A DNA stretch of 64,000 bases from Candidatus Kutchimonas denitrificans (GTDB lineage Bacteria > Gemmatimonadota > Gemmatimonadetes > Palauibacterales > KS3-K002): NCBI GenBank assembly GCA_011774835.1, contig JAACAK010000080.1, positions 1-64,000 on the forward strand. Reading direction: 5' to 3'. A program made the position numbers and the translations under genes. Under the pieces are notes generated by a model. It saw only the letters and a list, made by a program, of their open reading frames with translations, was not told the origin of the DNA and did no database searches. Below, in pieces: positions 1 to 64,000 of the stretch; position 1 is the first letter of the stretch, and each line of letters begins with the position of its first letter.

Positions 1-1047
1 GTGGTGAGCGTGGAGGCCGGGGGTGTGGTGAAGGCAGCGGGGCTGGGGGAGGCGACGATCCGGCTGGAGCTGGACGGGGCGGCCGACACGCTGACGATCG
101 CGGTGGTGGAGCCCCCGGAGGGCCAGATCGCCTTCGTGGGGTTGCGCGAGCAGCGAGAAGAAGGGGGCTCGGGCTTGCCTTTGTGGATCATCTCGGCCGA
201 TGGACGCGAGCTGCGGGGGCCGCTCTACGGGCACGCGAGCAACCCGAGTTTCTCGCCGGACGGGTGCCGTCTGGTAGTCCAGGAAACGTCCTGGCTGCGC
301 CGGATCGATGTGCAGACGGGTTACGGCCCCGTGATCTTCGATCGCAGCAGGCCCGGGCCGCCGGTGTGGGCGCCGAACGGTGAGCGGATCGTGTTCTCCG
401 CGGCCGCGCAGACGGGCTTCGAGTTCTTCTCGATTCAGCCCGACGGCTCGGATCTCCGGCTCCATTCGAGCCTCGGAGAGCGCAAAGCGATCAGGTTCGA
501 CTTCTTCCCGAATTCGAAGAGCGTGTTGCTCGAACACGCAATACTGGACTCGGTAGAGACCGGAGTTTCCCACACTGACCTCTACGAGCTCGATCTAGAG
601 ATTGGTGCTGCGCGACCGTTCTTCAGCCGGCCGTCCGCCGACGAGGCGTTTCCTGCTGTATCGCCTGACGGGAGGCTGATCGCCTTTGCCGGCCCGGTAG
701 AGGCTGGGGGAGAAGCTTACATGGTACACATCCTGGGTCCCGACGCGGTGCCGCGCCTGCTGACGCACCCCTCGCGGATCGTCGTCACCCAGCAGCACCC
801 GTGGGGCGCGCCCGCGAGCGCCGGCGGTCCCGCGTTCTCACCCGACGGCGGGTGGGTGGCGATGAGGTGGAACCGGGATAGTCGGATCACCGAGGTCCGG
901 ACCGATGAACAGGGCGAGCGGTTCGCCTTCAAGAACACGCTGGGTGAGATCTACGTCATGCGGACCGATGGCAGCCATCCCGTCCGGCTGACGCACTTCT
1001 TCGCGACGTCCCAGCCCGACTGGGGTCCGGTGTGTCGCGGTTCTTAG
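1..1047 (+). CDS. Ig-like (Big_2) / TolB-type beta-propeller protein, 5' end outside window
   Basis: The frame is open from base 1, so the true start lies upstream and only about 348 residues of the C-terminal part are seen. The first ~38 residues resemble the last strands of a bacterial Ig-like (Big_2) domain. The rest has repeated PD40/WD40-like blades marked by SPDG near residues 85, 221 and 280 and a closing TDGSHP. Such proteins are normally exported and act as scaffold or ligand-binding modules; no catalytic residues are visible. The stop is TAG at 1045-1047, and the gene converges on the aldo/keto reductase. The exact function is unknown. Confidence 0.7.
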   Translation: MVSVEAGGVVKAAGLGEATIRLELDGAADTLTIAVVEPPEGQIAFVGLREQREEGGSGLPLWIISADGRELRGPLYGHASNPSFSPDGCRLVVQETSWLRRIDVQTGYGPVIFDRSRPGPPVWAPNGERIVFSAAAQTGFEFFSIQPDGSDLRLHSSLGERKAIRFDFFPNSKSVLLEHAILDSVETGVSHTDLYELDLEIGAARPFFSRPSADEAFPAVSPDGRLIAFAGPVEAGGEAYMVHILGPDAVPRLLTHPSRIVVTQQHPWGAPASAGGPAFSPDGGWVAMRWNRDSRITEVRTDEQGERFAFKNTLGEIYVMRTDGSHPVRLTHFFATSQPDWGPVCRGS

Positions 1048-1095
1048 AACCTCCTCGAGAACCCATCTGCTGCGGGACGGAAGACCGGAGCGAGC

Positions 1096-2049
1096 TCACA
1101 TCGGCGCGATCTGATCGATCACCGCGATCACGTCGTCGCTGAGCCGCAGCTCGGCGGCGGCGGCGTTCGCCTCCACGTGCTCGACCTTGGTGGCGCCGAC
1201 GATCGCCGACGAGACCTCCGGGCGCCGCAGGCACCAGGCGATCGCCATCGCCGGCAGGTGTAGCCCAGCCTCCTCGGCGATCCGCTTCAGCTTGGCGACT
1301 TTCGCCAGCCCCTCGGCGGAGAACCAGGGGCCCATGAAATCGCGGCCGCGCTCGTCGGCGGCCCGGGAATCGTCGGGCACGTCCTCGATCGACGTGTATT
1401 TCCCGGTCAGCACGCCGCGGGCCAGCGGCGAGTAGGCGAGCAGGCCCAGCCCCTCGCGCCGGCAGACCTCCAGCACCCCGTTCTCCTCGATGTCGCGGCG
1501 CAGGATATGATACTGCGGCTGGTTCGAGACCAGGCGTCTGAGACCCAGCTGGCGGCCCAACCGCACCGCGTCCTCGATCTGCCCCGCCGACCACACGCTG
1601 ACGCCGCCGTACAGCACCTTCCCCTGGGTGATCAGGTCGTCGATGGCGCGGAGCGTCTCGTCCAGCGGCGTGTCGTCGTCGTAGCGGTGGCACTGGAAGA
1701 GGTCGACATAGTCGGTGCGCAGGCGCTCGAGGCTCATATGCACCTGCTCGAAGATGTGCTTGCGGGACAGGCCGGCGTCGTTGGGGCCGGGTCCGACGCG
1801 GAAGTAGGCCTTGGTGGCGAGCGCGTACTCGTGACGCGACAGAGGAGCCAGGGCCTTGCCGAGGACCGACTCGGCCCGGCCGCCGGCGTAGACGTTGGCC
1901 GTGTCGAAGAAGTTGATCCCCAGCTCGATGGCGCGGCGGACGCAGCGGATCGCGGTCTTCTGGTCGGTCCTGTGGCCGAAGGTGAGCCAGCTGCCCAGGG
2001 AGACGGTGCTGATCTTCAGGCCGGAGTTGCCGAGGTTGCGATAGTTCAT
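1096..2049 (-). CDS. Aldo/keto reductase
   Basis: This 317-residue protein has the full layout of a NADP(H)-dependent aldo/keto reductase of the Kv-beta-like branch, a cytoplasmic TIM barrel that reduces aldehydes or ketones. It begins with the characteristic YRNLGNSGLK. The catalytic tetrad is visible as D49 and Y54 (FFDTANVY), K80 (ATKAY) and H121 (QCHRYD). The C-terminal part has the nucleotide-phosphate binding stretch SAIVGATKVEH. It lies 13 bp after the GyrA-type gene on the same strand and may be co-transcribed with it. The substrate cannot be told from sequence. Confidence 0.92.
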   Translation of the reverse strand: MNYRNLGNSGLKISTVSLGSWLTFGHRTDQKTAIRCVRRAIELGINFFDTANVYAGGRAESVLGKALAPLSRHEYALATKAYFRVGPGPNDAGLSRKHIFEQVHMSLERLRTDYVDLFQCHRYDDDTPLDETLRAIDDLITQGKVLYGGVSVWSAGQIEDAVRLGRQLGLRRLVSNQPQYHILRRDIEENGVLEVCRREGLGLLAYSPLARGVLTGKYTSIEDVPDDSRAADERGRDFMGPWFSAEGLAKVAKLKRIAEEAGLHLPAMAIAWCLRRPEVSSAIVGATKVEHVEANAAAAELRLSDDVIAVIDQIAPM

Positions 2050-2062
2050 CAGCAGCGGGAAC

Positions 2063-4528
2063 TCAGAGCTGCAGGCTCATCTGCGCCGCGCTGCTCGCTG
2101 ACGCCGCCCGCCAGATCGGCGCCCGGGCGATCGCCGCCAGCTTGCGGCCGCGGAGCGGCAGCTGGACCGGTTTGCCGGGCCGGCCGCCGTTGGCGCCCTG
2201 GTAGTCGATCGGGACGACCTCGCCCGAGGCGGTGATCGCCACGACCGTTTCGCCGGGGAGCAGGTCGAGCAGCCCGATAACGTTGCCCGACTCGATGCGG
2301 GAGGGCAGGAACTGGACGCCCTTGCCGCCGCGTGACTGGGGCCTGGGCTCGTCTTCGCCCAGCAGCCGGGCCCAGCCCTCGACGGTGGCGCCCAGCATCG
2401 TGGTTCCCTTGCGGGGGACGACGCAGGCGGCCAGGGCGTCGCCCTTGGCCAGGCCCACGCCCTTCACGCCGGAGGCCGACCGGCCCATCGCCCGGATCTC
2501 AGACTCCTCGAACCGGATCAGCTGGCCTTTTCGAGTGGCCAGGACGACCTGCTCGCTGCCGTGGGTGATCTGGACATCGAGGATCTCGTCGCCCTTCTCG
2601 AGGCCGGCGGCGATGATGCCGCCGCTCCGGACGTTGCCGTACTCCGAGAGCGCGGTACGCTTGACCTGGCCGCCGCGGCTGGCGAACAGGGCGTAGCGCT
2701 TCTCGTCGAAGTCGCGCACCGTGTGGACGGCGACGATCGACTCGTCCTCCAGCTCGAGGATCTCGGCCAGCAGCCGGCCGCGGGAGGACCGGGTGCCCTG
2801 GGGCAGGTCGGCGATCTTGACCGCGTGGACGTTGCCCGCGTCGGTGAAGGCGAGCAGCTGCTCCTCGGACTTGCAGAGCCAGAGCCGGGTGACGAAGTCG
2901 TCGCGCCCCTCCTCCAGGCTCTCGGCGGCGGCGCGGCCGCCGTCGTCGCCGGCGGTCCGGGCCGGCAGCGCCTTGATGTAGCCGGCGCGGGTCAGGAAGA
3001 CGTGCATCTCCTGCTCGGCCTCGCCGGCGGGGAGCGGGAAGCGGCCATCGTCGTCGAGGATCTCGGTACGGCGTGCGTCGCCGTAACGCTCGGCGATCGT
3101 GTCGAGCTCGCGGCGGACCAGGTCGCGGCGGCGCTTCTCGTCCTCGAGCAGCGCCTTCAGCGTCTTGATCCGTTTGCTTAGCTGGTCCAGCTCTTCCTTC
3201 AGCTTGCGGCTCTCCAGGTTGGTGAGCTGGCTGAGGCGCATGGCCAGGATGGCCTCGGCCTGGGCGGCGCTGATCTTGAGGCTGGAGCGCAGGTTCTTGG
3301 CCGCGGTCTCGGGGGTGCGGCTCGATTTGATGATCTGGACCACCTCGTCGATGGCGTCGAGAGCGACCAGCAAACCCTCGACGATATGGGCGCGGTCCTC
3401 CGCCTTCTTCAGGTTGTGGCGCGAGCGGCGGACGATCACCTCGAGGCGATGGTCGATCCAGACCTCGAGGGCCTCCTTCAGGTTCAGCTGACGCGGCACG
3501 CCGTCGACCAGTGCGAGTGCGATGACACCGAAGGTGTACTGGAGCTGGGTCTTCCGGAACAGCTTGTCCAGCAGCTTGCGCGGCTGCGCGTCGCGCTTCA
3601 GCTCGAGCACGATGCGGACGCCGTCGCGGTCGCTCTCATCCCGCAGGTCGGTGACCCCCTGGATGGTTCCCTTGCGGACCAGGTCGGCGATGCTCTCGAT
3701 CACCCGCTGCTTGCTCACCTGGTAGGGTAGCTCGGTGATCACCAGCGACGGCTTGCCGTAGGCGCCCTGCTCGACGTGGGAGCGGGCCCGCATGACGATG
3801 CGGCCGCGGCCGGTGCGGTAGGCCTCCTCGATCCCCTCGCGTCCCCAGATGTAGCCGCCGGTGGGGAAGTCGGGCCCGGGGACCAGCTCCATTAGCTTGT
3901 TCATCGACGTGTTGGGCCGGCCGAGGATCTGGTCGGCGGCGGCGGCGATCTCGCGCAGGTTGTGGGGCGGCACCTTGGTGGCCATGCCGACGGCGATCCC
4001 GTCGGTGCCGCAGACCAGCAGCTGCGGGAATCCGGCGGGCAGCACCGCGGGCTCTTGGAGCCGATCGTCGAAGTTGGACTGGAAGTCGACGGTGTCCTTG
4101 TCCAGGTCGCGGAGCATGTCGCCGGCGATGGGCGCCAGCCGGGCCTCGGTGTAGCGATACGCCGCGGCGGGATCGCCGTCCACCGAGCCGAAGTTCCCCT
4201 GGCCGTCGACCAGCGGGTAGCGCATCGAGAACGGCTGCGCCATGCGGACCAGCGTCTCGTACACGGTGGTGTCGCCGTGGGGGTGGTACTTGCCCAGCAC
4301 ATCGCCCACCACGGTGGCGCTCTTCTTGTACGGTCGGCCCGGAGTGAGGCCCAGCCCCTGCATCGCGTACAGGATCCGCCGCTGGACCGGCTTCAGCCCG
4401 TCGCGCGCGTCGGGCAGGGCGCGCTGCACGATCACGCTCATCGAGTAGTCGATGAACGATTCGCGCAGCTCCTCTTCCAGGAAACGGTTTACGATGCGCT
4501 CGCGGCGCGGATTGTCGACCCTGGCCAC
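2063..4528 (-). CDS. gyrA: Type IIA topoisomerase subunit A (DNA gyrase GyrA-type)
   Basis: About 821 residues from the preferred GTG start at 4526-4528, which follows a GGACGGGACGGGAC purine-rich stretch. The protein has the breakage-reunion domain with [15 protein letters not shown] and the catalytic Tyr126 in AYRYTEARL, then a long coiled coil and a C-terminal beta-pinwheel holding a GyrA-box-like QSRGGKG. That box favours gyrase over topoisomerase IV. The quinolone-determining positions carry Thr (E. coli Ser83) and Glu (Asp87). The frame stays open upstream to 4762, but that extension only translates an intergenic repeat and is not credible protein. No gyrB or parE is next to it, so a ParC role cannot be excluded. 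Confidence 0.9.
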
Positions 4529-4620
4529 ACGTCCCGTCCCGTCCAGGTTGGAATCAGACACCGAAGACAAGGCAAAGGTAATCGCCGGGATCAGGTTGCT
4601 CAACAGGCGGGTGCTGGTTG

Positions 4621-4731
4621 TGGGAAGTGGGGAAGTCGGATATCGGGATTCCGATTTGGGGAAAGTCCAGTTCTCTCCGAATTGTCGAAGCGGATTCGGG
4701 GATTCGGGGATTCGGTGATTCGGGGAGGTTG
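4621..4731 (+). repeat. Intergenic repeat family A, copy A1 (single arm)
   Basis: A G-rich arm made of iterations of GGGGATTCG. It contains the 18-base core CTCTCCGAATTGTCGAAG at 4673-4690, shared with copies at 36 kb, 45.7 kb and 48.3 kb. No complementary C-rich partner of the same family follows; a family B arm takes that place. In another frame the arm would read as RIPESPN-like peptide, which explains a spurious N-terminal extension of the gyrA-type frame. Confidence 0.85.
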
Positions 4732-4738
4732 GAGGGTC

Positions 4739-4811
4739 CACCCACCATCCAGCGCCGACCACCCACTACCCATCACCCACTACCCATTACCCACTACCTC
4801 TCACCCTTACC
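4739..4811 (+). repeat. Intergenic repeat family B, copy B1 (C-rich arm)
   Basis: Degenerate tandem units of CCCACTA/CCCATCA run through this stretch (ACCCACTACC, ATCACCCACT, CATTACCCAC). This is the reverse-complement type of the GTGGGTAGTGGG units at 57.67 kb. It abuts family A arm A1, giving a composite A-B element between two divergent genes. Confidence 0.75.
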
Positions 4812-4867
4812 GTTGACTCTTCGCGCTCGAGGGTTAACTGTTGAGATTCATTAACTCGGAGGATTCT

Positions 4868-5410
4868 GTGGAGCAGGCGTTCCCGGCAGGCCAGGAAGAA
4901 GGTGTCCTCGAGCTCTCGTGGGAGCTGTTCGGCGAGCTGTGTCGCGTGCTGGCGATCCGGGTGGCCCGGGACTACGACCCCGAGGTCGTGGTGGGGATCG
5001 CCGCCGCCGGGGTGATCCCGGGGGCGGTGGTGGCCGCGATGCTCCAATGCGAGTTCTACGCCATCAAGATCACGCGGCGGCCCGACGACGATGGCGTGCG
5101 GCAGCGGCCCGAGGTCCTGTCGGCGGCGCCGCCGCAGATCGCCGGCCGGCGGGTCCTGCTGGTGGACGAGATCTGCGACAGCGGGGAAACGCTCCGCCTG
5201 GCGCTGGCGGCGGCCCGGGACGTGGGTCCGGCGGAGATCCGGACCGCCACGTCGCTGATCCGCGAAGGCCGCTACGAGCCCGACTTCCACGCCCTCGCCA
5301 CCGACTCGGTGGTGGTGTTCCCGTGGGACCGGGAGGTGCTGGACTCCGACGAGGTCCGGCTGGTGGTGAATCCGGAATACGAGGACCTGCTGGAAGACGG
5401 TGAGGAGTGA
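4868..5410 (+). CDS. Phosphoribosyltransferase, type I (xanthine/hypoxanthine PRTase-like)
   Basis: The start is GTG at 4868, preceded at good spacing by GGAGG (4858-4862); the protein is about 180 residues. The PRPP-binding signature VLLVDEICDSGET is clear, with VVVGIAAAGVIPGA as the pyrophosphate loop upstream. The core matches small cytoplasmic PRTases of purine salvage, and the DSDEVRLVVNPEYEDLL tail is ordinary for that group. The base specificity is inferred only from overall resemblance. The gene converges on rho, and a small family B hairpin fills the 63 bp between the two stops. Confidence 0.85.
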   Translation: MEQAFPAGQEEGVLELSWELFGELCRVLAIRVARDYDPEVVVGIAAAGVIPGAVVAAMLQCEFYAIKITRRPDDDGVRQRPEVLSAAPPQIAGRRVLLVDEICDSGETLRLALAAARDVGPAEIRTATSLIREGRYEPDFHALATDSVVVFPWDREVLDSDEVRLVVNPEYEDLLEDGEE

Positions 5411-5473
5411 TGGGTAAGGGGTGGTGAGTAGAGGAATACCCACCACTCCCAACTCACAACCGCTTACCGCCTC
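5411..5473. repeat. Intergenic repeat family B, copy B2 (both arms)
   Basis: It starts directly after the TGA of the phosphoribosyltransferase and ends at the stop of rho. The left arm TGGGTAAGGGGTGGTGAG faces a right arm with CCCACCACTCCCAACTCAC and further CTTACC/CTACCC units, so the RNA from either strand can fold. The position between two convergent stops suggests a shared 3'-end structure. Confidence 0.7.
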
Positions 5474-6736
5474 CTACCCCTCTTGCATCGAGTTCAGGAA
5501 CTCCTCGTTGTTCTCCGTCCGCTTCATCCGCTGGATCAGGAACTCGATCGATTCGGCGGGCGGCATGTCGGCGAGGAAGTTGCGGAGCAGGTAGATGCGG
5601 TTGAGGGTCTTCTCGTCGAGGAGCAGCTCCTCGCGCCGCGTGCCCGAGCGGTTGATGTCGATGGCGGGGAAGATCCGCTTGTCGGCGATGTGCCGGTCGA
5701 GGACGATCTCCATGTTGCCGGTGCCCTTGAACTCCTCGAAGATGACCTCGTCCATGCGGGAGCCGGTCTCGATGAGCGCGGTGGCGATGATCGTGAGGCT
5801 GCCGCCCTCCTCGAGGTTGCGGGCCGATCCGAAGAAGCGCTTCGGCTTGTGGAGCGCGTTGGCGTCGACACCGCCGGAGAGGATCTTGCCCGAGTGGGGG
5901 ACGACCACGTTGTAGGCGCGGGCGAGTCGGGTGATCGAGTCGAGCAGGATCACGACGTCGCGCTTGTGCTCGACCAGCCGCTTCGCCTTCTCGATCACCA
6001 TCTCGGCCACCTGGGTGTGGCGGTCGGCCGGCTCGTCGAAGGTGGAGGCGATCACCTCGGCATCGACGTGCTCCTCCATGTCGGTCACCTCTTCGGGCCG
6101 CTCGTCGATGAGCAGCACGATGAGGTGGATCTCCGGGTGGTTCTCGGTGATGGCGTTGGCGACCTTCTGGAGCAGGATCGTCTTACCGGCCTTGGGCGGC
6201 GAGGTGATGAGGCCGCGCTGGCCCTTGCCGATGGGCGCGATCAGGTCGAGGACGCGGTTGGCGATGTCGCCGTTCTCGCGTTCCAAACTGATGCGCGCTT
6301 CGGGATAGCGGGGCCGCAGGTTGTCGAAGCTGATCCGGTGCTTCGATTTCTCCGGGTCCTCGCCGTTTATGCCCTCCACCTTGAGGAGCGCCAGGTAGCG
6401 CTCGCCCTCCTTCGGTGGCCGGACCTGACCGTGCACGGTATCGCCAGTTCGCAGGTCGAACCGCTTGATCTGCGAGGGTGACACGTAGATGTCGTCGGGT
6501 CCGTAGAGGTAGTTCCAGTCCTGACTCCGCAGGAAGCCGTAACCTTCCGGCAGGATCTCGAGCACGCCGTCGGCGCGCAGGATCACATCGGAATCGAGCA
6601 GGTTCTGCTCGATGCGGAAGATCAGATCTTGCTTGCGGAGTGAGGAGTAGTTCTGGATGTTCAGCTCTTCGGCCATCTCGTGCAGGTCCTGGACCGACTT
6701 GGCCTTGAGCTCGGCAATGTCTAGGGAGTTGCTCAT
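5474..6736 (-). CDS. rho: Transcription termination factor Rho
   Basis: The product is 420 residues, the usual length for Rho, the hexameric RNA-dependent ATPase that ends transcription. The N-terminal helical part (residues 5-45) leads to the RNA-binding cold-shock-like domain with [15 protein letters not shown] (57-71). The ATPase domain has the Walker A motif SPPKAGKT (179-186), Walker B as [15 protein letters not shown], and the Q/R-loop region [17 protein letters not shown]. All functional elements are present. The start is ATG at 6736. The gene diverges from the site-2 protease gene and its leader contains an Arg-rich frame (see findings). Confidence 0.97.
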
Positions 6737-6941
6737 TTGCTTTTCTTACGGTGAATTGTTGCTTTCTTCGGCTGGGAGCTCGCCGGTCGGGGGCTCCGGC
6801 TCGGTACCCGGCCCGCCTGATGCGGATGGCGGGCATGAGAGGTAACTCCTTTAACTCCTCGCGTTTACGTCCTGTTTTCCGATCTGTTTTCGGTGCGTTT
6901 CTTTGGGATAGTATTCGCGGTGCAGGAACGCGGAATGCTGG

Positions 6942-8114
6942 TTGGTGACGCAAAATAGTAGCAATCTGCAACCGTCCGGTCAAGTCCCGGCGGATTTCGC
7001 TCAGGTCTTCGCCGTGTGCCGTGTCGAACCGGTGCGGCGTGGCCGGGTGGTGTCCGGCATCCTGCTGCCACACCTGGAACCCGGTTCGCCGCCGGTGAGG
7101 GAGCTGTTCGCCCGCTGGGAAGGGTCGCACGCGGTGCGCAAGGGGGCCTTCGGCTACGAGGTGCTCCTGTTCGAGCCGGAGCGCCGGCGCGAGCGCTGGT
7201 GGCTGCACCTGCTGCTGTTCGCGGCGACGCTGTTCAGCACGATCGTGGCCGGAGCTCTGTTGGCGGGCCGCTACCCGCTGGAGTTCACGGCGTTGTACCT
7301 GTTCGATGGATGGTGGCTGCCCGTTCCCATCAGCCTCGACCCGGGCGCGCTCGTCGTGGGGTTGCCGTTCGGGCTGGCGCTGATCGGGATCCTGGCGCTC
7401 CACGAGGCGGGGCACTATTTCGCCGCACGACGTTACCGCATTACGGTCACGCCGCCCTATTTCATACCGTTTCCTCCCTACATCTCGGTGATCGGCACGC
7501 TGGGCGCCTTCATTCGATTGCGCTCGCCCGTTCTGAGCCGGAGACATCTGCTGGACGTGGGCGTCGCGGGCCCGCTGATGAGCTTCTTCGCATCGCTTCC
7601 TGTGCTCTGGTGGGGGCTGCTCCACAGTCGGGTACTGAGCACGGCGTTCGATCCGCCCAGCCTCTACCTGGTTCGCTTCGCCAGCGAGCGTTTCTGGTTG
7701 GGCGGGTCGCCGATCGTCGTGGCGATGACCCGGCTGCTGGTGGGGATGCCGCCGGCGGGGCATACGATCGAGCTGCATCCGGTCGCTTTCGCCGGGTGGC
7801 TGGGGCTCTTCGTCACGGCGCTCAACCTGTTGCCGATCTCGCAGCTGGACGGGGGCCACATCCTCTACGCCCTGCTGGGTCGCCGGCAGAGGGTCCTGGC
7901 CTGGGCCTTCTTCCTGACGCTGATCCCGCTGGGGTTCCTGTGGCCGGGATGGTGGGTATGGGCGGCGCTGGTCTTCCTGGTCGGCCGAGGCCGGATCCAG
8001 CATCCGCCGCTTTTCGATGCGGCGGAGACCCTCAACCGGGAACGGATCTACATGGGCCTGGCAGCGGCGGCGATCTTCGTGCTCTGCTTCGTGCCGATGC
8101 CGTTCCGCATCTGA
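6942..8114 (+). CDS. Site-2-type intramembrane zinc metalloprotease (peptidase M50)
   Basis: About 390 residues with a soluble N-terminal ~85 residues and then six or more hydrophobic segments. The zinc-binding HEAGH is at 154-158, inside a membrane segment, and the third ligand lies in LPISQLDGGH near residue 300, which together define M50 proteases. The PPYFIPFPPYISVIGTLGAF stretch resembles the EGY/slr1821 branch rather than RseP, and no PDZ domain is seen. The likely role is intramembrane proteolysis; the substrate is unknown. The start is uncertain: TTG at 6942 or GTG at 6945, with CAGGAA upstream. It is divergent from rho. Confidence 0.88.
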   Translation: MVTQNSSNLQPSGQVPADFAQVFAVCRVEPVRRGRVVSGILLPHLEPGSPPVRELFARWEGSHAVRKGAFGYEVLLFEPERRRERWWLHLLLFAATLFSTIVAGALLAGRYPLEFTALYLFDGWWLPVPISLDPGALVVGLPFGLALIGILALHEAGHYFAARRYRITVTPPYFIPFPPYISVIGTLGAFIRLRSPVLSRRHLLDVGVAGPLMSFFASLPVLWWGLLHSRVLSTAFDPPSLYLVRFASERFWLGGSPIVVAMTRLLVGMPPAGHTIELHPVAFAGWLGLFVTALNLLPISQLDGGHILYALLGRRQRVLAWAFFLTLIPLGFLWPGWWVWAALVFLVGRGRIQHPPLFDAAETLNRERIYMGLAAAAIFVLCFVPMPFRI

Positions 8115-8232
8115 ACGCCTGACTGATGGTGGCCGCCGCCGACTTGACGCGCGCGGCCAGTCGGTCGAGATTGATTTCCCTTCCGAAAAACAGACGCACG
8201 CTGCCGCCCGCACCTGGAGGAAGCGAGCCCGA

Positions 8233-8616
8233 ATGGCCCGTCACAACCGCGAGGGCGAAGGAACCGATCAGCATGGTGCCCGCTACCGGATCAGCTACCA
8301 GCCGGATTGGCTGCGGCAGATCAAGGTCTCACGCACACTCGCCGGCAGCGATCGACAGTCCACGAAGACGCTCTTTCGCAACCCGGCGAACTGCGCCGAG
8401 CGGGAGCCCGGTGACAGGGTGCGCACGCGCGTCACTTCCGAGGATGGGAAGGTCGATTTCGAGGTGACGATCGCCGACACGGGCAACAAGGTAGACCAGG
8501 TCGTGGTGACGTCCCGGTCCGGCGACGCGAAAAGCGACATCACCTTCATCATCGACGGCTCGTTGCCCAAGCCCGGCGATCTGGGCAAGGCGCGGCGCCG
8601 GCGCAGGGGTCGATGA
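8233..8616 (+). CDS. Conserved hypothetical protein, 127 aa
   Basis: The ATG at 8233 is preceded by a strong ribosome-binding site, GGAGGAA (8216-8222). The product is soluble and basic and has no signal peptide, membrane segment or known motif that I recognise. It holds RYRISYQPDWLRQIKV near the start, two cysteine positions, and an Arg/Lys-rich tail ending ARRRRRGR that could contact nucleic acid. Its stop sits 10 bp from the stop of the convergent MCE gene. The coding call rests on the ribosome-binding site and on an open frame with normal composition; I do not assign a function. Confidence 0.65.
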   Translation: MARHNREGEGTDQHGARYRISYQPDWLRQIKVSRTLAGSDRQSTKTLFRNPANCAEREPGDRVRTRVTSEDGKVDFEVTIADTGNKVDQVVVTSRSGDAKSDITFIIDGSLPKPGDLGKARRRRRGR

Positions 8617-8626
8617 AGGATTCCGA

Positions 8627-9574
8627 CTAGCGCTCGGTGAATCCGCTCCTCAAATCCGTCCTCAACTGCTGCAGCATCTCTCGTGTTCGACGCAGCTCCT
8701 GCTCCAGAGCCCGGTCATGTAGCAGTCGTCCGAGCGTCCCCCGACCGCTTTCCAGCCGGCGGTTCACCCGGTCGAACCGAGCCCGGATGCGGTCGAGGCG
8801 TGGGGCGAGGGCCGTGTCGACGGCGAAGCCGCCGAGGGTGCCTTCGCGACGCAGCCAGTAGCCCATCAGCGTGTCGATTCGCGGCCCGATGCGGCGGAGG
8901 GCGACGCGGATCGACGGGTCGTCCAACATGCTTGCCAGCCCGGCCGCGGTGCTCCCTACCGCGTCGAAGCTGGTCGCCAGTTCGGTCAGGTTCAGCTGCA
9001 GCTCTCGCAGCTCGTCCGGTCGCTGCGTCAACAGGCCCAGGCTGCCGTCGCCGTGCCGGGCCAGCTCGAAGACTCGGCGCCACGAGTTGATCACCGCCGG
9101 CAGCGAGTCGTAGACCGAGCTGAGCTGCTCGATGGCCTCCTTGGGATCGATCTCCGGGGCTGCCGGCAGCCCGGCCCCGGCGGTCAGCGGCGGCGTCGGC
9201 TCGCGGGATGGAAGGATGTTCACCACGGCCTCGCCGAGCAGGCCGGCGGTGGTGACCTGGGCTATGGCGCCTTCGGTGATGTGAGGTTGGGCGTTGCGCC
9301 GGATGCTGAGAAAGACGCGCAGCCGCCCGCTCCCGCCTCCGGACGGCAGAACGAATTGTATCCTGCTGACCTGTCCCACCGGTTGACCAGCTAGCCAGAC
9401 ATGGGCACCGCGGCGGAGCGTCTGGTGCGTATAGGTGTCGAAGTGGAGCATGTATCGCTCCTGGACGACCTGGCGGAACTCGTCGATGAAGAAGATGAGG
9501 ACCAGGGACACCGAGATGACGATCGTCACGGCGAGACCGATCCGGAGCTGCGACCAGAGAACGCCTCCTCGCAT
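8627..9574 (-). CDS. MCE/MlaD-family lipid-transport protein
   Basis: The product is 315 residues with one N-terminal membrane anchor (about 10-30) and a single MCE domain (about 38-130) containing LRRGAHVWLAGQPVGQV and the typical TAGLLGEAVVNI. A long helical tail follows, ending in a predicted coiled coil (LEQELRRTREMLQQLRTDLR). MCE proteins form hexameric rings that carry phospholipids between the inner and outer membranes and usually lie beside an MlaE permease and MlaF ATPase. Neither is here, so the partners must be elsewhere. It supports a diderm envelope. Confidence 0.88.
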   Translation of the reverse strand: MRGGVLWSQLRIGLAVTIVISVSLVLIFFIDEFRQVVQERYMLHFDTYTHQTLRRGAHVWLAGQPVGQVSRIQFVLPSGGGSGRLRVFLSIRRNAQPHITEGAIAQVTTAGLLGEAVVNILPSREPTPPLTAGAGLPAAPEIDPKEAIEQLSSVYDSLPAVINSWRRVFELARHGDGSLGLLTQRPDELRELQLNLTELATSFDAVGSTAAGLASMLDDPSIRVALRRIGPRIDTLMGYWLRREGTLGGFAVDTALAPRLDRIRARFDRVNRRLESGRGTLGRLLHDRALEQELRRTREMLQQLRTDLRSGFTER

Positions 9575-9798
9575 CAGTCCCGGACCTCTGGTGACGGCGT
9601 TGCCCGGCGCGTCCGGTCGCCCTTAGCTTGCGCGAGCATGCTCGAACCTGAACGCATCAACCCCTCGATCTTCGTGTCGGCGGCGGCCAGCCGGATGAGT
9701 GGAGTCAAGATAACCTCGGGCGGCTCAGCCGGCATCCCTTCGATTCGGATCGGCGGCCCGGGGAACGAGAACGCGCTAACCGTGCCAGGGAGGCACAG

Positions 9799-10290
9799 AT
9801 GGAGGTCCCAACCGAGGCCAGAATCGAATTGAGCGCCGGTGGCGTAGTGTTTCGGCCCTCCGCGTCCGGCGCGGTCGAGGTCTTGCTGATCCAGGACAGC
9901 TATGGGAACTGGGGCTTTCCGAAGGGTCATGTCGAGGAGGGGGAGAGTCGTGAGGAGGCGGCGACCCGGGAGTGTCGGGAGGAGACGGGACTCGAGGGGC
10001 TGGAGCTCGTGGGTGAGGTAGCGGCGACGGACTGGTACTTCCGCGCCGCGGGCGCGCTGGTTCACAAGTTCTGCGACTATTTCGTGCTGCTGGCGGACCC
10101 CACGGCAGAAGCCAGGCCACGGACGGCGGAGGGGATACAGGATTGCTCCTGGCTGGACCCGGATGCGGCGGCGGAGCGCATCACTTACGCCAACGCCCGT
10201 CACGTGTTGCGACGCGCGCTGCGGCATCCGCGGATCGTCGACGGACCGGAGCCGCTCCGGAAGGGGCGATCCCGGGTGCGAGGGAAGTAA
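9799..10290 (+). CDS. Nudix hydrolase
   Basis: This 163-residue protein carries a complete Nudix box from G43 to L65 (GHVEEGE, then REcREETGL), the metal-binding catalytic helix that cleaves nucleoside diphosphates linked to another moiety. The preceding GNWGFPKGH is typical of the diadenosine polyphosphate/NTP hydrolase-like branch. The substrate cannot be set from sequence. It is followed after 3 bp by the NDUFA9-like gene, so the two are probably one transcript. The 225 bp upstream, back to the MCE gene, shows no further gene. Confidence 0.93.
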   Translation: MEVPTEARIELSAGGVVFRPSASGAVEVLLIQDSYGNWGFPKGHVEEGESREEAATRECREETGLEGLELVGEVAATDWYFRAAGALVHKFCDYFVLLADPTAEARPRTAEGIQDCSWLDPDAAAERITYANARHVLRRALRHPRIVDGPEPLRKGRSRVRGK

Positions 10291-10293
10291 GGG

Positions 10294-11226
10294 ATGAACG
10301 AGGCGCCGGGCGGTCGTCGCAGGGTCTTTCTCACGGGGGGGACTGGTTTCGTCGGCGGGCACGTGGCGCGACGCCTGGCGCAGAGAGGACACACGGTGCG
10401 GGCGCTGGTTCGGGATGCGGGGTCGGCGGCGGTGTTGCGGGAGCTGGGCTTCGAGCTGGTGGAGGGCTCGCTACCCGACGATCTGCCCGACGGCGCGCTG
10501 GACGGCTGCGAGGCGGTCGTCCATCTGGTGGGGATCATCAGAGAGCGGCCGCCCCAGACCACGTTCGAACGGATCCATATCCAGGGAACCCGGAGGATGG
10601 TCGAGGGCTCGATGAAGTCGGGTGTGGGGAAGTTCGTCCACATGAGCGCGCTGGGCGCCGACCCCGAGGGCACGACATACGAAAGGACCAAGTACGAGGC
10701 GGAGGAGCTGGTTCGGCGATCCGAGCTTCCTCACGTGACCTTCCGTCCGTCGGTGATCGTAGGTGAGGGCGGCGAGTTTACGGGGCTGCTGCTGCGAATC
10801 GTGCGCTACGCGCCGGTGATCCCGGTGATCGGAGATGGCGCGTATCGTCTTCAGCCCTTGGACGTGAAAGATGTGGCGGAGGCGTTCGTGCAGGCGGCCG
10901 AGCGAGAGGACCTGACGGACGAGAGCTTCGACCTCGGCGGACCCCACAAGCTGACCTACAACCGGGTACTCGAGATCGTCTGCGAGGAGCTCGGCCTGAA
11001 GCGTCGGACGGTCAGCGTTCCGCTGTCGCTGGTCAGGCCACTGGTCGACCTGGCCTCGAGCTGGCGGCTACCCACCCCGATCACTTCCGAGGAGCTGACG
11101 ATGCTGTTGAGCGAGAACGTGATCCCCGGGGAGGGGACCCGCTGGCGGGAAGCTTTCCACATCGAGCCGACGCCTCTCCGCAACGTGATTCGGCGGCTCA
11201 CCGAGGACGACGGGGGCGGGGCCTGA
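10294..11226 (+). CDS. NAD(P)-binding Rossmann protein, complex I NDUFA9-like / atypical SDR
   Basis: 310 residues starting with a Rossmann nucleotide loop, FLTGGTGFVGGHV, and with ALVRD, VVHLVGIIRE and FVHMSALGA typical of NDUFA9-like atypical short-chain dehydrogenases. The YxxxK pair appears as YERTKYEAE. Members bind NADPH and associate with quinone enzymes or act as reductases, but the bacterial role is not settled. It directly follows the Nudix gene. Its C-terminal half (TYNRVLEIVCEELGLKRR) fits the family. Confidence 0.85.
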   Translation: MNEAPGGRRRVFLTGGTGFVGGHVARRLAQRGHTVRALVRDAGSAAVLRELGFELVEGSLPDDLPDGALDGCEAVVHLVGIIRERPPQTTFERIHIQGTRRMVEGSMKSGVGKFVHMSALGADPEGTTYERTKYEAEELVRRSELPHVTFRPSVIVGEGGEFTGLLLRIVRYAPVIPVIGDGAYRLQPLDVKDVAEAFVQAAEREDLTDESFDLGGPHKLTYNRVLEIVCEELGLKRRTVSVPLSLVRPLVDLASSWRLPTPITSEELTMLLSENVIPGEGTRWREAFHIEPTPLRNVIRRLTEDDGGGA

Positions 11227-11300
11227 TCGGCCGGACGGGGCCTCGCGGCGTCACGGTTTGCGAGATATTGTAATGGCGAATTACGGACAGGGACGATCGC

Positions 11301-11852
11301 GTGCAGACGAATACGGGCGGTACAGGTGTAAAACTGATGACGCTGCCGAACCTGATATCGGCTCTGCGTCTGCCCATCGCGGCCGCGTTCCTCGCCGTGG
11401 ATGGTGTGCTGTGGCGAGGACTGCTCCTGTTCTTCGGCGGCGTGACCGACGCGATGGACGGGTGGCTGGCCCGCAAGCTGGGCGTGCAGAGCGAGGCGGG
11501 CGCGGTGATCGACCCTCTGTTCGACAAGCTCTTTGTTATCATCGCGCTGGCTGCCTTTCTGCGCGAACCGTATCTGAGCTGGCCGGAGTTCGCGGTCCTG
11601 ATCTCCCGGGACCTCTATGTCGGGTCCGGATTCATCGTGGCGAAGACGATCCGAGTCGCGGTGTCGGTCCGGTCTCGATTCAGCGGAAAGCTGGTTACGT
11701 TCCTGCAGCTCGTAACTCTGTTCGTGTTGCTGTTCACACCGGGCCAGGTTGACCTGTTCGTCGTCGTCGTCGGGGTGGCCTCGGTCATCGCGATACTCGA
11801 CTACACCTCGGCCGGCATCGCCAGCTTGAGGAAACGTCATCAGGAAGCGTGA
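11301..11852 (+). CDS. CDP-alcohol phosphatidyltransferase
   Basis: 183 residues if the GTG at 11301 is used; ATG at 11337 (MTLPNLISALRL) is an equally possible start and resembles other family members. The full CDP-alcohol phosphotransferase signature is present: D50, D53, G54, A57, R58, G67, D71 and D75. Several hydrophobic membrane helices surround it. The enzyme transfers a phosphatidyl group from CDP-diacylglycerol to an alcohol at the inner membrane, as in PgsA (glycerol phosphate), but the acceptor is uncertain. It overlaps the frame leading into the dihaem lipoprotein gene, suggesting co-transcription. Confidence 0.88.
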   Translation: MQTNTGGTGVKLMTLPNLISALRLPIAAAFLAVDGVLWRGLLLFFGGVTDAMDGWLARKLGVQSEAGAVIDPLFDKLFVIIALAAFLREPYLSWPEFAVLISRDLYVGSGFIVAKTIRVAVSVRSRFSGKLVTFLQLVTLFVLLFTPGQVDLFVVVVGVASVIAILDYTSAGIASLRKRHQEA

Positions 11853-11896
11853 GCCGCTCCGACCAGGCGGCTCCGACATCATGGAGGGGAGGTAGA

Positions 11897-12634
11897 ATGC
11901 GCAGACTACTCCGGGGGACGGGCGTCGGTCTCGTCCTGGCGCTTGTCGTCATGGCCGCGGCTGGCTGCGAGCCGCCCGAGACCGAACCCGACGTCAACGT
12001 CGCGGCGATCGACAGCTTCCTGAGCGAGCTTGGCGGTACCTCTGCCGCCGCCATGGAGCGGGGCACGCGATGGCGCATGATCGCCTCCATCGGACCCGGC
12101 CTGCCGCCCATCGATTACAGCGCCGACGATCTGCCGGAACCCGGGTCTCGTGGAGCCGGGCTTCTCCAGGTCTACTGCATCCAGTGTCACTGGCTTCCGT
12201 CGCCCCAGATGCACACGGCGGACGAGTGGGAATACCTGATGCGCAACATGTTGCTTCGGGCCCGGACCCTGGAATACCGCCTCGGCGGACCGCTCATTAC
12301 CGGCATGGTCGGTGAGGTCGTGATGGCCGGGCTGACCACGGCAGAGGTTCCCAGCGACCCGCAGGTCGACACGATGCTCGTCTACCTGCAGCGAAACGCC
12401 ATGTTGGAAGCGGACCCGGCCGAGCTGACCGAAGGGGAGGGGCGCGAGCTGTTCCTGGAGCGCTGCGCCATCTGTCACGCGGCGCCGTCGCCACGGGCCC
12501 GCACGGCCGCGGGCTGGGACGCCATCGTGGCCAAGATGCGGGGGCTGATCGTGCAGGCCGACCTGGAGCCGTTGACGGATCGGCAGGCCGACGCGATCGC
12601 CGGATACCTGCGGGAGCGAGCGGTGGGGCGGTGA
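11897..12634 (+). CDS. Dihaem c-type cytochrome lipoprotein
   Basis: The ATG at 11897 follows GGGGAGG (11886-11892). The 245-residue product has a lipoprotein signal ending MAAAGC and two haem c sites, CIQCH and CAICH, each in a similar context (CHWLPSPQMHTADEW and CHAAPSPRARTAAGW). The two halves therefore look like an internal duplication. It should sit in the periplasm, anchored by lipid, and carry electrons. No oxidase is adjacent. A family B repeat begins directly after its stop. Confidence 0.85.
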   Translation: MRRLLRGTGVGLVLALVVMAAAGCEPPETEPDVNVAAIDSFLSELGGTSAAAMERGTRWRMIASIGPGLPPIDYSADDLPEPGSRGAGLLQVYCIQCHWLPSPQMHTADEWEYLMRNMLLRARTLEYRLGGPLITGMVGEVVMAGLTTAEVPSDPQVDTMLVYLQRNAMLEADPAELTEGEGRELFLERCAICHAAPSPRARTAAGWDAIVAKMRGLIVQADLEPLTDRQADAIAGYLRERAVGR

Positions 12635-12800
12635 GGGGTTGTGGGTCGTGGGTCGTGGGCTCCTGACTCGGCCCGTCGGGGTCCTTGGGTCGGATGCCCA
12701 CCGCCTGCCCGTCGGGCCGGCAGAACCCGGGAGCCGACACACCGCGTCAACTGGCATCCCGAGGCACCAGTCACCACCCACCACTCACCACCGACTACCC
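12635..12800. repeat. Intergenic repeat family B, copy B3 (both arms)
   Basis: It begins directly after TGA (12632-12634). The left arm is GGGGTTGTGGGTCGTGGGTC and the right arm, near 12766-12800, is CACCAGTCACCACCCACCAC plus CTCACCACC units. Between them are GC-rich inner inverted segments (CCCGTCGGG twice). It separates the cytochrome gene from the csoR promoter. Confidence 0.65.
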
Positions 12801-12816
12801 TAAATGGGCAGGGCCC

Positions 12817-12859
12817 TTGCATCGTTGTGGCGGGTTCCATATACTATACCCCAGTATAG
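12817..12859 (+). promoter_or_regulatory. csoR promoter with overlapping CsoR-type operator
   Basis: A sigma-70-like promoter is visible: -35 TTGCAT at 12817-12822, a 17-bp spacer, and -10 TATACT at 12840-12845. Overlapping the -10 is a perfect inverted repeat, CTATAC-CCCA-GTATAG (12844-12859), of the C-rich palindrome type bound by copper-sensing CsoR repressors. A repressor bound there would block RNA polymerase. The ribosome-binding site AAGGAGG (12863-12869) and ATG (12877) follow at once. The operator assignment is inference from position and symmetry. Confidence 0.75.
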
Positions 12860-12876
12860 CACAAGGAGGTGCGCCT

Positions 12877-13173
12877 ATGCCCCACGCCCATGCCATGGGC
12901 ATCGCCGAGTCCACGCGCCACGACCTGTTGACGCGCTTAGCCCGAGTCCGCGGCCAGGTCGAGGGCATCCAGCGGATGGTGGAGGACGATCGGTACTGTC
13001 CCGATATCCTGCAGCAATTCGCCGCGGTCTATTCGGCGTTGCGAGGGGCCGAACGCGAGCTGCTGGCCAACCACCTGGAGCGCTGTGCCACTCGTGCCAT
13101 CCAGGAGGGTGGCGAGGCGGCGGCCCAGGTTCGCCGTGAGATCGTCGATCTGCTCCACCGCTACGTCCGGTGA
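12877..13173 (+). CDS. csoR: Copper-sensing transcriptional repressor CsoR
   Basis: 98 residues, all-helical CsoR/FrmR (DUF156) family, with the ATG at 12877 behind AAGGAGG. The metal ligands sit at C41, H66 and C70, the same spacing as the Cys-His-Cys set (36, 61, 65) of the founding copper sensor, which supports Cu(I) over formaldehyde or Ni. The RLARVRGQVEGIQRMVE helix is the family signature. Known members bind DNA without metal and release it on Cu(I) binding. A Met-rich periplasmic protein and CopA follow, matching a copper regulon. Confidence 0.93.
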   Translation: MPHAHAMGIAESTRHDLLTRLARVRGQVEGIQRMVEDDRYCPDILQQFAAVYSALRGAERELLANHLERCATRAIQEGGEAAAQVRREIVDLLHRYVR

Positions 13174-13260
13174 ACCGGCTCGGCGCGGTTAACGCTTCGT
13201 GGGCGCCAGCTGTCTGTAGGGCAGAAGCCGAGATGTCAAACCCGAACGGAGCGTAGATGC

Positions 13261-13917
13261 ATGATTAGACGAATTCTGGGGACGGCGGCTCTTCCGGCGC
13301 TGTTGATCGCCGTGGCGGTACCGGCCACGGGTCAGGAAGCCCAGGAGGACAGCGCGCAGCTTCGCCGGCCCGCGCCCCAGCGGGGCATGATGCACCGGGG
13401 CATGATGCACCGCGGCATGATGCGCCGGGGCATGGGACCGATGCAGCAGAGCGGTGCCGCGATGCGAATGGGCGGCCTGATGGGCCCCGGCCACGTGGGA
13501 CCCCGGTTCCTGATCGGGCTGAAGGATGAACTCGAGCTCAGCGACGAGCAGGTGACGCGGCTCGAGGGGATCCAGGAGAGCCATCACGCGCTGATGACGG
13601 GCCTGCGAGAGCAGATGCAGAAGGGGCACGAGGCGCTGCGCGAGGCGCGGATCGCCGACGACTACGGCGCGATGGAGGAGGCGATCGAGGAGGTGGGTCG
13701 AACCCGGACGCAGATGGCGCGGAGCATGCTCGATGTGGAACGCCAGACGCAGTCGGTGCTGAGCGCGGATCAGCGAGCGAAGCTCGACAGCTGGCGGGAA
13801 GGCGCCCGTCTGTTCCTGCGCCGGGGGCTGGAGATGCGGCGCGGCATGCGGGGTGAGGGTGACGGTCCGGGCATGCGGATGCGTCAGCGGCGGCACCAGC
13901 CGCCGGGAAACGGGTAG
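13261..13917 (+). CDS. Met/His-rich Spy/CpxP-like periplasmic metal-binding protein
   Basis: 218 residues with a Sec signal peptide (about 1-24), then a run of GMMHRGM-type repeats (about 43-58) rich in Met and His that suit soft-metal (Cu(I)/Ag(I)) binding. A mostly helical region with LSDEQVTRLEGIQ and LSADQRAKLDSW follows; these two LTXXQ-like motifs define the Spy/CpxP/CnrX-related fold. The tail is again Met/Arg-rich. Its place between csoR and copA suggests a periplasmic copper buffer or sensor. It lies 87 bp after csoR, and a terminator-like hairpin follows. Confidence 0.82.
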   Translation: MIRRILGTAALPALLIAVAVPATGQEAQEDSAQLRRPAPQRGMMHRGMMHRGMMRRGMGPMQQSGAAMRMGGLMGPGHVGPRFLIGLKDELELSDEQVTRLEGIQESHHALMTGLREQMQKGHEALREARIADDYGAMEEAIEEVGRTRTQMARSMLDVERQTQSVLSADQRAKLDSWREGARLFLRRGLEMRRGMRGEGDGPGMRMRQRRHQPPGNG

Positions 13918-13967
13918 TCGACGAGCGAAGCGAACGACCAGGACATTAGCCAGCAAAAAAAAGACTC

Positions 13968-14010
13968 GGGCGGTGGCCCCGTTGCAAGACGGGGCCGGCG
14001 CCCTTTCTGT
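13968..14010. terminator. Bidirectional-looking intrinsic terminator
   Basis: The stem GGGCG..GGCCCCGT (13968-13982) pairs with ACGGGGCC..CGCCC (13989-14003) across the loop TGCAAG, followed by TTTCTGTT. On the other strand the same stem is followed after five bases by eight T (the A8 run at 13955-13962). It lies between the Spy-like gene and copA, so read-through into copA may be limited or regulated. Confidence 0.7.
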
Positions 14011-14057
14011 TCGGTGGTAGAGGCGAGAAGGATGCCAGAACGCGAACGGGTTCGAAG

Positions 14058-16583
14058 ATGAAGACCGAGACTCTCGAAATCGGCGGTATGCACTGCGCGT
14101 CGTGCGCGGCGGCGGTGGAGAAGGCGCTCAAGGGCGTGGAGGGCGTCGAGGAAGCCAGCGTGAACCTGGCCAACGAGAAGGCGACGATCGTTCACGGCGG
14201 CGATCGCGACGTGTCGCCGCAGCTGCGCGCCGCGGTGGAGCGCGCGGGCTACGAGGTGAAATCGCGTCCTCAGACGGTGGTGCTGGAGGTGAGCGGCATG
14301 CACTGCGCGTCGTGCGCGGCGGCGGTGGAGAAGGCGCTGGCCTCGCTGGAGGGCGTCGAGTCCGCCGCGGTCAACATCTCGACCGAGCGGGCGACGGTGA
14401 CCCACGCTCCGGAGGCGGTCCGTGTCGACGATCTGAAGAAGGCAGTGGAAGCGGCGGGCTACGGCGTGGCCTCGGTCGATGGGGCGGGCGCCGGGCGGCG
14501 CCTGGCCCGGGAGCGGGACCGGCTGGCGGAGGACCAGCGAAAGGTGGCCGAGGCGCGCCGCAAGATGATCGGCGCCTGGGCCCTGACCGTGCCGATCATC
14601 GTATGGATGATCCCGCACATGTTCTTTGGGGTGATGTGGCCATCGGCGGGGCTCTACGACCTCGGGATGATCGTGCTGGCTGCCCCGGTCCTCTTCCTCT
14701 GGGGGTGGCCGACGGTTCGGGGCGGCTTCCGGAGCCTCGTCAATCGGGCGCCGACGATGGACACGCTCATCGCCATGGGCTCGACCGTGGCGTTCGCCAC
14801 GGGGTTCGTAGCGCTGGCCCATGATATGGGGTGGGCGCCGCGACTGCTCAACTACGCCGGTGTGGGCGGCATGATCATGGCCATCCACCTCACGGGACGC
14901 TACGTGGAGACGAAAGCCCGGGGCCGGACATCGGCGGCCATCCAGAAGCTCCTGTCGCTGGAGGCGAAGACGGCCCGGCTGCTGAGGGACGGCGCGGAGG
15001 TCGAGGTGCCGATCGAGGAGGTCGAGGTCGGCGACGTCATGATCGTCCGCCCCGGCGAGAAGATCCCGACCGACGGTGACGTGGTGGGCGGCCGCTCCTC
15101 CGTCGACGAGTCCATCGCCACCGGCGAGTCGTTGCCGGTGGAGAAGGGCGAAGGCGACCGGGTGATCGGCGCCACGATCAACAAGCAGGGGGCCCTGCGG
15201 GTTCGGGCCACCGGCGTCGGCGAGGACACCTTCCTGGCGAACGTAATCCGCATGGTGGAGGAGGCCCAGGGGACGAAGGTCCCGATCCAGGGGTTCGCCG
15301 ACCGGGTCACGGCGATCTTCGTGCCGACGGTCCTGGCGGTCGCCGCGGCGACGTTCGTCGCTTGGCTGGTCTTCCCCGGCGCCTTGCGCTCGGTGGCCGA
15401 GTGGGCCGCGGGCTTCCTCCCCTGGGTCGACCCGGCGCTGGGTACGGTCTCGCTGGCCGTGTTCGCGGCGGTGGCGGTGCTGGTCATCGCCTGCCCCTGC
15501 GCCCTGGGGCTCGCCACGCCCACGGCGCTGATGGTGGGCACGGGGCTGGGCGCCGAGAACGGTGTCCTGTTCCGCAGCGGGGCGGCGATCCAGACGCTGA
15601 AGGAGGTGGACACCATCGTTCTCGACAAGACGGGGACGATCACGAAGGGCGAGCCCGGCGTGACGGACGTCATCGCCGCCGAAGGTTTCGGGGCGGCCGA
15701 CGTGGTCGGCGTCGCCGCGGCCGCCGAGTCCGGATCCGAGCACCCGCTGGGTGAAGCGATCGTCGCCGAGGCGCGGGCGCGTGGACTGACGGTTTCCGAG
15801 GCGGAGCGCTTCGAGGCGCTGGTCGGCCACGGCGTCTGCGCCGCCGTCGATGGACGGGACATCCTGGTCGGGAACGAGCGCCTGATGTCGGACGAAGGGG
15901 TCGCGACCGAGGCGCTGATGGAAGAGCTCTCGCGTCTGGAGCAAGAGGCGAAGACCGCCATGTTCATCGCGGTCGACGGACGGCTGGCCGGCGTGATCGC
16001 GGTGGCCGACACGCTGAAAGACGACTCCCTCGACGCCATCGCCCGGCTCCGTGGCTTCGGAATGGAGACGGTGATGCTGACGGGGGACAACGAGCGTACG
16101 GCGCGGGCGATCGCGGACCAGGTCGGCATCGACCGGGTCGTGGCCGAAGTCCTGCCGGACGCCAAAGTGGAGGTCATCAAGAAACTCCAGAACGAAGGCC
16201 GCAACGTCGCCATGGTTGGCGACGGGATCAACGACGCGCCGGCCCTCAAGCAGGCGAACGTCGGGATCGCCATCGGTACCGGCACCGACATCGCCATCGA
16301 GAGCGCCGACGTGACGCTGGTGCAGGGCGACCTGTCGGCGGTGGTGCGGGCGATCCGCCTGTCCCGGGCCACCTTCCGGAAGATCCGCCAGAACCTGTTC
16401 TGGGCTTACTTCTACAACGTGATCGCGATCCCGGTGGCGATCCTCGGCTTCCTGCACCCGGCCATCGCCGAGGCGGCCATGGCGTTCAGCTCGATCAACG
16501 TGGTCCACAACAGCGCGCGTCTCCGAAAGGCCGAGTTGGGCCGAGCCTCATCCGGCGCCGGCGGCGACAAAACATCCGGCTAA
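14058..16583 (+). CDS. copA: Cu(I)-exporting P1B-type ATPase CopA
   Basis: 841 residues. Two N-terminal heavy-metal domains each carry MHCASC (11-16 and 81-86). Eight membrane helices surround an actuator domain with TGES (356-359), the transport motif CPC (479-481), phosphorylation motif DKTGT (523-527), HP locus (SEHPLG), MLTGDN and GDGINDAP. The last helix has MAFSS, the Cu(I)-selective MxxSS signature. It pumps Cu(I) out of the cytoplasm using ATP. CsoR and a Met-rich periplasmic protein lie just upstream. It is complete and of normal length for a two-domain CopA. Confidence 0.96.
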
Positions 16584-16707
16584 CTGGCAACGAACCGCGG
16601 ATCCCCCCATCTTTCGAGTCGGAGTCGGCGGTACCTGAGCCCCACAGCCGGAGGCCCTCGTTGCGATCGGTGATGCCGGACCCTGACAGGCGGTTGTCTC
16701 GGTTCTC

Positions 16708-19614
16708 ATGACATCTCCCCTGGAGCGGCTGCGCGAAACGCTTCCGCGGCAGTACGAGGTGGAGCGAGAGCTGGCGAGCGGCGGCATGGGAACGGTGTAC
16801 CTGGCCCGCGACACGGTGCTGGATCGACGGGTCGCGGTGAAGGTGCATCGTCCGGACCTGGCCGACCGGAACGCGGCAACGCGCCTCCGCGAGGAAGCGC
16901 GTATCCTCGCCCGCCTGAGACATCCCAACATCGTCTCCGTCTACCACGCGGGGGAGATCGGGCCCTCCTTTTATTACATCATGGATTACGTGGAGGGGGA
17001 GACGCTGGCGGCGCGACTGGACCGCGGCCCGTTGGGCGTGGACGAGGCGCTGAAGCTGGGAAGCGATCTTCTCTCCGCGCTGGAAGCCGTTCACCAGCAC
17101 GGGATCGTCCACCGCGACATAAAGCCCGGCAACATCTTCCTGGTCGGCGAGCAGGCGCTGCTCGGCGATTTCGGGATCGCCAAGCACCACGGCAGGGAGT
17201 CGGGCACGATCACCGAGCCCGGCCAGCGGATGGGCACCCCCGGTCACATGGCGCCGGAGCAGTTGGCCGGCGAAGAGGTCACGACCGCCACGGACATCTA
17301 CGCCGTGGGCGTCGTGCTCTACGAGGCGCTCACGGGCCGCCGCTGGTCGGTCCTGACGCCCCCGGAGGAAGCGGATTGGTCGGGCATTCCTCAGCGCATC
17401 GCCCGGGCACTCCGTCGGGCGCTCGCCGTCGCACCGGGCCAGCGATGGGCGGACGCGGCCTCGTTCCGCGCCGCGCTGCTTCGGGCGCGGGATGGGATTC
17501 GTTCGACTCTCCCGCTGAACCCCAGGGTACTCGTCGCGGCCGCGGCGCTGGTGGCCGTGCTCGGTGGCGGCTGGCTGCTTCGTCGCTCCCTCATGCCACC
17601 GCAGCCGCCGGTCTCCTCCGGGCGGATCGCCGTTCTTCCGTTCTCGGTCCGGGGCGGCGGCGGCTTCGATTATCTGGGCGTGGGGATGGTCGATCTGTTG
17701 AGCACGAAGCTGGACGGTGCAGGCGAATTGCGGAGCGCCGACCCGCGCGCGGTGCTGAGCATGGTGGAGCGGGATGTCAGGACCTCGCCAGGCCCTCAGG
17801 AGGGCGAGAGGATCGCGCGACGTCTGGGCGCCGGTCTCTATGTGCTGGGTAACATCGTGGAAGTGCAGGGGCACTTGCGGCTCGACGCTTCCCTGTACGA
17901 CCCGGACGCGGGCGGCGACGCCGTCGCCCAGGCGTCGGCGGAGGGCGATGCGGCTCAGCTGTTCGATCTCGTCGATCGGGTCGCCACCGAGCTCCTGGTC
18001 GGGCAGAGCCGGGGCCCCACCGGCAGTCTGCGACGCGTCGCCGCGGTGACGACCAGCTCGCTGCCGGCGCTGAAGGCCTATCTGGAAGGGGAGCAGGAGT
18101 ACCGGGCGGGCCATTTCGCGCCGGCGGCGGAGGCGTTCGAGCGGGCGACGGAACTGGACAGCACGTTCGCGCTGGCGTGGTACCGGCTGGGCGTCACCGG
18201 CGACTGGCTGGTGCGCAGCGACCTGGTCGAGCGCAGCGCCGAGCGGGCCTACCGGCACAGCAGCCGGCTTTCCGATCACGATCGCGAACTGTTCGAGGCG
18301 TTCCTCGCCTATCGGCGCGGCGACGCGGCGGAGGCCGAGCGTCTTTACCGGAGCATCCTGAGCACGCGGCCGGAAGACGTGGAGGCCTGGATCCAGCTGG
18401 GCGAACTGCTCTTCCATTACGGCCCCTTCCGCGGCCGCTCCGTCGGCGAGGCGCGCGAGCCGTTCGAGCGCGTCCTCTCGTTCGAGCCCGGCGAGATCCA
18501 CGCTCTGACCCACCTGATCAGAATCGCCGCGTTCCAGGGCGACCGGGCCGAGCTCGACTCGCTGGTTGACCACGCCCTCGCGCTCAACCCCGAGTACGAT
18601 CGTGCGCTCGAGCTGCGGGCGCTCAGGACCTTCACCATCGGCGACGAGGAGAGCCAGCAGGAGATCCTGGCCGAATTGGAAGCCGCCCGGGTCGAGCAGC
18701 TGATGGTCATGGCCTGGAGCGTCCCGCTTTATACCCAGAACTTCTCTGCGGGCATTCAGATCTTCGGCCTGCTCACCGATCCCGCCTACGCTGCCGACGT
18801 CCGGGCGCTGGGCCACACCGGTCGCGCCTGTCTCCTGCTGGCGCACGGTCGATGGCGGGACGCCAGGGCGGACCTCGACGCCGCCGCTTCCCTCGATGCA
18901 GCCGCGGCGCTCGAATACCGGGCCCTGCTGTCGGCGACCCCTTTCCTGCCGGTGGCTCGCGGGGAGCTGGAGGCGATTCGTGCCGAGCTCATCGACTGGA
19001 ACGCTGGCGACGAGCCTCTGGCGACCACGCGGACCACGTGGGTGAACGTGCACGACAGGGCGCATCGTCATCTGCAGCTGTATCTGTTGGGGCTGTTGAG
19101 CGCCCGGCTCGGAGACAGCGATGCGGCGATCCGCCACGCGCGGGAGCTGGGTCAGCTCGAAGGTCCCGAGAACGTCACGGGGCTGGCCCGTGATCTGGTT
19201 CTGGGCATTCGAGCGCAGGTGGCCCTGGCTCGAGGCAGGCCGGACGAGGCGCTGGCGGCGCTGGAGGGGGCGAGCCTGCAGACGTGGTATCAGCGAGCGG
19301 TCTCCTCCCTTTTCTATTCTCAGGCGCTCGAACGCTATACCCGGGCCGAGCTGCTGGCCGACGCCGGTCGTGAGCCGGAGGCCATCACCTGGTTCAGTAG
19401 CTTCGCAGCCGGTTCGGTGCGCCATCTGTTTTACCTGGCCCCGTCCCACCTGAAGCGGGGCGCGATCTACGAACGGCTGGGGCAGGTCGAGCGAGCGAAA
19501 GATGACTACCGACGCGTCGTCGAGCTGTGGAGCGACGCCGACCCCGAACTTCGCCCGCTGGTCACGCGGGCGGAGGCCCGGCTCGACGCTCTGGAAGAAC
19601 AGGGTCAGCCGTAG
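16708..19614 (+). CDS. Membrane Ser/Thr protein kinase with TolB-like and TPR region
   Basis: 968 residues. An N-terminal Hanks-type kinase (about 16-260) has the glycine loop SGGMG (24-28), K45, HRDIKPGN (135-142) and DFG (154-156), so it should be active. One membrane helix (about 272-290) leads to a periplasmic or external part that starts with IAVLPFSVRGGGGFDYLGVG, the TolB-like/adenylyl-cyclase-associated motif, and continues as TPR-like helical repeats to the end. This architecture is common in Gemmatimonadota and Acidobacteriota. No clear ribosome-binding site precedes the ATG. The signal and substrate are unknown. Confidence 0.9.
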   Translation: MTSPLERLRETLPRQYEVERELASGGMGTVYLARDTVLDRRVAVKVHRPDLADRNAATRLREEARILARLRHPNIVSVYHAGEIGPSFYYIMDYVEGETLAARLDRGPLGVDEALKLGSDLLSALEAVHQHGIVHRDIKPGNIFLVGEQALLGDFGIAKHHGRESGTITEPGQRMGTPGHMAPEQLAGEEVTTATDIYAVGVVLYEALTGRRWSVLTPPEEADWSGIPQRIARALRRALAVAPGQRWADAASFRAALLRARDGIRSTLPLNPRVLVAAAALVAVLGGGWLLRRSLMPPQPPVSSGRIAVLPFSVRGGGGFDYLGVGMVDLLSTKLDGAGELRSADPRAVLSMVERDVRTSPGPQEGERIARRLGAGLYVLGNIVEVQGHLRLDASLYDPDAGGDAVAQASAEGDAAQLFDLVDRVATELLVGQSRGPTGSLRRVAAVTTSSLPALKAYLEGEQEYRAGHFAPAAEAFERATELDSTFALAWYRLGVTGDWLVRSDLVERSAERAYRHSSRLSDHDRELFEAFLAYRRGDAAEAERLYRSILSTRPEDVEAWIQLGELLFHYGPFRGRSVGEAREPFERVLSFEPGEIHALTHLIRIAAFQGDRAELDSLVDHALALNPEYDRALELRALRTFTIGDEESQQEILAELEAARVEQLMVMAWSVPLYTQNFSAGIQIFGLLTDPAYAADVRALGHTGRACLLLAHGRWRDARADLDAAASLDAAAALEYRALLSATPFLPVARGELEAIRAELIDWNAGDEPLATTRTTWVNVHDRAHRHLQLYLLGLLSARLGDSDAAIRHARELGQLEGPENVTGLARDLVLGIRAQVALARGRPDEALAALEGASLQTWYQRAVSSLFYSQALERYTRAELLADAGREPEAITWFSSFAAGSVRHLFYLAPSHLKRGAIYERLGQVERAKDDYRRVVELWSDADPELRPLVTRAEARLDALEEQGQP

Positions 19615-19621
19615 CCTTTCA

Positions 19622-20302
19622 ATGCAGAAGACCGCGATCGTCATCGGCGCGACTGGCCTGGTGGGCGGCCACCTGAACCGGCAGCTGGTGGATAGCGAGA
19701 GGTACGGGCTCGTGCGGGTCTTCACCCGGCGCACGACCGGAATCGACGACGGGAAGCTGGAAGAGCACCTGGTGAATTTCGATGAGATCGAGACCTGGCG
19801 CGGGGCCATCCAGGGCGACGAGCTGTTCTCGGCCCTAGGTACGACGCTGAAGCGGGCCGGCAGCAAGGAGGCGCAGTACCGGGTCGACTTCACCTACCAA
19901 TACGACGTGGCGAGGGCGGCGGCGCGGAACGGGGTGGGCAAGTACCTGCTGGTCTCCTCCGCAGGGGCTGACCCGGACTCGCGGATCTTCTACTCGCGGA
20001 TGAAGGGCGAGCTGGAGGAGGCGGTCGAGGAGCTGTCGTTCGAGTCGATCGTCATCTTCAGGCCGTCCGTCCTCGCGGGTGAGCGGGAGGAGACGCGCGT
20101 GGGCGAGAAGCTGGGCGGACTCGTCCTCGGGGCGCTGGCCCGGTTCGTGCCGCCGGTGCGGAAATACCGGCCGGTCCCGGGCGCGACCGTCGCGCGCGCG
20201 ATGATCGCGGCGGCCTCCCGGACCGGCGGCCCGCGGGTCGAGACCTACGAGCTCGCCGAGATCTTCAGCCTGGCGGAAGATGGAACCGATGGAGCGGACT
20301 GA
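19622..20302 (+). CDS. NAD(P)H-binding oxidoreductase, HTATIP2-like
   Basis: 226 residues from ATG 19622, seven bases after the kinase stop. A Rossmann loop (VIGATGLVGGHL) opens the protein. FSALGTTLKRAGSKEAQYRVDFTYQ and LLVSSAGADPDS are typical of the HTATIP2/YwnB-like atypical SDR group, and the active-site-like YSRMKGELEE follows. The reaction is not known for bacterial members. Its end overlaps the start of arsC by about 20 bases, which suggests translational coupling. Confidence 0.82.
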   Translation: MQKTAIVIGATGLVGGHLNRQLVDSERYGLVRVFTRRTTGIDDGKLEEHLVNFDEIETWRGAIQGDELFSALGTTLKRAGSKEAQYRVDFTYQYDVARAAARNGVGKYLLVSSAGADPDSRIFYSRMKGELEEAVEELSFESIVIFRPSVLAGEREETRVGEKLGGLVLGALARFVPPVRKYRPVPGATVARAMIAAASRTGGPRVETYELAEIFSLAEDGTDGAD

Positions 20303-20774
20303 CTGGCGGCGCGAAGCCCGGCGCCTCCGGGAGGCGTCGCCGCGACATGTGCTGTTTCTCTGCGTGGCGAACTCGGCCCGCAGCCAGATGGCGGAGGGGC
20401 TGGCTCGGAGCGTGGCGCCGCCGGGCATCAAGATCTCGTCCGCCGGGTCGACACCCTCGCAGGTCAATCCATTCGCGATCCGTGCCCTGGAGGAGCTGGG
20501 AATCGGCGCTGCTGGCCAGCGCTCCAAGGGGGTGGACGCGATCCGTCAGGCCGATGGTCCGCCGGTGGACGCCGTGATCACTCTGTGCGCCGAGGAGGTA
20601 TGTCCGGTCTGGCTGGGTGACGCTCACCGCATCCATTGGCCGCTCCCGGATCCTGCCGCGGCGACGGGCGGTGAGGAGGCGATCCTGGATGCGTTCCGCG
20701 AGGTCCGGGATGAGTTGAAGCGGCGGCTCGCCGTCGTGTTCGGGCCCGCCGACCCGGCGGTCGCTGAGGATTGA
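20280..20774 (+). CDS. arsC: Arsenate reductase / low-molecular-weight phosphatase family protein
   Basis: 164 residues from ATG 20280; ATG 20289 behind GGAAG is an alternative. The phosphatase-fold loop CVANSARSQ gives the catalytic Cys and Arg. A second region, LCAEEVCPVW, holds the Cys pair used for the disulfide relay of thioredoxin-coupled arsenate reductases, although the pair is four residues apart instead of the six in the best-studied enzyme. It should reduce As(V) to As(III) in the cytoplasm. No arsenite pump or ArsR is nearby, so a protein-tyrosine phosphatase role stays possible. Confidence 0.82.
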   Translation: MEPMERTDWRREARRLREASPRHVLFLCVANSARSQMAEGLARSVAPPGIKISSAGSTPSQVNPFAIRALEELGIGAAGQRSKGVDAIRQADGPPVDAVITLCAEEVCPVWLGDAHRIHWPLPDPAAATGGEEAILDAFREVRDELKRRLAVVFGPADPAVAED

Positions 20775-20811
20775 GGTGTGAGTCGTGGAGCCGTCGAGAG
20801 AAGACTCGACC

Positions 20812-23115
20812 TCAGTTCGAGTGCTGCAGAAGCGACTCGATGTACATCTTCACTTGCCACCCGGTTTCGTCGTCGGGGTGGGCCGCGATCAGCCGATCGG
20901 CGATGTCCAGGGCTCGTCCGTAATCGCCGCGGCTGACGTAAAGGCTGGCCAGCGCGTACCCGTAGTCCAGGTTGTCCGGTTCGATCTCCAGCGCTTTTCG
21001 CAGCGCCGCCTCGGCCTCGGCCTCGCGCCCCGCCGAAAGCTCGATCCGCCCCAGATCGAAGTGGATTCGGGCCGCCTCCGGCCGTGCCTCCGCGGCGCGA
21101 CGCAGGTGCGTCGCCGCTTCGGCATGAGGTCCGCGCTCGGCCAGTAGCAGCCCGAGCCGGTACGCCGCTTCGTGGTTCGTGGGCTCCGCCCGCAAGACCT
21201 CTCGATACAGAGCCTCGGCTTCGTCGTGGTCGCCCCTCGAAAAGAGGAGCCGAGCGAGGTTCAGCCTGGCCGGCTGGAACGAAGCGTCGGCCTCGATGGC
21301 CGCCCGGTAGTAGGTCTCGGCCGCGGCGCTGTCCCGACGGGTCGCGGCCAGGTTCCCGAGGTTGAACGCGGCGATCGCGTTGGGCAGAGCGTACTCCATC
21401 GCCGCCTCGAACTCGCGAAGCGCGGCGTCCAGCGCCTCGCGCTGATACGGCTGCAGGCTACCGGCTGGCGTCTCGGCCATGCGAATCGCCGCGGCGAGCC
21501 GGACGCCCCTGATCGGGTCGAGGAGCAGGGGCGCCAGAGCACGGGCCAGCTCCCGGGCCGTCGGTGCGTGCAGGTTGCTGGCGGCGGTGTAGCGAACCAG
21601 AGGATCGTCGGCCTCGACGGCCTGTTCGAAAGCGGAGCGAGCCGCATCCCCGCGATACGGCCGGAGCAACGCGAGGGCGGTGGCACGAACCACGGCGGGC
21701 TGGAGCGAGTCCCCGGCGATGAGAGCGAGGTCCGCTTCCGCTTCGGGCCGCCCCTCGCGAGCCGCCGCGAAGGCGCTGCCGTAGTGGGGTCGTGCGGCTT
21801 CGCCGTACCACTGGATGAAATGATCGGCGGACCAGCTCACCGGCTTGTCGTCATGGCAGCCCGCGGCGCTGCAGGCGTTGGGTACGCCGATGGCGAGGGT
21901 CAGGTCGGGCCGTGGGATCAGCATGCCGTGATCGGCCCGGTAATCGACGGCCATGTAAGGCGATTCGGGCATGTGGCAACTCACGCAGAGCGCGCCGTCG
22001 CTGGGCTTACCCTCGTGCACCTTCTTGTGGAAGTGGTGGTCGTAGTCGTCGTAAGTGCTGGCCCGATGGCAACGGAGGCAAAGGGCGTTCCCCTCTTCTA
22101 TGAGCTCCAGGCTGTGAACGTCATGGCAGCTGCTGCAGCGGACTCCCACCTGATACATCTTGCTCTGCTTGTACGAGCCATAGACGTATACCTGGTCGAG
22201 GATCTGGCCGTCGGGATGGTACAGCCCATCTGTCAGCAACGCTGGCACGAGATCATGCAGCGGGATGTTTCTGCGATGGTCGTAGTCGCCGAGCTCGAAG
22301 CGCCGTGCATGGCAAGGCGCGCACAGCTCGACCTCGTCCGCGGCCTCTATGTCAGAAGTCCTGATCAGCAGCTCGTAATTGTCGGTGGATAGCCGGGCCA
22401 TCGGCGGCACCTCGGCCCATTCGGCATGTCGCGAGCCCGGGCCGTGACACGCCTCGCAGCTGACGTCGATCTCCGACCACGTGGTCGAGAAGCTCCGGGT
22501 CGGGAAGTCGTAGCCCTTCGTCAGCGCGGTGGAGTGGCACTCGGCGCACGCGGAGTTCCAGGTGCTGCCGTCGCGGGTCCAGTGACCGGGGTCGTCCGGA
22601 TCGATGTCTTCATCGCCGTTCAGGTAGAACCACCGCTTCGCCTCCGTGTCCCAGGCGATGTCGAGTACCTGGAACCGACCATCGGGGAACGGAACCAGGT
22701 AGGTCTGGAGGGGCTCGGCGCCGAGGGTATAGGCGATCCGATACTCGGTCGGTTCACCGTCGCCGTCGCGCCGCGATACGAAGTAACCGCCGTCTCGGGT
22801 GAAGAAACGGGCGTAAAGGTCGCCGCGGCGGAATTCCGTGCCCCCGAAGCGCGCCAGCACCGTGCTGTCGCTGGCGGCCGTCGTCGACAGGTCGTGATGA
22901 GAGCCACGCCAGGCCTCGGAGGCTTCCTCGTGGCAGTCGATGCAGCTTTCCCGCCCGACGAACGTCCAGGCGGTTTCCTCGCTCGGGACGAGTCGATCCC
23001 TGGAACGCTTCTCCTTGATCGCGTGCAGCGGAACGCTCACTGCGGTCAGCGCCAGCGCGATGAACCCGATGAGCTTCCATCGGAAGAGCGGATCTGTCTC
23101 TCGCTGCGAAGGCAC
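20812..23115 (-). CDS. Octahaem c-type cytochrome with C-terminal TPR region
   Basis: 767 residues with an N-terminal membrane anchor (about 12-32). Seven CxxCH haem sites begin at Cys58, 190, 220, 265, 327, 346 and 377, and an eighth, unusual CX4CH site (CSAAGCH) begins at Cys415. The first site has the cytochrome c554-like context CHEEASEAWRGSHH. From about 530 to the end there are TPR-like helical repeats (DNLDYGYALASLYVSRGDYG). It is the last gene of a cytochrome b-Rieske-octahaem operon and is a clear paralogue of the protein at 26190-28661. It is probably an electron carrier or reductase on the outer face of the membrane; the substrate is unknown. Confidence 0.9.
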   Translation of the reverse strand: MPSQRETDPLFRWKLIGFIALALTAVSVPLHAIKEKRSRDRLVPSEETAWTFVGRESCIDCHEEASEAWRGSHHDLSTTAASDSTVLARFGGTEFRRGDLYARFFTRDGGYFVSRRDGDGEPTEYRIAYTLGAEPLQTYLVPFPDGRFQVLDIAWDTEAKRWFYLNGDEDIDPDDPGHWTRDGSTWNSACAECHSTALTKGYDFPTRSFSTTWSEIDVSCEACHGPGSRHAEWAEVPPMARLSTDNYELLIRTSDIEAADEVELCAPCHARRFELGDYDHRRNIPLHDLVPALLTDGLYHPDGQILDQVYVYGSYKQSKMYQVGVRCSSCHDVHSLELIEEGNALCLRCHRASTYDDYDHHFHKKVHEGKPSDGALCVSCHMPESPYMAVDYRADHGMLIPRPDLTLAIGVPNACSAAGCHDDKPVSWSADHFIQWYGEAARPHYGSAFAAAREGRPEAEADLALIAGDSLQPAVVRATALALLRPYRGDAARSAFEQAVEADDPLVRYTAASNLHAPTARELARALAPLLLDPIRGVRLAAAIRMAETPAGSLQPYQREALDAALREFEAAMEYALPNAIAAFNLGNLAATRRDSAAAETYYRAAIEADASFQPARLNLARLLFSRGDHDEAEALYREVLRAEPTNHEAAYRLGLLLAERGPHAEAATHLRRAAEARPEAARIHFDLGRIELSAGREAEAEAALRKALEIEPDNLDYGYALASLYVSRGDYGRALDIADRLIAAHPDDETGWQVKMYIESLLQHSN

Positions 23116-23134
23116 TGGCCTGGCCTCTCCCCGG

Positions 23135-23755
23135 CTAGGGCTCGGTGACCTGAGCTTCGTCGAAGGTGAGCCGCTTCTGCGGGTCGCCCGTGTCGACCTT
23201 CACCACGCCGTTCTCGATCCGGATCGGGAACAGGTCGAGGGGGCGCGGCGCCGGCGGGTCCAGCACGACGCCTCGCTGGTCGTACGCCGACGCGTGGCAC
23301 GGGCAGACGAACCGGCCCTGCTCGTCGTCCCAGGGCACCGTGCAGCCCAGGTGGGTGCATTCCCGGGACAGCGCGAGGAAGCCGCCGTCCTCGAGCCGTG
23401 ACAGGTAGAACTTACCGCGGCGGAAAGCCGTCACCGTGCCGGGCTCGAAGCCGGCCACCGGGCCGGCGACGACGATCCCGGTCTCGCCTTCGGGCGCGCC
23501 CCGGGGACGCAGGAAGCTGATGACCACCCAGACGTACTCTAGCAGGGCGATGCCGCCCAGGGCCCACCACGCCTGACGGAAGAAGCGCCGCCGCGTGGGC
23601 GCCGCCTCGGGGATCGTCTCTTCCGTGGGCACGGTCGCTTCGGGTGCGTCCTCGGAGACCGCGCCTTGCCCCTCCCGGGGCTCCTCAGGCTTCGCCGTCG
23701 ACAGAGCCGGCTGCGGCTGCTGGCGTTTCGACCGCTTCTTTCTCGATTTGCGCAT
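23135..23755 (-). CDS. Rieske 2Fe-2S protein of a bc-type complex
   Basis: 206 residues. A long charged N-terminal tail (about 1-52) rich in Pro and Glu precedes an RRRFF motif and a membrane helix (about 62-82). The Rieske fold carries CTHLGC and CPCH, the complete set of two Cys and two His cluster ligands. It moves electrons from quinol to cytochrome c in a bc-type complex with the cytochrome b encoded just upstream. It lies between cytochrome b and the octahaem cytochrome in one operon, with short gaps on each side. Confidence 0.94.
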   Translation of the reverse strand: MRKSRKKRSKRQQPQPALSTAKPEEPREGQGAVSEDAPEATVPTEETIPEAAPTRRRFFRQAWWALGGIALLEYVWVVISFLRPRGAPEGETGIVVAGPVAGFEPGTVTAFRRGKFYLSRLEDGGFLALSRECTHLGCTVPWDDEQGRFVCPCHASAYDQRGVVLDPPAPRPLDLFPIRIENGVVKVDTGDPQKRLTFDEAQVTEP

Positions 23756-23774
23756 CGCTCAGGTCCGGTCGCGT

Positions 23775-25151
23775 CTACGGCAGCACCAGGGCCATGCCGG
23801 CCCCGCGGAACCACACTCCCGTTACCGTCAGGATGACGAACCCGACGGTCAGAAGAACGAAGGTCGCCTGGATCGCTTCACCCCTCGTCGCCGAGAAGAT
23901 CTTCTTGAGCATCGCATAGAACAGCGCCACGCCGCCGGCCATGACCGCGGTTGGCAGCAGCCCGTTGCTGATGCCGGACGGCACCCCAGCCAGCCAGCCG
24001 GTCAGATTCAGCCAGTACTCGTCCATCACGATCCACAGCGGCGTGAAGATGGACGCGGTGACGGTCGCGAGGAGCGCCAGCCGCCGTCCGCGGCGTGACA
24101 TGAACCAGATGCCGGCCGAGTCGTCCGTGTACTTCAGGTACGGGAGCAGCACGAGGGCGACGAGGCCGGCGGTCGGAATGATCACGACAGCGAAGGTCGG
24201 GTGAAAGTGGAGCAGCATCTCCTGGATGCCGAGGAAGTACCAGGGCGCCTTGGCGGGGTTCGGGCTCATCCCCGGGTTCGCCGCGTCGCCGAGTGGCGCG
24301 TCGAAGAAGAGAGCGAAGACCATGACGAACGCGACCAGGGCCAGTGCCACGGCGACCTCGCGTACCAGCAGGTGCGGCAGCGTCAGAACGTACTCGGGGC
24401 TCTCCTCGTCCTCACCGTCCACCGTCCTCGGATACACGACGCCGTGCGCTTTGCGCACCCGCCAGAAATGCCAGGCGAGGAACAGGATGAGCACCACCGG
24501 TATGACCGTGGTGTGGAACGTGTAGAAGTTGATCAGCGTGGCCTGGCCGATCTCGGCTCCGCCCCTGACCACCTCTCGCAGCCACTCGCCGATGAACGGC
24601 ACGTAGGCGATCATGCCCGTGCTGATCGTGACCGCCCAGTACGAGAGCTGGTCCCAGGGCAGCAGGTAGCCGGTGAAGTTGGAAGCGACGACGCCGAAGA
24701 GCAGAACCAGACCGATGACCCAGTTGAACTGGCGCGCGCCCTGGTAGCCGCCGGTGAAATAGACGCGCAACAGATGAAGGAAGACGATCAGGATGAGAAA
24801 GTTGGCGCTCCAGTGGTGAACGTTGCGCACCATGGTTCCGAACAGCACGCGATCCTGGAGCAGCACGATCGACTCGTAGGCCCCCTCGGTCGACGGCTCG
24901 TAGACGAACATCATGAGGACGCCCGTGGCGGCGAGCAGGAGGATGAGCACGAAGGCTATTCCACCCAGGCCCCAGGTGTGTGTGAACTTGAGGGAACGGC
25001 GTGGCAGGCGTATCGGCCGCAGGTGAAGGATCAGGTTGTTGACGACCAGCCACTTGCGGTCGCGATCGTCCCGGGGATAGAGCGGACCTCTGACGATCGA
25101 TCGCCAGATGCGCTGGATCAGGCCGGTGCTGCGATCGCTGTCCTGCGGCAT
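23775..25151 (-). CDS. Cytochrome b of a menaquinol:cytochrome c reductase, fused b6/subunit IV type
   Basis: 458 residues with an N-terminal cytochrome b6-like core: the haem histidines lie in VRNVHHWSAN and FLHLLRVYF on one helix and FHTTVIPV with LAWHFWRVRKAH on the other. It continues into a subunit IV-like half. The Qo motif reads NPAKAPWYFLGIQE in place of PEWY, a form seen in menaquinol-type complexes. It is the first gene of the operon and is divergent from the dihaem cytochrome. It should oxidise quinol and pass electrons to Rieske and haem c. Confidence 0.93.
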   Translation of the reverse strand: MPQDSDRSTGLIQRIWRSIVRGPLYPRDDRDRKWLVVNNLILHLRPIRLPRRSLKFTHTWGLGGIAFVLILLLAATGVLMMFVYEPSTEGAYESIVLLQDRVLFGTMVRNVHHWSANFLILIVFLHLLRVYFTGGYQGARQFNWVIGLVLLFGVVASNFTGYLLPWDQLSYWAVTISTGMIAYVPFIGEWLREVVRGGAEIGQATLINFYTFHTTVIPVVLILFLAWHFWRVRKAHGVVYPRTVDGEDEESPEYVLTLPHLLVREVAVALALVAFVMVFALFFDAPLGDAANPGMSPNPAKAPWYFLGIQEMLLHFHPTFAVVIIPTAGLVALVLLPYLKYTDDSAGIWFMSRRGRRLALLATVTASIFTPLWIVMDEYWLNLTGWLAGVPSGISNGLLPTAVMAGGVALFYAMLKKIFSATRGEAIQATFVLLTVGFVILTVTGVWFRGAGMALVLP

Positions 25152-25306
25152 GCGAGGCTCGCGGGTCGTGGGCCGAGACCGTGGGTTGGAGCCTTTCGAA
25201 TGAGCGAGGAATCCAACGAATAATCGTCTCGCGCGGCGGCGTCAACGCGGAGGGTGCCGGCGGGGAGCGTGAGCTGTCGATTCTCGCGAGCGTGCCCGAC
25301 TTCGAG

Positions 25307-25336
25307 TTGACAGTGTCGGAAGCGGCGACCTACACT
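25307..25336 (+). promoter_or_regulatory. Consensus promoter for the dihaem cytochrome operon, giving a near-leaderless mRNA
   Basis: A perfect -35 TTGACA (25307-25312), an 18-bp spacer and -10 TACACT (25331-25336). The ATG is at 25345, only eight bases after the -10, so transcription should start within a base or two of the start codon. No ribosome-binding site precedes the ATG, which agrees with a leaderless message. Confidence 0.7.
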
Positions 25337-25344
25337 CTCAAGCC

Positions 25345-26193
25345 ATGTCGAAGTCGAGCCGCGCGAGACACGTCATCGCCGCCGGCGGTTCGCTGCTGGT
25401 CGCCCTCTCATCGGCAGCACCCGTCGTCCCGCAGACCCGCGCGTCTGCCGCGGAGCGCCGGATGACCGTGCGTGAGCTCTCGGCGTTCGAGATGGAGAAG
25501 GCAGCGCGTCTGTTGCGGGAGAAGCTGCCCTGCCTCGGCTGCCACGAGCTGGACGGGGAGGGCGGCCGGATCGGTCCCAGCCTGTCGCGCCTGGCGGTCA
25601 CCCGGTCACCCGACTACGTGTTCGCCATGATCAGCGACCCGCAGGGCACGGTGCCGGGCACGGTCATGCCCCGGGTACCGATGATGAGGAAGTACGTCAC
25701 GCGTCCGGCTCGCTATGGCTACCAGTTGAGAGTCGGCGGCGAGCCGCCGCTGCAGCGCGAATCGGATGTGGTCGAAGAGACGACGCTGGAGCTCATCGCC
25801 AACTACCTGCTGCAGCGCGAGCCGTCGAGCGGCAGGGTGCCGGCGCAACTGCCGCGCCCGGCGCCGAGCCCGCCCGACTCGACGGCGGACGGCGCGACGC
25901 TCTACGGCCACTATTGCGCTTCGTGCCACGGGGAGGAAGGGGCGGGCGACGGACCCAACGCGGAGTACCTGCCCGTGACCCCGGTTTCCCACGCCGATGC
26001 GACATACATGTCCGGTCGCCCCGACGATTCGCTGTTCGACGCGATCTACTCGGGCGGCTACATCATGAATCGTAGCCAGCTGATGCCGGCCTATGGCTGG
26101 ACGCTCTCGCGGGAGCAGATCTGGCGCATCGTTCGGCATCTGCGGGCGCTCTGTGACTGCCGGGGACCCGACTGGTCCCGGGACAACCGGTGA
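25345..26193 (+). CDS. Dihaem cytochrome c
   Basis: 282 residues with an N-terminal signal (about 8-28). Two haem c sites are CLGCH (about residue 61) and CASCH (about 191). Each starts a mono-haem domain of class I type; MPRVPM and LMPAYGW supply candidate Met ligands. It should carry electrons in the periplasm, and its position opposite the cytochrome b-Rieske operon suggests it serves that complex. The stop overlaps the GTG of the next octahaem gene by four bases (GTGA), so the two are coupled. Confidence 0.88.
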   Translation: MSKSSRARHVIAAGGSLLVALSSAAPVVPQTRASAAERRMTVRELSAFEMEKAARLLREKLPCLGCHELDGEGGRIGPSLSRLAVTRSPDYVFAMISDPQGTVPGTVMPRVPMMRKYVTRPARYGYQLRVGGEPPLQRESDVVEETTLELIANYLLQREPSSGRVPAQLPRPAPSPPDSTADGATLYGHYCASCHGEEGAGDGPNAEYLPVTPVSHADATYMSGRPDDSLFDAIYSGGYIMNRSQLMPAYGWTLSREQIWRIVRHLRALCDCRGPDWSRDNR

Positions 26194-28661
26194 GCGAGAG
26201 GAAGCGGGCCCGCGCACGGAAGCCGCGGCAGGAAGAGCCATCGCCGCCGGACACGACGCCGTCCCGACGTGGCTGGGCGGTGGGCGCGGCGGCGGTCCTC
26301 GTCGTGGCGGCGACCGTTCTTCTGGTGCAGGTGGCAAGGCGGGGGCCCGACGGTGGGGGGACGTTCCCCGTGCCGGGCCCGGCGATACTCGATACGGCCG
26401 CCTCGTTCGAGGATTTCGTCGGTTCGGACGAGTGCGAAGAGTGCCACAAGGCCGAATACGACGCGTGGGAGCGCTCGACCCACGGCAAGGCGGGTGGCGT
26501 CCCCGGCGATGTCCGGGTCATCGCGCCGTTCGACGGGGTGCCGATCCGCTTCGCGGATGCGATCGTCACGCCGCTGGCGGCCGAGGATGGCCGGCTGGGC
26601 TTTCGCGTCGTTCAGCGCGACGGCACGGAGCGGTTCTTCGAGGTCGCCGGCGTCGTCGGCGGCGGCCACATGGTCGGCGGCGGCACGCAGGCCTTCTTCT
26701 CACGGTTCCCCGACGGCACCTACCGCTTCCTCCCCTTCGACTACGTCCGACAGGAGGGCGTGTGGTTCTGCCAGACGGCCGGCCGCTCGAACCAGGGGTG
26801 GACGCCGATCAGGCCCGACATGGCCCTCTCCGACTGCAACGATTGGCCGCCGGTTCGCGTGTTGGGGAGCTACGAACGATTACGCAACTGTCAGAACTGT
26901 CACGGCAGCCAGATCGTTGTGAGATACGACTTCGAGGAGAAGCGGTACCGGACACGGTTCACCACGCTGGCCATCAACTGCGAATCGTGCCACGGCCCGG
27001 GTCGACGGCACATCGAGATCGCCGACTCGGACTCCATCGATCGGGTGACCGACATCGGCGTCGAGGCGCTGGCCACGCTAGACAAGGACGGCTCGCTGGG
27101 CGTCTGCTTCCAATGTCACGCGGTCAAGGCACAGCTGCGACCGGGGTTCATCTCGGGCCGGCCGCTGGAGGAGTCGTTCAGCGACCTGCTGCTACTGCTG
27201 AGCTACCGACCCTATTTCCCCGACGGCCGCATCCGAACCTTCGCCTACCAGCAGCAGCATCTCTACAGCGACTGCTACCTGAACGGGTCGATGACCTGCG
27301 TCGACTGCCACGACCCGCACAGCCAGAAATATCGCGACATCTGGGGCAGGCCCCTGGTCGGCCGTTTCAGCGACGGGCAGTGCTTGGACTGCCATCCCAG
27401 CAAGGCCGAGGAGGAAGAGATCGTCGCGGAGGAGCCCGACTCGATCTGGAGGGTCGAGATCGCCGGTCGGCCCCGGGCCGCGGCTGGCACGACGGTCCGG
27501 ATCAATGCCCACGGCCGTCACCGCGTCGGCACGCCCGGCAGTCGCTGCATCGACTGCCACATGCCGTACCTGCAGGAGCCGGACGTCGGACGCCGGCTTC
27601 GTTACTCCCGCTCGGATCACACGATCCCGATCCCGCGACCCCGTTTCGACGCGATGTTCGGCGTGGAGAACGCCTGCGTGAAGTGTCACCGTGGGCGGAC
27701 CTTCGGCGAAGTCCAGGCCCAGATGCGCGACTGGTACGGCGAGCTGAAGCCGCCCAAAGACCTCATCGCGGGGCTGTTGACCGCCCGAGGCGTCGAGGAT
27801 CCGGCCGAGGCCGCGCGCCTGATGCTTCTGCCCGAGGACGATTACGTCGCGCTTCAGTTCACGAACCTGTCCTATTACATGCTCACCTACCTTCGCCCCG
27901 ACATGTCCGTGCTGGCGGATGAAGCCGTCGAGCGGCTGCAGCGGTTGGCGGAGAGCGACGACCTCGATCTGAAGGCGCTGGCGCTGGCCAGCCTGCATCT
28001 GGCGCGCGGCGACGATCCGGACGTCCGGTCGTATCTCGCCGGACAGCTGCGTGGGTTGGGTCGGAAAGATCGTGATATCCGCCGCCGTTGGGTCTGGGTG
28101 CTCAACTTCCGTGGGGACGCGTATTCGGCGCGCGGCGAATACCAACGGGCCTTGGCGGCGTATCGGAAAGCTCTGGAGATCTTGCCCCACGACGCTAAGG
28201 TGCTGAGAAACGTCGGGATCGGCTACAGTAACCTGAACGACCATGGGTCGGCGTTGCGTTATCTGCGGCGCAGCGAGAACGCTAACCCGAACGACGTGTT
28301 GACCCTTGTGACGCTGGCGTTCGCCATGGCGGCGGGGGGCGATATGAACGGTGCGCTGAACCTCTATCGTCGGGCGATCGAGCTCAACCCGTGGGAGCCG
28401 ACGTCGTACTTCAGCCTGGGCAACGCGCTGCTGCGGGGTCGCCGGGTCGAGAACGCGATCGAGGCGTATCGGCGCGCCCTCGAGCTGGATCCCGGCATGG
28501 CGGAAGCCCACTTCGCCCTGGGCCGGATCTACTACCAGCTGAACCGCTACAACGAGGCGGCCGCGGCGCTGAGGCGGGGCCTGGAATTCGATCGCGGCAA
28601 CGAAGGCGCCCGACAGTTGCTGATGCGGTTGCGGGAGGAGGTCGAGACGCCTCCACCCTGA
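26190..28661 (+). CDS. Octahaem c-type cytochrome with C-terminal TPR repeats
   Basis: 823 residues. A basic N-terminus and one membrane helix (about 29-49) are followed by eight CxxCH sites at Cys82, 234, 264, 306, 370, 398, 453 and 496. The first has the c554-like context CHKAEYDAWERSTHGKA. From about 620 to the end are clear TPR units (EIDAL-like YRRALELDPGMAEAHFALG). Haem spacing and the shared DH-IP-PR motif before the last haem mark it as a paralogue of the protein at 20812-23115. It starts with GTG overlapping the dihaem gene. The electron acceptor or substrate is unknown. Confidence 0.9.
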   Translation: MSERKRARARKPRQEEPSPPDTTPSRRGWAVGAAAVLVVAATVLLVQVARRGPDGGGTFPVPGPAILDTAASFEDFVGSDECEECHKAEYDAWERSTHGKAGGVPGDVRVIAPFDGVPIRFADAIVTPLAAEDGRLGFRVVQRDGTERFFEVAGVVGGGHMVGGGTQAFFSRFPDGTYRFLPFDYVRQEGVWFCQTAGRSNQGWTPIRPDMALSDCNDWPPVRVLGSYERLRNCQNCHGSQIVVRYDFEEKRYRTRFTTLAINCESCHGPGRRHIEIADSDSIDRVTDIGVEALATLDKDGSLGVCFQCHAVKAQLRPGFISGRPLEESFSDLLLLLSYRPYFPDGRIRTFAYQQQHLYSDCYLNGSMTCVDCHDPHSQKYRDIWGRPLVGRFSDGQCLDCHPSKAEEEEIVAEEPDSIWRVEIAGRPRAAAGTTVRINAHGRHRVGTPGSRCIDCHMPYLQEPDVGRRLRYSRSDHTIPIPRPRFDAMFGVENACVKCHRGRTFGEVQAQMRDWYGELKPPKDLIAGLLTARGVEDPAEAARLMLLPEDDYVALQFTNLSYYMLTYLRPDMSVLADEAVERLQRLAESDDLDLKALALASLHLARGDDPDVRSYLAGQLRGLGRKDRDIRRRWVWVLNFRGDAYSARGEYQRALAAYRKALEILPHDAKVLRNVGIGYSNLNDHGSALRYLRRSENANPNDVLTLVTLAFAMAAGGDMNGALNLYRRAIELNPWEPTSYFSLGNALLRGRRVENAIEAYRRALELDPGMAEAHFALGRIYYQLNRYNEAAAALRRGLEFDRGNEGARQLLMRLREEVETPPP

Positions 28662-28821
28662 GCGCACAGGCGTCGCAGTCCGCGGTGGCCGTGTCCGTAT
28701 CCGGGACCGGCCTTCCCAGCGCCGCACATGTTTTCCCGGTCAACCGTCGAGTCGGTGGGGTCGTCGTTCGGGCGTTCGCTGGCATGTCGCTTGCCCATCT
28801 GAAACGGACACCCCTCGAGCG

Positions 28822-31260
28822 ATGGAGACCCCAGTGAACGCGCTTTTCAGAGACCTCCGGATCGCCGGCCGCAAGCTCCGCCGGACTCCCCTCTTCGCCA
28901 TCGTGACCGCCGTGACCGTGGGCGTCGGGCTTGCCGCGGTCGCCACGGCCTTCAGTGTGGTCAACTACCTGTTCCTGCAGCCGCTCCCGGGCATAGGAGA
29001 GCAGGAGCGGCTGGTGAACGTACATCGGGTCGAAGCGAGAGGTGATTTCGGCGGCTTCTCGTACCCGATGTATCGGGATGTGGCGGCGGGCGCTGCCGGC
29101 CTGATGGAAGTCGCGGCCTTCACCGATCACGGCTTCAGCCTCCGGGCGGGGGGCGCGGCGCAGCTGGTAGTCGGTCAGATCGTGACCGGGAACTACTTCC
29201 GCGTCCTGGATGTGGAGCCGGAGCTGGGCCGCCTTTTCGAGCCGGGTGAGCGCGGAGCGGGGTCGGAGCCGGTGGCCGTGATCGGCCACGGGATCTGGCA
29301 GCGAGAGTTCGGGGCGGACCCGACGGCCGTGGGGCGGGTCATCTGGCTGAACGGCCACCCGTTTACTGTCATCGGTGTGGCGCCGCCGGGCTTCAGCGGC
29401 ACTTTTCGCGGTTTCCCGTTCTCGGTCTGGGTGCCCATCGGGCAGTCCGGCAGGATCGCGCCGGAAGTCAGCCTGGCCGCGCGCGACCGTTACTGGCTGG
29501 AGGCCGTGGGTCGCTTGGAGGACCGGGTCTCGAGGGAAGAAGCCCGGGCGGCTATGGACGTGCTGGCCCGTCGCCTGGCGCCGCGCTACCCGCAGGCGCT
29601 GTCGAACGGCAGCCTGTCGATCAACCCGACGACCGGGCTCGAGGATTCGCTGCGGGGCGGAATCATCGGGCTGGTCGGCGTGGTGGCGGGGCTGGCGATC
29701 CTGCTGCTTCTCATCGCCGCCAGCAATGTGGCCGGCATGCTGCTCGTCCGGGGAGCGGCCCGGACACGCGAGTTCGCGGTCCGCAGCGCGCTCGGGTCGA
29801 GCCGCCGCACGATCGTTCGGCAGGTGGTGATCGAGACGCTCGTGTTGTTCCTGCCGGGCGCGGCGCTGGCCAGCCTGCTGGCCGCCTGGCTGGCCGCCGC
29901 GCTCCGCTCGTTCAACCCGCCGCTGCCCGTCCCGCTGGAGCTGAACTTTGCACCGGACGCCGGCGTGTTCGTCTTCGCGTTCGGGCTGGCGTTCGGACTC
30001 GCCCTGGCGGTCGGGCTGGTGCCGGCGCTCTCGTTGACACGACGCGACCTGGTCCCGGCCCTGAAATCGGGGGATGCGCGATCGGGCTCCGAGGGCTCGG
30101 GCTTGCGTCGGGCGTTCGTCGTCGGTCAGGTGGCGATGTCGACCGTGCTGCTGTTGACGACGGCGCTGCTGGCGCGATCGCTGCATCGAGCGGGGGCCGT
30201 CGATCCCGGCTTCCGCGCCGAGGGTCTGCACCTGGCCGACATCACGCTTTCTATTCTCGATTACAGCGAGGACGAGGGTCGGGCGTTTTACCGGGAGCTC
30301 ATGCGACGCGTGAACGCGAGGCCCGGGGTGGAGCGGGCGACGATCACGGCGCGTGTCCCGCTGGGGCTCGGCCGCAGCACGACCCGGGTCGCGGTGCCCG
30401 AGGAGGTGGCCCGAGACGTCGAGGGTACGACGGTCGATTTCACCATCGTGGGACCCGACTACTTCCGGACCCTGGAGGTCCCGCTGGTGACTGGCCGAAC
30501 GTTCCTGCCAGCGGACCGAGGGGACGCGTCGGCGGTAGCGATCGTCAACGAGACCCTGGCCCAGCGGCTCTGGCCCGGCGGTGATGCGCTGGGTCAGCGG
30601 ATCGTCCGGGACGGCGTCGAGCTGGAGGTGATCGGGGTGGCTGGGGACGGCAAGTATCGACGGCCCTGGGAGAGACCGCGACCGTACCTCTATATCCCGT
30701 TCGCCCAGGAGTATCGCTCGCGGATGGATCTCGTGGTCCGGGCCAGGTCGGGCTCCGAGGATGATGTGGCGGAGGCCATCCGCCAGGAGGTCCGCGCGCT
30801 CGAGCCCGACCTGCCAGTCGCTGCGGTGGTCCCGGTCTCGGAGTACATCGGGATCTCGGTGCTGCCGCAGCGGATCGCCGGCACCGTGGCAGGGGTTCTC
30901 GGGATCGTGGCGCTGCTCCTGGCCGCGGTCGGGCTGTACGCGGTGGTCGCGTTCGACTCGGTGCAGCGCCGACGCGAAATCGGGGTCCGCGTCGCTCTCG
31001 GCGCCAGCGGTCAAAGGGTGATACGTCTGGTGATCGGGCAGGGGTTGCGTCTCGGTGTCGCCGGTGTACTGCTGGGCGTGGTTCTTGGCGCGCTGGCGGT
31101 CAGGGCGCTGTCCGGCCTGGTCGTCGGGGTCAGCCTGACCGACCCGTTCAGCTTCCTGGCGGTCCCGACCCTGCTGCTGCTGACGGCGGTCGCCGCGAGC
31201 CTCGCCCCGGGCTGGCGCGCCATGCGCTCCGACCCGATGGCGGCTCTGAGGCAGGAGTGA
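28822..31260 (+). CDS. FtsX/MacB-like duplicated orphan ABC permease (ADOP type)
   Basis: 812 residues with eight hydrophobic helices in a 1+3 and 1+3 pattern and two periplasmic MacB-like domains (about 50-270 and 430-680). Motifs such as GNYFRVLDVEPELGR, WLNGHPFTVIGVAP, LLLIAASNVAGM and REIGVRVALGAS are characteristic. No ATPase is adjacent, as is usual for this orphan group known from Acidobacteriota and related phyla. The likely role is mechanotransmission or export of small or hydrophobic molecules. The substrate is unknown. The 160 bp before it show no gene. Confidence 0.9.
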   Translation: METPVNALFRDLRIAGRKLRRTPLFAIVTAVTVGVGLAAVATAFSVVNYLFLQPLPGIGEQERLVNVHRVEARGDFGGFSYPMYRDVAAGAAGLMEVAAFTDHGFSLRAGGAAQLVVGQIVTGNYFRVLDVEPELGRLFEPGERGAGSEPVAVIGHGIWQREFGADPTAVGRVIWLNGHPFTVIGVAPPGFSGTFRGFPFSVWVPIGQSGRIAPEVSLAARDRYWLEAVGRLEDRVSREEARAAMDVLARRLAPRYPQALSNGSLSINPTTGLEDSLRGGIIGLVGVVAGLAILLLLIAASNVAGMLLVRGAARTREFAVRSALGSSRRTIVRQVVIETLVLFLPGAALASLLAAWLAAALRSFNPPLPVPLELNFAPDAGVFVFAFGLAFGLALAVGLVPALSLTRRDLVPALKSGDARSGSEGSGLRRAFVVGQVAMSTVLLLTTALLARSLHRAGAVDPGFRAEGLHLADITLSILDYSEDEGRAFYRELMRRVNARPGVERATITARVPLGLGRSTTRVAVPEEVARDVEGTTVDFTIVGPDYFRTLEVPLVTGRTFLPADRGDASAVAIVNETLAQRLWPGGDALGQRIVRDGVELEVIGVAGDGKYRRPWERPRPYLYIPFAQEYRSRMDLVVRARSGSEDDVAEAIRQEVRALEPDLPVAAVVPVSEYIGISVLPQRIAGTVAGVLGIVALLLAAVGLYAVVAFDSVQRRREIGVRVALGASGQRVIRLVIGQGLRLGVAGVLLGVVLGALAVRALSGLVVGVSLTDPFSFLAVPTLLLLTAVAASLAPGWRAMRSDPMAALRQE

Positions 31261-31361
31261 CGATCGCGAACCGCGGGTGACCCTCAGACCACCGACCCGG
31301 CGTATCGCCGCCCGCCCCACATTGACTCCCGTTCATCCGCGCCGTCAATTGAAGTCGAGCG

Positions 31362-32303
31362 ATGGAAAAACTCGACTTCCAACGGGCGGCCGTGTTCGGC
31401 GCCACCGGTGCGACCGGGCGTGAGATCACGCGGGAGCTGCGACGCCGCGGGGTGGCGGTGCGGGCCGTCTCGCGCAGCTCGGAGAATCTGGCTCGTGATT
31501 TTGGCGAGCTGGACGTCGAGCCGCGCGCCGCCGACCTGAGCGAGCGCGAGGCCGCCGTCGGGGCCGCGGCGGGATGCGACCTGGTCTTCCACTGTGTCGG
31601 CCTGCCGGCCGACAGGTTCCCGCTGCACCTCCCCCTGACGCGGAACACGGTCGCCGCCATGGAGGCGCACGGCGCCCGGGGGGTGCTCGTGACCAGCTAC
31701 TGGTCGTACGGGCCCGGGGACGACGAGCCGATGCCCGAGGACCGGACGCCCGTCCCGGGCTCCGAGATGGCGCGGATCCGCAAGGAGCAGGAGGACGTGG
31801 TCCTGGGAGCGGGAGGGTGCGTGGCCCGACTGCCGGACTTCTACGGACCCGGTGCCGACCTCAGCCTCGCCAACGATGCGCTGCAGGCGCTGCAGGCGGG
31901 CAAGACCGTGACCTGGCCGGGGGATCCCGACGCGCGCCGCGACTTCGTCTTCGTCCCCGACACCGGGCCGGTACTCTGCGAGCTCGCCTCGCGGCCCCAG
32001 GCGTACGGCGGACCCTGGAACGTCCCGGGCTCGGGGGCCGAGACGCCACGGACCATATTGGAGTGCGGGGCGCGGATCCTGGGCGCCGAGCTCAAGTTGC
32101 GCCGGGGACGGCGCTGGATGCTGGAGCTGGCCGCTCTGTTCAACCGTCAGATCCGGGGTTTCCGTGACGTCTTCCCACTATACGAACGGCCGCTGATCCT
32201 CGATACGACCCGCATCCGCGAGCTCCTGGGAGACCTCCATCTGACCTCGTACGAGGACGGGATCCGTCAGTACTTCGCCTGGCTGGAGGACGAGCGGTCC
32301 TGA
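31362..32303 (+). CDS. NAD(P)-dependent epimerase/dehydratase-like protein
   Basis: 313 residues. The Rossmann loop AVFGATGATGREI (near 10-22) and VFHCVGLPADRF mark an extended or atypical SDR. The region SYWSYGPGDDEPM and RIRKEQEDVV sits where the active-site Tyr/Lys pair would be, and the Tyr-x3-Lys spacing is not canonical. The C-terminal half, with PGSGAETPRTILECG, is usual for sugar-nucleotide-type members. The substrate is unknown. It follows the permease by about 100 bp. Confidence 0.8.
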   Translation: MEKLDFQRAAVFGATGATGREITRELRRRGVAVRAVSRSSENLARDFGELDVEPRAADLSEREAAVGAAAGCDLVFHCVGLPADRFPLHLPLTRNTVAAMEAHGARGVLVTSYWSYGPGDDEPMPEDRTPVPGSEMARIRKEQEDVVLGAGGCVARLPDFYGPGADLSLANDALQALQAGKTVTWPGDPDARRDFVFVPDTGPVLCELASRPQAYGGPWNVPGSGAETPRTILECGARILGAELKLRRGRRWMLELAALFNRQIRGFRDVFPLYERPLILDTTRIRELLGDLHLTSYEDGIRQYFAWLEDERS

Positions 32304-32392
32304 ATCGCCATACGTGCCGTGCCCGGGGATCGTTGGGCGAGTAAATGGGGGCGACCGTAAATATTATGGCTAACTAGATATGGGAATATTGC

Positions 32393-32926
32393 TCACTCCG
32401 GCGGATCTCCGGCGATCGCTACGACCAGCTCGCGGCAGAAGTCAGGGATGTCTTCCACCACCCGACCCCAGACCAGGTTGCCGTCGCGGAACGCGGGCTC
32501 GTCGGCCCATGTGGCGCCGGCGTTCACCAGGTCGTCCTTGATGCCGGTGGATCCGGTGGCGCGATGGCCCTCCGCGATGCCGGCGCTGATCACCACCAGC
32601 CCGGCGTGGCAGATCGCGCCGACGATCTTGCCGCCCTCGTAGGCGTCACGCACCAGCTTCTTCACCCCGTCGAACCGCCGGAGCTTGTCGGGCGCCCAGC
32701 CGCCGGGCACCACGACCGCGTCGAAATCGGCGGCGCCGACCTCGTCGGCGGAAGTGTCGGGCCGGGCGGTGAGCCCGTGCTTGCCGCGGAACTCCGGCTG
32801 GCGGCCCGAACCAACCGCGACGACTTCGGCCCCCTCCTCGCGCAGGCGCATGACGGTGACCCAAAACTCGAGATCTTCGAACCCTTCTTCTACGAGAACG
32901 GCGACGCGTTTCCCTTCCAATCGCAT
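32393..32926 (-). CDS. DJ-1/PfpI-family protein
   Basis: 177 residues from ATG 32926, chosen because GGAGATGATGAG lies just before it and because RVAVLVEEGFEDLEF then starts the fold. The nucleophile elbow GAICHAG carries the conserved Cys, with the partner Glu in EEGFED. PfpI/YhbO-type members act as chaperone, glyoxalase or protein deglycase; which applies is not visible. It stands alone between convergent genes. Confidence 0.9.
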   Translation of the reverse strand: MRLEGKRVAVLVEEGFEDLEFWVTVMRLREEGAEVVAVGSGRQPEFRGKHGLTARPDTSADEVGAADFDAVVVPGGWAPDKLRRFDGVKKLVRDAYEGGKIVGAICHAGLVVISAGIAEGHRATGSTGIKDDLVNAGATWADEPAFRDGNLVWGRVVEDIPDFCRELVVAIAGDPPE

Positions 32927-33011
32927 CTCATCATCTCCGGCTTGCTGACAGGGGACATAGGGCGAAGCTAGCGGTCCCGGTGTGATCCGCAAACGCGCGC
33001 TCCGGATGCGA

Positions 33012-33039
33012 TTGCGTCTCGATCACGATCCCGTATTCT
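33012..33039 (+). promoter_or_regulatory. Possible promoter of the S9 peptidase gene
   Basis: TTGCGT (33012-33017), a 16-bp spacer and TATTCT (33034-33039) lie about 50 bp before the ATG at 33088, which has GGAGAG just upstream. The boxes match the sigma-70 consensus only partly. Confidence 0.4.
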
Positions 33040-33087
33040 AATCGCCGGGTTCCCAACCGATGAAAACTCGATTCCAGCGGAGAGACC

Positions 33088-36027
33088 ATGTACGCGTCTG
33101 CACCCAGACTCGCTCGCAGCTGCTCCCTGCTTCTCGTGGTCGCCTGCGCGGTCGCCGGGCCGCTCGAAGCTCAGGAGAATCGCACCCTCACTTTCGCCGA
33201 CCTGATGAAATTCAGGCAGATCGAGAACGCGTCGATCTCCAGAGACGGCCGCTGGATCGCGCTGGCGGCGGTCCCGGACCGGGGCGACGGCGAGGCCATC
33301 GTCGGTTCCACCGACGGGGAGATCCGCTACGCCGTGCCGCTGGGCGCCGCGCCGGTCATCTCGGGCGACGGTCGCTGGGTGGCGATGCGGCTGGAGCCGA
33401 CACTGGAGGAACGGGAGAAAGCCGAGAACGGCGAGGCCCCGCGGCCCGGGCTGGCGCTGCTGGCCACCCGGGACGGCGCCGTGACGACCTGGGAGGGGGT
33501 GCAGCGCTTCGCCTTCTCCGCCGACGGGAGGTGGCTGGCGCGTCTGCACCACGAGCCCCGGGACACCGCCGAAGCCGACGAAGAGGGAGCCGAGGCGGAG
33601 GCGGAGGTCGAAGCAGAGGAGCCGACGGAGCCGCAAGCCGAGGAAGGGGCGGCGGAAGAAGCGCGCCGGCGCGAGAAGCCCGGCACGCTTCTCGTGCTCC
33701 GCGACCTGGCGACGGGCGACGAGATCGAGGTCGAGCATGTCGCCACCTTCGCCTTCGACGAACAGGGGCGCTACCTGACATACATGGTGGCGTCGCCGGA
33801 CGGGTCCGGCGACGGCCTCTACCTGTTGGACCTGGCGGAACCGGGCTCGGTGCTGCCGCTGGATTCGGCGGCCTTCGCGCACATCGAGAGCTTGGCCTGG
33901 TGGGAGGACGGGCCGCGCCTGGCCTGGGTCTCGTCGATCGAAGACGAGGAGGGTGAAGCGGGACCGGGAACGCTGCGCCTGTGGCGCGACGGACGGACGA
34001 CGACCGCGGTCGACGCCGGGGATGTCCCCGAGGGGTGGACGCTGCCGGCGGACAACCGGCTGAGCTGGAGCGAGGACGGCGAGCGGCTCTTCTTCGGCTA
34101 CCGGCCGGCGGGGCCGAAAGATGATGAGGAGGAGCCGGAGGGGGTTCCCGGTCCCGCAGCCGACGAGCCCGGAGCCGAGACCGATACGGCGCAGGCCGAG
34201 GCGCCCTTCAACCCGTACGATCTCGACGCGATCCTCGCCGAGCGCGAGGTGGACGTCTGGCACACCGAAGACCCGCTGATCATCCCGAACCAGAAAGAGA
34301 TGTGGGAGAATCTGCAGCGGCAGACGTACGATGTCGTGTATCACCTGTCCCGGCGACGCGCCTTCCAGCTGGCCGACACGATCGTACAGCTGGGCGGCCG
34401 ACCGGAGACGGGAGAGCGGGCGCTGGGGTTCGCGTCGCGGCCGTACTTCAAGGAGCGCACCTGGGCAGGCTTCTTCTCGGACATATACGTGATCGACCTG
34501 GACGACGGCGAGCGGACGCGCGTCGTGGAGCGAGCGAGCGGCGGCGGTTCCACGGTGGGCAGCTGGTTCGGCGGCACCCGCACGGCGGGTGGCTGGATCA
34601 GCCTGGCGCCGAGCGGGCGGTATGTCGTCTACTTCAACGACCGGGAATGGCACCTGTACGATGCGGAGCACGGCACGACCCGGAACCTGACCCGCGGCAT
34701 GGACGTCGCCTTCCACGACATCGACCACGACTATCCCGACGAGCCCGGCGCCTACGGGGTCGGCGGCTGGATCGAGGACGATCGGGCCGTGCTGATCTAC
34801 GACAAGTACGACGTCTGGCAGTTCCCCGTGGGCGGCGGCGAGCCGGTGAACCTGACGGGCGGCCAGGGTCGGGCGGAACGGCGGATCTACCGGGTGCTGC
34901 CCGTCGATCCGGAGGTTGACGCGTACGAGAACGGCGCCTGGATCCACCTGGCCTCGTTCGGCGAGCTGGACAAGAGCTACGGGTTCTACCGGACCCGGGC
35001 CGGGCGTGGCGGTCTCGAGCGGCTGGCCGACGAGGGCCGCAAGTTCGTGTTCGAAGCCAAGGCCGAGGACGCCGATGTGCTGCTCTTCACCCGGGAGGAC
35101 TACGACGAGTTCCCCGACCTCTGGGTCGGCGATCTTTACTTCGGTGACAGACGAAAATTGACCGACGTGAACCCGCAGATGAGCGAGTTCGCTTGGGGCA
35201 CATCGGAGCTGATCGAGTGGACCTCCGACGACGGGGTCCCGCTGCACGGCGTGGTGATCAAGCCGGGGAACTACGAGGAAGGGAAGCGCTACCCCGTGCT
35301 GACGTACTTCTACCGCTTCTTCTCGCAGCGCCTGCACGAGTTCAACGAGCCGGTGGTGAACCACCGGCCCAGCTTCCCGGTCTACGCCTCGGACGGCTAC
35401 ATCGTCTTCCTGCCCGACGTCCGCTTCGAGGTGGGCCGGCCCGGGATCGCGTCGATGAAGAGCGTGGTCCCGGGGGTGAAGAAGCTGGTGGAGGTGGGCC
35501 TGGCCGACCCCGAGGCGCTGGGTCTGCACGGCCACTCGTGGAGCGGCTACACCACCTCGTTCATCGTGACCCAGACGGACATCTTCGCCGCGGCGGTGGC
35601 CGGCGCGCCGGTCTCGAACATGACCAGCGCCTACGGCGGCATCCGCTGGGGCAGCGGCCTGGCGCGCCAGTTCCAGTACGAGAAGAGCCAGAGCCGGCTG
35701 GGCGTCAGCCTGTGGGAGGACCGGTCCCGCTACATCGAGAACTCGCCGCTGTTCTACGCCGACCGGATCGAGACGCCGCTGGTCATCATGCACGGCGACG
35801 AGGACGGGGCGGTGCCCTGGTACCAGAGCATCGAGTTCTACCTGGGGCTGCGGCGCCTGGGCAAGCCGGCGGTCTTCCTCCAGTACCGGGACGAGCCGCA
35901 CCACCCGCAGAAGTACGCGAACAAGCTGGACTACTCGATCAAGATGAAGGAGTTCTTCGATCACTTCCTGAAGGGCGAACCGGCGCCGGAATGGTGGACG
36001 GAAGGAATACCGTACACCGGCAAGTGA
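33088..36027 (+). CDS. Secreted S9-family (prolyl oligopeptidase-like) peptidase
   Basis: 979 residues with a signal peptide (about 1-28, ending PLEAQEN). A long beta-propeller-like N-terminal part contains an acidic, Glu/Ala-rich insert (about 152-195). The C-terminal alpha/beta-hydrolase has the nucleophile in GHSWSGY, the acid in HGDEDGAVPW and the catalytic His in EPHHPQKY, in the S9 order Ser-Asp-His. It probably cleaves peptides in the periplasm or outside. A family A hairpin begins directly after its stop. The Ser box GHSWSG differs slightly from the usual GxSxGG. Confidence 0.9.
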   Translation: MYASAPRLARSCSLLLVVACAVAGPLEAQENRTLTFADLMKFRQIENASISRDGRWIALAAVPDRGDGEAIVGSTDGEIRYAVPLGAAPVISGDGRWVAMRLEPTLEEREKAENGEAPRPGLALLATRDGAVTTWEGVQRFAFSADGRWLARLHHEPRDTAEADEEGAEAEAEVEAEEPTEPQAEEGAAEEARRREKPGTLLVLRDLATGDEIEVEHVATFAFDEQGRYLTYMVASPDGSGDGLYLLDLAEPGSVLPLDSAAFAHIESLAWWEDGPRLAWVSSIEDEEGEAGPGTLRLWRDGRTTTAVDAGDVPEGWTLPADNRLSWSEDGERLFFGYRPAGPKDDEEEPEGVPGPAADEPGAETDTAQAEAPFNPYDLDAILAEREVDVWHTEDPLIIPNQKEMWENLQRQTYDVVYHLSRRRAFQLADTIVQLGGRPETGERALGFASRPYFKERTWAGFFSDIYVIDLDDGERTRVVERASGGGSTVGSWFGGTRTAGGWISLAPSGRYVVYFNDREWHLYDAEHGTTRNLTRGMDVAFHDIDHDYPDEPGAYGVGGWIEDDRAVLIYDKYDVWQFPVGGGEPVNLTGGQGRAERRIYRVLPVDPEVDAYENGAWIHLASFGELDKSYGFYRTRAGRGGLERLADEGRKFVFEAKAEDADVLLFTREDYDEFPDLWVGDLYFGDRRKLTDVNPQMSEFAWGTSELIEWTSDDGVPLHGVVIKPGNYEEGKRYPVLTYFYRFFSQRLHEFNEPVVNHRPSFPVYASDGYIVFLPDVRFEVGRPGIASMKSVVPGVKKLVEVGLADPEALGLHGHSWSGYTTSFIVTQTDIFAAAVAGAPVSNMTSAYGGIRWGSGLARQFQYEKSQSRLGVSLWEDRSRYIENSPLFYADRIETPLVIMHGDEDGAVPWYQSIEFYLGLRRLGKPAVFLQYRDEPHHPQKYANKLDYSIKMKEFFDHFLKGEPAPEWWTEGIPYTGK

Positions 36028-36034
36028 GGGGAGG

Positions 36035-36281
36035 GTGGGAATTCCGAAGTCGGATATCGGGATTCTGATTTCGGGAAGTTCGAGTTCTCTCCGAATTGTC
36101 GAAGACGATTCGGGGATTCGGTGATTCGGAGATTCGGGGAGGTGCGAACCGTCCTGGCTGATTCAGCCTCGCGATCACCTCCCTATTCCCCGAACCCCCG
36201 AATCCCCGAATCCGCTTCGACAATTCGGAGAGAGCTGAATATCCCCGAAATCAGAATCCCGACATCCGACTGGGAATTCCC
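36035..36281. repeat. Intergenic repeat family A, copy A2 (complete inverted pair)
   Basis: The left arm 36035-36144 and right arm 36176-36281 are imperfect reverse complements (by eye above 80% matched) with a ~31-base loop. The 18-base core is at 36087-36104 and its complement at 36215-36232. The arms carry GATTCGGGGATTCGG iterations. The element fills the gap between the stops of two convergent genes, eight to ten bases from each. Confidence 0.9.
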
Positions 36282-36290
36282 TGAGTCCCA

Positions 36291-38225
36291 TCACCCGTCG
36301 ATGAGCTTCTGTACTTCCCGCTGCGCGTCCATCAAGCGGTCGATGTCGTCGGCCACCTCCCGGGCGGCCTCCAGGTCGCCGGTCAGGCTTTCGACGCTGC
36401 CGCCGCCGGCGTGCATGTGGAGCAGGCCCAGGCGAATCGTCTCCAGCGCCGCCACCGCGTCGGCCAGCCGGTCCTGCGCTGCGTCGCGCGCCGCGGCCAG
36501 GTCGTCCTCCAGCTGCTGCTGCCGCTCCGTCACGTCGCTCTCGGGGAGCGCCGCCTGCAGCGACCGGCTCTGCCGCTTGTCCGCCCGCAGGCCGCCGAGC
36601 ACCTCGGTCAACTCGTCCACCCGGCGGCGCATCCGCTGGGCGTCGTTTTCCAGCTTTCGCACCACGTCGGGCAGCTGGCGCAACGATCTCCGCGCCGCAC
36701 GCGGCAGCTGGTCGTAGAGGCGGTCCGCCGCCAGGCCGATGGCGATCTCGGTGGGCCGGTAGGTGGCCGAGCCCGCCTGCGGGAGCCGCTTGAGGCCCAG
36801 GCCGGCGAGCCGGAACATCCAGCGGCCGAACCGGGAGCGCCAGAGCCAACTCCGCAAGCGCCCGTCCAGATCGTGTCGCTTCTGGATCCGGGTCAGCGCC
36901 GGGACACCGGTGCCGAGGCCGGTCAGCAGCCCGAAGCTGAAGGTCAGCGCCAGCGTCTCGGACGGGCTGTTGAACATGGCGATCAGCGATACGGCCGCGG
37001 TGACGATGCCTCCGACCGAGAGGACGCGGAGTGACCATTCGTACTTCGATGGCTCGTGGCCGTACTCGAACGACCCTTCTTCCCGGTTGCGCTCGATCTC
37101 GGCCCGGAAGGCGACCAGCAGCTCCTCGCGGCCGAACCCGGACTTGAGGAGCCGGCGCACGCGGTTCACCGTGATCCCCAGCGGCGCCAGACTGAGGCCG
37201 CCGAAGAACACGCCGTATCCGATCGTCGTTCCCAGCCCGTAGCCCACCGCGCTGCCCAGGAGCGAGGCCACCGTTCCCGACGCGCTGAACAGCAGGAAGA
37301 AGTAGAGCAGGATGCCGCCGGTCCCGATGTCGCCGGTCCGCTTGATGAAGGAGCGGAGGGGCGCGGGCACATCCCGGCGTTGCTCCACCAACTGGCCCAG
37401 CGTCTCGGCCAGCTCCTCCTCGTTCGGGAACCGGTTCTCCGGCTCCTTGGCCAGGCAGCGGTCGATGGTCCGGGCCAGTTGGGTCGGCACGCCCGGCGCC
37501 ACCGAGACCAAAGCCGGCGCCGGCTCGCTCAGGTGCTTGCCGAGGATCGCCGGCGCCGTCGAACCCTCGAAGGGAAGGCTGCCGGCGAGGGCGTAAAAGC
37601 CCACGATGCCGAGGGAATAGATGTCGCTGCTCGCGCCCACCGGACCGCCGCGGGCCTGTTCCGGGCTCATGAACTCCGCCGTCCCCGCCACCCGGTCGGC
37701 CCGGCCCCCGGCGCTCTCGGCCACGCTGGCGATCCCGAAGTCGGCCACCAGCGCTCGCCCGCTCCCCTCCTCCAGCAGGATGTTGTCCGGCTTCACGTCC
37801 CGGTGCACGACCCCCTGGGCGTGGGCATAGGCCAGCGCCCAGGACACCTCGCGCAGGATCCGGGCGACCTCCGAGGCGGCACGCGGCCCCCGCGAACGCA
37901 CACGCTCCCCCAGCGTCTCCCCCTCGATATAGGCCATGGCGAAGAACACGAAGTCGTCGACCTCGTCGACGGCGAAGATCGGGACGATGTTGGGGTGCGA
38001 GAGCTTCGCGGCGGTCCGGGCTTCCTGCAGGAACCGCTCGCGAGTCGCCGCCTGCCCGGCGAGCGCCGGCGGCAAGAGCTTCAGCGCCACCGGACGATCG
38101 AGGCTCACCTCGCGCGCCAGGTACACGATCCCCATGCCGCCCCGGCCGAGCTCGCGCTCGATCGAATAGCGGCCGGCCAGCGCCTGCTGCAGCTCCACGA
38201 ACCCGGCCTCGGTCTGATCGACCAT
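36291..38225 (-). CDS. Ser/Thr protein kinase with multi-helix membrane region and coiled coil
   Basis: 644 residues from ATG 38225, chosen for AAGGTGG just upstream; the frame continues further 5' but without credible protein. The kinase domain (about 20-285) has GRGGMG (28-33), K49, HRDVKPDN (141-148) and DFG (162-164). Then come about four hydrophobic helices (around 305-440), a linker and a long C-terminal coiled coil with many Arg, Glu and Gln. No extracellular TPR or PASTA part is seen, so sensing may be in the membrane or by the coiled coil. The substrate is unknown. Confidence 0.88.
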   Translation of the reverse strand: MVDQTEAGFVELQQALAGRYSIERELGRGGMGIVYLAREVSLDRPVALKLLPPALAGQAATRERFLQEARTAAKLSHPNIVPIFAVDEVDDFVFFAMAYIEGETLGERVRSRGPRAASEVARILREVSWALAYAHAQGVVHRDVKPDNILLEEGSGRALVADFGIASVAESAGGRADRVAGTAEFMSPEQARGGPVGASSDIYSLGIVGFYALAGSLPFEGSTAPAILGKHLSEPAPALVSVAPGVPTQLARTIDRCLAKEPENRFPNEEELAETLGQLVEQRRDVPAPLRSFIKRTGDIGTGGILLYFFLLFSASGTVASLLGSAVGYGLGTTIGYGVFFGGLSLAPLGITVNRVRRLLKSGFGREELLVAFRAEIERNREEGSFEYGHEPSKYEWSLRVLSVGGIVTAAVSLIAMFNSPSETLALTFSFGLLTGLGTGVPALTRIQKRHDLDGRLRSWLWRSRFGRWMFRLAGLGLKRLPQAGSATYRPTEIAIGLAADRLYDQLPRAARRSLRQLPDVVRKLENDAQRMRRRVDELTEVLGGLRADKRQSRSLQAALPESDVTERQQQLEDDLAAARDAAQDRLADAVAALETIRLGLLHMHAGGGSVESLTGDLEAAREVADDIDRLMDAQREVQKLIDG

Positions 38226-38578
38226 GGGTTCCACCTTGCTTCCACCGGTGGTGAGTTGCAAGGCCCTTGCCGCCCTCCCCCTGACCCCCACACGGTTTTC
38301 ATCGATGCTCATGCGGGACCACGTGCCCGGCGCCACCCGCTGTTGCGTAAACATTTGAATATGAACCTCCCCCGGCTCCTCGGGCTCGCCGTCCCAGCCA
38401 GCGGCGGCCCCGGGCCAAAGGCTCTAACTTTCGTGCCACTAACACTTTCACTCGGTTTGTGTTATATTGCCCGCGAGTTTCCCTCGCGCGCCTCCCACGG
38501 CGCGCATAGCGTATTCGCTCCCTCCCCCACATTTGCCGCTTTTCCTGTAAGCGAAGTCACATCACAGGAGGGTTCACC
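38226..38578. other. Divergent intergenic region with leader hairpin
   Basis: About 350 bp between the kinase and an outer-membrane protein gene, with no gene seen. On the plus strand TATATT (38463-38468) could be a -10 box, but no good -35 is at the right distance. Downstream is a perfect hairpin, GCGCGCC-TCCCAC-GGCGCGC (38486-38505), inside what would be the mRNA leader, then AGGAGGG at 38566-38572. Confidence 0.45.
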
Positions 38579-39202
38579 ATGGGCAAGAAGTTGTTCGGAG
38601 CCACCGTACTGGCGTTCGTGCTGGGTGCCACGCCGGCGTTCGGTCAGTTGCCCGGGCTGGAGCTGGAGCCGTTCTTGGGGGCGTACATCCCGACCCAGGA
38701 CATCGTGGATCAGGACATCCCGCTGGTCGGTTCGGTACAGGGGAGCCAGAAGGAGGCGTTTGCCGCTGGGGCGCGCCTGACAGCCTGGCTGGCCGGTCCG
38801 CTGGGCGTCGAAGGCACCTTCACGTACGCCTTCAGCGACGCGGAAAATCTCGGCGCGGTCACCGCTGATCAGAGTGCCGGCGTCTGGATGGGCAGCGGGC
38901 GTGTGATCCTGAAGCTGCTGCCGGGCCCGGTGGGCGTCCACGCGACCGGCGGTGTCGCGCTGATCGGCCGGACCGGCGACGCGTACAACGATGTCACGGA
39001 AGGCGAAACCGATCTTGGCGGTGTCGTGGGGCTCGGACTGCGGTTCAAGCTGCCGGGCATCTTCGCGATCCGGGGCGATGTGGATGCCTTCGGCTATGAG
39101 ACCCAGTTCACCGGAGACTTCGGCGGCACGACGCTCGAAACCGAGGGGCAGTTCCAGGTCGATGTCGTGGCTTCGGTGGGTCTGATCATCGGGCTCATGT
39201 AA
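38579..39202 (+). CDS. Outer-membrane beta-barrel protein
   Basis: 207 residues behind a strong AGGAGGG (38566-38572). A signal peptide ends near GATPAFGQ. The rest is alternating-strand sequence rich in Gly and aromatics (GVEGTFTYAFSD, VVGLGLRFKLPG), and it ends with the short strand VDVVASVGLIIGLM. It fits the small OMP_b-brl fold of 8 strands. Role unknown. Confidence 0.75.
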   Translation: MGKKLFGATVLAFVLGATPAFGQLPGLELEPFLGAYIPTQDIVDQDIPLVGSVQGSQKEAFAAGARLTAWLAGPLGVEGTFTYAFSDAENLGAVTADQSAGVWMGSGRVILKLLPGPVGVHATGGVALIGRTGDAYNDVTEGETDLGGVVGLGLRFKLPGIFAIRGDVDAFGYETQFTGDFGGTTLETEGQFQVDVVASVGLIIGLM

Positions 39203-39691
39203 GCGATTCGGGGCGGATTACCGTTTCGGGCCCCTTCAGTTGCGGCCCTCATGCGTAATCTGTCATACACGAGGGCGACGAGCTCGCGCGTAGAAATTCG
39301 GTCCCGGAAGGGGCTCGGAATGCTGCATCGGGCCCACGACCGGGAAGTTGGACGGTAGGCCTGCTGGAAGTTGGGCGTCAACTCGACCGATTGGCGGACG
39401 AGCTGGCGGGGGGGCGACGGTATCTTTTCACACAGAGGTAGGAAATACGGAAGTGCTTGACGCTTGGGTTCGAACCCCCCATTTTGACGGCCAGAAGCCC
39501 AAGTAATCCAGCGAACCCCCGGGGGAACGCACCACATAGCAGGAACATCAAGGTCATCCGTCAGATGCCAGGGTGTGTCTCTGGGATCAGTATGTGTTCT
39601 GGGGCAGTCGCTGAAGTGGTAGTAAGGGGAAGTGGTTTTCACGATGCCGGGCCGCATGACCCCCGGCGACAAAACCAGGAGGAGTGGGAAA
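39203..39691. other. 490-bp intergenic region, no gene seen
   Basis: No frame here looks like protein. I see a 12-bp perfect palindrome GGGTTCGAACCC (39466-39477) and two GGAAGTTGG units (39343-39351 and 39366-39374) that resemble degenerate family C repeat units. The last bases carry AGGAGG (39678-39683) for the next gene. The composition is less GC-rich than coding parts. A small RNA or long leader is possible but unsupported. Confidence 0.5.
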
Positions 39692-40222
39692 ATGAGGAAA
39701 GCTCTGTTGGTCGCAGCCTTTATGCTCTTAACGCCGGCATTTCTGGCGGCGCAGACGCCCAAGTGGACGCTGGGTGCGGGCGTACTCGGCTTGACGTACG
39801 AGACCGAGAGCGAAGTGTTCCTGGCGACCATTCCGGGCGGTGGTGGCAATCTCGGGTTGTCCAGCGTGTTCATCGGGTTCTTCCCGCATGACAACGTTGC
39901 GATTCGGCCCGGAGTGAACTTCCAGCTGGCCAGCAATGGTGGAACGGCCTATGACGCGCTGATCGAAGCGCAGGTCGAGTACCACTTCAGCGGTGTAGGA
40001 ATGGCCTCGCCGTACGTATTCGGCCTGGGCCAGTTCAACCTGTTCGATGCCGGTGACTTGAGCGACAGTGAGACCGACTTCGCGGCTGGCGGAGGCATCG
40101 GGTACCGCTTGCTGCCCTTCGATTTCTGGGCTCTCATGTTCGAGGTTTCGTACCGCCGCTGGTTCGACTTCGAGTTGAACCAGGTCATGGGCTCGGTCAA
40201 GATGGAGGTGGTGTTCAACTAG
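39692..40222 (+). CDS. Outer-membrane beta-barrel protein (paralogue of 55235-55786)
   Basis: 176 residues from ATG 39692 behind AGGAGG. The signal peptide ends near LTPAFLAAQ. A beta-barrel follows with PKWTLGAGVLGLTYETE, FIGFFPHDNVAIRPG and the C-terminal IGYRLLPFDFWALMFEVSYR ending MEVVFN. The protein at 55235-55786 has the same order of motifs (TPRWALGG, YVGFFPHPQVAVVPG, IGYRWLPFEF, ending AEVVFN), so the two are paralogues. Role unknown. A strong terminator follows. Confidence 0.8.
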   Translation: MRKALLVAAFMLLTPAFLAAQTPKWTLGAGVLGLTYETESEVFLATIPGGGGNLGLSSVFIGFFPHDNVAIRPGVNFQLASNGGTAYDALIEAQVEYHFSGVGMASPYVFGLGQFNLFDAGDLSDSETDFAAGGGIGYRLLPFDFWALMFEVSYRRWFDFELNQVMGSVKMEVVFN

Positions 40223-40247
40223 CCCAAGGCGGACACAGCTAGTGGTG

Positions 40248-40281
40248 CAGCGGGCCGGCGTCGCCGGCCCGCTGTTTTTTT
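40248..40281 (+). terminator. Strong rho-independent terminator
   Basis: A perfect 12-bp stem, CAGCGGGCCGGC, pairs with GCCGGCCCGCTG across the 3-base loop GTC and is followed by seven T (40275-40281). It lies 26 bases after the outer-membrane protein stop and a few bases before the stop of convergent cbiO. Confidence 0.95.
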
Positions 40282-40286
40282 GGTAG

Positions 40287-41051
40287 CTAGCTCTGGCTCT
40301 CGTGGAGCCAGCGGGCGAGCTCGAGCCCGTGTTGGCGGAGGAGCCGGCCGTCCTCGAGCAAGTCGCGGGACGGTCGATCGGCGACAAGGTCGCCGCCGTC
40401 CATCAGGACCATGCGGGGGCAGACGGCGGCGGCGAATTCGACGTCGTGGGTCACGATGATGACGGTCTGGCTCCGCTCCTGGAGCAGGGCCGCCACGGTG
40501 CGGCGTCCGCGGCCGTCGAGCCCGGCGCTGGGCTCGTCGAAGGCGAGGACGCCGGGATCGGTGGTCAGGACGGTGGCGAGGGCGGCGCGTCGCTTTTCAC
40601 CGCCGCTGAGATGGTGGGCGGCGCGGTTCGCGTCGACCTCGCCCAGTCCGACGCTTTCTAACGCTGCCCGGGCACGTCGCCGCGCCTCGTCGGTCGCGAG
40701 CCCCTGGCAGAGTGGGCCGAAGGTCACGTCCTCCAGCAGCGTGGGCATGAACAGCTGGTCGTCCGGCTCCTGGAAAACCAGGCCGACCCGGTTGCGGATC
40801 TCGGGAAGGGCGGCGGGCTCGACGGTCAGATCGCCGATGCGGACGGAGCCGCCGGCGGGCAGCAGGATCCCGTTCAGGTGGAGGAGCAGGGTGCTCTTGC
40901 CGGCGCCGTTGGGACCGACGACGGCGACGTGCTCGCCGGGCTCGACTCGCAGGGACACGGCGGAAAGAGCGGGTCGTTCCCGGCCCGGATAGGTGTAGCT
41001 CAGATCGTCGATCTGGATCGACCAGGCGGCGGGGCGTTCCTGGGCGCTCAT
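40287..41051 (-). CDS. cbiO: ECF transporter ATPase CbiO (Co/Ni uptake)
   Basis: 254 residues with all ABC motifs: Walker A GPNGAGKST, Q-loop FQEPDDQ, signature LSGGEKRR, Walker B VLAFDEPSAGLD and switch His THD. The FQEPDDQLF form is typical of energy-coupling-factor ATPases such as CbiO. It overlaps cbiQ by four bases and works with CbiQ and CbiMN to import Co2+ or Ni2+ with ATP. Confidence 0.94.
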   Translation of the reverse strand: MSAQERPAAWSIQIDDLSYTYPGRERPALSAVSLRVEPGEHVAVVGPNGAGKSTLLLHLNGILLPAGGSVRIGDLTVEPAALPEIRNRVGLVFQEPDDQLFMPTLLEDVTFGPLCQGLATDEARRRARAALESVGLGEVDANRAAHHLSGGEKRRAALATVLTTDPGVLAFDEPSAGLDGRGRRTVAALLQERSQTVIIVTHDVEFAAAVCPRMVLMDGGDLVADRPSRDLLEDGRLLRQHGLELARWLHESQS

Positions 41052-41818
41052 AGCCAGGCCTCGAGCATCCCACCGGCCCAGATCGCGGCCAGGAGCCCGA
41101 TGATGGCGAAGCTCCCGGCGCGGCTTCCACCGGCCGCTGGCTTCAGCGTCGGCAGCGTGTCTCGATAACCCCGACTCAGCATGGCGGCGTGGATGCGGGT
41201 GCCGCGGGCGTGTGCACGAGCGAAAAGATGCGCCAGAGTCGATCCCCGGGCGCGCAGCACGCGCAGCGTCGGGCCGCCGCCGGCCCGGCTCCGCATCGCC
41301 CGTCCCGTCCGCTCCAACTCGTCGTTCAGCAAGTAGAGGTAGCGGTAGCCCAGCGCCAGCGAGCTCTTGACCAGGAAGGGCAGCGGCAGCCGGTGTAGCG
41401 CGTTCAGCATATCCGCCGAGCGGGTGACCGAGATCACGATCATCATGGCCGTGACGGCCAGAGTAGCGCGCACCAGGACCCCGCCGGCCCGCTCCAGGCC
41501 TGCCGTGGTGACGGTGAACGGCCCGATCTCGGCGGCGACCGGGCCGGGAACGGTCACCGGGAGGGCCAGCGCGGGAAGTAGGAAGAACGGGGTCGCCCCG
41601 AGAACGCGCCGGACCAGGGTGGAGGCGGGGACGCGGGCCACCCAGGCGCCGGCGAGGATCGTCACCGCCAGGACCGAGAGGGCCAGTCGGGCGCCCTGGG
41701 GCATGAGCGCGGCGGAACAGGCGGCGGTCAGGGCGATCCAGAGCCGCCCGTGTGGCGTGGTCCGAGCCGTCAGCCAGGACTGGCGGCCCGCATAGCGATC
41801 GAGATGTCGGAATCCCAC
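41048..41818 (-). CDS. cbiQ: ECF transporter transmembrane protein CbiQ
   Basis: 256 residues with four to five membrane helices and the coupling motifs A-R-G near MRSRAGGG and AHARGTRIHAAMLSRGY, which touch the ATPase in ECF T-components. It starts with GTG at 41818, directly after the TAG of cbiM, and its end overlaps cbiO. The clear operon order is cbiM, cbiQ, cbiO. Confidence 0.92.
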   Translation of the reverse strand: MGFRHLDRYAGRQSWLTARTTPHGRLWIALTAACSAALMPQGARLALSVLAVTILAGAWVARVPASTLVRRVLGATPFFLLPALALPVTVPGPVAAEIGPFTVTTAGLERAGGVLVRATLAVTAMMIVISVTRSADMLNALHRLPLPFLVKSSLALGYRYLYLLNDELERTGRAMRSRAGGGPTLRVLRARGSTLAHLFARAHARGTRIHAAMLSRGYRDTLPTLKPAAGGSRAGSFAIIGLLAAIWAGGMLEAWL

Positions 41819-42763
41819 CTAAGCCTCCCGCCTCCGCAGGGTCCGAAACGCCCTCAGCAGGGCGCCGGTGCCGACGAACAGGAGCGTGACGCCCAGGGCG
41901 GCGGCGATTAGTGTCCCGGCGGCCCCCGCCAGCCAGGCCTCGTAGTCGGGAAAAGGTGCCCCGACCCAGCCGGTGCCGCTTTCAGCGAAGCCGAGGTCGA
42001 TGGCCACGCGCTCCAGGCTGTCCGGACTGGCCGAGAGGACCACCGAGAGGATACCGGCGGCCACGGCCATCGCCCCCAGCGCGCCGAGCACCAGAGGCCG
42101 AGCGGGTCGGACCGCCCGATCACCCATCGGTCTGCCGTGGATCAAATCGGGCTGTCGGCGGACGAGCGCCGCCACCACTAGCCCCGTAATCGTCGCCTCG
42201 GCCAGGCCGATGATCGCGTGCACGCCAGCCATCGCGCCCACGGCCAGTCGGGTGGGAGCGATCCCGCTCACCCCCAGTTCGAGGCCGGCGGCGACGCCGA
42301 TGAGCAGCATGGCCGCGTAGGCCCCCAGCGCCGCCGCCAGGGCGCTTCTTCTGGGGCCGGGCCCCACCAGTCTCACGGCCATCGCATAGACGCTGTAACC
42401 CAGTAGTGCGCCCACGCCGGCGATGTTGACGATGTTGGCTCCCAACGCCGTGATGCCGCCGTCGGCGAAGATCACGGCCTGGGCGATGAGCACGGCGGTC
42501 ATCACCAGGAACCCGGCCCACGGTCCGAAGATGACCGCCACCAGCGTGCCGCCCATCAGGTGGCCGCTGGTGCCGGCGGCCACCGGGAAGTTGACCATCT
42601 GGGCGGCGAAGACCGCGGCCGTGGCCAGCCCCAGGGTCGGTGCGGCCCGCTCGTCCAGCTGCCGACGCGATCGATGCGCGGCGTACAGGACCAGCCCGGC
42701 CGCCGCGGCGAGCGTGCCCGCGGTGACAGGGGCGGAGAGGAAGCCGTCGGGAATATGAGCCAT
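41819..42763 (-). CDS. cbiM: CbiM substrate component fused to PDGLE (CbiN-like) domain
   Basis: 314 residues from ATG 42763. The N-terminus MAHIPDGFLS is the diagnostic CbiM/NikM start, whose His2-type N-terminal ATCUN-like metal site is needed for transport. About seven helices follow with ANIVNIAGVG and SGHLMGGTLVAV. The C-terminal ~95 residues, with SASPDSLERVAIDLGF, match the PDGLE domain of CbiN/NikN, so M and N are one protein. It selects Co2+ or Ni2+; which one is not determinable. The frame continues upstream but without credible protein. Confidence 0.9.
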   Translation of the reverse strand: MAHIPDGFLSAPVTAGTLAAAAGLVLYAAHRSRRQLDERAAPTLGLATAAVFAAQMVNFPVAAGTSGHLMGGTLVAVIFGPWAGFLVMTAVLIAQAVIFADGGITALGANIVNIAGVGALLGYSVYAMAVRLVGPGPRRSALAAALGAYAAMLLIGVAAGLELGVSGIAPTRLAVGAMAGVHAIIGLAEATITGLVVAALVRRQPDLIHGRPMGDRAVRPARPLVLGALGAMAVAAGILSVVLSASPDSLERVAIDLGFAESGTGWVGAPFPDYEAWLAGAAGTLIAAALGVTLLFVGTGALLRAFRTLRRREA

Positions 42764-42970
42764 CCGATCGATTCCGTACGCGGATCTCGGTATAGAACCG
42801 GCGCTGACCTTCAGCGAGTTGCCGGGACGCCGAGTTTCGCCACACCGGCTGTTGAACGCAAGGTTCCAGGGTGAGGGGCGAGCCGGTGACGCGGGTCGAT
42901 CCGTGTCTCGGTGGCGACGACCGACCCGTCGGTAGACCTCTGACCCGACGCGGGTTAGCTTGCAACGTTC

Positions 42971-44011
42971 ATGTCCGAGAGAAAGAACGCTCGCGTCTAC
43001 CATCTGGACCGTCCCGGCGAGCTGCGCCTGGTCGAGTCGCCGATCCCCGAGCCCGCCGACGGCGAGCTCGTGGCCCGGGTCTCCGTGGCGCTCACCTGCG
43101 GGACCGACGTGAAGACCTACCGGCGCGGTCACGCCCGGCTCAAGGTTCCGGGCCTTTTGGGTCATGAGTTCGCCGGGGTCGTGGAGCACATTGGTCCGGG
43201 GGTCCGGAACTTCACAGCAGGCGACCGTATCGTCGCGATGCCGACGGCTCCCTGCGGGGATTGCGTCTATTGCCTGCGCGGCGCCGAGAACCTGTGCCTC
43301 CATCTTTTCGAGGACATGACGTTGGGCGCCTACGGCGAGTACGTGCTGATACCCCGCCACATCGCGAACCGCAACACGTATCGAATTCCGGACGGAACAC
43401 CCGATCTCCAGGCGGCCTTTCTCGAACCCCTCGCCTGCACCGTACACGGCGCCGATTTGGTGGACATCGGGGGCGACCGGACCGTGCTGTTCATCGGTGA
43501 CGGACCCATCGCCCTGCTGTTCGCCCAGGTCGCTCGCTTGCGTGGCGCCGGCCGCGTCCTGCTGGCTGGCCGGCACGCGGAGCGGCTGGCGCTGGCGCGG
43601 CAGGTCGGCGTCGATCACGTGATCGGCGGCGATGCGGGGACGGCGGGGACCGTGGCGGAGCTCACCGATGGCCTGGGCCCCGACGTCGTCGTCGAATGCG
43701 TGGGCCGGCCCGACGCCTGGGAGGAGGCTGTGTCTCTGGTGCGTCGCGGCGGCGAAGTCCTGATGTTCGGCGGCTGCGAACGCGGATCGACGGTCGCTCT
43801 CGACACCGAACGGCTTCATTACGACGAAATCACACTCAAAGGCGGCTTTCACTTCACACCCGACAGCGTGCGCCGCGCCTGGGAGCTCATGCAGGGAGGC
43901 GCGCTGGCGCTCGAGCCGCTGGTGACTCACCGCATGTCACTCGACGAGCTGCCCCAAGCGCTCGAGCTCATGTCGCGGCGCGAAGCCGTGAAAGTCGCGA
44001 TCGTGCCATGA
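42971..44011 (+). CDS. Zinc-binding medium-chain dehydrogenase
   Basis: 346 residues. Catalytic zinc ligands are C43 (TCGTDVK), H (LLGHEFAG) and the following Glu. The structural zinc set is CGDCVYCLRGAENLC. A Rossmann coenzyme loop, FIGDGPIALLFAQ, follows. The fold fits the sorbitol/threonine dehydrogenase branch using NAD(H). Its ATGA end overlaps the start of a second, related dehydrogenase, so the two are coupled and may oxidise successive substrates or form one enzyme. Confidence 0.88.
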   Translation: MSERKNARVYHLDRPGELRLVESPIPEPADGELVARVSVALTCGTDVKTYRRGHARLKVPGLLGHEFAGVVEHIGPGVRNFTAGDRIVAMPTAPCGDCVYCLRGAENLCLHLFEDMTLGAYGEYVLIPRHIANRNTYRIPDGTPDLQAAFLEPLACTVHGADLVDIGGDRTVLFIGDGPIALLFAQVARLRGAGRVLLAGRHAERLALARQVGVDHVIGGDAGTAGTVAELTDGLGPDVVVECVGRPDAWEEAVSLVRRGGEVLMFGGCERGSTVALDTERLHYDEITLKGGFHFTPDSVRRAWELMQGGALALEPLVTHRMSLDELPQALELMSRREAVKVAIVP

Positions 44012-45084
44012 CAGCCAGGAAAAACCCCACGATGCACGCGGCACGCGCCTACGCTCTCGACGATGTGCGGGTGGAGGAGGTCCCGCTCCCGGAGCTGGAA
44101 CCGGGCGACATACGGGTGCAGGTCACGCTGTGCGGCGTCTGTTCCAGCGACGCGATGGACTGGTACGTGAACACGAAGCTCCCGGTGGTGCTTGGTCACG
44201 AGCCGGTGGGAACGGTGCACGAGGTAACCCCCGAGGTCGAGGATCTCGAAGTCGGCGACCGGGTCTTTTTCCACCATCACGTGCCGTGCATGGAGTGCCG
44301 GGCCTGTCAGCGAGGCGTCTACACCTCGTGTCGCCGCTTCCGCGAGACCGCACTCGACCCCGGCGGCTTCGCCGAGTTCGTACGCGTCCCGGCCGAGATC
44401 GTCCGCCTCGACGTCCTGAAGCTCCCCGCCGACCTGCCCGACGAGGTCGCCGCCTTTATCGAGCCGGTCGCCTGCAGCCTCCGCGCGTTCGCCAAGCTCG
44501 ATGTCAAGCCGGGCAACAGCGCCTGGGTGATGGGCGCGGGCCCCATGGGTCTGATCAACGTCCGCCTGGCCCGTCACTTCGGTGCCGAGCCGATCATCGT
44601 CACCGACCCCGTTCCGGTTCGGCGCGAGCTCGCGATAGAGGCGGGCGCCGACCTCGCCCTCGACCCGGCCTCCTCCGAGTTCGACGAGGAGATGCAGGAG
44701 GCGACCGGGGACTGGGGCGCGGAGAAAGTGATCGTGGGCCCGGGTTCGGCCAGGGTGATCGAGGATGGGCTGGCGCACGCGGCGCCCGGCGCTGTCGTGC
44801 TGATCTTCACGCCGACGCCGCCCGACGAGACGGTGGCCTATCGGCCGTGCGACCTCTACTTCAAGGAAGTGACGATCACCCACTCCTACTCCGCCAGCCC
44901 GATCGAGACCCGCGAAGCACTCGACCTCCTCATCTCCGGCGCGATCGAGGTCAGCGACCTGGTGACTCACCGGTTCGGGCTCGACGGCGTCGGCGAAGCG
45001 CTGAAGCTGGCGAAGCAGGCGGACGAGGGGCTGCGCTCGGTCATATATCCGCACGGTCTGGGTGTGGAGGTGAAGACGGTTTGA
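44008..45084 (+). CDS. Second zinc-binding medium-chain dehydrogenase
   Basis: 358 residues from ATG 44008, which overlaps the TGA of the previous gene (ATGA). Ligands for catalytic zinc are C (LCGVCSSD), H and E (LGHEPVG); structural zinc CMECRACQRGVYTSC; coenzyme loop VMGAGPMGLINV. It is related to its upstream neighbour at low identity and is not a recent tandem copy. A polyol or sugar-type substrate is an inference from branch resemblance. A family C hairpin starts directly after its stop. Confidence 0.88.
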   Translation: MTARKNPTMHAARAYALDDVRVEEVPLPELEPGDIRVQVTLCGVCSSDAMDWYVNTKLPVVLGHEPVGTVHEVTPEVEDLEVGDRVFFHHHVPCMECRACQRGVYTSCRRFRETALDPGGFAEFVRVPAEIVRLDVLKLPADLPDEVAAFIEPVACSLRAFAKLDVKPGNSAWVMGAGPMGLINVRLARHFGAEPIIVTDPVPVRRELAIEAGADLALDPASSEFDEEMQEATGDWGAEKVIVGPGSARVIEDGLAHAAPGAVVLIFTPTPPDETVAYRPCDLYFKEVTITHSYSASPIETREALDLLISGAIEVSDLVTHRFGLDGVGEALKLAKQADEGLRSVIYPHGLGVEVKTV

Positions 45085-45261
45085 ACATTGAGCACGGAAC
45101 ATTCAGCACGGAACGTTCAAGTAACTGCCGATCTATTAACGTTGGACCTCAAACAGTGACCGGCGAACGATGTTCCGAGTTCAGCGCTCGAAGTTTGAGG
45201 TTGAACGATCGGCAGTACATTCGATGTTCCGTGCTGGATGTTCCATGCTCGATGTTCAGTT
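45085..45261. repeat. Intergenic repeat family C, copy C1 (nested inverted repeat)
   Basis: It begins directly after TGA (45082-45084). The left arm has ACATTGAGCACGGAACATTC and then AACTGCCGATC; the right arm has GATCGGCAG, GATGTTCCGTGCTGGATG and GCTCGATGTTC, in mirror order. An inner pair, GGACCTCAAAC with GTTTGAGGTTGAAC, nests inside. The whole ~177 bp could form one long imperfect hairpin between the dehydrogenase and the cupin. Confidence 0.85.
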
Positions 45262-45273
45262 GAGGATACCACG

Positions 45274-45693
45274 ATGAGCGGTGAGTTCTTTAGTCGCGTG
45301 ATCCGCTTCCGGGACTACACCTGGAAGGGCATCCGGGCCGTCTCCTACAAACCGCCCGGCGAGTCGTGGAGCGGCGTGATCCGTCAGCGTCTGCTGGGGC
45401 CGGAAGAGGCGCTGCCGTTTCACGTTCGCTATTTCGAGATCGAGCCAGGCGGCCACACCACGTTCGAGCACCACGACCATCAGCATTCGGTGATCGTGAT
45501 CCGCGGCAGCGGACGGGTGCGTCTGGAGGATCGCTGGGAGGAATTGAGTTTCGGCGATGTCGTCTACGTGGCGAGCGGCGCCGCCCACCAGTTCCGAGCC
45601 GCCGCCGATGAGCCGCTCGGCTTCCTCTGCATCGTGGACGCGGAGCGCGACCGACCCGTCCACCTGGAGGATGACTCTGGGATAGCGAAGTGA
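45274..45693 (+). CDS. Single-domain cupin protein
   Basis: 139 residues from ATG 45274 (GAGGA upstream). Cupin motif 1 is G(X)5HHDHQHSVIVIRGSG, supplying three His and a nearby Glu for metal; motif 2 is FGDVVYVASGAAHQF. The fold binds Mn, Fe or Zn and often acts as an isomerase, dioxygenase or sugar-binding protein. It follows the two dehydrogenases on the same strand, across a 189-bp gap filled by a family C repeat. Specific function unknown. Confidence 0.85.
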   Translation: MSGEFFSRVIRFRDYTWKGIRAVSYKPPGESWSGVIRQRLLGPEEALPFHVRYFEIEPGGHTTFEHHDHQHSVIVIRGSGRVRLEDRWEELSFGDVVYVASGAAHQFRAAADEPLGFLCIVDAERDRPVHLEDDSGIAK

Positions 45694-45701
45694 TGCGTTA
45701 G

Positions 45702-45813
45702 CCCGAACTTCCTACCTTCCCGAATCCCCGAATCCGCTTCGACAATTCGGAGAGAACTCGACCTTCCCCAAATCGGAATCCCGATCTCTGATTCCCAATT
45801 TCCAGATTCCCGA
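45702..45813 (-). repeat. Intergenic repeat family A, copy A3 (single arm)
   Basis: A C-rich arm of CCCGAATCCCCGAATCC iterations holding the complement of the family core, CTTCGACAATTCGGAGAG, at 45737-45754. It fills the space between the cupin stop and the stop of the convergent outer-membrane protein gene. No same-family partner arm is present. Confidence 0.85.
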
Positions 45814-45814
45814 C

Positions 45815-46456
45815 TTATAGCCTCCAGACGCCGCCCAGTCCGACGACGACAGCATCGCCTTCCCCGAAGTTCCCGTCACCGAACCGCAGGTCCAGCATCA
45901 CGCCGAAGCGCGGCGTGATCGTGAAGAGGCCGCCCAGGTCGAGCATCAGCGCCACGTCGGAGCTGTCGTCCCCGGAGCTGACACCGAGCTCGAGCCGGGG
46001 AAAGGTGAAGATCTCGGAGTCGCCACCCGCCAGGCGAAAGCCGATGCCCGCCAGGAAGCCCACCGGGAACTTCCAGACCGTGGCGCTCGGTTCGCTGACG
46101 CCGAGGCCGACGTCGAAGCTAAGGTGGAAGAGTCCGCCCCCGCTGCTCAGCCGCCGGCCCAGCAGACCGTAGCGCAGATCGGCGCCGGCGAACGGCGTGT
46201 CCTTCGCATCATCGATGAGCCAGAGGCCCGCCCGACCGCCGATGTCGATGTCGTCGGCCACAGCGAAGCGGATCATGCCGCCGAGGACGAACGAGTTGTC
46301 CGGGATCGCGATGTAAGGCAGAAACGTTTCGCCGGCCGGTATGCCGGCGGTGAGCATGGCGGGCTCGGCGACGACCTGACCGTCGGCGCTCCGGGCCCCG
46401 AACAACAAACAGGCGCCCGCCAGCACGGCCGCCGCGAAACTGCCAAACCGGTTCAT
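45815..46456 (-). CDS. Outer-membrane beta-barrel protein
   Basis: 213 residues behind GGGGAGGAGG. The signal peptide ends near ARSADGQ. The body is alternating strands (FVLGGMIRFAVADDIDIGG, FHLSFDVGLGV) and ends in GVMLDLRFGDGNFGEGDAVVVGLGGVWRL-type strands with a C-terminal Leu. It is a small diderm barrel with unknown cargo. It is divergent from the ECF sigma gene. Confidence 0.72.
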   Translation of the reverse strand: MNRFGSFAAAVLAGACLLFGARSADGQVVAEPAMLTAGIPAGETFLPYIAIPDNSFVLGGMIRFAVADDIDIGGRAGLWLIDDAKDTPFAGADLRYGLLGRRLSSGGGLFHLSFDVGLGVSEPSATVWKFPVGFLAGIGFRLAGGDSEIFTFPRLELGVSSGDDSSDVALMLDLGGLFTITPRFGVMLDLRFGDGNFGEGDAVVVGLGGVWRL

Positions 46457-46607
46457 GGGATCCTCCTCCCCTTCACAGCGTCCACCCTGCGGAGGGAATT
46501 ATACGGACGCCGCGACCCGCTTGGGAAGTGGAGCCGGTGCCCGCGAGCGCCTGCTCCGTCCGCGCTCCTCTTTAACATCCGGCTGAACGGCGGCATCTTA
46601 CTTCGGG

Positions 46608-47135
46608 ATGGACGAGAACGCCCTCATCGAGCGCGCTCGGAAAGGAGACCGGGAAGCGTACGGACAGCTGATCAGGCGGCACCGCGACGCCGTATACCGG
46701 TTCGCCGTGCGCTGGCTCGCCGATCCCGATCAGGCGCTCGACGTGGCACAGGACGTGTTCGTACGCGCCTTCGACGGCCTGAAAGGATATCGCGGCGACA
46801 GCCGGTTCCGCACCTGGTTGTTCTCCATCACGCTCAACGCGGCCCGCTCGACGGCCCGGCGCCAGAAGCGGCGCGGCGAGATCCGGCTCGATACCGGCGC
46901 CGAGTTCGCCGATATACGGACGCCACCGGACGCGAAAGCGGCGCGCGCCGACGCCTATGCCCGAGCGGCGCGTGAGCTGGCCACACTGCCCGAAAAGCAG
47001 CGCGGAGCGGTGACGCTGCGGATCTACGAAGGACTGTCGTTCAAGGAGATCGGGGAGATCATCGGCTGCTCCGAAGGTTCGGCTCGGGTCAACTACCATC
47101 ACGGTATCCAGAAACTCAGGGAGGCGCTGGCATGA
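46608..47135 (+). CDS. ECF-family RNA polymerase sigma factor
   Basis: 175 residues with sigma region 2 (YGQLIRRHRDAVYRFAVRWL, then DVAQDVFVRAF and YRGDSRFRTWLFSI) and region 4 (LATLPEKQRGAVTLRIYEG, then EIGEIIGCSEGSARV). Regions 1 and 3 are absent, as in ECF sigma factors. It is coupled to an anti-sigma gene by an ATGA overlap, the standard arrangement. It redirects RNA polymerase in response to a membrane signal; the regulon is unknown. Confidence 0.93.
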   Translation: MDENALIERARKGDREAYGQLIRRHRDAVYRFAVRWLADPDQALDVAQDVFVRAFDGLKGYRGDSRFRTWLFSITLNAARSTARRQKRRGEIRLDTGAEFADIRTPPDAKAARADAYARAARELATLPEKQRGAVTLRIYEGLSFKEIGEIIGCSEGSARVNYHHGIQKLREALA

Positions 47136-47452
47136 CCGCCTCGAAAGCGTGCGACCAGATCGCCGACCAGTTGCCCGAGTTTCTGGCCGGTCGCGTGTCG
47201 GAAGCCGACGACGAGCGAATCCGCAAGCACCTCGAGGTTTGTGCCGATTGTCGTAAGCGGGCCAACGCGGTGAGCCTGCTCCAGCAGACGCCGATCCCGC
47301 GCCCCGACCCGGATCGTTGGGACGGTTTCGTCGATGGCGTAGTGCACCGGGCCGATCGGCGGCACCGCAAGGAGCGAACGATCCAGGTGGCTCTCGTCGT
47401 GCTCGCCGCGGTAATAGTCGTCGGCGTCCTCGTATACGTTGTCGTCTTCTAA
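47132..47452 (+). CDS. Membrane zf-HC2 anti-sigma factor
   Basis: 106 residues. The N-terminal zinc-binding anti-sigma domain has HLEVCADC (His-x3-Cys-x2-Cys), the ZAS/zf-HC2 signature, and a single membrane helix (about 84-104) ends the protein with almost no periplasmic part. It should hold the ECF sigma factor at the membrane. Because there is no external sensor domain, release must come from another partner or from redox change at the zinc site. It overlaps the next gene by 14 bases. Confidence 0.88.
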   Translation: MTASKACDQIADQLPEFLAGRVSEADDERIRKHLEVCADCRKRANAVSLLQQTPIPRPDPDRWDGFVDGVVHRADRRHRKERTIQVALVVLAAVIVVGVLVYVVVF

Positions 47453-48308
47453 AGGAAAGCGCGTCCCGCTCCCACTGGGCGCGCACGTGTCCATCGCCGG
47501 CGGCATCGAGCGAGCGCCAGGCCGCGGGTCCGAGATCGGCGCCGACGTCATCCAGATCTTCACGAAACAGGTTCACCGATGGGCGGAGACCCAGGTCAGC
47601 GAGGGGACCGCCGACGACTTCCGCGCCGCCCTGTCGCGTTACGGCATCGGCGTGGCCGGCTCGCACGATTCCTACCTGATCAACCTGGCGAGCCCCGACC
47701 CGGCCCTGTTCGACCGCTCGTACCGATCATTCTGCCGCGAGCTCGAGCGCTGCGCGATCTTGAGTCTGAATTTCCTGGTGACGCATCCGGGGAACGCGAC
47801 CGATGGCGATCGGCTCGGCGGCCTGCAGCGAAACGCCCGGGCGGTCCGATGGGCGCTGAGCGAGATCGAATGCGAGACCCGAATTTTGATCGAGGCCACG
47901 GCCGGCCAGGGCACAGCACTCGGCTGCCGCTTCGAGGAGCTGGCGCGCCTGCTCGAGGGGACCGGCGACGAGGAACGGGTCGGTGTCTGCATCGACACCG
48001 CCCACCTGTTCGCCGCTGGGTACGACCTGACTGGCGACTACGACGGCGTGATCGCCGAGCTGGACGCGGTCGTCGGGCTGGGTCGGGTGCGGCTGTTCCA
48101 CCTCAACGACTCCAAGACCCCGCTCGGGAGCCGGGTCGACCGACACGAGGCGATCGCCCGGGGATTCTTGGGGCCGGAGCCGTTCCGGCGCATCATGCGT
48201 GACGAACGGTTTCGGACGGTGCCGAAGGTGATCGAAACGCCCAAGGGCGACGATCCGGTCCGCCTCGACCGGCGGAACCTGGCGCGGCTGCGAGGCTACC
48301 TGAGGTGA
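47439..48308 (+). CDS. nfo: Endonuclease IV (AP endonuclease, Nfo-type)
   Basis: 289 residues, TTG start at 47439 overlapping the anti-sigma gene. All characteristic blocks of the zinc TIM-barrel enzyme appear: GAHVSIAGGIERA, SHDSYLINLASP, VTHPGN, EATAGQG, CIDTAHLFAAGYDL, FHLNDSKTPLGS..DRH and IETPKGDDP, which give the zinc-binding His, Glu and Asp residues. It cuts DNA at abasic sites in base-excision repair. No stronger start lies nearby. A family A hairpin begins directly after its stop. Confidence 0.93.
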   Translation: MSSSKGKRVPLPLGAHVSIAGGIERAPGRGSEIGADVIQIFTKQVHRWAETQVSEGTADDFRAALSRYGIGVAGSHDSYLINLASPDPALFDRSYRSFCRELERCAILSLNFLVTHPGNATDGDRLGGLQRNARAVRWALSEIECETRILIEATAGQGTALGCRFEELARLLEGTGDEERVGVCIDTAHLFAAGYDLTGDYDGVIAELDAVVGLGRVRLFHLNDSKTPLGSRVDRHEAIARGFLGPEPFRRIMRDERFRTVPKVIETPKGDDPVRLDRRNLARLRGYLR

Positions 48309-48709
48309 GGAAGCGGGAAACGGGAATCTTGAATTCGGAGGTCGGGGATCCCATTTGGGGAATATTGAGCTCTCTCCGAATTGTCGAAGACGATTCGGGG
48401 ATTCGGGGACTCGGGGATCCGGGGAGGTGGGAAGTGTTGTAGCTTCAGCTCAGCCATCATCACCTCCCTTTTCCCCGAATCCCCGAATCTCGGAATCCTC
48501 GAATCCGCTTCGGCAATTCGGGGAGAACTGAAAATTCACAAAATCGGAATCCCGGCCTCCGACTTCCCGGGGATCCCCCAATCCCCTCCACACCCCCCGC
48601 TTGCTTCCTGCCTCTCCTCGCGATATGTAATCCCTTCGGGCGCCCACCCGTCCTCTGTTCTCGTGCATCGATCGGCGTTATTGATGGAATCGGAAAACGG
48701 ACGACCCTC
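48309..48709. other. Intergenic region mostly filled by a family A hairpin
   Basis: 400 bp without a gene. Positions 48314-48586 are the family A element A4. The remaining 120 bp before the ATG at 48710 show no clear promoter boxes or ribosome-binding site beyond GGAAAACGGACG. Confidence 0.7.
48314..48586. repeat. Intergenic repeat family A, copy A4 (complete inverted pair)
   Basis: The left arm carries the core at 48372-48389 and the right arm a slightly changed complement, CTTCGGCAATTCGGGGAG, at 48508-48525. The loop is about 35 bases around 48430-48460. It begins a few bases after the endonuclease IV stop. It lies in a tandem, not convergent, gap. Confidence 0.88.
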
Positions 48710-49213
48710 ATGGCGAAGAAGAGCAGTTCAGGGCCCGATTCGGATATCGAGTCACGCCTAGCGGCGATAGCCGGGTCCGTGAATCGCGAGTTGCCGCCCC
48801 ATCCTCCGGCCGAGCGGACCCCCGAAGGGCATCACCGGCATCTGTTCGAGGAATCGCAGCAGCTTTACGAGAACGAGCTGGCCTGGGAAGAGGAGACCGG
48901 CGAGGAATCGATGGAAGAGGGCCCGGTCGTTTCGCTCGTATTCCCCGGCACGCTGGCGCTGGTCGACGCGCTGGTCACCTCGCACGCGGCCGGCGAGCAT
49001 GGGGAGGGCGGCCCGCACCGGGACGTGGTGGTGTCGTTCGCCGAATGGCTGTCGGGCCGGTTGTGGAAGCTGCGGTCCGGCGAGATCCGGGGCAGCGCCA
49101 CCGAACGGGCCAAGGAAGCCGATCTGACGGATCGACTGATCGACCTGGTGCTCTACCGTTATTGCGGGCTGAGCGCGGAGGAGATCGAGCAGGTCGACGT
49201 GGACCGAGAATGA
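48710..49213 (+). CDS. Hypothetical protein, acidic, 167 aa
   Basis: Soluble, acidic product with no signal peptide. The N-terminal ~70 residues are polar and His/Glu-rich (EGHHRHLFEESQQLYENELAWEEE); the C-terminal ~95 residues look helical (VSLVFPGTLALVDALVTSH, DRLIDLVLYRYCGLS). I do not recognise a family. It precedes etfB on the same strand by 38 bp, so it may be in that operon. The ATG lacks a strong ribosome-binding site. Confidence 0.6.
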   Translation: MAKKSSSGPDSDIESRLAAIAGSVNRELPPHPPAERTPEGHHRHLFEESQQLYENELAWEEETGEESMEEGPVVSLVFPGTLALVDALVTSHAAGEHGEGGPHRDVVVSFAEWLSGRLWKLRSGEIRGSATERAKEADLTDRLIDLVLYRYCGLSAEEIEQVDVDRE

Positions 49214-49250
49214 GACGATAGAGCTGATTCATCGATAACCAGTTAGCGAC

Positions 49251-50000
49251 ATGAACATCATAGTCTGCGTGAAGCGAGTTCCCGATTCGGAAATTCGTGT
49301 CGCCATAGCCGATGACGGAAAGACGCTCGACTCGCAGGGGATCAAGTACGTCCTGAATCCCTACGACGAGTTCGCTGTCGAGGAGGCGCTGAAGCTCAGG
49401 GAGACGGCGGGCGAGGGAGATGTCACCGTGATGACCCTCGGGAGCGATGACGCGAAGGAGACGCTGCGCACCACCCTGGCCATGGGGGCGGACCAGGCGG
49501 TCCTGTTGAAGGGGGAGCCGTCGGTCGACGGTCTGGGCACGGCCGAGAAGCTCGCGGAGGCGATACGGGACCGGGAGTGCGATCTGGTTCTGTTCGGCAA
49601 GCAGGCGATCGATGACGACAACCTCCAGGTCCCGGCGATGGTTGCGGAGCTGTTGGGTCTGCCATGCGCCACGGTGGTGGTGGAGCTGGAGGTGTCCGAC
49701 GGCAAGCTCGAGGCGAAGCGTGAGATCGAGGGGGCGCACGAACTGGTCAGGTTCGAGCTGCCGGGCGTGGTGGCGGCGCAGAAAGGGCTGAACGAGCCAC
49801 GCTACGCGAGCCTCAAGGGGATCATGCAGGCGAAGAAGAAGCCGCTGGAGGAAGTGGATGTAGGGACCGTCGAGTCGCGACTGGAGGTTCTGGAGCTGAA
49901 GAAGCCCGAGGAACGGTCCGGAGGCGTGATCGTCGGCGAGGGACCCGATGCGGTCCCGACGCTGCTGCAGAAGCTCCGCGAGGAAGCGAAAGTCCTGTAG
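49251..50000 (+). CDS. etfB: Electron transfer flavoprotein beta subunit
   Basis: 249 residues. MNIIVCVKRVPDSE, YVLNPYDEFAVEEAL, LFGKQAIDDDNLQVPAMVAE and the late GLNEPRYASLKGIMQAKKK (the stretch next to the acyl-CoA dehydrogenase recognition loop) are diagnostic of EtfB, which binds AMP. With EtfA it carries electrons from acyl-CoA and other dehydrogenases to the quinone pool. It is followed by etfA after 63 bp. Confidence 0.95.
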   Translation: MNIIVCVKRVPDSEIRVAIADDGKTLDSQGIKYVLNPYDEFAVEEALKLRETAGEGDVTVMTLGSDDAKETLRTTLAMGADQAVLLKGEPSVDGLGTAEKLAEAIRDRECDLVLFGKQAIDDDNLQVPAMVAELLGLPCATVVVELEVSDGKLEAKREIEGAHELVRFELPGVVAAQKGLNEPRYASLKGIMQAKKKPLEEVDVGTVESRLEVLELKKPEERSGGVIVGEGPDAVPTLLQKLREEAKVL

Positions 50001-50063
50001 TCCACGGCGCGGACAGCTCGACGAGACGGCCGGCAACGAGGCAACAGAATAGACATAAGAAAC

Positions 50064-51050
50064 ATGAGCGTTCTCGTAATTGCAGAGCAGAGGAATGGCG
50101 CGCTGCGGGAGGCCGCGCTGGAGGCGATGACCGCGGGTCGCGAGCTCGCCGACGCGCTGGATGGAGAGTGTACCGCTGTGCTGCTCGGCGGGCCGGGTAT
50201 CGAGGATGAGGCGGAAGCTCTGGGCCGCCACGGCGCCGATAACGTTCTCGTCGCGTCCGACGATGCGCTCGCCGGCTACGCCCCGGAGAGTTACACCGAG
50301 GTGCTGGGCCGTCTGATCGAAGAGCGTGGGCCGAAAGCCGTAGTGTTCGCCGCCAGCGCGCTGGGCAAGGACCTGGCGCCACGGGTGGCGGCACGGATCG
50401 GGGCCGGCCTGGCGAGCGACGTGACCGAGCTGGGCTCCCAGGACGGAGGGCTGTACGCCGTCCGTCCGGTCTACGCCGGGAAGGCGCTGCTGCGTGTCGG
50501 CTTCAAGGACTCTCCGGCGCTGGCCAGCATACGTCCACGGGCCTACAGCGCACAGGAGAACCCGCGGGACGGACAGGTCGAGAAGGTCGACGTCGAGCTG
50601 GACCCGGAGCGCAAGCGCTCCGAGGTCCGCGTCGAGGAGGGCGAGAAGAAGGGTCGACCCGATGTCGCCGAGGCCGAGGCCATCGTCTCGGGCGGACGCG
50701 GGATGCAGGGTCCGGAGAACTGGAACCTGCTCGAGGACCTGGCGGAAGCGTTGGGTCCCAAAACGGGGCTGGGGGCGAGCCGTGCCGTGGTCGACGCCGG
50801 CTGGCGTCCGCACTCCGAGCAGGTCGGACAGACGGGCAAGGTGGTGTCGCCGCCGCTCTACATCGCGATCGGAATCAGCGGGGCGATCCAGCACCTGGCC
50901 GGCATGCGTACGGCCAGGTGCATCGTGGCCATCAACAAGGATCCCGAGGCGCCGATCTTCAAGGTCGCCGACTACGGCATCGTGGGCGACGCCTTCGAGA
51001 TCGTGCCGCGCCTCAGCGAGGAAATCAAGAAGCTTCGCAGCGAGGGTTAA
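50064..51050 (+). CDS. etfA: Electron transfer flavoprotein alpha subunit
   Basis: 328 residues. The C-terminal FAD domain carries [49 protein letters not shown] and [20 protein letters not shown], all EtfA hallmarks. Together with EtfB it forms the soluble FAD/AMP carrier. No ETF:quinone oxidoreductase is in the window. It is of normal length. Confidence 0.96.
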
Positions 51051-51054
51051 AGTC

Positions 51055-51699
51055 TTGAACTTATCCGTGCCACAATGCGTCACGCCGGCCATCACCGCCC
51101 TTCTCGTGCTGGGGGTGACCGCGCCCGCCAGCGCCCAGTTCGAGGAGGCTGACACGCTCCCGCGCTTCTCGGTCGGCGCATTCGGCGACTTCGGTTTTCG
51201 GAACAAGCGAGGTGAGACGGCGGCAGGAGACGAGGTCTCGTTCACCAGCAGCCCCGGGGGCGGGCTGCGCCTCGACTACCGGCTCACGCAGACGCTGACG
51301 CTGGCCGCCTTCGGCAGCTACACCCGAGTGCAGGAGCGGGTGGAGTTCTCAGACGGAACAGTAAGTGTATTTGACCCGCACTTTGACCTGTTCCATTTTG
51401 GTGGCGAACTGCTGGTACGGGTGAAGCCCCGGATCCCGGGATACTTCATCCTGGGTGGAGGTGCTCAGCACGTGGCTCCGGAGGGTGACGACCCGGGCTT
51501 ACAGCTGACCAGCACCGACAGCTTCACCGAAACGTTCGGCATCGCCGGCGCCGGTTACGAGTTTGCCTCGACCCGGGGGCGTGCGTTCCGCGTGAACTTT
51601 CGATTCTTCCTGATCAACCCTGCCGACCAGGAGCGGTACAACCCGAAGTCGATCGAGATCGATTTCGTTCTCGGCGCGGCTTTCATCTTGAGACTGTAG
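51055..51699 (+). CDS. Outer-membrane beta-barrel protein
   Basis: 214 residues from TTG 51055, chosen because GAGGG (51042-51046) lies before it and a signal peptide then begins (VTPAITALLVLGVTAPASAQ). GTG at 51067 is an alternative. The body holds repeated amphipathic strands (SVGAFGDFGFRNKRGE, GGGLRLDYRLTQTLTLAAF) and ends FVLGAAFILRL. It is four bases after etfA, so the two are probably co-transcribed, which is odd for an envelope protein. Role unknown. Confidence 0.7.
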   Translation: MNLSVPQCVTPAITALLVLGVTAPASAQFEEADTLPRFSVGAFGDFGFRNKRGETAAGDEVSFTSSPGGGLRLDYRLTQTLTLAAFGSYTRVQERVEFSDGTVSVFDPHFDLFHFGGELLVRVKPRIPGYFILGGGAQHVAPEGDDPGLQLTSTDSFTETFGIAGAGYEFASTRGRAFRVNFRFFLINPADQERYNPKSIEIDFVLGAAFILRL

Positions 51700-51708
51700 C
51701 GGCCGGCG

Positions 51709-52977
51709 TCAGCGCTCCCGCAGAACGATCGCCTCCACCTCGTACCCTTCGGGCAGCTCGCTGTCGGGTGGCACTACGATGAGCGCGTCGGCCTCCGTCA
51801 TGGAAGTGAGGATTCCCGAGCCCTGCGGACCGGTGAGCCGCGCCGCCAGACCCGCCCCTCCTCGCTCCAGCGTCGCCCGGTAATAGTGGGTCAGACGGCC
51901 TTTCGTCTTCACTGGCTCGGCCAGCCGGACGCGGCGCCGTGGCCGATCGTATTGCGCCAGACCGACCATCTTGCGAATCGCCGGCCGCACCAGCACCTCG
52001 AACGTCACCATCGCCGAGACCGGGTTGCCGGGCAACGCGAAGACGGGCATTCCCGCCAGGGTACCGAAAGTGAATGGACTGCCCGGCCGCATCTTCACGC
52101 GGTAGAACAGGAACTCCATTCCGAGGTCGTCCAGAACGTGCTTGACGTAGTCGTGGTCGCCGACGGCGAGGCCGGCGGAGGTGATCAGCGCGTCGAGGCC
52201 GGCGGCGGCCTCGAGATGACGACTCAGGCTGTCCACGTTGTCTCGGGCGATGCCCAGGGGCCTCGGCTCGCCGCCCGCTTCGGTCACCTGGGCGGCCAGC
52301 GCGTAGGAATTCGAGTTCATGATGCGCTTGCCGGCGTGCACCAGCTCCAGCTGATCGAAATCGGCGAGCTCATCGCCGGTGGCGAGAATGCCGACGGTCG
52401 GCTTGCGATAGACCGGCACCGACGGCTGGCCGAGCATCGCGAGTACCCCGACCTCGGCGGCGCGGATCAGCGTGCCGGCTGACAGGGGCCGTGCCCCGAC
52501 CTTCAGGTCTTCTCCCCGGCGGCGGATGTTGCGGCCCGCGTCGCCGCCATCGAGCACCTCGATCGTGTCCGGCTCCGGTCCCGGCCGGGTGTGCTCGACG
52601 CGCGTCACGCCGTCGGCGCCTGTGGGCACCGGCGCGCCGGTCATCACCCGGATCGCTTCGCCCGGGCCCACCGAGCGGGTGGGGAACTGGCCAGCCGCCA
52701 CCTCCTCGACCACGCGCAGGGCGACGGGGTTCCGGGGGGTAGCACGGGCCACGTCGCGGGAAAGGACAGCGAACCCGTCCATCGCCGAGTTGTCCCAGGC
52801 GGGATGCGTCACCGCGGACTCGACATCGGCGGCCAGCACGCGGCCCAGGGCGTCGGAGAGCGGCACGGTCTCGTGATCCAGCGGCCCCACGCGGGACAGG
52901 ATGATCTCGCTGGCTTGCTCGATCGGCAGCCAATCGGGGGCGCGAGGTTGCCGGGCCCTCTCCGAACGCCGCGTCAT
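51709..52977 (-). CDS. moeA: Molybdopterin molybdenumtransferase MoeA
   Basis: 422 residues. Signature blocks are present: AVTHPAWDNSAMDGFAV, MTGAPVPTGADGV, GILATGDEL, SNSYALAAQV, GLAVGDHDYV and FALPGNPVSAMVTFE. It inserts molybdate into adenylylated molybdopterin. It overlaps mobA by four bases and belongs to a molybdenum cofactor operon whose early genes are elsewhere, so a molybdoenzyme should exist in the genome. Confidence 0.95.
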   Translation of the reverse strand: MTRRSERARQPRAPDWLPIEQASEIILSRVGPLDHETVPLSDALGRVLAADVESAVTHPAWDNSAMDGFAVLSRDVARATPRNPVALRVVEEVAAGQFPTRSVGPGEAIRVMTGAPVPTGADGVTRVEHTRPGPEPDTIEVLDGGDAGRNIRRRGEDLKVGARPLSAGTLIRAAEVGVLAMLGQPSVPVYRKPTVGILATGDELADFDQLELVHAGKRIMNSNSYALAAQVTEAGGEPRPLGIARDNVDSLSRHLEAAAGLDALITSAGLAVGDHDYVKHVLDDLGMEFLFYRVKMRPGSPFTFGTLAGMPVFALPGNPVSAMVTFEVLVRPAIRKMVGLAQYDRPRRRVRLAEPVKTKGRLTHYYRATLERGGAGLAARLTGPQGSGILTSMTEADALIVVPPDSELPEGYEVEAIVLRER

Positions 52978-53615
52978 CGGCCCTCACCTTCTTCGACGGC
53001 GAGCGCCTCGGCTCGCTGGCGATCGGCGGGCCGGTTCACGTTCATGAACAACACGCTCGGGTCGCCGTAGCTCGCCACCTCTTCGGTGGGCAGAACGCGG
53101 ACGTTGACGTCGTCGTAGAAGGAAATGACCCGGCGATCGTTCCGCGCGATGGCCGCCTCGATCGGCCCTCGGCAATCGATGCCGTAGAAAGCGCACAGGG
53201 GTTCCAGGCCCCGACGCGAGTCGCTCCCTGGAGCGATCACCTCGTCGGCCTGCGCCCCTTCGGCCAACCGGCGCAGCAGTCCGGCCGACAGGAAGGGCAT
53301 GTCGCAGGCCGCGACGAGTGCGCCGCGCCGGCCGGCGTCCTCGGCCCACAGCACCGCCGTGTAAATGCCGCCCAGCGCGCCGAGTCCCGGCCTCGCGTCG
53401 GGCCGCATCTCCAAACGTAGGGGCCGGTAAATCTCGGGCTCGTTGGCCACCAGGACGACTCGGTCCGCGGCATCGCGCATGGCGCGGATCGCGCGAACGG
53501 CGATGAGCTCGCCCGCTACCGGCTCCAGCGCCTTCGGTTTTCCGTGGTAGCGCGTGTTGTGTCCGCCGGCGAGAATGACGCCCAGCGGCGACGCCGGATC
53601 GGCCTCTCGGCTCAT
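52974..53615 (-). CDS. mobA: Molybdenum cofactor guanylyltransferase MobA
   Basis: 213 residues, nucleotidyltransferase fold. The GTP-binding start is GVILAGGHNTRYHGKPKAL; the usual GGxSxRMGxDK is altered but Arg and Lys remain. The motif VAACDMPFLS carries the metal Asp, and LEPLCAFY is present. It attaches GMP to molybdopterin, so bis-MGD-type enzymes are likely in this cell. It overlaps moeA and the CoA-binding gene. Confidence 0.86.
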   Translation of the reverse strand: MSREADPASPLGVILAGGHNTRYHGKPKALEPVAGELIAVRAIRAMRDAADRVVLVANEPEIYRPLRLEMRPDARPGLGALGGIYTAVLWAEDAGRRGALVAACDMPFLSAGLLRRLAEGAQADEVIAPGSDSRRGLEPLCAFYGIDCRGPIEAAIARNDRRVISFYDDVNVRVLPTEEVASYGDPSVLFMNVNRPADRQRAEALAVEEGEGR

Positions 53616-54037
53616 AGCAGTCGCCGACGCCTCAACTCTTTATGCTGTGTCCGCAGACATTGATCCATCACGACCGTGATCCCCGCCTGCCGCGCTTTGA
53701 GCGCCGCCTCTTCGTTGGCCACCCCCAATTGCATCCAGACCAACCGCGCGCCGATCTCGATCGCCTCCTCGACGTGTGGGAGCACGTGCTCGGGGGCGCG
53801 AAAGATGTCGACGATTTGGATGGGCCCTTCGGATTCACGGGCCGCCAAGAGGTCCGGATAGGCTCGGACATCGAGAATCATGTCGTGCTTGGGATTGATC
53901 GGCACGACGCTGTATTCCTGCTGGATCAGATAACGAGCCACGGAATTGCTGTCGCGGTAAGGCTTCGGCGAGCAGCCGACGACCGCGATCGTCTTGCTGG
54001 TCTTGATGATGTCGATCGTTTCCTGGTCGAGAAGCAT
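53612..54037 (-). CDS. CoA-binding domain protein
   Basis: 141 residues, a single CoA_binding_2 (YccU-like) Rossmann domain: KTIAVVGCSPKPYRDSNSVA near the start and the closing LGVANEEAALKARQAG. Such small proteins bind CoA, but the partner and role are not known. It overlaps mobA by four bases and lies 5 bp after the PPC-domain gene, so all four form one operon. Confidence 0.88.
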   Translation of the reverse strand: MLLDQETIDIIKTSKTIAVVGCSPKPYRDSNSVARYLIQQEYSVVPINPKHDMILDVRAYPDLLAARESEGPIQIVDIFRAPEHVLPHVEEAIEIGARLVWMQLGVANEEAALKARQAGITVVMDQCLRTQHKELRRRRLL

Positions 54038-54042
54038 AGTGA

Positions 54043-54477
54043 TTAGAAGCGGTTCCTCAGGTCGAGACCCGGCAGTTCGTAGACCGGATCCATCGTTCGT
54101 TCGATCGGTTCGGGAAGCACGGTCAGCACTACTTCAAGCGTAGGGCAAACGATCCCGTGTCGCAAATGACCGCCGATCACCGTGTAGTCGCGGCGACCGA
54201 GCGTGACGTGGGCGTGGACGAGAGGTTCGCCATCGTAAACCGCGACGTTGCCGGTCAGAGACAGAACTTCCAGTTGCTCATCGAAGTCCTGATCGGGAAG
54301 GTAGGTCTTCACCTCCATGTCGTAGTACGTGATGCTGACACGCTGCATCGCTCCGATACCGGTCAGGCTCGCGGCGTTGATTCGCTCTGCGCCGATGAAC
54401 TCGAGCAGGCGATCAGGAAAAATTTCGCCGTCCTCGAACCGCAGGACGTATTTGTCCCCCTGGCGGACGTAAAGCAT
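54043..54477 (-). CDS. PPC-domain (DUF296) DNA-binding protein
   Basis: 144 residues covering one PPC/PCC domain: SLTGIGAMQRVSITYYD, LTGNVAV and the metal-site-like LVHAHVTLGRRDYTVIGGHL. Plant relatives bind AT-rich DNA; bacterial ones are trimeric with an uncertain role. It is the first gene of the operon leading to moeA. Confidence 0.87.
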   Translation of the reverse strand: MLYVRQGDKYVLRFEDGEIFPDRLLEFIGAERINAASLTGIGAMQRVSITYYDMEVKTYLPDQDFDEQLEVLSLTGNVAVYDGEPLVHAHVTLGRRDYTVIGGHLRHGIVCPTLEVVLTVLPEPIERTMDPVYELPGLDLRNRF

Positions 54478-54500
54478 TGGCGTGGACCCTTTTATGGAGG

Positions 54501-55052
54501 CTAAGGTAGCAGCGTGGGTGTTATCCCGAGCAGAAGTTCGATCAGCAGGGTGCCCAGCATGTACGGGACGAAGCCGGCCAGCGCGGTCGCCAGCGCCCGT
54601 CCGGTCGAGAAATCGAGCGCCTGGCGGATCGCGACCAGCACGGTGGCGATCATCCAGAGCAGGACGGCCAGGTAAAGGGGCAGGCCGGCGCCCGGCAGGA
54701 GACGCAGAACGAGAAGCACACCCGGCGCCTGGGCGAATCCGACCGTTCGCAGGAGCTCACCCCAGTCCGCCGTGCCGTCGAACAGCTGCACCCCAACCAG
54801 GTAGCAGGTACCCGACCAGAGCGCCCAGCCCAGGTAGGCGCTGAGCACGCCGGCCACCAGGCCGCCGGGCCCCATCTCGAGGCCGCCCACCGCGGCGGCC
54901 AGGGCGACGAGCCCGACGACGAGGGCGGCCTGTGCCGTGGCGCCCTGATCGTGCTCGACCTCCTCGTAGATCCTGATTCTGAACGTCGCCGCGCCCAGCA
55001 CTCGCTGCACGAAACTCGACCGCGCGATTGCGGTCGGTTGACGCTGCTCCAT
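54501..55052 (-). CDS. Yip1-family membrane protein
   Basis: 183 residues from ATG 55052 behind GGGAGG. Five hydrophobic helices with the pattern of Yip1-domain proteins (GTCYLVGVQLFDGTADWGELL, then RTVGFAQAPGVLLVLRLLP). Bacterial members have no assigned function. The 20-residue N-terminus is soluble and basic. Confidence 0.78.
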   Translation of the reverse strand: MEQRQPTAIARSSFVQRVLGAATFRIRIYEEVEHDQGATAQAALVVGLVALAAAVGGLEMGPGGLVAGVLSAYLGWALWSGTCYLVGVQLFDGTADWGELLRTVGFAQAPGVLLVLRLLPGAGLPLYLAVLLWMIATVLVAIRQALDFSTGRALATALAGFVPYMLGTLLIELLLGITPTLLP

Positions 55053-55234
55053 CGAATGACCTCCCACCTGCTCTGAGTGATAGTGAGCGAAATATACAGA
55101 GGGGGCGGTTGAACAGGCCAGTTGGCCCCGGGTTCATCGATGCGGCCATCGAGGGGCCGTCAGGGAACACCCCGCGCCCCCAACCGGGTGCCGGTGACCC
55201 CGATCGTCTCCGGTCGACATTCCCGGGACCGCTC

Positions 55235-55786
55235 TCAGTTGAAAACGACCTCGGCCTTGAGCACGGCGGTGACCTGGTTTTCCTCGAAATCCAGGTAGCG
55301 TCGGAACACGCTCTCGGCGCGCAGGGCGAGGAACTCGAAGGGCAGCCAGCGGTAGCCGATCGCGGCGCCGAGCGCGATCTCGGTATCGGCGTCGCCGCGG
55401 CCGAAGTCGAAAGCCAGGTAGGCGAAGTTGACCGCGGCGTAGGCGGAGTTCCCCGTCACGCCGGACACGTGCCACTCGACGGCCGCGTCGAGACCGAGAC
55501 CGTAGACCGCATCCTCACCGAACCCCGAGCTCACCAGGTGGAACGCGATCCCGGGCACCACCGCCACCTGCGGGTGCGGAAAGAACCCGACGTAGACGAC
55601 CGGCGCGGCCTGAAGGGTGATCGGGATCAGCGGACCGCCTCCCGGTATCCCGACGTCGTACCGGTCGAACTCGGTGAAGTAGGTGATGTTGAACAGCGTG
55701 CCGCCCAACGCCCAGCGTGGGGTCTGGGTCGCGGCGGTCGCCGGAGCGACCAGCGTGAGGACGCCGACCAGAACCAGTTTGCGCAT
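55235..55786 (-). CDS. Outer-membrane beta-barrel protein (paralogue of 39692-40222)
   Basis: 183 residues from ATG 55786 (GGGAGCC upstream). The signal peptide ends near VAPATAATQ. The order TPRWALGG, YVGFFPHPQVAVVPG, IGYRWLPFEFLALRAESVFRR and the ending AEVVFN match the protein at 39692. It is probably a barrel of eight to ten strands. Role unknown. It lies 17 bp after a different barrel gene. Confidence 0.8.
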   Translation of the reverse strand: MRKLVLVGVLTLVAPATAATQTPRWALGGTLFNITYFTEFDRYDVGIPGGGPLIPITLQAAPVVYVGFFPHPQVAVVPGIAFHLVSSGFGEDAVYGLGLDAAVEWHVSGVTGNSAYAAVNFAYLAFDFGRGDADTEIALGAAIGYRWLPFEFLALRAESVFRRYLDFEENQVTAVLKAEVVFN

Positions 55787-55803
55787 GAAGTGGCTCCCTA
55801 CGA

Positions 55804-56520
55804 TCAGAACCAGTACGACGAGACGATCCCGAAGCTGATGTTGTTCGTCCAGTCGCTCTCGGGCGGCACTCTCGGGAGGTCGGGGCCCAATGTGATCCAG
55901 GCGGGAGGAGCGTCGAGCTTCCAGATGTTGTCTTCGATGGTCAGGCGGAGACCGATGCGGTCCGAGATGATGATCGCGGTGCCGATGCCGACCTGGCCGA
56001 CGAAGCTGTTGTTGAATTCGAATCGTTCGTTGGGCAGTATCTGGCAGGTCGGATCGGTCACGCCGCCGGTGCACGTGATGTCGCCGGACGTGTCGAACAC
56101 GATGCCGAGTCCGCCGATCACGTACGGCATCAGGCCGTTCCACGATCGGGCGCCGGTCAGATTGAGCTGCAAGCGCCCGCTCAGAATCAACAGATTGCTC
56201 GGTGTGGTGCCGATCTTCTCGGGTGCGTTCGGACCGGAGGGATCGATCACGTCTCGATCGGTAGGGAAGTACGTCACGTTCGCCGTGACCTGGAGCGGAT
56301 CGCTCACGCGGATCCCGAATCGCGCTCCGAACGCCAACCCGGCGTTTGGACCCAGATCGACGGCGCCGCCGTCGGCGAACACGTAGGCGACATAGGGCCC
56401 CAGATCGCGTTTCTTGTCGACGAACCGATAGGGGGAGTCGATCCGTTGGGCCGCTGCCGGAACGGTCAGCACGAGGCTCAGGGCCAGCGCGGTCGATAGC
56501 ACGCGTACGCTGTCTCGCAT
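55804..56520 (-). CDS. Outer-membrane beta-barrel protein
   Basis: 238 residues. The signal peptide (LALSLVLTVPAAAQ) is followed by strands typical of OMP_b-brl proteins (FGARFGIRVSDPLQVTANVTYF, RLQLNLTGARSWNG). CTGGVTDPTC could form a disulfide in a loop. No ribosome-binding site precedes the ATG at 56520, but a promoter is placed so that the message would be leaderless. It is co-directional with 55235-55786 and probably co-transcribed. Confidence 0.75.
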   Translation of the reverse strand: MRDSVRVLSTALALSLVLTVPAAAQRIDSPYRFVDKKRDLGPYVAYVFADGGAVDLGPNAGLAFGARFGIRVSDPLQVTANVTYFPTDRDVIDPSGPNAPEKIGTTPSNLLILSGRLQLNLTGARSWNGLMPYVIGGLGIVFDTSGDITCTGGVTDPTCQILPNERFEFNNSFVGQVGIGTAIIISDRIGLRLTIEDNIWKLDAPPAWITLGPDLPRVPPESDWTNNISFGIVSSYWF

Positions 56521-56526
56521 GCCGTC

Positions 56527-56554
56527 AGTTTACACGGCCGACGCCGCGGCGCAA
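56527..56554 (-). promoter_or_regulatory. Promoter of the beta-barrel pair, likely leaderless
   Basis: On the minus strand: -35 TTGCGC, a 16-bp spacer and -10 TAAACT, then GACGGC and the ATG at 56520-56518. Transcription about seven bases after the -10 would start at or next to the start codon. The -35 is a partial match. Confidence 0.5.
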
Positions 56555-56648
56555 CTGGATCGGTGCGATTGACAACCGTGCCGCCGGAGGTTAGGCGTGG
56601 TGAGAGCGGCCATCCCGGCCGCAGGTCGGGGGGAGGAGGGTTGTGACC

Positions 56649-57668
56649 ATGAATTCCCTTTCGAAGATCGTGACGGGTCAGGTCATCTGGCTCCTGCTGG
56701 TGGCGGCGCTGGCGACCAGTCTCCAGGGACAGACCACGGCCCGCGTTGTCACCGAGGAGAACTTCCGTCGCGAGCCCAACGGCACGCAGCTCGCCACGGT
56801 CCTCCAGGGTGCCGAGCTGCCGGTCGTCGATCAGCAGGGCGGTTGGGTGCAGGTCGAGCTGAGCGGATGGGTCTGGGCGCCGTCGTTGGCCGCCACCAGC
56901 CGCGAGGGTTTCGATCTCAGGGTCTCCGCCGACGGCGGCGAAAACCTGCGGCTCCGACCGCAGGGCGAGGTGGTCGCCCGGCTCCTCGAGGGGTGTCTCC
57001 TGGCCCGGATGGATGAGAGCGGCAATTGGATCCAGGTGCGGCGTCGTGGATGGCTTTGGCGGGCATCGGTGGAGATGAGCGGATCCGCCGCGGCCGAGGC
57101 AAGCTCGGCGGACCCGTCCGGTTCGGACGAGCCCGACGAACCGCCTCCCGTGGTCACCGCGCCGACGGCGCTCATCGTCTATGCCACGCCCGCCGGCGAC
57201 ACCATCGCCACGTTCCAGCCCGGCGCACAGGCCCAGGTCCTCGGTCGGACGGGCGACTGGATCCGGATTCGTGTCGACGGCTGGGTCTACGGACCCGCTG
57301 CCCTCGATTCCGCCCTCCGTCTCGCCGATACCGGCGATCTGACGCCCGCTCAGCTCCGCGCTGATCCGGCCCGGTATCGAGGCGCCCTGGTCCGCTGGCG
57401 CGTACAGTTCGTCTCCCTGCAACGAGCGGAGAGCACGCGCCGCGACTTCCAGGAAGGCGAGCCGTTCATCCTGGCCCGCGGGCCCGCCGGCGATGCCGGC
57501 TTCGTCTACCTGGCGGTGCCCGAGGAGCTCCTACCGGTGGCAGAGAGCCTCCGACCGCTGGAGTTCGTCACCGTGGTGGGTCGGGTCCGAACCGGTCGCT
57601 CGTCGCAGATGGGGGGGCCTGTAATTGACCTTACCGATATCGAGCCGGAGGAACCTGGGGGGCGATGA
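56649..57668 (+). CDS. Secreted protein with three SH3-like domains
   Basis: 339 residues from ATG 56649 behind GGAGGAGGG; GTG at 56643 is also possible. The signal peptide ends near TSLQGQ. Three bacterial SH3 (SH3_3-like) domains follow, each with a closing tryptophan pattern: GWVQVELSGWVWAP, NWIQVRRRGWLWRA and DWIRIRVDGWVYGP. The C-terminal ~110 residues are unlike known domains and may be OB-like (VVGRVRTGR). Such domains often bind peptidoglycan or proteins in the envelope. A family B hairpin starts directly after its stop. Confidence 0.78.
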   Translation: MNSLSKIVTGQVIWLLLVAALATSLQGQTTARVVTEENFRREPNGTQLATVLQGAELPVVDQQGGWVQVELSGWVWAPSLAATSREGFDLRVSADGGENLRLRPQGEVVARLLEGCLLARMDESGNWIQVRRRGWLWRASVEMSGSAAAEASSADPSGSDEPDEPPPVVTAPTALIVYATPAGDTIATFQPGAQAQVLGRTGDWIRIRVDGWVYGPAALDSALRLADTGDLTPAQLRADPARYRGALVRWRVQFVSLQRAESTRRDFQEGEPFILARGPAGDAGFVYLAVPEELLPVAESLRPLEFVTVVGRVRTGRSSQMGGPVIDLTDIEPEEPGGR

Positions 57669-57779
57669 GTAGTAGGTAGTGGGTAGTGGGTAGTGGGTTG
57701 TGGGTGTGGTAAGGGGCCGAGGGGTGTCCAGGCATGACACCTTTCGACCCACCACCCCCAACCACTCACCACTTACCGT
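57669..57779. repeat. Intergenic repeat family B, copy B4 (complete hairpin)
   Basis: It begins directly after TGA (57666-57668). The left arm has AGTAGTAGGTAGTGGGTAG units; the right arm is CCACCACCCCCAACCACTC and CACTTACC. A perfect apical stem GGTGTC-CAGGCAT-GACACC (57723-57741) closes the structure. It is the clearest family B copy. Confidence 0.88.
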
Positions 57780-57951
57780 AGTTCGGCGTCCCCCGCCCGG
57801 AAGCGGTCCCGACCACGTACTCTCGGAACGGGACCCCCGGGCTTTATGTTTGTCACAGGGAAAGTGAAGCCGGTGTCGCCGCGAGGGCGGCGGTCTGCCG
57901 GCCACCGTTCGGACGCAGTCGGGAGCGGTGGAGAGCAAAGCGAGGAAGGGC

Positions 57952-60144
57952 ATGTTACGACGTCGATGGTCGAAGGTAGTCCTATTCTCATGGCTGGCCG
58001 TGTCTCTGGCTGGCTGCAACGGCGACGATGGCCCCACCGGGCTGGACCCGGCCGTATTCGAGCTGGCGATCGTATCGGGCGGTGGACAAAGCGGGCTGGC
58101 GGGGACGGTGGTGGACGAACCTCTGGTGGCCCGTGTCAGCCGCCGCGACGGCGGAACGCCGGAAGAGGGCGTCACGGTCTCGTGGGGGGTGGTGAGCGGC
58201 TCCGGGACCCCGACCCGAACGACGTCGGTGACGAATGTGGACGGCGAGGCATCGACCCGGGTCGAGCTGGGCTCGGTGGCGGGGGCGGTGGCGGTGGAGG
58301 CGTCGGTCCCGGGATTGGGTTCGGTCCGCTTCTCGGATCTCACGGTCCTGGCGGCGCCCAGTATCGCATCGCTTTCGGTCACCAGCGCCGATCCCGGTGA
58401 TACGATCGAGGTGCGCGTCAACGACCTGTCAGCGGGAGTCGCCGCCCAGGTACTGTTCGACGGCGTAGCGGGTGAGATCGTCGACCAGACGCCGGGCGCG
58501 CCGACCGTGCTGGACGTCGTGGTCCCGGCCCCGATCGGCGTCTGTAGTTCGACGAGCGTCTCGGTTCCCGTGCGGCTGCGTGCCGACGGAGTGACGACGG
58601 CCGCCATCGCCCTCAGCGTCTCTGTTCCGGCCAACCCGTTCCAGGTCGGCCAGGTCCTGGTGATCGAGGGGACGGCCGACGCGAGTTGCGCGCTGCTGCC
58701 GTCGGACGGCGGCAACGCGAAGTATCTGCTGGTGGCACTCAGCGCCGCGTTCGAACAACAGGGCAACTTCCAGGTCACGTTGGGCGCTGGCAGCGTGGCG
58801 CTGAGCGCCGCCGACGCTTCGGCAGCGCCAGCGGCGACCGGCTTCCACGACAAGCTGCGTGCCATCGAATCCCGACTTGCCGACAAGGGTCTCCCCATGG
58901 CGCGGCCCGAGTCTGGACCGCAGCTTTTTGCCGGGCCTACGATCGGTGACCAGCGCGACTTCTGGGTGGCCAGCGACCTGGAGGCGATCAACGCCGGCCA
59001 GATCGATGAGAACGCCTTCGAACGTGTAACCGGGACCCTCCGGTTCGTCGGCGGAAACACCCTGCTCTTCCTCGACGACGCGGTGCCGTCGAACGGTCTG
59101 ACTCAGGGTGATATCGAGATGCTCGGCGAGCTTTACGACCGGCACCTTTACGAGACCGACGTCGACTTCTTCGGTGAGCCGACGGACGTGGACGACAACA
59201 ACAAGACGATCGTCCTGCTATCGCCCGTAGTGAACAGCCTCACCGAGCGCGGCTCCAACGGCGTGGTGATCGGTTTCGTCTTCCTGCTCGATCTCTTCGA
59301 CCCGAACACCAGCGGGTGTCCCGAGTGTCGCTTCTCCAACGGGGCCGAGATCTTGTACGGGCTCGTCCCGGATCCCGATGGGGTCCACAGCGATCCGCGC
59401 ACGCGCGAGCGGGTGCTGGCGCTTCTCCCCGGCGTCATGATCCACGAGACGCAGCACATGATCAACTGGCGCTACAAGGTTTTTGAGAGTGTGGTCCCCG
59501 GGCTCGACCGGCTCTGGCTCGGCGAGGGGCTGGCCCACATGGCGGAGGAGAAGGGCGGCGACGCCCTGTTCGATCTGGGCGACATCGAGCAGGCCAACAA
59601 CCTGTACCAGGACAACTTTGCCCGCGTCGCCAGCTATCTGGCGGCGCCGGACTCGTTCTCGCTCACCGCTACGGAGGGCGGTCTGATCGTCGGCGCCCGG
59701 GGCGGCTGGTGGCTCTTCCTGCGCTGGATCGCCGAGCAATATGGCGACTTCATCCTGCGCGACCTGACGCAGGAGGCCGAGCGCGGGGTGGCCAACGTGG
59801 AAGCGCGGACGGGCGAGTCGTTCTTCCGCCTGTTCGCCGACTTCGCGGTGGCGGCCTGGGCCGACGACCTGGCCATCGCGGGGCTCCAGGCGCGCTACAC
59901 GGTACCCAAGTGGAATCTGCGGGAGATCGTGCAGGTGCAGCCGCAGGGCGGCGGCGATCCGGTCTACGCGCTGCAACCGCTCCAGATGACGTTCTCGACG
60001 TTCCGGGGCAGCTCGATAAACGAGTTTCTGGCGGCCACCAGCCCGTTCTACGTGGAGCTCGACGCGGCGGGCGACCCGAACTCACTGCAGCTGCAGCTCG
60101 AGGCGACGACCGACGCGGGCCTGGCGATCTTGCGCTACGAGTAA
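57952..60144 (+). CDS. Lipoprotein metalloprotease, M30-like, with Ig-like domains
   Basis: 730 residues from ATG 57952 (GAGGAAGGG upstream). The lipobox VSLAGC directs lipid attachment. An invasin-like Ig domain (about 25-120) and an IPT/TIG-like domain (about 130-215) precede a protease region with MIHETQHMINW: HETQH supplies two zinc ligands and the Glu, and LGEGLAHMAEE the third region. This matches peptidase family M30 (hyicolysin type). It is probably anchored on the cell surface and degrades protein. A Cys pair, CPEC, lies in the catalytic part. Confidence 0.82.
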   Translation: MLRRRWSKVVLFSWLAVSLAGCNGDDGPTGLDPAVFELAIVSGGGQSGLAGTVVDEPLVARVSRRDGGTPEEGVTVSWGVVSGSGTPTRTTSVTNVDGEASTRVELGSVAGAVAVEASVPGLGSVRFSDLTVLAAPSIASLSVTSADPGDTIEVRVNDLSAGVAAQVLFDGVAGEIVDQTPGAPTVLDVVVPAPIGVCSSTSVSVPVRLRADGVTTAAIALSVSVPANPFQVGQVLVIEGTADASCALLPSDGGNAKYLLVALSAAFEQQGNFQVTLGAGSVALSAADASAAPAATGFHDKLRAIESRLADKGLPMARPESGPQLFAGPTIGDQRDFWVASDLEAINAGQIDENAFERVTGTLRFVGGNTLLFLDDAVPSNGLTQGDIEMLGELYDRHLYETDVDFFGEPTDVDDNNKTIVLLSPVVNSLTERGSNGVVIGFVFLLDLFDPNTSGCPECRFSNGAEILYGLVPDPDGVHSDPRTRERVLALLPGVMIHETQHMINWRYKVFESVVPGLDRLWLGEGLAHMAEEKGGDALFDLGDIEQANNLYQDNFARVASYLAAPDSFSLTATEGGLIVGARGGWWLFLRWIAEQYGDFILRDLTQEAERGVANVEARTGESFFRLFADFAVAAWADDLAIAGLQARYTVPKWNLREIVQVQPQGGGDPVYALQPLQMTFSTFRGSSINEFLAATSPFYVELDAAGDPNSLQLQLEATTDAGLAILRYE

Positions 60145-60240
60145 GTACGGAGTTGGACGTTGAAAGTTGGACGTTGGGTGTTGGATGTTCGGTCGGCGGA
60201 TTGAACGTCCACCGTCCAACATCCAACTTCCAACATCCAA
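60145..60240. repeat. Intergenic repeat family C, copy C2
   Basis: It begins directly after TAA (60142-60144). The left arm is GGAGTTGGACGTTGAAAGTT with further GTTGG units; the right arm has CCGTCCAACATCCAAC and TTCCAACATCCAAG. The centre is GTTCGGTCGGCGGATTGAAC. It separates the convergent metalloprotease and uracil-DNA glycosylase genes. Confidence 0.88.
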
Positions 60241-60246
60241 GTGGTC

Positions 60247-60885
60247 TTATTCGGCCGGGCCCCCTGCGCCGTCCAGCATCTCCCGAATCTTCCAGAAGCT
60301 CTTTTCGATCTCCGGCTTTAGGTCCTGCCGTCTTATACCGAAAGCGGGATGGAGCAGCGGCAGGAAGGTCATCTCGTGTCCGGCGATCGTCTTCCGGCGC
60401 GGCACGCCGGCGGACTCGGTGATCTTCTCCCTGGGAAAGAAGCGCTCGAGTGCGAACCGGCCCAGCAGCACCACCAGCTCGGGCTTGATCAGCGCCAGCT
60501 GACGCTCGAGGTACGGGGCACAGTTCTCGATTTCGGGCGTCTTCGGGTTCCGATTCTCCGGCGGCCGGCACTTCACGATGTTGCTGATGAAGACTTCCCC
60601 GCGGCTGAGGCCGATCTTCTCCAGCAGCTCCGTTAGATACGCGCCCGCGTCGCCGACGAACGGCTCGCCCTGCGCGTCCTCGCGCCGGCCCGGCGCCTCG
60701 CCGATGAAGAAGACGCGCGCGTCGGGCGGCCCGACGCCGGGCACCACCTGGGTCCGGGCCTCCACCAGCTCCTCGCATCTCGTGCAGCCGCGGGCCAGGT
60801 CGTGGAGGTCGGCGATCGTGCCGCAGGTCAGGATCGGATCGGGCGGCGCGAAGAAATCACCCTGAGACAGATCATGGTCGGTCAT
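60247..60885 (-). CDS. Uracil-DNA glycosylase, family 4
   Basis: 212 residues. The 4Fe-4S cysteines are C34 and C37 (CTRC) and C106 and C122 (15 residues apart), the family 4 pattern. The catalytic motif IGEAPGRRED is at 61-70 and the late motif LLHPAFGIR near 187. It removes uracil from DNA. Its C-terminus faces a family C hairpin. It is complete and typical in length. Confidence 0.93.
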   Translation of the reverse strand: MTDHDLSQGDFFAPPDPILTCGTIADLHDLARGCTRCEELVEARTQVVPGVGPPDARVFFIGEAPGRREDAQGEPFVGDAGAYLTELLEKIGLSRGEVFISNIVKCRPPENRNPKTPEIENCAPYLERQLALIKPELVVLLGRFALERFFPREKITESAGVPRRKTIAGHEMTFLPLLHPAFGIRRQDLKPEIEKSFWKIREMLDGAGGPAE

Positions 60886-60957
60886 ATCGGTCTCCTGATC
60901 GCGGTTGAAGGGTCGGTCCGAAGGCGGCTGAGCTTTCGGGTGGGCGTTCCGCGGTCC

Positions 60958-61899
60958 TCAATGAAGGGTCGCGACATCCAGCGGCAGCCCTTTCCGTTCG
61001 TCGTGGGTCAGCGTCATCGCGTCCATCTCGCAGCGGCCCTCGCACACGCCGCACCCCATGCAACGCTCCCAGTCGACGCTCGCGCGTGCGTTCACCGTGA
61101 TCGCGTCGAACGGACAGGCTTCCTCGCAGTCGCCGCACGCGATGCAAGCCTCCTCATCGACGTTCGCGACATAGCCCGAGGAGGCCACCATGGGCACGCC
61201 GTGCTCGATCATCGCCTCCAGTCCGCCGCAGCAGCAACGGCAGCAGTTGCAGATAGCATAGAACCGATTGTCCATCGCGTCCTTGAAGTACGCCGTGTGG
61301 ACGTGACCGCGCCGATGCTCCGCCTCCAGCACCGCCAGCGCTTCGGCCTGGGTGACGCTCCGCGAGCGCTGCGGGTGATGTTCCAGGGTGAACGAACCGT
61401 CGCCCACGATCATGCAGACATCGGTCGGCCCGCACGGGTTCTCGCGGGCGTGACGGCAGGGGCACTCGAGCAGCGTCACGGCCGGCGGCCCCTTGAGCAC
61501 GATGTCCCGGGCCGTGGGGTACGGGATGACCCGCTCCAGGTCCGTGCGCTTGATCTCCCGGTCGAGCGTGATGATCCGACGGGCCAGCTCGGTAGGCAGC
61601 ACTTTGCCGTGATAGCGGTCGGCCCACCAGCGCTTGGCGCCGGGCGCGGCCATCACCGGCAGCAGCGCGTTGACGCAGAAGTCTATGTACTGGTAGGGCC
61701 AGCGTCCGTAGACGTAGGCGTGCAGGGCGTCGCGGAAACGGCGTTTCGGCCGGTCGCTGTCCCGCTCTCCCGGCGCGCCGCCGCGCCCCCGAAAGGCGGC
61801 CCGGGTGGACGGCAGCATCAGGTGGCCTCGTTCCCCCACCAGCCAGAGCGCCAGCAGCCCGAGGGCCAGGGCGACGGGGAGGAGCAGCAGCCATGCCAT
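60958..61899 (-). CDS. Membrane-anchored 4Fe-4S ferredoxin-like protein
   Basis: 313 residues from ATG 61899, with GGAGG five bases upstream. One N-terminal membrane helix (about 3-22). A central Cys-rich part holds CPCRHARENPCGPTDVC and a dense CNCCRCCCGG cluster. Two classical 4Fe-4S motifs end the protein: CIACGDCEEACP and CMGCGVCEGRCEM. The layout suggests an electron-transfer protein with two [4Fe-4S] clusters and possibly a third site in the Cys-rich region. The partner is unknown. Confidence 0.85.
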   Translation of the reverse strand: MAWLLLLPVALALGLLALWLVGERGHLMLPSTRAAFRGRGGAPGERDSDRPKRRFRDALHAYVYGRWPYQYIDFCVNALLPVMAAPGAKRWWADRYHGKVLPTELARRIITLDREIKRTDLERVIPYPTARDIVLKGPPAVTLLECPCRHARENPCGPTDVCMIVGDGSFTLEHHPQRSRSVTQAEALAVLEAEHRRGHVHTAYFKDAMDNRFYAICNCCRCCCGGLEAMIEHGVPMVASSGYVANVDEEACIACGDCEEACPFDAITVNARASVDWERCMGCGVCEGRCEMDAMTLTHDERKGLPLDVATLH

Positions 61900-62111
61900 G
61901 AGGGCCTCCAATCCGAGAGTGTGGGCTGGAGCCGTGCTGGCTCCAAGTTAGGGGCTGTCGGGTCGCTCCGACAGGCGAAACCGAGGCCTTCGCCGCCACG
62001 TACGGTTAGACGAGCTTCGTTGGCCGACCCTATCGTCTTCAGGGCGCGGTCGCGTAGTTTTAACACGTGTGCACCGCCACCCGGAGCCCGTGACGAGGAG
62101 TCCGTTCGGCA

Positions 62112-62627
62112 ATGTTCCATCAGGTGATTCGGCGCCTTTCCCCTGTCTTCGCCGTTCTGGCGCTGGCCTGTTCATACGAGGGCGATGGTCAGATGAGCGT
62201 TTCGCAGAACTTCGCGATCTTCACCCAGGAGTCCGCGCAGGTCATCGACGCGCTGACCGACGTTCTGGTCGCCCAGGACGCCCTGGCGGCGGACCTGGCG
62301 GACCAGCTGGATCCCGGACTGCTGGAGACGCTGCGATCGAGAGGCGAGGCGCACCTGAACAGCGAATCGGTGAGCCTGGGAACGGAGGAGCTGGCGGCCC
62401 TGGTTCCCGAAGATGTGCGGCGGTTCATCGGCGACGAGGGCGGCCGCTACGTTCTGGAGCTGACGATGGAGCCCGCGCCGGACGGCGGTTTGCGGGTCAC
62501 GGTCACGCCGACGATCATCGCCACCGTTCGCGGCGGCGAGGGCCCGCTGGGCGGCCGCCCCCTGCCGTCCAACGGCACCCTGGAACAGAGGATCCTGGAC
62601 GCGCTGCGAAACCGCCTCGGCGGATGA
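62112..62627 (+). CDS. Hypothetical lipoprotein, 171 aa
   Basis: ATG 62112 behind GAGGAG (62095-62100). A lipoprotein signal ends VLALAC at about Cys20. The mature part is helical at first (NFAIFTQESAQVIDALTDVL) and then has a VLELTMEP strand region. No known family is recognised. It precedes a second lipoprotein gene by 21 bp and may be in one unit with it. Confidence 0.65.
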   Translation: MFHQVIRRLSPVFAVLALACSYEGDGQMSVSQNFAIFTQESAQVIDALTDVLVAQDALAADLADQLDPGLLETLRSRGEAHLNSESVSLGTEELAALVPEDVRRFIGDEGGRYVLELTMEPAPDGGLRVTVTPTIIATVRGGEGPLGGRPLPSNGTLEQRILDALRNRLGG

Positions 62628-62648
62628 CGTACCGAACTGGCTGACACG

Positions 62649-64000
62649 ATGATGCCGAAGGAGTATTCCTCGCTCCCCAGAACCCGGTTCTCGCGCTGGT
62701 GCTCGAGAGCCCGAACCAGAAGGACGGGTCTCGCGGGGGCCGCGATGCTGGCTGGCGCCCTGCTGGTCGCCTGCGGCGAGCCTGTCGAGCGGCCGTCCGA
62801 CGACATCCTGGTGAACGATCCTTCCGTCGATCGCGGCAACAACACGACCCAGAGCGAAGCCGCGGTGGCGCGGCACGGCGACGTGGTGGTCGTGGGCTAC
62901 AACGATTCCGGCGAGTTCAGCCGGGCGCGGAGCATGACGGGGTACGCGTATTCACTCGACGGCGGTGTGACCTTCGTTGACGCGGGGGTTCTGGAGCCGG
63001 TGAGCGGCGGTCAGAACCTGGGCGATGCGGCGCTGGCCGTCGACCGTGATGGGAACTTCTACTTCGCCACCCTCGCCCTCGATTCACGCTCCCGTTCGTA
63101 CGTGGGCGTCGCCCGTTCGACGACTACCGAGGACGAGGTGAAATTTTCCGCGCCGGTCCTGATCTCCGGGCTCGATCCCGACGCGTTCCAGGACAAGGAG
63201 TGGATCGCTGTGGACGCCAGCGGCGGCGGCCGCGACGGATGGGTCTACCTGGTGTGGACGGAGTTCCCGATGCGCGGCGCTTCGCGCATCCTGTTCGCCC
63301 GGTCGACCGATGGCGGTCGCACCTGGTCGACCCCGCAGAGGCTCTCCTCGGGCAGCGGCGTCCAGGGCGCCATGCCGGTCGTCGGGGGCGAGGGGGAACT
63401 GTACGTGGTGTGGGAGGACCGCGCGGGGTCGGTCGAGGGCGCGATCCGCTTCCGCCGCTCGGACGACGGCGGCGACATGTGGGGGCCGGAGGTGACGGCG
63501 GCTCGTTTCGCCCGCATGCAGGACATCAGCGCGACCGCGGCCTGTCTCAGGCCGGCGCTCAACGGCTATATCCGGGTGAGCGAGTTTCCCAGCATCGACG
63601 TCGATCGCAGCGACGGTCCGAACGCGGGCACGATCTACATCGCGTACGCGGCGGATCCGGGCCGTCAGCATCGGGGCGACATCTCGGATGTTTTCGTGGT
63701 CCGCTCGGAGGATGGCGGCGGCAGCTGGAGCGAGCCGGTGAACGTAGTGAAGGGCCGTGCGGTGACCGCCAACGCCGATGCGACGACGAACGACAATTTC
63801 ATGCCCGTCGTTACGGCCGCGCCGGAAGGGCAGGTCAACGTGTTCTTCTACGACCGCCGTCACGACCGGGACAACCGCAGGCTGGACATCTATCGGGCCC
63901 TCTCCGACGACGGAGGCCGCAGCTGGGTCAACGAGCGGGTGACCGCGGAGTCGTTCGACGTGCCGCCCCTCAACCCGAACTTCGACCCCCTGGTCAAGGC
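62649..64000 (+). CDS. Asp-box (BNR/sialidase-like) lipoprotein, 3' end outside window
   Basis: The frame is open from ATG 62649 to the last base (about 450 codons seen). A basic N-terminus leads to GALLVAC, a lipobox with the Cys near residue 46. The body shows repeated Asp-box motifs S-x-D-G-G-x-x-W: STDGGRTW, SDDGGDMW, SEDGGGSW and SDDGGRSW, the hallmark of six-bladed sialidase-type propellers. Enzyme residues of true sialidases (Arg triad, Asp/Glu) cannot be confirmed. A non-catalytic propeller is equally likely. Confidence 0.8.
   Translation, partial: MMPKEYSSLPRTRFSRWCSRARTRRTGLAGAAMLAGALLVACGEPVERPSDDILVNDPSVDRGNNTTQSEAAVARHGDVVVVGYNDSGEFSRARSMTGYAYSLDGGVTFVDAGVLEPVSGGQNLGDAALAVDRDGNFYFATLALDSRSRSYVGVARSTTTEDEVKFSAPVLISGLDPDAFQDKEWIAVDASGGGRDGWVYLVWTEFPMRGASRILFARSTDGGRTWSTPQRLSSGSGVQGAMPVVGGEGELYVVWEDRAGSVEGAIRFRRSDDGGDMWGPEVTAARFARMQDISATAACLRPALNGYIRVSEFPSIDVDRSDGPNAGTIYIAYAADPGRQHRGDISDVFVVRSEDGGGSWSEPVNVVKGRAVTANADATTNDNFMPVVTAAPEGQVNVFFYDRRHDRDNRRLDIYRALSDDGGRSWVNERVTAESFDVPPLNPNFDPLVK

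Follow-up and report, generated by a model that had tools for sequence, protein, structure and literature searches.

The dispersed palindromes that we refer to as family A are, with a probability of roughly 0.7, an ORF-less, MITE-like offshoot of an inverted-repeat mobile element that encodes an S23 protein; our best reading is that this element is related to the intervening sequences (IVS) of 23S rRNA. The window in which the palindromes were noticed, i.e., the whole stretch of 64,000 nucleotides analysed here, belongs to a genome (G000) of 3.76 Mb in 149 contigs that is 86.6% complete. The first-pass annotation of this window had described imperfect palindromes sharing an 18-base core, and this core is indeed present at its loci, exactly at 4673 (+), 36087 (+), 36215 (-), 45737 (-) and 48372 (+), and with 2 mismatches at 48508 (-); the number of core matches expected by chance in the window is 0.07. 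The span 36035-36281, predicted to fold with -171.4 kcal/mol (z = -16 vs. shuffles), had been correctly recognized as a palindrome, but its ends had to be moved to about 36036-36290, where it runs from TGGGAATTCC to GAGTCCCA. Likewise, the division of the copies into two-armed and one-armed ones stands overall, except that some of the supposed one-arm copies are internal-deletion derivatives in which part of the other arm, either a remnant or its terminus, is still present. The family A features of the window are as follows.

36036-36290, no strand: two-armed ORF-less family A element (cores, termini TGGGAATTCC...GAGTCCCA, gene calls, fold z -16).
36087-36104, plus strand: 18-base core of its left arm (core search).
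36215-36232, minus strand: 18-base core of its right arm (core search).
36142-36182, no strand: its inner arm ends and loop (arm alignment, comparison with the ORF-bearing copy L022).
48322-48586, no strand: second two-armed ORF-less family A element (cores, arm model R1, termini).
4621-4735, plus strand: single-arm family A copy (core, arm alignment); arms of a second family, with GTAGTGGG-type units, come next at 4756-4800.
45690-45813, minus strand: lone right arm that retains part of the left inner end and lies between the convergent genes 45274-45693 and 45815-46456.

The element at 36036-36290 nearly fills the gap between the convergent stop codons of the genes at 33136-36027 (+) and 36291-38225 (-), and the left side of its inner segment 36142-36182 (GGGGAGGTG...) is the counterpart of the region in which the ORF-bearing copy has the ribosome-binding site (RBS) and start of its S23 ORF.

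A genome-wide search for the core, as proposed in the first-pass annotation, yielded 54 matches (with at most 2 mismatches) in G000 versus 0 for a reversed-pattern control. We retrieved 34 more stretches of G000 beyond the window, aligned their arms, and built from sequence alone an arm model, R1; all family counts given here derive from pattern and model searches. R1 detects 83 arms in G000, which cluster into about 55 loci; both arms are present at about 27 of these. Elsewhere, it detects 43 arms in G001 and 11 in G006, two genomes of another genus in the same family, where most of the arms match just the GGGGATTC part of the model, and there was one marginal match in the remaining relatives searched. 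A search of related genomes for the core had been proposed as well; it is absent in 39 relatives and private to G000.

Read from the outside inward, a family A arm consists of TGGGAAT, variable iterations (GTCGGGATTCTGA-like), TCGGGATTCTGATTTSGGGAAGNTCGAGTTCTCTCCGAATTGYYGAAG, and iterations of GATTCGGGGATTCGGGG; the iterated unit, GGGGATTC, is 8 nt long, and of the two inner arm ends, one reads GGGGAGGTRGGAAGTG and the other typically GGGGAAAGACGAAGTG, a recurrent but not universal arrangement. Judged by the calls of a simple codon-usage gene caller, all 38 family A loci examined are intergenic in a genome whose window is about 90% coding, the sole overlap being that with the S23 ORF itself. 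The neighbouring genes are convergent at 19 of 37 loci (p = 5e-6) and divergent at only one of them, and many copies begin on or directly behind a stop codon. In G001, one gene is truncated by a related palindrome, which seemingly provides its TAG stop.

Family A copies are decaying, and nothing points to selection on the hairpin once it has been inserted. The compensatory changes between the two arms that the first-pass annotation had proposed as a check did not materialize: in 19 two-armed copies, complementarity within a copy (48.2 of 64) does not exceed that between copies (48.9 of 64; permutation p = 0.90). The arms of these 19 copies are also free of an excess of G.U over A.C mismatches (71 vs. 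63) and of an RNA-strand bias. No target-site duplication, the other check that had been named, was found in 12 copies (mean match of 1.5 nt vs. 1.44 nt under the null, p = 0.42). The lack of arm covariation and of target-site duplications, together with the absence of the core from the 39 relatives, leads us to infer decaying insertions rather than a maintained RNA structure. Among the one-arm copies (window position 4673, L015, L026, L027, L038-L042; contrast L023), we observed that the arm kept is almost always that on the RBS side of the S23 ORF. Furthermore, at the YY positions of the core, TT in one arm goes along with CC in the other in all six two-armed copies of this kind (L011, L029, L030, L031, L034, L035), independent of the side, which resembles a subfamily signature. 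An identity with a known Rfam family was rejected, since only sub-threshold matches to eukaryotic or viral miRNA-like hairpins were obtained, and these we take as chance matches to any long hairpin.

A single one of the approximately 55 family A copies contains a gene. In L022 (contig C123, ~141.75-142.37 kb), the arms lie 500 bp apart and enclose an intact minus-strand ORF of 128 codons; because this copy lies outside the window, the S23 gene had escaped the first-pass annotation. The L022/L046 ORF belongs to S23/PF05635 (49.8 bits over the cut-off) and matches TIGR02436, 'four helix bundle protein' (1.8e-20), and its product matches by sequence PDB 2RLD, the structure of BT_0352 from Bacteroides thetaiotaomicron VPI-5482. 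An AlphaFold2 model of the S23 product reached a pLDDT of 93.6, and Foldseek retrieved with this model the S23 structures 2RLD and 2GSC as best matches, followed by Avd of the Bordetella phage BPP-1 (4DWL) and a ribonucleoprotein of a diversity-generating retroelement (8UB7). The full element is hence arranged as TGGGAAT, an iterated-unit arm ending in GGGGAGGTGGGAAGTG, an S23 gene of about 128 codons, and the inverse arm ending in ATTCCCA, with the S23 start codon located at the GGGGAGGTGGGAAGTG arm end, whose sequence is Shine-Dalgarno-like. The left arm of L022 has the top R1 score in G000 (104.4 bits), its two arms resemble each other more closely than those of any other of the 19 pairs (59/64; all others at most 55), and they match the family A consensus almost perfectly; the high arm score and arm similarity are as expected of a master or youngest copy. 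Nevertheless, with one ORF in about 55 copies, it is conceivable in principle that the S23 gene was inserted into a palindrome as cargo.

Six PF05635 genes are present in G000, and by eye each of them lies between inverted arms that have their own iterated unit (GGGGATTC, GTGCGTTAGT, TCGGTGTGCGG, GTAGTGGG, TTTTCAATT and GTTGGACGTT); at five of the six, the arm score exceeds that of the gene's own shuffles. The GTAGTGGG pattern has 74 matches in G000 versus 9 in the control. Palindromes of such additional families are also found in the window.

57669-57783, no strand: ORF-less palindrome with GTAGTGGG units, the S23-bearing member of which is L045 (contig C103).
12625-12800, no strand: degenerate palindrome of the GTAGTGGG family.
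60150-60240, no strand: ORF-less palindrome of a third family with GTTGGACGTT units, the S23-bearing member of which is L048 (contig C131).

The pairing of S23 genes with iterated arms extends across phyla. Within the phylum, 105 of 200 sampled genomes possess S23 genes, with up to 14 per genome, and inverted arms score above shuffles at 36 of the 43 S23 loci tested; as these loci were chosen as the best-scoring S23 matches, they do not represent a random sample. A scan of 85,462 genomes provided 80 further S23 loci from many phyla, including Bacteroidota, Acidobacteriota, Cyanobacteria, Chloroflexota, Planctomycetota, Nitrospirota, and a Methanophagales archaeon. Among these multi-phylum loci, 50 of 75 score above shuffles, and no far-flank control exceeds the 99% control level. 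When the data are pooled, 76 of 115 S23 genes attain a score of at least 35, versus none of 498 same-size arbitrary blocks taken from the window and G001; roughly one in three of the tested S23 genes has no detectable arms. The best-fitting period at the 76 loci is 7 (43 loci), 8 (16) or 9 (8), thus accounting for 67 of them. The idea that armless S23 loci are rRNA insertions was rejected, as no Rfam match was found at any of 20 S23 loci from other phyla, most of them armless. Two side observations may be added: the iterated inverted repeat at an S23 gene on a Methanophagales archaeal contig (L203) is weak, and within the phylum, Y1_Tnp genes occur about four times as often in genomes with S23 as in those without it, possibly as a clade effect.

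The arms are part of the element itself, their type tracking the S23 protein: arm k-mer content and similarity of the S23 proteins are correlated (Mantel r = 0.27, p = 0.0005), and AGAAGTTA arms are common to Prevotella-, Bacteroides- and Phocaeicola-type loci, though synonymous sites are near saturation. The S23 protein, in turn, is by its substitution pattern under purifying selection, with a dN/dS of about 0.2 in two pairs with finite dS. The nearest relatives of the family A S23 protein, with about 60% identity, occur in genus g2, where the arms are GGGAATTC/GGGAGGTAGGGAGGT (also written TTGGGAATTC...GGGAGGTAGGGAGGT); this genus has ORF-less palindromes too.

The first-pass annotation had argued for a selected or mobile element as opposed to chance low complexity. 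The mobile part of this claim is supported by the approximately 55 intergenic loci, the ORF-bearing member, and a presence/absence difference between congeneric genomes; the notion of a maintained hairpin is not supported, since the arms do not covary. The congeneric genomes G001 and G006 share about 80% DNA identity and a conserved gene order, and both are gap-scaffolded. At gap A, an intergenic palindrome of G001 is absent from the orthologous site in G006, and at a second G001/G006 site just the remnant TTGGGATTTTCCCA is left; there are no N runs near either gap A or the site of the remnant. Insertion polymorphism of family A itself was not found because no genus-mate was among the genomes compared. 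No transposase, recombinase or reverse transcriptase is encoded within the element, and since target-site duplications are missing as well, its mobility is inferred from its distribution and from one clear presence/absence site.

A rearrangement breakpoint between G001 and G006 at an S23 element was dropped as evidence, because 100-N runs at the G006 junctions make a scaffolding artefact probable. Runs of exactly 100 N occur at several places in the single-record assemblies of G001 and G006 (L108, L249, L250, L229, L231, and others), some of them adjoining S23 elements or palindromes, and apparent rearrangements at these runs are probably scaffolding artefacts. Separately, we noted S23 elements in G001 (L107) and G006 (L110) at seemingly the same place, 3' of a chaperonin-like gene (GroEL-type C-terminus); their arm sequences differ, and the ORF in G006 looks decayed.

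How, then, might family A have spread, if not as the offshoot of an S23-encoding element? An ordinary DNA transposase could mobilize its copies in trans, with S23 as a passenger in one of them, so that the palindromes would be classical MITEs. Their small size, inverted arms, intergenic sites and gene-less copies fit this view; yet we hold it to be unlikely, as target-site duplications are missing, the arms are made of iterated units instead of fixed terminal inverted repeats, and the arm type tracks the S23 protein. In addition, the association with S23 recurs at 76 of 115 loci in many phyla and with different arms, which is not expected of passenger DNA. The sole ORF-bearing family A member found encodes S23 and no transposase (the genome was scanned for Y1 transposases only). 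If the mover were a Y1 transposase (RAYT/IS200-like), family A would correspond to REP/REPIN-like hairpins, which are likewise scattered between genes, and Y1_Tnp is indeed found in 41 of 105 S23-positive versus 10 of 95 S23-negative phylum genomes, clade effects not having been removed. This domain (PF01797) is, however, missing in both G000 and G001. Of the 105 S23-positive genomes, 64 lack it, among them 11 of the 23 that have eight or more S23 copies, and family A copies measure about 250 bp, not 20-40 bp. A REP/REPIN-Y1 origin is thus already contradicted in these assemblies unless the gene lies in their missing part, and we regard it as very improbable.

The element could also be copied via RNA: its hairpin transcript would be bound by S23 in an Avd-like manner and handed to a reverse transcriptase, and the cDNA would integrate behind the 3' ends of genes. 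The match of the S23 fold to Avd, a homology already noted (PMC10053308), the position of the insertions 3' of stop codons, and the predominant retention of the arm on the S23 RBS side by one-arm copies speak for such a route. Its weak point is the enzyme, as RVT_1 (PF00078) is absent from G000 and G001 and is found in 12 of 105 S23-positive versus 17 of 95 S23-negative phylum genomes, and in only 2 of 23 genomes with at least eight S23 copies; moreover, the arms lack an excess of G.U over A.C mismatches. Consequently, copying via RNA seems to us no less doubtful than the passenger scenario. Both the reverse transcriptase and the Y1 comparison rest on one sample of 200 genomes from the phylum and are uncorrected for phylogeny. 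Finally, the host might have selected the structure at gene ends, either as a bidirectional terminator or as a hairpin for RNase III or mRNA stability. While the location at stop codons, the enrichment between convergent genes and the very stable predicted fold could all be accommodated in this way, the arms drift independently (p = 0.90), many copies have lost one arm or the loop, a related palindrome is missing at an orthologous congeneric site, the family A core is absent in relatives, and the location at stop codons would result from the purging of harmful insertions, too. We consider such host selection quite improbable.

Returning to family A as the offshoot of an S23-encoding element, we envisage that the S23 protein, which probably assembles into a pentameric ring as Avd and the relatives with solved structures do, would recognize the arms as a DNA or RNA hairpin, although no nucleic-acid binding data support this inference. 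It might then help full elements to be copied or inserted, and act in trans on copies that have lost the loop; this step is inferred as well, no transposition chemistry having been shown. Insertion would presumably rely on replication, repair or RNA-processing enzymes of the host, and the surviving insertions would be those that landed right behind stop codons. In our best reading, the element can do without a resident reverse transcriptase and without a Y1 transposase, with the proviso that the assemblies of both G000 and G001 are incomplete. Our confidence in any particular chemistry for family A is much lower than that in its descent from an S23-encoding element.

A broader generalization, whose chances we put slightly short of even, is that S23/IVP genes define a class of mobile elements that is widespread among prokaryotes, whose inverted arms consist of iterated 7-9 nt units and whose movement involves no recognized transposase or resident reverse transcriptase. 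Many dispersed heptamer/octamer repeats and intergenic palindromes in bacterial genomes would then be gene-less offshoots of these elements, and the rRNA IVS would be the branch that inserted into rRNA. Within the open-access literature, we found no paper that links S23 genes with iterated inverted repeats; most subscription journals were outside the scope of this search. The heptamer arrays of Xanthomonas, Nostoc and Beggiatoa and the S23 proteins without a known function have until now been separate unexplained observations. Their co-location provides a likely role in a mobile element for S23 and a likely source for the repeats, and it makes the old idea that rRNA intervening sequences are mobile elements testable. 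Should movement require neither a transposase nor a reverse transcriptase, the mechanism would be new.

Among known systems, MITEs resemble family A in being short, non-autonomous and intergenic, with terminal inverted repeats and no transposase of their own; family A differs from them by the lack of a target-site duplication, by the lack of any transposase partner found, and by S23 as its partner ORF. REP/REPIN sequences are hairpins of 20-40 bp tagged GTAG/CGTC, whereas family A copies are about 250 bp long and have TGGGAAT ends. Avd of diversity-generating retroelements has the same fold as the element's S23 protein; unlike these retroelements, however, family A is not accompanied by a reverse transcriptase gene, either in the element or found in G000. 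The TAACTGA heptamers of Beggiatoaceae, for which a repeat-binding protein has been proposed as a possible mobile element (MacGregor, 2015, PMC4679880), are dispersed and intergenic like family A, but they are mostly direct repeats close to start codons, with no protein identified. The G-rich heptamer repeats GGGAATC and GGGGA(T/C)T of Xanthomonas and Nostoc, for which no association with mobile elements was found (Rehm et al., 2015, PMC4692102), come closer: they too are iterated G-rich units that are intergenic, near stop codons and rare between divergent ORFs, and in Xanthomonas they often form convergent inverted pairs, just as family A forms inverted pairs near stop codons. To this type of repeat, family A adds the core, the long arms and an ORF-bearing member; S23 is not mentioned in PMC4692102, and the S23 structure 2GSC (Xcc0516) derives from Xanthomonas campestris. 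IVP ORFs occur in rRNA insertions of CPR bacteria (PMC11270868), and the IVS of 23S rRNA that encode S23p, e.g., in Coxiella burnetii, have been described as selfish, with their mobility unknown (PMC4990558). Such an IVS is built like the full element of family A: its S23/PF05635 ORF is flanked by terminal inverted repeats, which pair to form a long hairpin. It resides in a helix of 23S rRNA and has a plain 28-bp stem, whereas the family A loci lie between predicted protein genes in 38 of 38 cases, and the S23 elements described here possess arms of iterated 7-9 nt units and many ORF-less copies.
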